IMG/VR virus record: IMGVR_UViG_3300025646_000361
Location: 1-24,117 of that record
DNA from: a virus
Reading direction: 5' to 3' (one strand)
DNA length: 24,117 bases
Position numbers and translations under genes: made by a program. A model generated the notes under the pieces. It worked only from the letters and a program-made list of their open reading frames with translations. It was not told the origin of the DNA and did not search any database. Positions 1 through 24,117 of the stretch are shown piece by piece. Position 1 is the first letter of the stretch. Every line of letters starts with the position of its first letter.

Positions 1-83
1 ACTGGGTCGACACCGCCAGATGCCGTGCCAAGCCCAGAGATGCCAGAGATACTTGATGCATCAACTCCAATAATCTTACTCAT
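1..83 (-). CDS. Unknown protein, N-terminal fragment cut by window edge
   Basis: The ATG at 83-81 overlaps the TGA of the upstream fibre gene as ATGA, the same junction seen repeatedly in this operon, which supports it as a real start. Only the first 27 or so residues are visible, beginning MSKIIGVDASSISGISGLGT. They are rich in Ser, Gly and Ile. The peptide is too short to assign, but its position at the end of a series of fibre-like genes makes another virion protein likely. That role is inference from context only. Confidence 0.6.
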   Translation of the reverse strand, partial: MSKIIGVDASSISGISGLGTASGGVDP

Positions 84-2233
84 AGCTCAAGCCAAGTGTT
101 ATCAGGTTTGAAATAGATAGTTCTGTTTGTAGCATCCACAACATACCCTACAACTCGCACGAAATCACCAGCAGTACTTGGTGCTGTAGTTGTAACAGCC
201 CCCACCGTTGTACTCATATACACAGGGGCTCCTTTCTTCGCGGTCGTGGGAAGCAAGGCGGTAGTAGTCGTAGTAGACAGCTTAACCACTCCCTCAATCA
301 ACAGCTCGTCTCCAGTTCCTGCATCTGTAACCACGAGCAGCATTCCAGTAGCTGCAGCTGCGGCAGACTGTGCCCCTACGTTGGATACGTTGGTGGCAGC
401 TAGATTAACAAGGTTTCCAGCGGTAGCTGAAGGAGACGTACCATAAGCGTCAACTATCAATCTGGCACCATCTTGGAACTCACCAACATTCGTTGGGGCA
501 GAGAATGATTGTGGTATACTAGAAACCGAAGCGCTAAGCGTGGCTCCAGTCATCGTGAGGTTGTCACCAATAGCAGCGTAGGTTAGCTTGCTAGCGGAAT
601 CATCCCAGAAGGCGAGCTTATCTGCACCAGCATCTTGTGCGCCGAGAATCTGACCTGGATTAATCCGCAAAACGTCTGAAGCGTTTGCATTCACCGACAA
701 GTCCGTGCTGTTGTCAGTACCTACTGGGTCGAAGTCCACCCCTGACACTGGGATGGATGGGGTGTTTGCAATATCCGTTGTGTAGTCTATCTGAGCCCAC
801 GACACCACACCGCTTCCATTCGTCTGAAGAACGTAGTTAGCGCTTCCGTCTGCCGCTGGTAACGTGTAGGGGTTCGCCCCGTCGTCTACTTTAATCTGTC
901 CTACAACATGCAACTCCTCTGATGGGGTGGTAGTTCCAATACCTAATTTTCCACTTTGAAACCTTGCGTACTCTGTGGTATTATCATAGATGGAAACATA
1001 CCCATCAGTTGTTCCAGGTTGTAGAGCAATACCGTCAATCAGAGAGGTATTTGTTTGTCCAATTTGGATAACATCACTAGTCTTTCCAATAAGTTTTCTT
1101 AAAGAACCACCATCTTTTGTAAGGATGTAATCTTCTTCGTCAATAATAAGACCTACATTATAATACGCTTGGTCAAGACCAACATCTGCGAGGGTTTCTC
1201 CAGAGAAGTATCCAGCTCCTGCTACTTGAAGGGAACTTATTGGTGTAGAGGTCCCAATACCTACCCTGCTGTTATCAATGTCGATGTAAGCTGTATCCGT
1301 GGCTGTAGCTACTCCACTTGAATTACCAGCCCAGACATTACCACGAGGTATGTTAGGTACATCATTAACCCTACCAGCACCCTGAATGATACCAGAGATG
1401 GTGTCGTTATCAGTGTTTACTTTGAGGATAACGCCTAGCTTCTGAATCTGATTTGTTCCAGTAGGCTTGGTTGTGGTAAACCCGCCAGAAGACCCTAGAA
1501 AGACTTCTTGGCCCTCGGTGTATATAGATGCATCTGGAACAGATACGCTGTTGATGTGACCCGTTGCAATCGCCATCCCCTCAGCATCGTCAGCCAAGTC
1601 TTCATTGAGGACGAAGTGAGCTGGGTAATTCGTAGCTGCGTCTGCAGCGATAACCTCTGGAGTATTGCCAGCAGCACCAGTAACCTTGACTGGCGTGCCC
1701 TTAGCAAGCGTAACACCGCTTACATTCTTTACCGTCTCAGCAATGTACTGAGGGTCAACCTCTATCGTGACAGTAGTTCCTGATGTATCTACCGTGGCGT
1801 TATCATTACCGCTAGCTATGGTGATAGCTCCAGTAGCTCCGTTTATGCTGCTAGTGATTGGTTCATTGCTAAACCTTAGCGAACCGTTTTGGTCTGTAAG
1901 CACAAGGGCTTGCCCAGCAGCCTGAGTGTTTTGAAAGTTTACATTGTCAATCTCTTGAACCTTCGACGTTCTGTTAAAATAGTTGCTGTTTAGCAATGAC
2001 ACGCAGTTAGCCCCGCTTGTTCCTATCGTGGCCCCAGAGGAATCTTTTACGCTTGTATAGTAAAGCTCTTTTGCAATATAGTAATCATCTATATCCCTCT
2101 TGATGTTTATGTATCCAGTGATGCTTCCTGCCTCTGCAACGAAGTCTCCATCGGGGTCTCCAATATGAACGTATCCACTAGGAAGAACAATACCAACTCC
2201 GTTCTGCTTGGATATTATAGTGATGTTAGCCAT
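80..2233 (-). CDS. Large tail-fibre-like virion protein (717 aa)
   Basis: A probable receptor-binding or fibre protein. Visible modules are a long beta-rich N-terminal part, a region at about residues 165-300 (KNVSGVTLAKGTPVKVTGA, then EDLADDAEG, then GAGRVNDVPN) of a type I associate with marine phage structural proteins, and two VGIGTxTP fibre repeats at 324-331 and 430-437, each followed by a LxV strand. A YTLPAADGS...VLQTNG...VSWA segment lies at about 456-480. The C-terminal part (about 580-717) ends in a KGAPVYMST...VVGYVVD...IYFKPDNTW block, also familiar from marine phage structural proteins. VGIGTTTP repeats are common in Bacteroidota phage fibres and often precede an S74 self-cleaving chaperone, but no such domain is seen. 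The start has no Shine-Dalgarno. Fibre is firm as a class; the exact virion position is unknown. Confidence 0.75.
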   Translation of the reverse strand: MANITIISKQNGVGIVLPSGYVHIGDPDGDFVAEAGSITGYINIKRDIDDYYIAKELYYTSVKDSSGATIGTSGANCVSLLNSNYFNRTSKVQEIDNVNFQNTQAAGQALVLTDQNGSLRFSNEPITSSINGATGAITIASGNDNATVDTSGTTVTIEVDPQYIAETVKNVSGVTLAKGTPVKVTGAAGNTPEVIAADAATNYPAHFVLNEDLADDAEGMAIATGHINSVSVPDASIYTEGQEVFLGSSGGFTTTKPTGTNQIQKLGVILKVNTDNDTISGIIQGAGRVNDVPNIPRGNVWAGNSSGVATATDTAYIDIDNSRVGIGTSTPISSLQVAGAGYFSGETLADVGLDQAYYNVGLIIDEEDYILTKDGGSLRKLIGKTSDVIQIGQTNTSLIDGIALQPGTTDGYVSIYDNTTEYARFQSGKLGIGTTTPSEELHVVGQIKVDDGANPYTLPAADGSANYVLQTNGSGVVSWAQIDYTTDIANTPSIPVSGVDFDPVGTDNSTDLSVNANASDVLRINPGQILGAQDAGADKLAFWDDSASKLTYAAIGDNLTMTGATLSASVSSIPQSFSAPTNVGEFQDGARLIVDAYGTSPSATAGNLVNLAATNVSNVGAQSAAAAATGMLLVVTDAGTGDELLIEGVVKLSTTTTTALLPTTAKKGAPVYMSTTVGAVTTTAPSTAGDFVRVVGYVVDATNRTIYFKPDNTWLEL

Positions 2234-2241
2234 AATTCAAC

Positions 2242-3195
2242 TTAGTTTCTTAGCATTTGGATATCAAGGTCATTTATTGATACGGTCGTTGATTCACCAT
2301 TGGTGACATAAGCCTGTATCTGAACCACTACCTTTCCAGTAGTACCGCCTCCAACCACATCAGTTATAACAGGCGCATCAATAAAGACGTCATGAGTTCC
2401 AGCCGTGACAAATTGCTGGGATTTGAGCTGGACGTATTGTACCGTCAGAGGGTTATTAACCGTGGTGTATGGCGTGTACTTAGCTATAAAAACAATGTTT
2501 GTATCATCCAGAGTTGTTGTAGCAGAAAAAGCCGCTGTAGTTGTACTTGAACTAGCAAACCTAAGTTTTCTGTTTGGGAACGCGCTAAACCAATTATCCG
2601 ACGTAGTGCCGTTACTTGAGTTTTGAAAAGTGATAGTTTCAGCAGCCCCGTCAACCTCGCCAGCGACATTAACCGAACTTATCGTGGCGTCAGCTGTGGA
2701 AAACGGAATCGTAGCTGCTGTTTGGTGGGATGCCGTAGAGTCTGAAAGCGACGCGGTGCCAGTTGTTGTTAGGTTGACCTTACTGTCAAACGCGGTCCCG
2801 CTCATCCCAAACTCCGACAAGAAGGCGAGCAAGTCAACCGTGCTAACAGCACCATCGTCATCTAAGTCTCCCGCGAGGCCCGACGTCGTACCAGTAAAAT
2901 AAGCTTGCGTTCCAGCGTCTGCAGAAAGGACAAGACTCGCACCAATGGCGCCCATGAGGTCATCAAGGGCTAGCTTCTTGTGGGCGTTCTGGTCTACCTC
3001 ATCGACAACAAACAGATAGTTCTCTTGGTTGTTTGCTATGGTTGCAGCTACGTCAGAGTCAGGGTCTGGGCTTATAGGGTCTAAGTCATCTATCCTTACA
3101 ACCTCAACACTCTCATTAGCGTTTATTGTTACAAACGAATTTTCTGCCGAAGATGATTCTGAATCTACGGATACTATTTTTTTCCAAGTTGCCAT
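2242..3195 (-). CDS. Virion-associated protein with a single dockerin/EF-hand-like loop (317 aa)
   Basis: It starts MATWKKIVSVDS, sharing MATWKK with the protein at 3586-4626, so the two probably share an N-terminal anchoring segment. The N-terminal third is acidic. Residues 109-130 contain GDLDDDGAVSTVDLLAFL, which matches the calcium-binding loop of a dockerin type I repeat (D-x-D-x-D-G-x5-D-L). Only one copy is present, whereas true dockerins have two. The C-terminal half (about 150-317) is Thr/Ser-rich and beta-strand-like, with alternating hydrophobic residues, as in a receptor or fibre head domain. It sits between small genes and the large fibre gene in the leftward structural operon. 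A virion adhesin or fibre is the likely role; calcium binding is inference. Confidence 0.65.
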   Translation of the reverse strand: MATWKKIVSVDSESSSAENSFVTINANESVEVVRIDDLDPISPDPDSDVAATIANNQENYLFVVDEVDQNAHKKLALDDLMGAIGASLVLSADAGTQAYFTGTTSGLAGDLDDDGAVSTVDLLAFLSEFGMSGTAFDSKVNLTTTGTASLSDSTASHQTAATIPFSTADATISSVNVAGEVDGAAETITFQNSSNGTTSDNWFSAFPNRKLRFASSSTTTAAFSATTTLDDTNIVFIAKYTPYTTVNNPLTVQYVQLKSQQFVTAGTHDVFIDAPVITDVVGGGTTGKVVVQIQAYVTNGESTTVSINDLDIQMLRN

Positions 3196-3225
3196 GTGGT
3201 GCTAATTTACGAAGCAACCACTACA

Positions 3226-3390
3226 TCATTCTTGGGGTGTGGCCTTCTTTTCTTCGATGGACTGGAGTCTCTCAAGTTCCTTATCTAGCTTGTCCATAAG
3301 CGAAACAAGAGCCCTTGCGTCGTGAGCCTTTACATTTACTGATTCTACGGCAGCCTTGCAAAACGCAACCTCTGAAATATCAAGCTTCAT
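3226..3390 (-). CDS. Small helical protein, unknown (54 aa)
   Basis: A complete short gene begins MKLDISEVAFCKAAVES and ends EEKKATPQE before TGA at 3228-3226. It is predicted to be almost wholly helical and charged at the C terminus (DKLDKELERLQSIEEKK), compatible with a short coiled coil. It fills the space between two virion genes with only 15 bases to its upstream neighbour and 30 to its downstream neighbour, so it fits the operon. It resembles the adjacent 57-aa gene in size and in its LMDKLDKELERLQ versus ADVVEKLQNQL pattern, suggesting a related pair. Function unknown. Confidence 0.65.
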   Translation of the reverse strand: MKLDISEVAFCKAAVESVNVKAHDARALVSLMDKLDKELERLQSIEEKKATPQE

Positions 3391-3405
3391 TATAGTGTGT
3401 TTTAA

Positions 3406-3579
3406 TTACTTCGCCTTTAGCTGGTTCTGTAGCTTCTCTACTACATCGGCCAGTAAAAGTACATCCTTACCATCAAACTTGCAAGAATGAATAACCTTAA
3501 GAACGAAGGCAAGTTCCTGCTGGTTGAGGGTGTCGGTATTTGTTGTGCCGACACCCCTTGCCTTATCTAAAATACCCAT
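3406..3579 (-). CDS. Small helical protein, unknown (57 aa)
   Basis: The ATG at 3579 lies 6 bases from the stop of the upstream MATWKK gene, and the frame runs to TAA at 3408-3406. The product starts MGILDKARGVGTTNTDTLN and continues LNQQELAFVLKVIHSCKF, then a C-terminal helix VVEKLQNQLKAK. The pattern of a QQELxFVLxVIxxCxFxGKD segment followed by a helix is seen in small proteins of many marine phages, where its function is unknown. The tight spacing supports translation. It may be a partner or chaperone of the neighbouring virion proteins, but this is only a guess from position. Confidence 0.7.
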   Translation of the reverse strand: MGILDKARGVGTTNTDTLNQQELAFVLKVIHSCKFDGKDVLLLADVVEKLQNQLKAK

Positions 3580-3585
3580 AAGATA

Positions 3586-4626
3586 TTATGATGCGGTTTG
3601 AACGTAGAGAGATGTTCCGACCATTCCGAGTGTTCCTACGCCAGCGTCGACGTTTATGAGAGCTGCTGTCGTTGCAACCTGAACCATACCAGCTACCCAT
3701 GAATAATCGTTAGGTGAAGCTCCCTGGCCCTTAATCATCTGCCACTCAGAGAACGTTGCTCCAGTCTCGTCAAATCTCAACTGAGCATCTGCGCCGTGAG
3801 TAGACAACCCAGAGGAGTCAACAACAAGACCAGCCCCATCAGCGTTACCAGCAGCAGAGGCTCCCTTAGCGACGATAATTGTTTTGTCCGCAACAACAAG
3901 CTCTGTAACATTGGTCTGATTAATCTCACCAGTAATGTTGAAGTCTCCACCGACCGTGAGGTTTCCGCTGACGGTTACATCATTTGGCAAACCAACTGTG
4001 TATGTTACGCCCTCACCCCCACTACCCCCAGAGCCAGTGACCTCAATCTCGTTTAATGTGCCTGTAACGGTAGCCGCGTAAGCACCAGTGGTATCTGTTC
4101 CGAGTGTGATATTGTCTACGGAGAGCACACCAGCGCTGGCGGTAAGACCACTTCCAGCCATGAATGCTGCAATGCCAGCCAAGGTATTTCCCTTTGGGTT
4201 ATAGGTGTCGCTTGCGTCACCAAAAACAAATATGTCTCCTGAAGCCAACGCTGTTGACGAGGTGAGCTCACCGAAGGCGAAGCTAATCGTAACATTTTGA
4301 CCAGAGCCTGTTGTTTTTAAGCCAGCCGAACCAGCGATTGTTAGCGCGTCGTTAGCGTTTTCAGAAGTAGCAGTGCCACTATCAGTAACAACGGAGCCGA
4401 AAGAATTTGACTCTGCGGTTGCTGTAAACGAGATTGTTATAGTGCCACTGCTTTCAGTAACACTGATATCCCCGCCTCCCGAAAAGGTCAATGAATCTGT
4501 TGCACCCAGATAAACTGGTGACGAATTGGTGCCGTCAGATACGGTTATGTAGTTGTTGGTTACGTCCGAGTTTGACGAGCCGCTAATGTCGAGACCCTCC
4601 TGAAGTAATTTCTTCCAAGTTGCCAT
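3586..4626 (-). CDS. Fibre-like virion protein, MATWKK family (346 aa)
   Basis: It begins MATWKKLLQEGLDISG, sharing its first six residues with the protein at 2242-3195. Most of the chain is Gly/Ser/Thr/Ala-rich with beta-strand patterns (SLTFSGGGDISVTESSGTIT). A NLTVGGDFNITGEINQTNVTELVVADKTI segment at about residues 220-250 resembles repeats in fibre proteins of marine phages, and the C-terminal part (LRFDETGATFSEWQMIKG) is also of that type. No enzymatic motif is seen. Such proteins build tail fibres or decorate the virion. It lies in the leftward structural operon, 43 bases after the stop of the 176-aa gene. Confidence 0.7.
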   Translation of the reverse strand: MATWKKLLQEGLDISGSSNSDVTNNYITVSDGTNSSPVYLGATDSLTFSGGGDISVTESSGTITISFTATAESNSFGSVVTDSGTATSENANDALTIAGSAGLKTTGSGQNVTISFAFGELTSSTALASGDIFVFGDASDTYNPKGNTLAGIAAFMAGSGLTASAGVLSVDNITLGTDTTGAYAATVTGTLNEIEVTGSGGSGGEGVTYTVGLPNDVTVSGNLTVGGDFNITGEINQTNVTELVVADKTIIVAKGASAAGNADGAGLVVDSSGLSTHGADAQLRFDETGATFSEWQMIKGQGASPNDYSWVAGMVQVATTAALINVDAGVGTLGMVGTSLYVQTAS

Positions 4627-4669
4627 GGTTCTGTTATGATGTTATTCGGTGCTAAGATAATAAAGAATT

Positions 4670-5200
4670 TTATTCCGAAACTCCGAAGTATAGGTTGTCG
4701 GAATCATCGGCATACATCCCTCCAACAAAGGCTGGTGGTGCCTCAGAGAACCTCTTAAACTTTATGGTTCCGTCGAGGTTTATGCTACCAGTACCATTGG
4801 GTGTAAATGTAATATCCTCGTTGGTGTTTGCGGAGATGATAGAGAATCCGTTCACCTCTAAGTCCCCGCCAAGCTGCGGTGTCGTATCCTCTACTACGTT
4901 CTGAAGACCAGAGCTCCCGCTGACGGCGGTCCAGTTACCAGGGTCTTCCCAGTCAATGTCGTCGACAAGCTGATACTTATCCTCCAGCCCCACCACAGAT
5001 TGACGCGGGCCGTCGTACACATACAACTTGTCGTCGTTGCACATGTACGCTAAGTATGGGGACGAGCGGTTTGCCTGAGACAGACCGTCCCTCTCAGCCA
5101 CGGTATTAAAAATACCGATACCTCTTGTCTGCTGAAGCGCGAGCTCAAGCAGCTTGGCGTTATCCGAGGAGTGCGATAAGGGTCCGTTAAACTCTGGCAT
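4670..5200 (-). CDS. Small fibre/adaptor-like virion protein (176 aa)
   Basis: Residues 101-144 carry the NVVEDTTPQLGGDLEVNG then ITFTPNGTGSINLDG pattern, a module I recognise from fibre proteins of many marine phages. The N-terminal part (about 1-90) contains AERDGLSQANRSSPYLAYMCNDDKLYVYDG, a compact beta-type motif also found near phage fibres. The C terminus ends MYADDSDNLYFGVSE. The gene starts one base after the stop of the 559-aa gene, indicating translational coupling. A role as a short fibre or fibre adaptor is inferred from the module and location. Confidence 0.7.
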   Translation of the reverse strand: MPEFNGPLSHSSDNAKLLELALQQTRGIGIFNTVAERDGLSQANRSSPYLAYMCNDDKLYVYDGPRQSVVGLEDKYQLVDDIDWEDPGNWTAVSGSSGLQNVVEDTTPQLGGDLEVNGFSIISANTNEDITFTPNGTGSINLDGTIKFKRFSEAPPAFVGGMYADDSDNLYFGVSE

Positions 5201-5201
5201 T

Positions 5202-6881
5202 TTAAGATTCCGTATTTCTCAGTAAGTAGTAGGTACCCCTGAGGCCGATGTTAGCCAATGCGGTGTACAGCCTCAGTACATGAAATGGAATTTTATTGCT
5301 CGCAGTTCCAAATTGAACTTGCAAGTCCAGCCCTTCTTTTAGGAGCCAGAAGTCGCCCGTGGTCTGTGGAGGTTCCTCTATACGTTGCGTATAGTTGTTC
5401 CCGCCGAAGTCTTCGAAGAAGTCCTGGTTTATGTTACCCCCTCCAGTCAGGTCTTGGTATCCGCCACTGCCGTCAGAGAAGTAGTACGATGGAACAAACA
5501 CATAGACGTAATCCCCTGCAGCCTGAGTATTTGGTACAAGCATAGACACGCTCAGCTGCGAGGTGTTCCCGTCAACTAGGTCGCCAGTAGATGTGATAAG
5601 CTCTGGGTAGCTGGAGATTCCGTTGTTTTGGGTAATCCCGTCGTACATATTCTGGAAGTCAGCGTCGCTACTCGATGCGGTGAGAGCTGTTGAGCTCACA
5701 ATCATCCTGACTGGAACTCTGTTCACAACGTATGATGCCGTTTCGAAATCGCAATAAGGCGAATTGATGGTGGAGTATGGTCTTACATTATCCCACACCT
5801 TAACCTTGTACGTGTTCGAATCTCCGATGGCTACATCACCGTCATCTATATTGATAGTAAATAGGCCAGTTCTTCCACTACCGTCCAGTGTTTCAGAAGA
5901 TATATCTGTTACGCTACCAACGAGGTTGTCGTTCGCGTCCAGAACCGCGTAGCTATCGAGCCCCACACCCGCCGTCTCTACCTCCACTTTAAACTTCAGG
6001 TTGCTCTCTCCGTTATATAGCTGGCGGTTGCCGTCGGTCTCATCTGACAATACGGTAGCGGTAGCGTTGGTTGCTCTTTGAAGACTGATGCCGTTTCCGT
6101 TGCTGACGTTTAGCAGACGAGGTGGGGTGTAGGCTGGGTTGTAAACAACCTCTGAGCTAAACACCTCCCCCTGCCCATTGTCTGGCTCCTCAGCACTTAC
6201 CTTCCAAGTGATGTGCTCATTGGTAGGGTTCTCCGTAGCAAAGGCAAAGCTGTAGAGCTCGCTGTGAGTGTAGCTTGCAGAAGACCCAGGAACCCCAGTC
6301 TCTGTGTGAACGAGTGTGAACGAGCCAGTGCCAATCTTCTTGTAAAACTTAAACGTAATAGTTGAGCCCTGAGACGTGTTAGGGTTTGTGACTGACGCTG
6401 TAATCTGAGCCGTGGCATCCGTGATGGCTGTGTCGCTATACCCTACGTTACTTGGATTCAGTGATATTGACGGAGCCTGGATTGTCCCTAGCTGAACCAA
6501 AGCCTCCCTGATAATATCTAAAGCAGTCTTCGTCCCATCCCCAACAGTAATGGTGTCGTTGTGAGAGAACTTGCCGAAGTTTCCGCCGTCTGGAAGAAAC
6601 ACGTTAATAGCTGTGTCAAGTGTTTCAGACCCGTCGACATTGACCCATTCTCCGTTTATGTACGCAAGAACTTGATTGTCAGATACGTTAGTGATGGTAA
6701 CATCTGGTACGTCATCGAGTGAGTTGATGGACGTGCCGCTTTCATACGTCACCGAAGCCCTTTCGATAACGCTAATCTGAGGAACTACTGGGACGTGATA
6801 TTCCGTCACAGCCCCAGATGGAACCGTTACCTCAACAGAAACATTTGAGGTTGGTTGTATCGTTATCTGGACATCGCTCAT
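5202..6881 (-). CDS. Multi-domain beta-rich tail/fibre protein (559 aa)
   Basis: The N-terminal part has SINSLDDVPDVTI...NQVLAYINGEWVN at about residues 51-78, a short beta module widespread in marine phage fibres. Next comes a GGNFGKFSHNDTITVGDG linker and several Ig-like stretches: about 135-250 (TAQITASVTNPNTSQGS, WKVSAEEPDNGQG) and about 260-370. The C-terminal part (about 390-559) is probably a globular head. No enzymatic motif is seen. The start overlaps the stop of the 120-aa gene as ATGA (6881-6878), so the two are translated together. It probably forms a tail spike, baseplate or fibre shaft; which one cannot be told. Confidence 0.65.
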   Translation of the reverse strand: MSDVQITIQPTSNVSVEVTVPSGAVTEYHVPVVPQISVIERASVTYESGTSINSLDDVPDVTITNVSDNQVLAYINGEWVNVDGSETLDTAINVFLPDGGNFGKFSHNDTITVGDGTKTALDIIREALVQLGTIQAPSISLNPSNVGYSDTAITDATAQITASVTNPNTSQGSTITFKFYKKIGTGSFTLVHTETGVPGSSASYTHSELYSFAFATENPTNEHITWKVSAEEPDNGQGEVFSSEVVYNPAYTPPRLLNVSNGNGISLQRATNATATVLSDETDGNRQLYNGESNLKFKVEVETAGVGLDSYAVLDANDNLVGSVTDISSETLDGSGRTGLFTINIDDGDVAIGDSNTYKVKVWDNVRPYSTINSPYCDFETASYVVNRVPVRMIVSSTALTASSSDADFQNMYDGITQNNGISSYPELITSTGDLVDGNTSQLSVSMLVPNTQAAGDYVYVFVPSYYFSDGSGGYQDLTGGGNINQDFFEDFGGNNYTQRIEEPPQTTGDFWLLKEGLDLQVQFGTASNKIPFHVLRLYTALANIGLRGTYYLLRNTES

Positions 6882-7240
6882 ACCGTGACATCCTCATTGA
6901 CTATAAACAAACCATGCAACCACGTAGACACCACGCCAGCGGCGGTGGTGGCTTGGAGGTCGTAAACGTAAAGACCCCCATCGACATCGTCCATAACAGA
7001 GTCTGCTATGGTTACCGTCAGCTGGCCAGCAGTAGACTGAGAGTATGAGACGCTTGTTGAGGCGATGACCGTATTCGTCGCGGTGTCGCTATCCCTCACC
7101 TCCATCTTAAATGTGATGTCACTAACAGTGAGGTCGCTACCATCGGAATCCTTAACCTTCATGGTTAGGTTGAACGTATCGCCCTTCCTGCAGGTGATGT
7201 CAAGCCGCGTTGATGAGTCTAAGTTTACCGAGTTAGCCAT
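6878..7240 (-). CDS. Small beta-sandwich virion protein, baseplate-type (120 aa)
   Basis: The product begins MANSVNLDSSTRLDITCRKG and continues GDTFNLTMKVKDSDGSDLTV, with FKMEVRDSDTATN and a C-terminal GLYVYDLQAT..VVSTWLHGLFIV strand set. This order of strands is like the N-terminal sandwich of phage baseplate-upper (BppU-like) proteins and of small marine phage virion proteins. The assignment is by pattern only. Its start lies inside the last codons of the portal gene (8-base overlap) and its stop overlaps the next start, so it is coupled on both sides. Likely a head-tail or baseplate adaptor. Confidence 0.6.
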   Translation of the reverse strand: MANSVNLDSSTRLDITCRKGDTFNLTMKVKDSDGSDLTVSDITFKMEVRDSDTATNTVIASTSVSYSQSTAGQLTVTIADSVMDDVDGGLYVYDLQATTAAGVVSTWLHGLFIVNEDVTV

Positions 7241-9674
7241 TGTTTAAGATTTGAGATATGATATCATCCTGCGCATCGGGAGCGTCCTCCATCACTGGCC
7301 TCTCACCCTTTCTCTGCGCTATAAGTTTTGATTGAGCAGATGCCTGCTTCTGTATGCGCTCATCCTTTCTGTCCTCCTTTAGGACGTCAATCTTTTCTCT
7401 AAACTCTTGTTCAGATGATTTGAATCCAAGGGAGGCCTGAGCCCTAATCATTTCAATCTCTTTACGCAGTGCGTGTAGGGCCTGGCCGACTTGTATTTCT
7501 ACCTGACCCTTAAGCTGAATCTTCTGTGCCTCAACCTGAGCCTCTGCCTGCAACTGCTGCATACGCATCTGCATAGCCATCTGCTGATTTTGGGCATTCA
7601 TCTGTTGCTGCATCTGCATGTTTTGCTGCTGCATCTGCTGCATCTTCGTTTGGCGCCTCTTACGTCTAACCACGAGGAGCCTCTGGGCTTGGTCGATATC
7701 CTTTATATCTCTGACGGCCAGCGCATCCTCAAGGTCAATCTCTTTCTGTGCTAGCGACTGCTGGATATTTTGCTCGAGGAATATTCTATCCTCATCGCTC
7801 ATCTCTTTTACAACGCGCACACCGAAGTTGTACATGGGGAGTTCCTCAAACGAAGAGAGTATGTCCATGCTGTACTTACCGATAGCCTTTTCATATACGC
7901 GATAGAGCACAGACTCCTTAGGTATAATCTGCAGGCACTTGACAACATCCTCGCAGACCCTCTTGTACAATACCAGTGCCGCGTTCGTGATGTCATAGAG
8001 CGCGTTATTACCCGCCGCTATAGCCTGCTGCTGCACCCCAACCAGAGCGTCACCCTTAGGCGTACTTGCATCCATCACCTCGTTGACACCGCTTGCATCG
8101 CGAATCATCGTGAGGTAGTGATTGTAAAGCATCACATACTGCTGGATGTTTCTGATTGTGTTGTCTATAGGCCTTATCGGTGGCTGCTGGCCTGAGCCGT
8201 CGGGGTTCTTGCTCCTGTAGTAGAAGACACCAGTCTGCTCGTATATGTCTTGAATCTGTAGCGGCTGTAGTTCTCCGCCTCTTCCGAGCTGCACGTTCTC
8301 TAGACCCTCGATGTCTACAATGATTCCGTCTGGCTTTGCCTTAGCGATAGCCTGCTGAATCTTGAGGTGGGTGAGCTGAAGCTGGTCGGCAAATCCTATG
8401 ACAGAACCAACCATGGACTTAGGCTTCATGCGGCGAATATTCGTACATGCCACGCTATAGGACAACCGAGCTCTGGTTAGGTCATGAACATTCTTAGGAA
8501 TGTTTTTCTTGATACCGTATCCAAAAAGCTTCTTGGTTCCCATTATATACGAACCGCCATATACGGTTTCAATCTCCATCTTATATGGCTGCCTGTCGTA
8601 GACGGATTCAGAGATTGGCTTATACTCGTTACCCTTGTAGTAGAACCCTACGTTTCCAAATCTAGACTCCTTGCTTTCGTAGTACACGCAGTCTACAGAA
8701 ATGAACTCGAAGTCAAGTATATCTATGAAGTAATCGTCATACCCGTACTTGACATCATTCGAAAGCCTGTCGTAGTTTCTTGAGTTGAACTTTGAAGAGT
8801 CGTTGTATGAGCGATGCATACTCTTCTTCGCCATCTCTTCATACTCGCTCTCTGTAAATTCATCACCAGCAAGTCTCTTGAGCTCTCCTATGGTGATTCG
8901 TTTGACGTGCCCAGCGTACACCAGGTCGGACATATTCGGGTCCTCCGTGTAGCTGTGAACGAAATTCATAGGGTCTACATACTCTACAGCAATACCATAG
9001 TTTGGGTCGTTGCGTCTCTTGGCAATACCCATCCCGCAAACCACGATGTCCTCGACACACCTACGATATGTCTTGTCATCGAAGTCGTTCCAGTCCAACG
9101 TCAACGACGTAGCCACCTGAGCCGCTATCTCGGCGTTCGTCTTTATGTTTTGGTCCATAAAGATTTCTGCCTCTTCAGTAGAATCTGGAAGCTGTGATGG
9201 GTCAATCTCAGTCTGAAGGCCAAGCGTCCTTGCCTCAACAAGCGCTTGCTTGTTTTCGATAGACATCTCTATAAGCGCCTTCCTCTCATCCTTCTCTCCG
9301 CGAGACACGGGGTCGATGGCGTCAACTGAAGGGTACGGTTTACGTGACAACATCTTGTTGACGACAACCTTCACAAACTTAGGTACAATGGGTACTGGGC
9401 TCCAGTCAAGATTCAGCAAACTACCGTCCCCGCTATTTGGGTCAAGGGAGCTTAGTATTTGCTTATAGATTGAAGTGTCCTGAGTTCCGTTCGCATAGTC
9501 ACGATTCTTCTCGAAGTCTCTTCGTCTGCTACCAAACAAAGACCCGCTGTCGTCTGCCGCGCCCCACTGACCCTCAATAGCCCTGGCATACTTCAACCCG
9601 TACTCCTTAGCGGACTTTTCTATTGGCTGTGCAAAGGGATTTGGGAAGTTGCCGTATTTCTTATCGTCAGTCAT
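7233..9674 (-). CDS. Portal protein (813 aa)
   Basis: It forms the dodecameric DNA channel at one capsid vertex and the dock for the terminase. Evidence is its place immediately downstream of TerL, its size, and portal-like features: VPIVPKFVKVVVNKMLSRKPYP near residues 90-112, a mixed alpha/beta wing region (about 230-400), a stem/clip stretch LQLTHLKIQQAIAKAKPDGI, and GVQQQAIAAGNNALYDITNAA near the long helices. The C-terminal 140 residues are unusual: about 675-710 are almost only Gln and Met, followed by a long charged coiled coil to about 790. This could line or extend the portal crown. At 813 aa it is longer than many portals mainly because of this tail. The start is 45 bases after TerL, with a TATATTTG box between. 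Confidence 0.85.
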   Translation of the reverse strand: MTDDKKYGNFPNPFAQPIEKSAKEYGLKYARAIEGQWGAADDSGSLFGSRRRDFEKNRDYANGTQDTSIYKQILSSLDPNSGDGSLLNLDWSPVPIVPKFVKVVVNKMLSRKPYPSVDAIDPVSRGEKDERKALIEMSIENKQALVEARTLGLQTEIDPSQLPDSTEEAEIFMDQNIKTNAEIAAQVATSLTLDWNDFDDKTYRRCVEDIVVCGMGIAKRRNDPNYGIAVEYVDPMNFVHSYTEDPNMSDLVYAGHVKRITIGELKRLAGDEFTESEYEEMAKKSMHRSYNDSSKFNSRNYDRLSNDVKYGYDDYFIDILDFEFISVDCVYYESKESRFGNVGFYYKGNEYKPISESVYDRQPYKMEIETVYGGSYIMGTKKLFGYGIKKNIPKNVHDLTRARLSYSVACTNIRRMKPKSMVGSVIGFADQLQLTHLKIQQAIAKAKPDGIIVDIEGLENVQLGRGGELQPLQIQDIYEQTGVFYYRSKNPDGSGQQPPIRPIDNTIRNIQQYVMLYNHYLTMIRDASGVNEVMDASTPKGDALVGVQQQAIAAGNNALYDITNAALVLYKRVCEDVVKCLQIIPKESVLYRVYEKAIGKYSMDILSSFEELPMYNFGVRVVKEMSDEDRIFLEQNIQQSLAQKEIDLEDALAVRDIKDIDQAQRLLVVRRKRRQTKMQQMQQQNMQMQQQMNAQNQQMAMQMRMQQLQAEAQVEAQKIQLKGQVEIQVGQALHALRKEIEMIRAQASLGFKSSEQEFREKIDVLKEDRKDERIQKQASAQSKLIAQRKGERPVMEDAPDAQDDIISQILNNG

Positions 9675-9695
9675 TTCTTGCTATTTGGGCTCACG

Positions 9696-9703
9696 CAAAT
9701 ATA
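9696..9703 (-). promoter_or_regulatory. TATATTTG box upstream of portal gene
   Basis: On the minus strand this reads TATATTTG, a perfect match to the Bacteroidota -7 element TAnnTTTG. It lies in the 45-base gap between TerL and portal, 21 bases before the portal ATG. I see no TTG at 17-23 bases upstream, so the promoter would be incomplete and the call is tentative. Confidence 0.35.
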
Positions 9704-9719
9704 GCAATACCAGAAATGA

Positions 9720-11858
9720 CTATTTTATAAGCCTTGACAATCCATCCGCCTTATTGCTATACCTTCTAAAGAACTGTTTCTCTGAGAAGTCTGATTTCTT
9801 ATCCTTTGGCTTTACTTTCTGAGCGGCAAGCAATGCGAGACCAGAACTTATTGTCAAGTCATACTTGGTTCGGTTGTCTATTTTAAACCCAATCCAGTCC
9901 TCAAGCGTTCTGTTGAAATACATGTTGCCTACGTTGCCATCTTCGTCAAGACCCACGTAGTTGTGTATATAGTCCTCAATGGCTTGAGCATGAGCGTGGA
10001 TGACGTCCTGAGAGTTAGATGGGATACCCTTAGTCTTGACGTTTGATGATGACGTATTGTTTCTAAGGTGTTCTGGCCTATCCATGACATACCCATCATA
10101 ACCCCTTGACTCAAAGTATCTTACGATTCCATACTTGTTGTTTTCTATAAGGAGGGGGTATCCGTAGAAGACTGCAGCCATCAAGACATCTTCGTAAAAT
10201 ATCTTGGCAAGAGGTGGGCGGCTGGCATATTCAGCAACAAACATATTGCTTGCACCTTCGATATTGAATTTGTTGTACATGTGGCACGCGCCCTTAGACC
10301 CTCGTGTCGCATCAATGGTTGCGTCGATGTCATAGGAGTCTACGCCTCCGCATCCTATGTGACTATGTGGGGGCACCTTGCGTCCACGCTCCTCTAGTAT
10401 AATGCTTCTCTCGCTAGGGCTTGGCATCCACGATATTCTCCACCTACCGTTACTTGAGGGGTTGAATACAACTTTAGAATCCTCTACCCCACCAGCCCAC
10501 ATAAAGTTTCCTCGCACAACTGGGTTGGGATACATGCTGTCATTGTGCTCTATCTGCTCGTATATCTTCCCGATGTTAAAGAGGCTGCCTTCGACAGAAT
10601 CTCTGAATGCCTCGTCGGTGGTGAATGGGAACTGCCTGATGAATTCATTGAGTTCGCGGGCATCGTGCTTTAACGCATCCCTTTCGTTCTTAAGGAAAAC
10701 CTTAGAGCCGAACTGCATAATCTCACCATCCAACCCCTCTACTGGTACGTCAGTTTCTACTATTGGATTACCGTACTTATCGAAGAATCCCTCCAATGCG
10801 TCGTATGCTGGGATAAAAATCCTGTACAGTCCAGAGACGGTTCTTCCGTTTGCATTTCTCTTTGCCACGTCAGAGTCGTCCCACAGCTGCTTGAACTGAC
10901 TACCGCCTTTGTCCATGGGGTTTACAGTAGAACCCACCAGAGCCTTTCCAATAATCTTCCGCCCAACAATAAGGCACGTTCTTTCAATGCGCCAAGCCTC
11001 ACGTATATCCGTTGGCTTCTCCCACTTACCAGCCTCATCAAGATATAGCATGTGAAGCTTCTCACCGTCGTATGCGTTGTTTGTTGTGTTCTTCCAGTTG
11101 ATTACCGTATTAAGAGCCTCGCCCTTCTGCGAAGTCTTATTGTTCTTCGTGATTCTCTTACTCGGCTCGCGAAAAGCCAACTCCATGCGTGGGTTAGTGG
11201 TACCATCCTGAATGGGTTTAAAGAAGAAGGGGTAATGCCTAAACATCTGCACAACCTTCTTCATGAATATGTTCTCTTGCGCATCCTTACCAGTCTTCGA
11301 CTGAATGCCCAAGAGCTTGTCCTTAATCTGCGTGGCCTCATCGAGGAGTACCGATGAGCAGATATTTGTGTAGCCACTACGCCGACACTTCGTATATAGC
11401 TGCCCCATGCATCGAGGGTCCGCTTCACAGGCAGCGAGATGCAAGAAGATGTCTCTTTGGAATGCTAGATATTCTGGATATCCTATATCTAGCTTCGTCC
11501 ATTGAAGCATCATGTAGTGCCTGCCTGTAATATACGTAGGAATACCGTTATTAAAAAACCAGAAGCCCTCGCGTCTACGGCGAAACTCCTCTTCGATATA
11601 TGGGTGGAATTTTTCCCTAAACTCTCGTGGCATCTCTGCCCACTCATCCATAGACTTCACCCTAGCCAACTCCCTTGGCATCTGAACTCTTTCCCAACAC
11701 TGAGATTCACTCGGCTTCCCATGCCCCACGATATCTTTTTCGTCAGGCTGCACTGGAAGTATGATTGACAATCCAGCGATTTCTATTGTGTCACCCGAAG
11801 TCCCGTTCGGACAGATTGAAATATAGGCCTCCTCATCCCTGTATATCAAAGGCATCAC
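9720..11858 (-). CDS. terL: Terminase large subunit, TerL (712 aa)
   Basis: The motor that packages DNA into the prohead and cuts the concatemer. ATPase: an adenine-binding-type segment HYMMLQWTK (114-122), a Walker A-like KCRRSGYT (157-164), Walker B LHMLYLDEAG with D274 and E275, and a coupling motif VGSTVNP (308-314). Nuclease (RNase H fold): D507 in CGGVDSYD, E572 in LLIENN and D667 in KYDLTISSGLAL, so all three metal-binding acids are present. The Walker A departs from GxxxxGK[ST]: the loop Lys is replaced by Tyr, and the basic residues are upstream (K157, R159, R160), as in other phage terminases with a shifted arginine or lysine. The start overlaps the preceding stop as ATGA. The function is firm; the packaging type is not decided. 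Confidence 0.93.
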   Translation of the reverse strand: MMPLIYRDEEAYISICPNGTSGDTIEIAGLSIILPVQPDEKDIVGHGKPSESQCWERVQMPRELARVKSMDEWAEMPREFREKFHPYIEEEFRRRREGFWFFNNGIPTYITGRHYMMLQWTKLDIGYPEYLAFQRDIFLHLAACEADPRCMGQLYTKCRRSGYTNICSSVLLDEATQIKDKLLGIQSKTGKDAQENIFMKKVVQMFRHYPFFFKPIQDGTTNPRMELAFREPSKRITKNNKTSQKGEALNTVINWKNTTNNAYDGEKLHMLYLDEAGKWEKPTDIREAWRIERTCLIVGRKIIGKALVGSTVNPMDKGGSQFKQLWDDSDVAKRNANGRTVSGLYRIFIPAYDALEGFFDKYGNPIVETDVPVEGLDGEIMQFGSKVFLKNERDALKHDARELNEFIRQFPFTTDEAFRDSVEGSLFNIGKIYEQIEHNDSMYPNPVVRGNFMWAGGVEDSKVVFNPSSNGRWRISWMPSPSERSIILEERGRKVPPHSHIGCGGVDSYDIDATIDATRGSKGACHMYNKFNIEGASNMFVAEYASRPPLAKIFYEDVLMAAVFYGYPLLIENNKYGIVRYFESRGYDGYVMDRPEHLRNNTSSSNVKTKGIPSNSQDVIHAHAQAIEDYIHNYVGLDEDGNVGNMYFNRTLEDWIGFKIDNRTKYDLTISSGLALLAAQKVKPKDKKSDFSEKQFFRRYSNKADGLSRLIK

Positions 11859-12148
11859 TTGCTAAATCGTTCTGCAAATCCGCTAGAGTAGTCTCTATCG
11901 GCCTCTATCTCTCCGTTCTGCTTAAGGTCCTTAACCATCTGCTCTAGCCTTTGCCGTTCTACAATAAGCTCCTTGCAGTCTATAGCGGTCTGCTTGATTG
12001 ATTGAAGCTCTGCTTTACGTGCGCTACCGCTAACCTCTGGGTCTACTGGCTTCTTTATCTCCTCAATCATATTATTGATTGCGATAGCCATAGAGTCCAT
12101 CAGTCGTGATGACGCCTCTATCGTGGTGAACTTACTGCTCTTCGACAT
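11855..12148 (-). CDS. Small helical protein, candidate small terminase subunit (97 aa)
   Basis: It lies directly before TerL with a 4-base ATGA overlap, the classic small-terminase position. The chain starts MSKSSKFTTIEASSRLMDSM and is nearly all helical, with a long charged coiled coil (KELIVERQRLEQMVKDLKQN) near residues 58-78. TerS proteins have an N-terminal helix-turn-helix and a central coiled coil for oligomerisation; the coiled coil is seen but no clear DNA-binding motif is, and the protein is short for the family. The terminase role is therefore inference from position. It overlaps the GroES-like gene by 17 bases. Confidence 0.6.
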   Translation of the reverse strand: MSKSSKFTTIEASSRLMDSMAIAINNMIEEIKKPVDPEVSGSARKAELQSIKQTAIDCKELIVERQRLEQMVKDLKQNGEIEADRDYSSGFAERFSK

Positions 12149-12725
12149 AGCTAAGGTCGTCAGCCCTCATCCTATAAGCAATAGTGCCGTCGTCTAATTT
12201 AATCTTATAATCCGAGTTCTTATCAAAACCCACAATATCACCAGGCTTCACGCCCATCCACTCGATATCTTTGTTTGTAACCATAACCCTAGCAACATTG
12301 GCACGAACCTTTTCTTTAGACACCTCAACTATAATTCCAGAATCTGTTTTTACATCGCCACCATCACCAAATACTGGCTCCACAAACACCCAGTCGTTAA
12401 GCATTTTCAACTTCTTGGATTCTTTGGAACGATACGCTATAGCGTGGTCTGGTGTGTGCGGATTCTTTTCATCGTACTCACAGATATACATGCCGTTTCC
12501 TATAGACAGCGGGGCAGCCATGATTACGTGATGATGAAAAAACAGTGTGTCACCAATCTTAGCCCCAGTGTCAAAATTTAGCGGGGGGCTTACTATCTCA
12601 CCGTATGCTATACGGTGCTCAAATTCATTAAACTTCGGGTCTAGATAAAACTCTTTATCGCCAATATTTATAGTGTCGTTAAAGCGCTTCTCGACCTTCA
12701 CGATGAAGTGCCTGAGAGATTTCAT
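12132..12725 (-). CDS. GroES-like co-chaperonin with two Cpn10 folds in tandem (197 aa)
   Basis: The C-terminal half (about 107-197) reads like a GroES chain: LNDWVFVEPV, a mobile-loop region ending SGIIVEV, then NVARVMV...GVKPGDIVGFDKNSDYKIKLDDG and a final RADDLSYV strand, matching the order in Cpn10 (first strand, GGI loop, VKVGD, D-D-I-L-A-V end). The N-terminal half repeats it: RHFIVKVEKRF, IAYGEIVSPP, KIGDTLFFHHHV. GroES caps GroEL; phage versions such as T4 gp31 replace host GroES so that capsid protein folds. Its place next to the terminase and virion genes fits that role. Host GroEL as partner is inferred. A canonical co-chaperonin has about 95 residues, so this looks like a duplication. 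Confidence 0.7.
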   Translation of the reverse strand: MKSLRHFIVKVEKRFNDTINIGDKEFYLDPKFNEFEHRIAYGEIVSPPLNFDTGAKIGDTLFFHHHVIMAAPLSIGNGMYICEYDEKNPHTPDHAIAYRSKESKKLKMLNDWVFVEPVFGDGGDVKTDSGIIVEVSKEKVRANVARVMVTNKDIEWMGVKPGDIVGFDKNSDYKIKLDDGTIAYRMRADDLSYVEEQ

Positions 12726-12728
12726 GAA

Positions 12729-12962
12729 TTAAAGATTGCAGTCGTATTCAATTAAAACTGGTTGGTCCTCTATTGCTTTCCAAAGATATGTAGAGTCTTC
12801 GTCCTCTATGTAAATCTTATACCTGCGAACGTTGTGTCTATATAAAGCCGCCTCATCGTCCTCAATAAATGATACACGCTTATCGCCAGCCTTCATGCCA
12901 ACATAGTACGCCATTGCGTCCTTGGGGTTTGGCCCAACGACAATCTTTCTAATAAGGTTCAT
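12729..12962 (-). CDS. Small acidic protein, unknown (77 aa)
   Basis: The chain begins MNLIRKIVVGPNPKDAMAYYVG. A RKIVVGPNPKDAMAYYVGxK opening followed by an acidic middle (SFIEDDEAALYRHN, VRRYKIYIEDEDSTYLW) is seen in small proteins of Bacteroidota phages beside the structural genes, but I know no function. There is no signal peptide, membrane segment or enzyme motif. It lies 3 bases upstream of the GroES-like gene and 1 base after the 92-aa gene, so it is part of the same transcription unit. Confidence 0.7.
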   Translation of the reverse strand: MNLIRKIVVGPNPKDAMAYYVGMKAGDKRVSFIEDDEAALYRHNVRRYKIYIEDEDSTYLWKAIEDQPVLIEYDCNL

Positions 12963-12963
12963 T

Positions 12964-13242
12964 TCAATTCAAAAATAAAATATCTAACGGGTCCTCTGGC
13001 TGAGACTTTAGAAATGCCTCCACCTGAAGTTGTACCACCTCTTCAAGCTCATTCGTATCCTTTATGTTCCAGGTATACTTAACCTGCCACTCATGGATGT
13101 CCTCTTCGGCCTCCTCGACCACGCCAACACAACCAATGTACACTATGTTGTCTGACATGTTGTACTTGGCTACTATCTCTTCAATCTGCTCGAAGCAAGA
13201 ATCAATCTCTTCGAACATCGTCTTCTTTAGAATATTATCCAT
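12964..13242 (-). CDS. Small acidic protein, unknown (92 aa)
   Basis: The N-terminal half is helical and acidic (FEEIDSCFEQIEEIVAKYNM), then comes a beta pair (NIVYIGCVGVV) and a C-terminal helix (NELEEVVQLQVEAFLKSQ). The ATG at 13242 is taken because it lies in the last codons of the preceding fibre gene (8-base overlap); a second ATG at residue 9 is possible. No family is recognised. It sits with two other small genes between a fibre-like gene and the terminase genes. Confidence 0.65.
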   Translation of the reverse strand: MDNILKKTMFEEIDSCFEQIEEIVAKYNMSDNIVYIGCVGVVEEAEEDIHEWQVKYTWNIKDTNELEEVVQLQVEAFLKSQPEDPLDILFLN

Positions 13243-14326
13243 TTAATACGGAAATTGTAGCGGAGTATGCATTGTTATTGTATTCCTTAGTCAGATTAGC
13301 GTTTACATGGTAGAGGTTGTTGTCAATACCAGTAATCTCAATCACGTCTCCAATATAGCCTGCATATCCATCACTGTGAGACAACCAAATCTCTGTCTTG
13401 TTCGCAGACTTGCCTGCGTGCTGCACCTTATATCCGCTCGTCGGGTTTCCGTGATTAACCACGACCTTTCCGTAGAAGTAGTTGGGGTCACCTTCATCAG
13501 AAGCGATAGCAATCTTCACGGTTCTCGAATACGATGTTGGTGTCGAGTCAAGAAAGATTCTAATCACTCTGCCCTCGTATGGAGGTGGGAGGGTTATCGT
13601 TGAGTAGGTCGAAGATGAGTGAACCGCAGTCACGTCCAATACGACATCGAGAAATCTGTAGTCAAGAGGCTGAAGGTTTACTACTGGGTTGGCGCCATGA
13701 ATGCGATGGAAGATGTAGTCTTGCCTAATCTCAAAATCAACCCCACCGTCTTCGTTGTCTGTTCTGTTAAGCTGAATTCCAGTACCCTGCTGGATTCTAG
13801 TAATAGTATCATTCTGGTTGTAATCTGTAAACGTCAGATGAACGTCACCATAAGGACCGCTCGTTGGGTTTTGTCTAGAAGAGACGAGGTTAACGAACTG
13901 TGCTGAGTCAGAGACAGAGCTGGCAATCGTTAACGTGCCTCCGCTGGCAGTGACCTGGATGTTCGAGCCCTCTGCGATGCCGAACGACTGGTCCGTGCCA
14001 ATCGTGATTGTAGCGCCGTCGAAACCGTCTGGGTCAGTCGATGCGGTAGAAACAGAGACGGGAACAGCAGATGCAGAGTAATCATAGTACCCAACCGCAC
14101 CCGTTGTAGCGTCATACGTGAGGAACTTAAGCACACTTTGAGTTTGTGCTACTGTGTTTATTTCCAGGGCCTCGACTCTTGCCTTGCTCGCCGACAGCTT
14201 AAGTGCGGTAGAATTACCAGCACCATCGGTAATCAGCTTGAGAGATGATGTAATCGCGTCGTTAGCAGTCGTCTTTAAAAGACCTGGATATGTATTCCTT
14301 ATCTGAGTTCCTGCAAGTGAGGCCAT
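13235..14326 (-). CDS. Fibre-like virion protein (363 aa)
   Basis: The N terminus MASLAGTQIRNTYPGLLKTT followed by NDAITSSLKLITDGAGNSTA and ALKLSASKARVEAL is a start I associate with marine phage fibre proteins. Residues 60-200 are Gly/Ser/Thr-rich beta strands (GTDQSFGIAEGSNIQVTASG) with a fibre-type DYNQNDTITRIQQGTGIQLN segment near 173-192. The C-terminal part (about 220-363) is a beta domain of unknown class, ending SATISVLNG. No enzyme motif is seen. It starts 31 bases from the divergent winged-helix gene, with a TATATTTG box between. Confidence 0.7.
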   Translation of the reverse strand: MASLAGTQIRNTYPGLLKTTANDAITSSLKLITDGAGNSTALKLSASKARVEALEINTVAQTQSVLKFLTYDATTGAVGYYDYSASAVPVSVSTASTDPDGFDGATITIGTDQSFGIAEGSNIQVTASGGTLTIASSVSDSAQFVNLVSSRQNPTSGPYGDVHLTFTDYNQNDTITRIQQGTGIQLNRTDNEDGGVDFEIRQDYIFHRIHGANPVVNLQPLDYRFLDVVLDVTAVHSSSTYSTITLPPPYEGRVIRIFLDSTPTSYSRTVKIAIASDEGDPNYFYGKVVVNHGNPTSGYKVQHAGKSANKTEIWLSHSDGYAGYIGDVIEITGIDNNLYHVNANLTKEYNNNAYSATISVLNG

Positions 14327-14344
14327 GTTCTTAATTTTACTTTA

Positions 14345-14352
14345 CAAATATA
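14345..14352 (-). promoter_or_regulatory. TATATTTG box in the short divergent gap
   Basis: This minus-strand TATATTTG lies 18 bases before the ATG of the fibre-like gene at 14326, at a plausible distance for a Bacteroidota -7 element. No TTG is seen 17-23 bases upstream. The gap to the divergent plus-strand gene is only 31 bases, so any promoter must overlap that gene's start. Confidence 0.35.
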
Positions 14353-14357
14353 CTTCA

Positions 14358-14831
14358 ATGAGCAGAACACATAAGGGAAGGAGGTTTCGTGAGTTCTCCA
14401 TGCTTAATGAAAGGTACGTAAACAACAATTACCTCAAGTACTATAAGCTAGCAAAGAGGGATGTGTGCTCTCGTCACGACATCACAGAGAACGAGCTTGA
14501 GTGCATGCTGTTTATGTACGACTATGAGTTCTTTACTCGGGAGCACATATCATCCGCCTTACACCAAAGCAAGAAAAAATTCTACGAGAGAGTCATACAG
14601 CCCCTTATGCATAAGGATATGATTGAGCGCATATACTACAGGTCTGACCTTGATAAGATTACCATGGAACAGCTTGCGTTTATAGACTTCGATAAGAACA
14701 ACTATAAAGCTCGCTATCATATAACACAGAAGGCAAGACTTATAATACAGCGATTCTACCGCAAGCTACACGGGGAGGAGGTTATTAAGATTGCTCCCCG
14801 AAAATCTTCTGGCGACGAGAATCAAATGTAG
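14358..14831 (+). CDS. Winged-helix-like protein, unknown (157 aa)
   Basis: A plus-strand gene inside a leftward block. Residues about 44-95 (ENELECMLFMYDYEFFT, then HISSALHQSKKKFYERVIQP, then MIERIYY) fit a winged helix-turn-helix of the MarR kind: recognition helix near 70-82 and wing near 93-125 (KARYHITQKAR). The C terminus is a basic helix (RLIIQRFYRKLHGEE). Similar phage proteins exist, but their role is unknown to me; DNA-binding regulation is the likely function. The start chosen is the ATG at 14358, after an A/T-rich leader; an in-frame ATG at 14325 overlaps the divergent gene's start codon and is less likely. It runs 47 bases into the transglycosylase gene, tail to tail. Confidence 0.65.
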   Translation: MSRTHKGRRFREFSMLNERYVNNNYLKYYKLAKRDVCSRHDITENELECMLFMYDYEFFTREHISSALHQSKKKFYERVIQPLMHKDMIERIYYRSDLDKITMEQLAFIDFDKNNYKARYHITQKARLIIQRFYRKLHGEEVIKIAPRKSSGDENQM

Positions 14832-15555
14832 GCCAGTCTTTTTCGAATTGCCTACCCTTCTCTGTGTCCAGGCCAGCAACTTGTTCTATGTATTCTCGGC
14901 TCTCCTTGTTAATGCCCTTAATCCAGTCGAGGCTGTTGTATACATCATAGCCAGCCTCCTTGAGTCTGTTGAGCTCCTTTATGGCTGTACCCTCCCCCGC
15001 GTTGTATGCAAATGCGGCCTTAGCATATGCTACGATGGGGTCACTGTCTTCGGCGTGAACCCACTCTCTGTCGTATAGGTTCTCCATATACCCATACATA
15101 GCCTCTCTCGCCTGCTTTGGGTCGTTGGGGTCCCACCCCTCTGGCATGATTCCTAGACGCACCACTTCTTTCTGCGCTATCGGTGTAAACTGCGCTAGGC
15201 CCGTAGCCCCTGCGCTTGACGTGCGACCTGGGAGGTATGATGACTCCACCCCCATCTGCCTGTCTACCATGCTGTCGAGGTCGAGCGCCCCCGCCTCCTC
15301 GTGAAACTCGCTCCAGTCCTCTGGCACCAAGTCGAGTCCCTCTGTGTACTTATATCCCTCTGGAGCCTTAGCCTGCTCTGGGAATACACCAAAGAACATA
15401 TACTTCCCATCTGGAGGAACCTGACCCCCATCGTTCATACTCTTCTTTATGGCGTACTCTTGTTTATATGCATCGGACTTTGTATCATGAGTACCGAGCA
15501 CGCGGGTACCATCTTTGGTCATCAGAACAAACTTACCTCGGCGCTTGACAATCAT
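14785..15555 (-). CDS. SLT-type lytic transglycosylase (256 aa)
   Basis: Cleaves the glycan strands of peptidoglycan, either during DNA injection as a virion enzyme or at lysis. The SLT domain spans about 95-240: catalytic E104 in MGVESSYLPG, GATGLAQ at 116-122 and AKAAFAYNAGEG with AYNAG at 183-187, the standard three motifs. The N terminus (about 1-40, VKRRGKFVLMTKDGTRVLGT followed by a Lys/Gln helix) is a short beta-hairpin module seen in front of phage proteins. Residues 49-60 (DGKYMFFGVFPE) recur in the 83-aa protein at 17628-17879. There is no signal peptide. A promoter candidate lies at 15650-15617. Enzyme class firm; lysis versus virion entry not settled. Confidence 0.88.
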   Translation of the reverse strand: MIVKRRGKFVLMTKDGTRVLGTHDTKSDAYKQEYAIKKSMNDGGQVPPDGKYMFFGVFPEQAKAPEGYKYTEGLDLVPEDWSEFHEEAGALDLDSMVDRQMGVESSYLPGRTSSAGATGLAQFTPIAQKEVVRLGIMPEGWDPNDPKQAREAMYGYMENLYDREWVHAEDSDPIVAYAKAAFAYNAGEGTAIKELNRLKEAGYDVYNSLDWIKGINKESREYIEQVAGLDTEKGRQFEKDWPTFDSRRQKIFGEQS

Positions 15556-15616
15556 TTTAACGTTCGTTTACACAATATCCAAAACCTGCCGTCGTTATAG
15601 AGACAGAAACACATCA

Positions 15617-15650
15617 CAAATCTAATAAACACACAGCTATGAAATATCAA
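15617..15650 (-). promoter_or_regulatory. Candidate Bacteroidota promoter for the transglycosylase gene
   Basis: On the minus strand TTG (15650-15648) and TAGATTTG (15624-15617) are separated by 23 bases, at the upper end of the TTG-N17-23-TAnnTTTG range described for Flavobacterium. The start of transcription would be about 55 bases before the ATG at 15555. The -33 part lies within the first codons of the divergent secreted-protein gene. Confidence 0.45.
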
Positions 15651-16106
15651 GCAATCATCGCCACTGCAATCATCAGCACCACCGTAAACGGTCAAATCGA
15701 ATTTGAGCTCGGAGCCTGTAAGGGCAGCATGCTTCAGTCTATCTACAACGACAGCATGGTGTGGGACCTGTGGGTTGAGCCATACGTATACGAAACATTC
15801 GAGACGATGGAGAACCGTTTCGAGATTCACGGGGAGTCACCAAACTTTGTGCGCTACGACCAGGGCAGCCGCTGGACGGAGTTTACCGCGACGGAAAAAG
15901 GAATCTACCACTTCTTGCTTAAGAACGAGATTAGCGGTGAGCTGTACGCATACATCGTAATCGTTGTTGAGCACCACGCAGAGTCATACTTCAAGGGCGC
16001 TAAGAAGAATGTTAGAGCGTACGAGGCAAACACGGAGTTTGCTGTATGGGCTCCGTTTCAGGAAAACGTCGTCGACGGGCTCTACCCCCCTGGGCTGCTG
16101 TACTAA
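15639..16106 (+). CDS. Secreted protein of unknown function, moron candidate (155 aa)
   Basis: A plus-strand gene inside the leftward virion operon, transcribed away from the transglycosylase. The first 18 residues MKYQAIIATAIISTTVNG form a signal peptide with a likely cut before Q19. The mature part is aromatic and acidic (MVWDLWVEPYVYETFETMEN, then RWTEFTATEKGIYHFLLKN, then YAYIVIVVEHHAESYF), suggesting an Ig- or PKD-like beta sandwich. No catalytic motif is seen. Export by a phage gene in this location suggests action in the periplasm or on the host surface, for example against superinfecting phage, but this is inference. A 92-codon open frame on the other strand lacks comparable features. 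It ends 5 bases from the next leftward gene's stop. Confidence 0.6.
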   Translation: MKYQAIIATAIISTTVNGQIEFELGACKGSMLQSIYNDSMVWDLWVEPYVYETFETMENRFEIHGESPNFVRYDQGSRWTEFTATEKGIYHFLLKNEISGELYAYIVIVVEHHAESYFKGAKKNVRAYEANTEFAVWAPFQENVVDGLYPPGLLY

Positions 16107-16111
16107 TCAGC

Positions 16112-17305
16112 TCACTGCCCAGCCCTCATAGCCGCAGCCTTACGAGCATTCTCCTCTCTTCTGGCCTTAGCTTGTTGTTCCCTACTCTGCATGTTCTGCT
16201 CGTAGTTTGAAACGCCAGCCTGGAGATACTGATAGTTGTCCTTACCCGTTCCAACTCCCGTGGTCCAGTCCGAGGAACCCTTTTGAGAAATGAAGGATTG
16301 GAATGCTTTTCTAGCCTCTGGAGTGTCTTGAGACACATCGACACCCATGTCTTTAGCGTACATCTGGAAGGCCATAACATCGCCCTCGTCTAGGCTCTCA
16401 CCCCCAACAGAGCGAAGAACCCTTGGGATGTTTTCCCCTCCTCTAAGTCCACCCTGAGCAATCGGACGGTTGGGGTCGTAGAAGCTCGTCATGGGCATAA
16501 TCTTTTCACCAAACTTGATAGCTCCGTGGAAGTCCCCAATCTTCTTATCTGTCATGTACCTGCGAGCCATTGCGAGCTTCTCCGCGTCGCTCTTGCCCTC
16601 AAGGACCTTGAAGTTTTCATTGCCAGACTCAATCATCTTGTTGATGGCTGTGAGTGTCTCGCCTGGGTTCTCGTCAATGAACGAATTCACCTTGTTTACC
16701 CAGCCCTGATACTGCTGGTCTAGCGAGCCCTCCCCAGACAGATACTCCTTTCCGAAATCCGTTCCACGGAGTCTGGCCTTCATCTCGTCATCCATGTCGT
16801 CGAGATTTCCAGACTCTGGGAGTGAGAAGTTGTATGCGTCAATCTTTCCCTGACTGGTAGCCTGCATCATACCCTCGTTGTTTCTGTATGAACCCTCCGC
16901 AGTTGGTACGGTGGTATACGGGTCTCTAACCACAGATGTGCTGGCCTTCTTTGGGTCGCCCTCAATATCCATCTTCCCACCATTTACGAAATACATCTTA
17001 CCCCCCATTTCGAAGGAGGCTTTAGTATCTGCGGCGCCGAGCATACGCGCCAGCCTGCTCATCTGCTTCACTCTTGCGTATTCATCACCGCTGTCGTCCT
17101 TAAGGACTTGCTTCTCTCCAAACAACAGGCCAGGTCTTTCTTCAGTAGAGACGTTGAGCTCCGTTGGACTCGTGTCCTCCCCCTCGATTTCACCACCGTT
17201 GAAGTAGTACATTCTCCCGCCTCTCGCCATAGAGCGAGACTTGAGTCTGTTAATCAACCATTGTGGCATCTTGCCACCAGCGCCGTAGTTGTTTCTGTAG
17301 TCCAT
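16112..17305 (-). CDS. Unknown structural-region protein with GGxMY repeats (397 aa)
   Basis: No family is recognised. The N-terminal part contains a repeated motif: GGRMYYFNGGEIEGE at residues 29-43 and GGKMYFVNGGKMDIEG at 101-116, with a weaker GAGGKMPQ at 9-16. Such Gly/aromatic motifs occur in large phage virion-associated or internal proteins. The middle is mixed helical (VNKVNSFIDENPGETLTAIN) and the C terminus is a charged helix rich in Glu, Arg and Gln. There is no signal peptide or membrane segment. Its position upstream of the transglycosylase suggests an internal virion or ejection protein; this is inference. The ATG is 5 bases from a TATATTTG box, so its mRNA may start at the start codon. 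Confidence 0.6.
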   Translation of the reverse strand: MDYRNNYGAGGKMPQWLINRLKSRSMARGGRMYYFNGGEIEGEDTSPTELNVSTEERPGLLFGEKQVLKDDSGDEYARVKQMSRLARMLGAADTKASFEMGGKMYFVNGGKMDIEGDPKKASTSVVRDPYTTVPTAEGSYRNNEGMMQATSQGKIDAYNFSLPESGNLDDMDDEMKARLRGTDFGKEYLSGEGSLDQQYQGWVNKVNSFIDENPGETLTAINKMIESGNENFKVLEGKSDAEKLAMARRYMTDKKIGDFHGAIKFGEKIMPMTSFYDPNRPIAQGGLRGGENIPRVLRSVGGESLDEGDVMAFQMYAKDMGVDVSQDTPEARKAFQSFISQKGSSDWTTGVGTGKDNYQYLQAGVSNYEQNMQSREQQAKARREENARKAAAMRAGQ

Positions 17306-17309
17306 GAAG

Positions 17310-17317
17310 CAAATATA
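17310..17317 (-). promoter_or_regulatory. TATATTTG box 4 bases before the 397-aa gene
   Basis: This perfect TAnnTTTG match lies so close to the ATG at 17305 that a transcript starting at the usual distance would begin at or next to the start codon, giving a leaderless mRNA. No clear TTG is seen 17-23 bases upstream, so it could be an internal promoter of weak strength or chance. Confidence 0.35.
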
Positions 17318-17320
17318 ATA

Positions 17321-17449
17321 CTATCTGCCCTGACCGACATTTCGCTTCTTGTACAGCTTGCTACCCTTGCTCTTAGACGACTTCGTCTTGGCGTGAACAC
17401 CCTTTCTTTTAACGGTGGTGCCGATATAAGTGGATTCTTGTTTCTTCAT
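17321..17449 (-). CDS. Tiny, highly basic protein, unknown (42 aa)
   Basis: The product begins MKKQESTYIGTTVKRKGVHA and continues KTKSSKSKGSKLYKKRNVGQ, ending GR before TAG. About one third of residues are Lys or Arg. Small proteins of this type (TYIGTTVKRKGVHAKTKxSK) recur in phages of Bacteroidota beside structural genes, with no known role; nucleic acid binding or DNA condensation would fit the charge. The start overlaps the upstream stop as ATGA, confirming the frame. Confidence 0.72.
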   Translation of the reverse strand: MKKQESTYIGTTVKRKGVHAKTKSSKSKGSKLYKKRNVGQGR

Positions 17450-17631
17450 GAGTGTGAAGCTACTCTAAACTCCGCTTCCTTCATAGCGCCAGGGTGAGGC
17501 TTGTATTCCCCCTCCATGAGATAGAAGCGTCCCTGCTCCTCCATCCAGTGATACCCCGCTGGAGGCGCGACCGAAATTTTCTTTTCGGATACGCTGAGCT
17601 TACCCCTGTCTTTACGCTTGGAGGTTTTCAC
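17446..17631 (-). CDS. Small basic protein with a GTG start (61 aa)
   Basis: The frame starts with GTG at 17631 that overlaps the preceding TGA as GTGA, so the unusual start is decided by coupling. The product reads KTSKRKDRGKLSVSEKK, then PPAGYHWMEEQGRFYLMEG, then YKPHPGAMKEAEFRVASH. The GYHWMEEQGRFYLMEGEYKPHPGA pattern is beta-hairpin like and reappears in small phage proteins; its partner is unknown. Adjacent small genes overlap on both sides, so it is part of one translated string. Confidence 0.7.
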   Translation of the reverse strand: MKTSKRKDRGKLSVSEKKISVAPPAGYHWMEEQGRFYLMEGEYKPHPGAMKEAEFRVASHS

Positions 17632-17879
17632 CTTTCGGGGTATTGACCAAAGAAGGCGTACTTACCATCATTACGAGCTTCGTTATATCCCATGTTTGCC
17701 AACTCCTCTTGCAGGCGCTGTAGCTCATCAGCATCTATGTGACCACCTATATACAGCCGTATATTCTGGTCGAGTAGTTCCTTGTAATGCTTTTCGCTGA
17801 TAGGTCCCTTGTGATTCCTTAGGTATTCTAACAGCACGGTTGCTCCAGACATTTCTGGATTCTTCTTAGATACTTTCAT
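17628..17879 (-). CDS. Small helical protein, unknown (83 aa)
   Basis: A helical N-terminal two thirds (GATVLLEYLRNHKGPISEKH, HIDADELQRLQEELANMGYN) ends in DGKYAFFGQYPER. The DGKYxFFGxxPE block also occurs at residues 49-60 of the transglycosylase, which suggests that both bind the same partner or both use a common tail segment. No function is known. It overlaps its neighbours by four bases on each side (ATGA upstream, GTGA downstream). Confidence 0.68.
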   Translation of the reverse strand: MKVSKKNPEMSGATVLLEYLRNHKGPISEKHYKELLDQNIRLYIGGHIDADELQRLQEELANMGYNEARNDGKYAFFGQYPER

Positions 17880-18121
17880 TTCTGCAGGTGCTTAACAGCG
17901 GCATCGAGAACTGTTGGGTTCTTGCGCGAAAGAGACCATGTGGATGCAACCTTAACGAGGAAGTCTTCGTCAAGGTTTGCTCCTGGTACGGCATTCATAA
18001 GATACTTGCGAACCTCATCTACCTGCTTCTGTGCATCGGAAGAAACAGCTGACGTGCGTGTCGTGGTCAACGGGGGTCTGCCAGAGCCAGGGTTACCGTT
18101 TTTCTTTTTAGATACAAGCAT
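17876..18121 (-). CDS. Small protein with low-complexity N terminus (81 aa)
   Basis: It starts MLVSKKKNGNPGSGRPPLTT, which is basic and proline-rich, followed by two helices (DAQKQVDEVRKYLMNAVPG and EDFLVKVASTWSLSRK). The ATG at 18121 is preferred to a TTG two codons upstream because a TATATTTG box ends 3 bases before it. No family is recognised. Confidence 0.62.
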   Translation of the reverse strand: MLVSKKKNGNPGSGRPPLTTTRTSAVSSDAQKQVDEVRKYLMNAVPGANLDEDFLVKVASTWSLSRKNPTVLDAAVKHLQK

Positions 18122-18124
18122 GCA

Positions 18125-18132
18125 CAAATATA
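18125..18132 (-). promoter_or_regulatory. TATATTTG box 3 bases before the 81-aa gene
   Basis: A perfect TAnnTTTG match on the minus strand, ending 3 bases from the ATG at 18121. As at 17310-17317, transcription from it would give an almost leaderless mRNA. No well-spaced TTG is visible upstream. Confidence 0.35.
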
Positions 18133-18133
18133 A

Positions 18134-18406
18134 TCATTTGACACAACCCCACTGAACGTTGGAGTGTCCTATCAGCTTCTTGAATTCGATATGCTTGCAG
18201 GTTAGGTTCAAGTTGTTCTGTTGTGTAGCTATGCGTGCCTTCGTCTTAAACGCATCCCTTATAAGAACATCCCTGAAATAATCATTGGACCATATAAGGT
18301 CCTTGTCATTACCAACAAGAATAGAGTCAATAAGCTTGTACTCCTTCTTTGTCTTGCCGTCGAACAGAACGACGTCGCACATATAGATTGGTTCCTTACT
18401 CTTCAT
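18134..18406 (-). CDS. Small protein, unknown (90 aa)
   Basis: The product begins MKSKEPIYMCDVVLFDGKTK and has a mixed beta/helical pattern, with FRDVLIRDAFKTKARIATQQ in the middle and CKHIEFKKLIGHSNVQWGCV at the end. No motif is recognised. The start lies inside the last codons of the upstream gene (11-base overlap), which supports coupling. Confidence 0.68.
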   Translation of the reverse strand: MKSKEPIYMCDVVLFDGKTKKEYKLIDSILVGNDKDLIWSNDYFRDVLIRDAFKTKARIATQQNNLNLTCKHIEFKKLIGHSNVQWGCVK

Positions 18407-18560
18407 GCTCCTCTAACGAGCTCGAGTTTGATTTATTGTACTTGGAGGTGAGCTTGTCTATAGCTCGCTGCATAGCTCTGCGTCTACCACGCGCTGTGTG
18501 CTGCCCTCTTGTGTTACTCATGGCTGCCTGAAGCAGCGCCATCTGTGGGTTCAGTTCCAT
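18396..18560 (-). CDS. Small basic protein, first gene of the leftward block (54 aa)
   Basis: The frame runs from ATG at 18560 to TAA at 18398-18396. The chain is MELNPQMALLQAAMSN, then a very basic middle (TRGQHTARGRRRAMQRAIDK), then a Ser/Glu-rich end. It is the first gene after the promoter at 18715-18685 and follows a folded leader of about 110 bases. A nucleic-acid-binding role would fit the charge but is not shown. No family is recognised. Confidence 0.6.
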   Translation of the reverse strand: MELNPQMALLQAAMSNTRGQHTARGRRRAMQRAIDKLTSKYNKSNSSSLEEHEE

Positions 18561-18591
18561 GTATAGCTTGCCCTTGATACTACTTATAAAT

Positions 18592-18674
18592 GAGCGGTCT
18601 TTAGTTGTAACTCAGGGGGCGAAGGGTCTGTCTGTGTTGGCCTCCCAAAGGCCGAACACTAAGACCAACCGCTC
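18592..18674 (-). promoter_or_regulatory. Structured mRNA leader of the leftward block
   Basis: On the minus strand this 83-base stretch folds strongly. Its ends pair as GAGC/GCTC and then GGTCTTAG with CTAAAGACC (one bulged A), or in an alternative register as GAGCGGT/ACCGCTC. Inside lies a hairpin GTGTT-C-GGCCT / AGGCC-AACAC with a loop containing GGG. A free CCC-rich strand (18613-18629 region) could pair with that loop as a pseudoknot. It begins about 5 bases after the predicted transcription start and ends 31 bases before the first ATG, so it would be a regulatory 5' leader, riboswitch-like element or attenuator. The class is not recognised. Confidence 0.5.
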
Positions 18675-18684
18675 AAGAGCGAAG

Positions 18685-18716
18685 CAAAGGTACTACTTTT
18701 TTTTCTAAAAGTCAAG
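18685..18716 (-). promoter_or_regulatory. Main promoter of the leftward structural block
   Basis: Read on the minus strand, CTTG (18716-18713) is followed by a 20-base spacer and TACCTTTG (18692-18685). This matches the Bacteroidota promoter TTG-N19-21-TAnnTTTG at both elements and in spacing. The spacer is A/T-rich. Transcription would start near 18679, just ahead of the folded leader. This is the best host-type promoter in the window. Confidence 0.7.
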
Positions 18717-18718
18717 TG

Positions 18719-18732
18719 TTAACAGAAGTTAA
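18719..18732. promoter_or_regulatory. TTAAC-N4-GTTAA inverted repeat beside the leftward promoter
   Basis: The sequence TTAACAGAAGTTAA is a perfect 5-base inverted repeat with a 4-base spacer. It starts 3 bases upstream of the -33 element and is centred about 46 bases before the predicted start, a typical activator position. The same arrangement recurs in the gaps of the rightward block (21250, 21879, 23715), so a phage regulator probably binds here. Confidence 0.5.
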
Positions 18733-18769
18733 AACACTCGATACAGCGAGATATGCATGTGCCTACCTT

Positions 18770-18850
18770 TTACAGCATGCCGTTGTCGTATATCTGCTTT
18801 AGGATTAATGAAAGGAATGATACAGCTACTAACACAACTACTAGATACAT
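18770..18850 (-). CDS. Possible 26-aa membrane peptide
   Basis: The frame encodes MYLVVVLVAVSFLSLILKQI followed by YDNGML and TAA. It is a single hydrophobic helix with a short charged tail. A TAGCTTTG box lies 16 bases before the ATG. Such micropeptides occur in phages as membrane effectors, but a frame this short can arise by chance, so confidence is low. Confidence 0.3.
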   Translation of the reverse strand: MYLVVVLVAVSFLSLILKQIYDNGML

Positions 18851-18866
18851 GCGTATAATTTTTATG

Positions 18867-18874
18867 CAAAGCTA
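18867..18874 (-). promoter_or_regulatory. TAGCTTTG box before the 26-aa peptide
   Basis: A TAnnTTTG match on the minus strand, 16 bases upstream of the ATG at 18850. I see no TTG at the proper distance upstream, so only the -7 element supports a promoter. Confidence 0.25.
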
Positions 18875-18936
18875 TGTGAAAATGGGTGAGATATAAGCAC
18901 CCTGGGGATTATACGTATACAGGAGCGGCGTGCCCC

Positions 18937-18959
18937 CCGAACCGAAACCGAATCCCGAA
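18937..18959. repeat. Four CCGAA repeats
   Basis: CCGAA occurs at 18937, 18942, 18948 and 18955, separated by 0, 1 and 2 bases. A C-run before it and a GGGGG run at 18965 could pair and enclose the repeats. It may be part of an origin or protein-binding array. Confidence 0.5.
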
Positions 18960-18983
18960 GCCTAGGGGGTCTGCGATTCCAAC

Positions 18984-19024
18984 TTTTGGATTTTGGGTTT
19001 TGGCTTTGCCTTTTGGCTTTTGGG
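18984..19024. repeat. TTTTGG repeat array, quadruplex-capable
   Basis: Five TTTTGG units occur within 41 bases, with one TTTGCC interruption. On the plus strand the GG and GGG runs separated by T-rich linkers could form a two-layer G-quadruplex. The composition is sharply different from neighbouring coding DNA. Confidence 0.5.
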
Positions 19025-19025
19025 T

Positions 19026-19052
19026 GACGCAGACTGACAGACGCAGACTGAC
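19026..19052. repeat. Direct repeat GACGCAGACTGAC, two copies
   Basis: Exact 13-base copies at 19026-19038 and 19040-19052 have a period of 14. A partial GACGCA copy follows at 19062. The arrangement is iteron-like and lies in the divergent region. Confidence 0.6.
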
Positions 19053-19142
19053 GCGCCAATGAGACGCACAGCCCACAGGCACAACAACCCCAACCACATT
19101 TAACCCCTTGGAGAAAGACCCAAGAATGGGGCATTAGTCTCG

Positions 19143-19156
19143 TTAACTTTCGTTTG
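19143..19156. promoter_or_regulatory. Degenerate TTAAC-N4-GTT element before the first rightward gene
   Basis: TTAACTTTCGTTTG matches the left half of the TTAAC-N4-GTTAA repeat exactly and the first three bases of the right half. It lies about 85 bases before the first rightward start codon, in a fitting place for control of that transcript. Confidence 0.3.
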
Positions 19157-19239
19157 CATTTAGCTGTGCAATATCGCAGACCTTGGTGCGTATAGGTATC
19201 AAAGGGGAGACAAACCCACCCCGACAAACACCACACACA

Positions 19240-19404
19240 ATGGACAAGTTCAAGGAAGTAGAAGGCATCATTGACTCAGTCATCGGGTCAGGCTTCATGA
19301 CAAGTGTAGATGTGTACAGAGTTCTTGGCCATGACCCAGACGCAAAGAGTTACATTCTGAAGCACCACCTAGACGAGGAGTTGGAAGCCTACTTGGGCAT
19401 GTGA
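19240..19404 (+). CDS. Small acidic protein, first gene of the rightward block (54 aa)
   Basis: The product starts MDKFKEVEGIIDSVIGSGFM and continues TSVDVYRVLGHDPDAKSYIL to YLGM. It is helical and acidic, with an SGFMTSVDVYRVLGHDP segment that could be a short helix-turn-helix. ATG at 19240 is chosen, with the CACACACAATG leader shared by other rightward genes; a TTG at 19183 is unlikely. The stop lies 7 bases before the hammerhead ribozyme, so the mRNA of this gene would end in the 5' cleavage product. Function unknown. Confidence 0.6.
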   Translation: MDKFKEVEGIIDSVIGSGFMTSVDVYRVLGHDPDAKSYILKHHLDEELEAYLGM

Positions 19405-19411
19405 CTCCACA

Positions 19412-19465
19412 GGTACACTGACGAGCCTTGAATAGGCGAAACACCACCTTAGTGGTGTCTGTATC
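19412..19465 (+). ncRNA. Type I hammerhead ribozyme
   Basis: A complete self-cleaving motif is present. Stem I GGTACA (19412-19417) pairs with TGTATC (19460-19465), with one G-U. The core CTGACGA (19418-19424) matches CUGANGA. Stem II is GCCT/AGGC (19425-19428 and 19434-19437) around TGAAT, starting with the standard G10.1-C11.1 pair. GAA (19438-19440) follows. Stem III ACACCAC/GTGGTGT (19441-19447 and 19452-19458) is seven perfect pairs closed by CTTA, with the required A15.1-U16.1. Position 17 is C19459, giving a GTC cleavage site between 19459 and 19460. The open helix is stem I, hence type I. Cleavage would separate the first and second rightward genes in the mRNA and leave a 26-base leader on the second. 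Activity is inferred. Confidence 0.9.
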
Positions 19466-19485
19466 AAACCTTCAATTCATCCACA

Positions 19486-19875
19486 ATGAACTTTCAAAAC
19501 CTCATGATTCTGCGTTACATGAATGTGCAGAGCGGCAACGGATTCTCTGTTGACAAGAGCCTTGACGGATACAACCCCACACGCGAAGCCTATGCAGTAG
19601 GCGGAGCCTGTGACTCCGTTGAGACTGAGTACAATGACGACCTGTCCTTCAACAAGTTCCGTGGAATTATGGAGCTCAAGATTGAGTTCATGAATGGTCA
19701 GCCTGACACCACAACGCAAGTAATTGGTGCATGGGTGAATGATGAAGGTTTGGTCTTCATTGAAGTGTCCGACATCGTCTTCGACCGAGAGGAAGCCATC
19801 GCGTTGGGCAAGGAGCGAGGAGAGGAAGCCATCTGGGATTTCAAGAACAACTGCGACATCAAACTGACCTTCTGA
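19486..19875 (+). CDS. Unknown protein directly downstream of the hammerhead (129 aa)
   Basis: The product begins MNFQNLMILRYMNVQSGNGF and includes NPTREAYAVGGACDSVETEY, a beta-rich VIGAWVNDEGLVFIEVSDIV and a helix ALGKERGEEAIWDF. No family is recognised. A cytosolic phage protein is likely since no signal peptide or membrane segment is seen. The start follows CATCCACAATG, with no Shine-Dalgarno. Its transcript would begin with a 5'-hydroxyl 26 bases upstream after ribozyme cleavage, so the level of this protein may depend on that cleavage. Confidence 0.65.
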   Translation: MNFQNLMILRYMNVQSGNGFSVDKSLDGYNPTREAYAVGGACDSVETEYNDDLSFNKFRGIMELKIEFMNGQPDTTTQVIGAWVNDEGLVFIEVSDIVFDREEAIALGKERGEEAIWDFKNNCDIKLTF

Positions 19876-19909
19876 CACAATAACCAGAGACCGACAACGT
19901 TGATAACAA

Positions 19910-19931
19910 GGGGAGACAACTCCGTCTCCCC
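19910..19931 (+). promoter_or_regulatory. Perfect 8-bp hairpin GGGGAGAC/GTCTCCCC
   Basis: GGGGAGAC (19910-19917) and GTCTCCCC (19924-19931) pair perfectly around AACTCC. It lies 16 bases before the ATG at 19948. There is no T-run after it, so it is a poor terminator and better seen as a 5' leader hairpin or processing signal. A related GGGGAG/CTCCCC hairpin precedes the gene at 21332. Confidence 0.55.
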
Positions 19932-19947
19932 ACAAACCCCAAACACC

Positions 19948-20238
19948 ATGACCCAAGAGCAAGCAAACGTCCGCAACGAGCGAAATGCTCGCATCTCCAA
20001 CCAACCTATTGGCAGAGCAGTTCTTATCGTCAACTCCTACCTAGGCAACCCAAGCAAGTTCCTGCCCATGCTGAACTTCGTGGCGGGAGTTCGCCCAAGC
20101 GCTGTCAGGTCCATGGCTCGATTCATCTGCAATGTGCAGGACGGATTCGTGCCCAATCCGCAGGGAGGAGCGAAGGAGACATGCATCGACATGCTTACGG
20201 ACCTGTACAACGACCACATGGCAAGAATCGAAGGCTGA
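19948..20238 (+). CDS. Unknown protein (96 aa)
   Basis: Begins MTQEQANVRNERNARISNQP, then a LIVNSYLGNPSKFLPMLNFV helix-rich stretch and RSMARFICNVQDGFVPNPQG, ending NDHMARIEG. The start chosen is the ATG at 19948 after CAAACACC; upstream in-frame codons back to 19900 fall within the hairpin. Its TGA overlaps the next ATG as TGATG. No family is recognised, but it heads a coupled string that ends in the ArdC-like gene. Confidence 0.6.
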   Translation: MTQEQANVRNERNARISNQPIGRAVLIVNSYLGNPSKFLPMLNFVAGVRPSAVRSMARFICNVQDGFVPNPQGGAKETCIDMLTDLYNDHMARIEG

Positions 20239-20366
20239 TGACTCGCATGGATATCTTCGCCCACCTGTTGGGCGTATGGGCAGGAGGAAGTTTTCTGCTG
20301 TCCTGCATACGATTGGGGCTCAATATGACGTTAGACTACTTAGAAACTAAATTCAATACACAATGA
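20238..20366 (+). CDS. Small membrane-like protein between two coupled genes (42 aa)
   Basis: The frame starts at ATG 20238, overlapping the previous stop, and ends in TGA at 20364-20366, overlapping the ArdC start as ATGA. The product MTRMDIFAHLLGVWAGGSFL then LSCIRLGLNM has one probable membrane helix, then TLDYLETKFNTQ. Its last codons AAT ACA CAA are also the leader AATACACAATG of the next gene, so the frame may be partly shaped by that leader. Real translation is supported by coupling on both sides. Confidence 0.5.
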   Translation: MTRMDIFAHLLGVWAGGSFLLSCIRLGLNMTLDYLETKFNTQ

Positions 20367-21253
20367 AACAGGACGTATATGACAAGGTCACAGAGAAGGT
20401 TCTCGAGGGCCTGAAGCAAAAAGGCATGGCATGGTTCCGCCCATGGGAAGGTAGTGGTGGGCTGTCGCCTATCAACCGAGTGACGGGCCGTCCGTACAAA
20501 GGTATGAACGTATTCTTCCTCTTCGCGGAGATGGAGGACAAGAAGTACGCCCACAATGAATGGTTGACCTTCAAGCAGGCAGAGCAGTTGGGCGGCAGTG
20601 TCAACAAGGGAGAGAAGTCTACCTTGGTTATCTTTTGGAACATCTTCTTCAAGGGAGAGGACGGGAAGTTGTACAAGAAGGAGTCAGACATCCCTGTGGG
20701 CATGCCCTACGAGAAGTTGTTCTCCCTTCGCTCCTACAACGTCTTCAATATCGCGCAATGTGAAGGCATCGAGCCCAAGCGGAAGTCTGTAGAAGCAGGC
20801 AACGATGGAACGCCAATTGAGCGAGCGGAAGCTATCTACGAGAACTTCAAGGGACGTCCAACCCTGAAGCAAGGTGGCGACAGGGCCTACTACAAGCCTT
20901 CGACACACCATGTGCAAATGCCGAAGATGGAGACCTTCGTGTCGGTTGACGACTACTACAAGGTGCTCTTCCACGAGTTGACGCACAGCACAGGTCACGA
21001 GACGCTGTTGAACCGAGCCACCTTGGTTGACATGAACTCGTTTGGCGATGCCAACTACAGCAAGGAGGAGTTGGTTGCGGAAGTTGGTGCGCAGTTCCTG
21101 ACAGGCATCGTTGGCATCCAACCCAAGTCTGACCACACAAACTCACAGGCCTATATTAATGGGTGGATTTCGAAGATTGGCAACGACAAGAAGTTCCTTG
21201 TCAGTGCCTGCACCCAAGCGATGAAGGCAGTTGACTGCATCCTCGGAGATTAA
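20363..21253 (+). CDS. ardC: ArdC-like antirestriction protein (296 aa)
   Basis: ArdC-type proteins bind single-stranded DNA and carry a zinc metalloprotease domain; they protect incoming DNA from restriction. The N-terminal domain (about 1-130) begins KQDVYDKVTEKVLEGLKQKG and has MAWFRPW, GGLSPINRVTGRPYKGMN and VIFWNIFF, the usual ArdC ssDNA-binding set. The C-terminal domain has FHELTHSTGHE at 203-213 with the HExxH motif (H204, E205, H208) and a later E237 or E240 in KEELVAEVGA as likely third ligand. Length is close to the family norm. It is coupled to the upstream 42-aa gene and followed by the repeat TTAACATCCGTTAA. Family assignment is firm; the target of the protease site is unknown. 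Confidence 0.88.
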   Translation: MKQDVYDKVTEKVLEGLKQKGMAWFRPWEGSGGLSPINRVTGRPYKGMNVFFLFAEMEDKKYAHNEWLTFKQAEQLGGSVNKGEKSTLVIFWNIFFKGEDGKLYKKESDIPVGMPYEKLFSLRSYNVFNIAQCEGIEPKRKSVEAGNDGTPIERAEAIYENFKGRPTLKQGGDRAYYKPSTHHVQMPKMETFVSVDDYYKVLFHELTHSTGHETLLNRATLVDMNSFGDANYSKEELVAEVGAQFLTGIVGIQPKSDHTNSQAYINGWISKIGNDKKFLVSACTQAMKAVDCILGD

Positions 21254-21263
21254 CATCCGTTAA
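21250..21263. promoter_or_regulatory. TTAAC-ATCC-GTTAA inverted repeat after ardC
   Basis: A perfect copy of the 5-base inverted repeat with 4-base spacer; its first half contains the TAA stop of the ArdC-like gene. Identical spacer ATCC occurs at 21879 and 23715. Probable protein-binding site. Confidence 0.5.
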
Positions 21264-21267
21264 CAAC

Positions 21268-21291
21268 GGGGAGGGCAATATGGCTCTCCCC
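21268..21291 (+). promoter_or_regulatory. GGGGAG/CTCCCC hairpin
   Basis: GGGGAG (21268-21273) and CTCCCC (21286-21291) pair around a 12-base loop. It lies just before the GTTCTAACACTAGAAAC box in the leader of the gene at 21332. No T-run follows. Confidence 0.4.
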
Positions 21292-21296
21292 ACCAC

Positions 21297-21313
21297 GTTC
21301 TAACACTAGAAAC
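21297..21313 (+). promoter_or_regulatory. GTTCTAACACTAGAAAC box (copy 1)
   Basis: One of five near-identical 17-base boxes in gaps before rightward genes. It contains the inverted repeat TTCTA-N4-TAGAA and is followed by a C/A-rich leader to the ATG at 21332. Candidate phage promoter, operator or translation leader. Confidence 0.55.
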
Positions 21314-21331
21314 CCCTAAACCCCAGTTCAA

Positions 21332-21622
21332 ATGAGCATGCTCCCAAAAATTAGCAAGACCATCACCACGAGCGATGGCTACACCAAGCACATCAGCACG
21401 ATGGGCGACACGACACATGTCATGGTCAACGATTTCTGCTACCACATCCGCCAAATGGCCGACAGCGAACTCCGCGATGCCTGTGTACAACTCATCATGG
21501 AAGCCAAGAAGATGGCGCAGGAGGACACGCAGTTCGGAATCGCTGTAGACCCCGATGACGAGCCGCGCAGAGGCTTGGTCAACATGGACGGGACCATCGA
21601 ATACTTTGACGGAGAGTACTAA
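21332..21622 (+). CDS. Small acidic protein, unknown (96 aa)
   Basis: The product starts MSMLPKISKTITTSDGYTKH and contains FCYHIRQMADSELRDACVQL and IMEAKKMAQEDTQFG, then an acidic end (DPDDEPRRGLVNMDGTIEYF). It is probably helical in the middle with beta ends. No family is recognised. It is the first gene after a full leader (operator repeat, hairpin, 17-base box), so it may head its own transcript. Confidence 0.65.
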   Translation: MSMLPKISKTITTSDGYTKHISTMGDTTHVMVNDFCYHIRQMADSELRDACVQLIMEAKKMAQEDTQFGIAVDPDDEPRRGLVNMDGTIEYFDGEY

Positions 21623-21634
21623 ACCCGATACACA

Positions 21635-21892
21635 ATGCCGTACAAGAACGTGTTTTTAATCAACACGCGGGAAGGTGCCGACAGCTACCACGAAAGCTAT
21701 GATTCTGCAGTCAAGCGACTACACGAGTTGGTCAGTGCCGACAGCGACATGGACCCGAGCCCATTCATCAGTGTATGGAAGAATTACGTCCAATACGAGG
21801 ACGGGAGAAGGCCATCCAAGTCTTGGTGCTGGAGGGAGTTCCTCATGGTGCGCCACCTATATGTGGCTGATGACAAAATTAACATCCGTTAA
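21635..21892 (+). CDS. Small protein, unknown (85 aa)
   Basis: Begins MPYKNVFLINTREGADSYHE and includes SAVKRLHELVSADSDMDPSP and RPSKSWCWREFLMVRHLYVA. It is mixed alpha/beta and is set 12 bases after the previous gene behind a GATACACAATG leader. Its last codons (KINIR, stop) are encoded inside the TTAACATCCGTTAA repeat, so its C terminus is dictated by that repeat. Function unknown. Confidence 0.65.
   Translation: MPYKNVFLINTREGADSYHESYDSAVKRLHELVSADSDMDPSPFISVWKNYVQYEDGRRPSKSWCWREFLMVRHLYVADDKINIR
21879..21892. promoter_or_regulatory. TTAAC-ATCC-GTTAA inverted repeat
   Basis: Identical to the copies at 21250 and 23715. The TAA of the 85-aa gene is its last three bases. Confidence 0.5.
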
Positions 21893-21924
21893 CAAGAACA
21901 TGGCAATATCCTGAATTCGGAAAC

Positions 21925-21941
21925 GTTATAACACTAGAAAC
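21925..21941 (+). promoter_or_regulatory. GTTATAACACTAGAAAC box (copy 2)
   Basis: Differs from copy 1 at one base (GTTA for GTTC). The whole gap around it, including GGCAATAT upstream and CCCTTAAACCC downstream, aligns with the gap at 21264-21331. It lies 18 bases before the ATG at 21960. Confidence 0.5.
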
Positions 21942-21959
21942 CCTTAAACCCAATACGAC

Positions 21960-22118
21960 ATGAGCACTGCCGAGAAAGTACAAAAGCTAGAGCTACGCAT
22001 GAAGAACTGCGGTGGATTCGAACTTCACCTCATCAGGGCATGGTTCAAAGCAGACAAGCAGAACAAGACTCGCCTAGAGGAGGCATTTAAGAACACAGAA
22101 TTTGATTTAACACACTAA
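21960..22118 (+). CDS. Small helical protein, unknown (52 aa)
   Basis: The frame encodes MSTAEKVQKLELRMKNCGGF, ELHLIRAWFKADKQNKTRLE and EAFKNTEFDLTH. It is helical and charged with a single Cys. The start has the AATACGACATG leader shared by its neighbours, and box copy 2 lies upstream, which makes this short gene credible. No family is recognised. Confidence 0.6.
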   Translation: MSTAEKVQKLELRMKNCGGFELHLIRAWFKADKQNKTRLEEAFKNTEFDLTH

Positions 22119-22130
22119 AACAATAAACAG

Positions 22131-22277
22131 ATGAACAGCAAAGGAATCTTCAACATCGTCCTCGAGTTGTCAAAGATGCAGGACGAGGCAATCAAGGCTC
22201 ACAACAAGTCTCTCGCGGAGCAGTTGTCCAAGAACACCAAGCCATCCACGTTCAACCTCTCAAAGAACAAGTCATGA
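22131..22277 (+). CDS. Small helical protein, unknown (48 aa)
   Basis: Encodes MNSKGIFNIVLELSKMQDEA, IKAHNKSLAEQLSKNTKPST and FNLSKNKS. It is a probable amphipathic helix followed by a Lys/Ser/Asn-rich tail. It starts 12 bases after the 52-aa gene and its TGA overlaps the next ATG as ATGA. Function unknown. Confidence 0.58.
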   Translation: MNSKGIFNIVLELSKMQDEAIKAHNKSLAEQLSKNTKPSTFNLSKNKS

Positions 22278-22528
22278 CCTTTGACCCACACAGCATAGAT
22301 GTTGTCCTGACCCACGCTGTGGGTACGCAACGAGCCCAAGTAAAACTGCTCCTGTCTGACAGCTTGGCGATATCCTTGGTCGAGATAGGTGATGGGAGGC
22401 AAGAGATGGCTCTCGTCAAGCACTACAAGGGCAAGGCAGGGTTTGTAGTTGGAGACAGCGTTCCGTTTCACAACCTCGGAGACGTTCTTCGAATCATCGA
22501 GGAGTCACAAACACAAATTCAAACTTAG
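22274..22528 (+). CDS. Small protein, paralogue of the gene at 22800 (84 aa)
   Basis: The central part, residues about 20-75 (RAQVKLLLSDSLAISLVEIG, QEMALVKHYKGKAGFVVGDS, VPFHNLGDVLRII), aligns without gaps to residues 17-72 of the protein at 22800-23048, with about 23 of 56 positions identical in my hand alignment. Pattern is beta-rich with a final helix. No family is recognised. A structured RNA candidate lies directly after its stop, between the two paralogues. Confidence 0.65.
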   Translation: MTFDPHSIDVVLTHAVGTQRAQVKLLLSDSLAISLVEIGDGRQEMALVKHYKGKAGFVVGDSVPFHNLGDVLRIIEESQTQIQT

Positions 22529-22741
22529 ACCTTAATTAACGATAGTCGGCGGACGTTAAACGCATATTTAACAAGTGGCTCTGACGCTGTAAGCATGGTC
22601 TCAGACGGAGCCGAGATGTATACCATGCCACCCGACACCCTGTGGGCAGAATAACAATCAGGGTAGAGGATGGGCAAGGGGAGCAATGCCACTGAACGGG
22701 TGACGAATAGACGTTCAGGCCCCACCCAACCTCGATTTTTT
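22529..22741 (+). ncRNA. Structured noncoding RNA candidate ending in a terminator
   Basis: No supported gene occupies this 213-base stretch. It shows many matched helices: GTTAAA/TTTAAC (22555-22572), GGCTC/GAGCC (22577-22612) or, as an alternative, GCATGGT/ACCATGC (22593-22628), CCAC/GTGG or ACCCT/AGGGT (22628-22664), and a nested 3' stem at 22666-22733 followed by T6. The 3' stem pairs GAGG/CCTC, GGG/CCC, GGGG/CCCC and CTGAACG/CGTTCAG. I recognise no known class. The competing GGCTC and GCATGGT helices could be a switch. It lies between two paralogous genes on the same strand. Confidence 0.55.
22666..22741 (+). terminator. Intrinsic terminator-like 3' stem with T6
   Basis: GAGG, GGG and GGGG (22666-22681) pair in order with CCCC, CCC and CCTC (22720-22733), enclosing CTGAACG/CGTTCAG (22692-22698 and 22712-22718). 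Two bases later comes TTTTTT (22736-22741). The layout fits Rho-independent termination of a rightward transcript and defines the 3' end of the RNA candidate. Confidence 0.6.
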
Positions 22742-22773
22742 CAAATCAGACACAATAACCCAAGAACGACATC

Positions 22774-22790
22774 GTTCTAATACTAGAAAC
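22774..22790 (+). promoter_or_regulatory. GTTCTAATACTAGAAAC box (copy 3)
   Basis: Exact consensus copy directly after the terminator and 9 bases before the ATG at 22800. Its position after a terminator supports a role in starting a new transcript. The preceding CACAATAACC block also recurs before 19948 and 23787. Confidence 0.55.
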
Positions 22791-22799
22791 CCAATACAC

Positions 22800-23048
22800 A
22801 TGATTATCGAAAACCTCAACATCCGTCTTCGGAAGAACCTTAAAGGAAGAGCACAGGTCATCATACCTCTCTCCCCAACCCTTGGAGTATCCATGGTTAC
22901 GATAGACGACTCCGCTTCCGAGATTGCTGTGGTTCAACTCAAGGACGGCAGGGTGGATGGTGTCTTGTCCGACAGCAAACCCTTCTTCACCATCGGATGC
23001 GTTATGGACGTTATCAAGCAAGCAAACACTAAATACAATACACAATGA
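22800..23048 (+). CDS. Small protein, paralogue of the gene at 22274 (82 aa)
   Basis: Begins MIIENLNIRLRKNLKGRAQV and shares the RAQV...LS..L..S.V.I.D core, the E.A.V strand and the DS.PF...G.V...I end with the protein at 22274-22528. A conserved beta fold of unknown function is likely. Its last codons (AAT ACA CAA TGA) double as the AATACACAATG leader of the next gene, giving an ATGA overlap. It starts a set of three coupled genes. Confidence 0.65.
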   Translation: MIIENLNIRLRKNLKGRAQVIIPLSPTLGVSMVTIDDSASEIAVVQLKDGRVDGVLSDSKPFFTIGCVMDVIKQANTKYNTQ

Positions 23049-23269
23049 CTAATCGACAGCAAACCAAAGGTGACCTCGTCACCACCATCGTGGCCTTTGA
23101 ATCAGGTGAGTTGAGCAACGCAGACACCATCGTTCTGTTCTCCAACCTCATCAAGACAGGCCTCGTGAATCAACTCCAAGGAAGCTACGGACGTGGCGCC
23201 CGCAACCTCGTCCTCCAAGGATACTTAAACAACAGGGGTGATATCACCTGCAATCTTGACTACGTATGA
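23045..23269 (+). CDS. Small phage protein with LQGSYGR motif (74 aa)
   Basis: The chain MTNRQQTKGDLVTTIVAFES, GELSNADTIVLFSNLIKTGL, VNQLQGSYGRGARNLVLQGY fits a widespread small phage family with the pattern E.GELs...T..LF..LI.tGL...LQGsYGR.A..L...G. Its function is unknown. The C terminus is an extra beta-type tail (NNRGDITCNLDYV). Coupled to both neighbours through ATGA overlaps. Confidence 0.75.
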   Translation: MTNRQQTKGDLVTTIVAFESGELSNADTIVLFSNLIKTGLVNQLQGSYGRGARNLVLQGYLNNRGDITCNLDYV

Positions 23270-23481
23270 GCCTGACAATCAAACAAGTAATACATGGTCG
23301 ACAGCTGGCTATCGACACATGCAACCTGCTGAAAACAGACGTTGTGCCTGACGTGTACGCACACTATCGTGAGCTAGGTGACAGGGGTGATGAGTTCGCA
23401 GACTTCGTAGCGCGAAACATCGCGTCCGTATGGGCAGACTTTGTTGACATCCCAGAGATGAGGTGCGAGCTAGGAATTTAA
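23266..23481 (+). CDS. Small acidic protein, unknown (71 aa)
   Basis: Encodes MSLTIKQVIHGRQLAIDTCN, LLKTDVVPDVYAHYRELGDR and DEFADFVARNIASVWADFVD, a wholly helical acidic protein. The start overlaps the previous stop as ATGA. Its TAA lies within a degenerate TTAAC-N4-GTTCA repeat. No family is recognised. Confidence 0.6.
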   Translation: MSLTIKQVIHGRQLAIDTCNLLKTDVVPDVYAHYRELGDRGDEFADFVARNIASVWADFVDIPEMRCELGI

Positions 23482-23491
23482 CACCTGTTCA
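23478..23491. promoter_or_regulatory. Degenerate TTAAC-ACCT-GTTCA repeat
   Basis: Matches the TTAAC-N4-GTTAA consensus except for one base in the right half. As with the other copies, it spans the stop codon of the upstream gene. Confidence 0.35.
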
Positions 23492-23514
23492 CACAATAAA
23501 AAGAAACCACACAC

Positions 23515-23531
23515 GTTCTAATACTAGAAAC
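23515..23531 (+). promoter_or_regulatory. GTTCTAATACTAGAAAC box (copy 4)
   Basis: Exact consensus copy 19 bases before the ATG at 23551. The leader after it (GAATTTGAAACCGTGAGCT) differs from the C/A-rich leaders of the other copies, showing that conservation is confined to the box. Confidence 0.55.
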
Positions 23532-23550
23532 GAATTTGAAACCGTGAGCT

Positions 23551-23718
23551 ATGAAGAATAATGTTTTTTGGACCATCTACAACGAGATAGACGACAGAAT
23601 CTACGATGGCACGCCCCTGTTCACCCGAAAGGATGAGGCACACACTTGGATGGTATTCAACGATGGCAGACCATCGAGCATGGTCATCCGAGTAAGAGTA
23701 ACAGAAATGATGTCTTAA
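23551..23718 (+). CDS. Small protein, unknown (55 aa)
   Basis: The frame encodes MKNNVFWTIYNEIDDRIYDG, TPLFTRKDEAHTWMVFNDGR and PSSMVIRVRVTEMMS. A beta-beta-helix-beta pattern with FTRKDEAHTW in the helix resembles small nucleic-acid-modulating or inhibitor proteins, but this is only a shape impression. It is flanked by a 17-base box on each side and a perfect operator-like repeat covering its stop, so it is a self-contained cassette. Confidence 0.62.
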   Translation: MKNNVFWTIYNEIDDRIYDGTPLFTRKDEAHTWMVFNDGRPSSMVIRVRVTEMMS

Positions 23719-23728
23719 CATCCGTTAA
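23715..23728. promoter_or_regulatory. TTAAC-ATCC-GTTAA inverted repeat
   Basis: Third exact copy in the rightward block; the TAA of the 55-aa gene lies in its left half. It is followed by CACAATAAACCAAGAACACACAC and then box copy 5, the fullest form of the intergenic cassette. Confidence 0.5.
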
Positions 23729-23751
23729 CACAATAAACCAAGAACACACAC

Positions 23752-23768
23752 GTTCTAATACTAGAAAC
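23752..23768 (+). promoter_or_regulatory. GTTCTAATACTAGAAAC box (copy 5)
   Basis: Exact consensus copy 18 bases before the ATG at 23787, followed by CCCTTAAAAACAATACATC. Spacing to the start codon is similar to copies 1, 2 and 4 (18-19 bases). Confidence 0.55.
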
Positions 23769-23786
23769 CCTTAAAAACAATACATC

Positions 23787-24035
23787 ATGCTACAAGACAT
23801 GAACACACGGCAACTTGCCGTAGCTATCCAAGAAGACCTGAGCAAGGTCAACCTTATCCTTTACTTCAGCCCCTACAGAGATGCGGCAAAGCTGATGAGC
23901 ACGTCATGTGCAGACTTAAGTGGGCAGCACTCATGCGACACTCCATTGTACACACTCCTGTCTAACATCGACGAGGCATCTGACCTCATCATCGAGAAAA
24001 CCTACAAACCACAACAACATGACAGCAATGACTGA
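23787..24035 (+). CDS. Small helical protein, unknown (82 aa)
   Basis: Begins MLQDMNTRQLAVAIQEDLSK and contains VNLILYFSPYRDAAKLMSTS and CADLSGQHSCDTPLYTLLSN, ending KPQQHDSND. Two Cys (in TSCADL and HSCDT) lie eight residues apart. It is mainly helical. The leader AATACATCATG matches its neighbours. The next gene starts inside its last codons. Function unknown. Confidence 0.62.
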   Translation: MLQDMNTRQLAVAIQEDLSKVNLILYFSPYRDAAKLMSTSCADLSGQHSCDTPLYTLLSNIDEASDLIIEKTYKPQQHDSND

Positions 24036-24117
24036 CAAAGAAATGCTCCGAAACCTTTTCGAGTTCGAGACCTACTGCACATCACGCTTCGACTCTGAAG
24101 TGCGAGTAGCTATGGCA
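24019..24117 (+). CDS. Unknown protein, N-terminal fragment cut by window edge
   Basis: An ATG at 24019 opens a frame that stays open to the window end for 33 codons (MTAMTDKEMLRNLFEFETYC, TSRFDSEVRVAMA). A second ATG at 24028 is an equally possible start. It overlaps the stop of the previous gene, in keeping with the coupling seen in this block. Too short to classify. Confidence 0.5.
   Translation, partial: MTAMTDKEMLRNLFEFETYCTSRFDSEVRVAMA

Follow-up and report, generated by a model that had tools for sequence, protein, structure and literature searches.

A type I hammerhead ribozyme between two phage genes belongs to a large, phage-enriched family predicted to cut messages between cistrons

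What does a self-cleaving RNA do between two genes of a phage? The question is raised by a viral DNA stretch of 24,117 nucleotides (nt) (IMG/VR record IMGVR_UViG_3300025646_000361, positions 1 to 24,117; here, the window), in which a sequence-only reading had picked out a hammerhead ribozyme and described it as an intercistronic processing element at the head of a gene block. Hammerheads that flank prophage genes were reported in 2011 by Perreault et al., who proposed that they process long phage transcripts and recorded cleavage in vitro for three prophage arrays, of types I, II, and III, and cleavage in E. coli for one (PMC3088659); the novelty claimed in the sequence-only reading was, to that extent, overstated. 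A 2017 review regarded the function of hammerheads in prokaryotes as unsettled and remarked on their persistent link to phages (PMC6155905).

A hammerhead between the first two genes of the rightward block

The phage origin of the window is evident from its terminase and portal, which match phage families; the terminase is related to those of Flavobacterium, Cellulophaga, and Maribacter phages and, distantly, to those of crAss-like phages. When the window region was compared at the DNA level with the collection of named phages, no match was returned. Structural genes are read leftward, and a block of small genes is read rightward. This block begins with a 54-amino-acid (aa) gene without a known family (19240 to 19404, plus strand; stop codon TGA at 19402 to 19404), which is followed by a 129-aa gene (19486 to 19875, plus strand) with a weak match to phrog_17808, of unknown function. 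The ribozyme, the only copy in the window, lies between these two genes and on their coding strand, making its earlier placement at the head of the block a fair description. DNA homologues of the 54-aa gene also precede hammerheads in four other loci (L003, L021, L058, and L071). Elsewhere in the window, the rightward block that holds the ribozyme includes an ArdC-type anti-restriction gene (20363 to 21253; ArdcN plus a zincin-like peptidase), and a Chaperonin 10 domain occurs in a leftward 197-aa gene (12132 to 12725) near the terminase and portal.

The element spans 54 bases (19412 to 19465, plus strand) and comprises a 6-bp stem I, a 4-bp stem II, and a 7-bp stem III. The 5' strand of stem I (GGUACA, 19412 to 19417), whose pairing with the 3' strand (UGUAUC, 19460 to 19465) includes one G-U, is preceded by an A at 19411 and followed by the catalytic core segment CUGACGA (C3 to A9, 19418 to 19424). 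Stem II (19425 to 19437) pairs GCCU (19425 to 19428) with AGGC (19434 to 19437) around the loop UGAAU, which is of the UNANU class, and leads into the core bases GAA (G12, A13, and A14; 19438 to 19440). Stem III (19441 to 19458) pairs ACACCAC (19441 to 19447) with GUGGUGU (19452 to 19458) around the loop CUUA. All sequence features that define the class are present, namely, the CUGANGA and GAA core, G10.1-C11.1, A15.1-U16.1, and an H at position 17, and the permutation is that of type I, with stem I open and loops closing stems II and III.

Hammerheads are cut after position 17, leaving a 2',3'-cyclic phosphate and a 5'-hydroxyl. The hammerhead fold equates C17 with 19459, such that the predicted cut falls between C19459 and U19460, as had been proposed. 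The claims of a complete type I hammerhead with every conserved position and of its spacing to both neighboring genes held equally well: each part lies where it had been placed, 7 bases intervene between the TGA and stem I, and 26 between the cut and the ATG at 19486. The 3' strand of stem I would form the 5' end of the downstream mRNA and is followed by the remainder of the leader, AAACCTTCAATTCATCCACA (19466 to 19485, plus strand; supported by alignment A5 and leader statistics), the first base of which is the A that brackets stem I on its 3' side.

Folding and covariance searches

In isolation, the 54-base stretch adopts the exact hammerhead in both its minimum-energy and its centroid folds (-18.7 kcal/mol), and 4 of 200 shuffles of this stretch fold equally well. 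Within a 281-nt context, stems II and III persist, and stem I is absent from the minimum-energy fold. The 17 paired bases of the real site, arranged around an intact core, were never reached by any hammerhead-like site in 1500 dinucleotide shuffles of the window, among which the best value was 16, obtained twice.

A whole-window Rfam scan (E ≤ 1) gave no match. In a local scan, the element fell below the gathering cutoffs of both RF03152 (RAGATH-1-hammerhead; 24.3 bits against 56.3) and RF00163 (Hammerhead_1; 15.5 bits against 34), so the type I covariance search suggested in the sequence-only reading did not recover it. The permutation, with stem I open, and the core are shared with RF00163 despite the low score. 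RF03152, the best Rfam match, aligns over the core and stems, but its first 21 model positions are unmatched, stem II is longer in the window, and the score is far under the cutoff. This failure is a property of the Rfam models, because they call one hammerhead in total across 13 array loci in which scanning detects dozens, and an Rfam scan of eight loci from the window's own clade reported no hammerhead. The models miss nearly all members of the family described below, indicating that annotated phage genomes under-report hammerheads. By comparison, a covariance model trained on 55 sequences, with the window and its clade excluded (R2), scored the element at 61.5 bits (E = 1.6e-13), and this was its sole match within the window.

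Conservation and covariation among relatives

Six public contigs were selected solely by a relative of the downstream 129-aa protein, and a complete hammerhead lies upstream in all six, in one case (L006) with an additional small gene separating the ribozyme from the 129-aa homologue. The stems differ among these relatives: stem I occurs as GGTACA/TGTATC, GGCATA/TATGTC, GGCACA/TGTGTC, and GGTACT/AGTATC, including double changes, and stem II occurs as GCCT/AGGC, GCGC/GCGC, and GTCC/GGAC. In the clade alignment (A2), every paired cell holds a standard pair, with 38 double changes, and none of the slid or shuffled controls matches this. Compensatory change was found in all three helices (alignment A2, leave-clade-out model), and the expectation that related phages would carry the element with compensated stems was thereby borne out. 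The catalytic core is retained in 20 of 20 clade members while the stems vary, and the CUGACGA segment is invariant in the clade except at position 7. Similarity extends to the 20 bases 3' of the ribozyme, even in L006 and L238, in which the next gene is a different one. Contigs of this clade carry one or two ribozymes each. The intact core, the leave-clade-out covariance score, and the compensatory changes in protein-selected relatives strongly support the assignment of the window element, on sequence grounds, to the type I hammerheads.

A fold this stable might also serve the cell as a hairpin that is never cut, acting, for example, to terminate transcription, to form a 3' barrier, or to slow translation. 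The clade, however, keeps its unpaired catalytic bases while the stem bases vary freely, which is not required of a hairpin, and we regard such a role as very improbable. The terminator version was rejected: there is no U-run 3' of the stems, and a terminator scan lists none at the site.

A large, phage-enriched family

A search pattern in which only the core, some of loop II, and a small number of stem bases are fixed matched at least 120 stretches in viral contigs, as opposed to 8 in 84,980 prokaryote genomes, and four of those 8 contain a full hammerhead. The full three-stem fold is present in 169 of 178 pattern matches. Scanning of the fetched loci yielded 245 non-redundant ribozymes in 129 loci, which, judged from their sequences, form a large phage-enriched family with the window element as a member. 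Because the scanner demands pairing, the percentage of paired positions is inflated in the large covariation sets that come from it (A1 and A6). The fair basis for covariation consists of the protein-selected set, the pattern-selected set, and the leave-clade-out model, and A1 and A6 alone were not taken as proof.

The anatomy of the family is uniform around stem I, which is exactly 6 bp long in 235 of the 245 copies, and loop II is usually UNANU. An A stands immediately 5' of stem I in 171 of 172 pattern matches (background, 32%) and immediately 3' of it in about 96% of the copies with a 6-bp stem I. Among copies outside the fetch patterns, the bracketing A persists in 77 of 84 cases before stem I and in about 74 of 84 after it, indicating that the rule is not a search artifact. 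All 199 UNANU members have the A-A bracket, and all five GUAA-loop members, which are related to one another, have C/T and T at these positions; this correlation hints at a contact between stem I and loop II.

Three further loci were noted during these searches. At position 4272 of L058, 8 nt past an intact hammerhead, another one is represented by its core and stem II, with the 3' half missing, and is probably a decaying duplicate. A full hammerhead is present on a 1.39-Mb Flavobacteriales chromosome contig (L142, 5188 to 5243). The blastn matches in L153 and L154, which contain hammerhead-like halves, are not hammerheads.

Placement relative to genes and arrays

In the 245-copy family, the cut precedes the next reading-frame ATG by a median of 25 nt (quartiles, 22 to 28), and the distance is 20 to 30 nt in 69% of copies, compared with 7% of random positions. 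The upstream stop codon lies a median of 0 nt from stem I. It falls within -12 to +15 nt of the stem I start in 71% of copies, inside the ribozyme in 48%, and past the core in about 10%. On each of the 60 contigs that carry more than one copy, the copies form arrays on a single strand, with a median spacing of 611 nt, and the segments between ribozymes mostly hold one to three genes; the largest arrays contain 15 copies on a 22.5-kb contig and 14 on a 39.8-kb contig.

The 229 downstream proteins fall into 173 clusters and are mostly small and of unknown function, with a few DNA methyltransferases and ArdC proteins among them. Because these proteins are mostly unrelated, the element is not tied to one gene, and regulation specific to a particular gene was rejected. 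The placement rule, with the stop at the ribozyme, the cut some 25 nt ahead of the following start codon, all copies on one strand, and unrelated genes downstream, points to the formation of mRNA ends. The use of these elements in intercistronic processing is well supported by their position across the 245 copies, and the best reading of the family is that of a portable cutter of intercistronic mRNA, with cutting itself predicted.

Proposed processing of the first rightward message

For the window, it is probable that the type I hammerhead acts in cis on the first message of the rightward early block, which spans two genes, and cuts it between C19459 and U19460 to give two separately stable messages. 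The ribozyme would be transcribed within this message, which the cut would split in two. At its 3' end, the upstream product would carry the hairpins of stems II and III and a 2',3'-cyclic phosphate, which should protect it from 3' exonucleases. Its downstream partner would begin with a 5'-hydroxyl and a 26-nt leader and should escape decay that depends on a 5' phosphate. One promoter would then supply two messages, whose stability and translation could be set apart. More tentatively, and with considerable doubt on our part, the standardized subfamily (6-bp stem I, A-A bracket, and UNANU loop) may be a portable module of ribozyme and leader that sets the ends of mRNAs between the cistrons of unrelated phages, offering an alternative to a separate promoter for each gene, with the cut tuned by the ribosome that terminates there.

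The spacing of stop codons allows a different view of what the cut does. A ribosome ending the upstream gene could cover stem I or the core and block folding, such that cutting would be gated by, and would report, upstream translation. The stops found around the stem I start and inside the ribozyme suit this idea, as does the window, where the 7 nt between stop and stem I would let a terminating ribosome, given the size of its footprint, reach that stem. Translation gating is a live rival because stops adjoin or overlap the ribozyme, but we consider it unlikely: tight packing of phage genes would by itself place stops near the element, and in the roughly 10% of copies noted above, the stop lies beyond the core.

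The arrays, with up to 15 copies per contig, raise the further prospect of circular or religated RNA, since the segments between ribozymes would carry the matching 5'-hydroxyl and 2',3'-cyclic phosphate ends that are substrates of RtcB-type ligases. We give this very little credence. The window has a single copy, its clade has one or two per contig, and no circular or spliced products came to light when Perreault et al. looked for them in their own systems (PMC3088659).

Gain, loss, and neighboring motifs

The ribozyme is present in 4 of 16 long contigs that were selected only by their terminase. No hammerhead occurs in MW202828, the named phage closest to the window by terminase, and NC_055853 has one that the scanner overlooked and that scores 45.8 bits with model R1. 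The terminase of L237 (the same phage as L161) is 84% identical to that of the window. In L237, the gene homologous to that at 21332 in the window carries a hammerhead immediately 5' of a leader that the two phages share, and both the leader and the start are conserved; in the window, a repeated motif occupies the place of the L237 hammerhead. This swap suggests that a gene can owe its 5' end to a promoter of its own or, alternatively, to cleavage by a ribozyme.

The repeated intergenic motif, TTAACATCCGTTAACA ... ACGTTCTAAYACTAGAAAC, occurs in the window at 21297, 21925, 22774, 23515, and 23752, about 27 to 36 nt upstream of five start codons of the rightward block, and a degenerate copy is present at 19875 to 19917. 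That it is a phage promoter is a guess. Strong hairpins with GGGGAG/CTCCCC arms (19910 to 19931 and 21268 to 21288) stand before the starts at 19948 and 21332, and the motif AAGGGGAGACAA is also found at 19202, upstream of the first rightward gene.

In L003, a unit of upstream gene plus hammerhead occurs twice (genes at 1855 to 1986 and 2970 to 3092; ribozymes at 2052 to 2105 and 3182 to 3231), suggesting duplication of the unit. Such duplicates, the patchy occurrence of the ribozyme among close phages, and the unrelated genes downstream could all be explained by a passenger element that moves from phage to phage along with early-gene cassettes and is of no benefit to the phages. Against this stand the core kept in all 20 clade members while the stems change, the strict spacing to stops and starts, and the single-strand arrays; moreover, no linked transposase or recombinase was seen. 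A passenger is quite improbable, and both it and circular RNA are less likely than the ribosome-gated rival.

Relation to known hammerheads and cultured carriers

The present family resembles the prophage hammerheads of 2011 in its core and three stems, its occurrence in phage genomes, and its multiple copies around single genes or short blocks, and the inconstant identity of the flanked genes reported there holds here as well (PMC3088659). It differs in being found in free marine phages, in forming one compact type I subfamily with a fixed 6-bp stem I, and in having a measured rule for the stop-to-ribozyme and cut-to-ATG distances. In a literature search pairing hammerheads with crAss-like or marine phages, the family did not appear, a weak negative in that subscription papers lay outside the search. 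What is added here is the placement rule, the anatomy of the subfamily, and its cultured carriers; the subfamily itself is possibly contained in the supplementary alignments of 2011.

Cultured carriers include Methylophilales phage MEP301 and the Pelagibacter phages Jormungand (EXVC012P), HTVC019P, and HTVC131P. Flavobacterium elemoviruses are carriers as well: 68 of 68 records match a 201-base query that contains the ribozyme, which is located at 17209 to 17274 on the minus strand of MT497068. These phages make the function of the family directly testable, permitting experiments on a role that the literature calls open (PMC6155905). The hammerheads of the three pelagiphages (L240, 708 to 768; L241, 737 to 799; L152, 1497 to 1557) share with the window element the length of stem I, the bracketing A, stem II, and the UNANU loop but differ in having an A at the cut site, a 10-bp stem III, and a position upstream of marR and integrase genes. 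A similar setting of ardA, marR, and integrase was described in Agrobacterium by Perreault et al. (PMC3088659). In MEP301 (L150, 702 to 753), the annotated stop codon of gp02 falls within loop II of the ribozyme.
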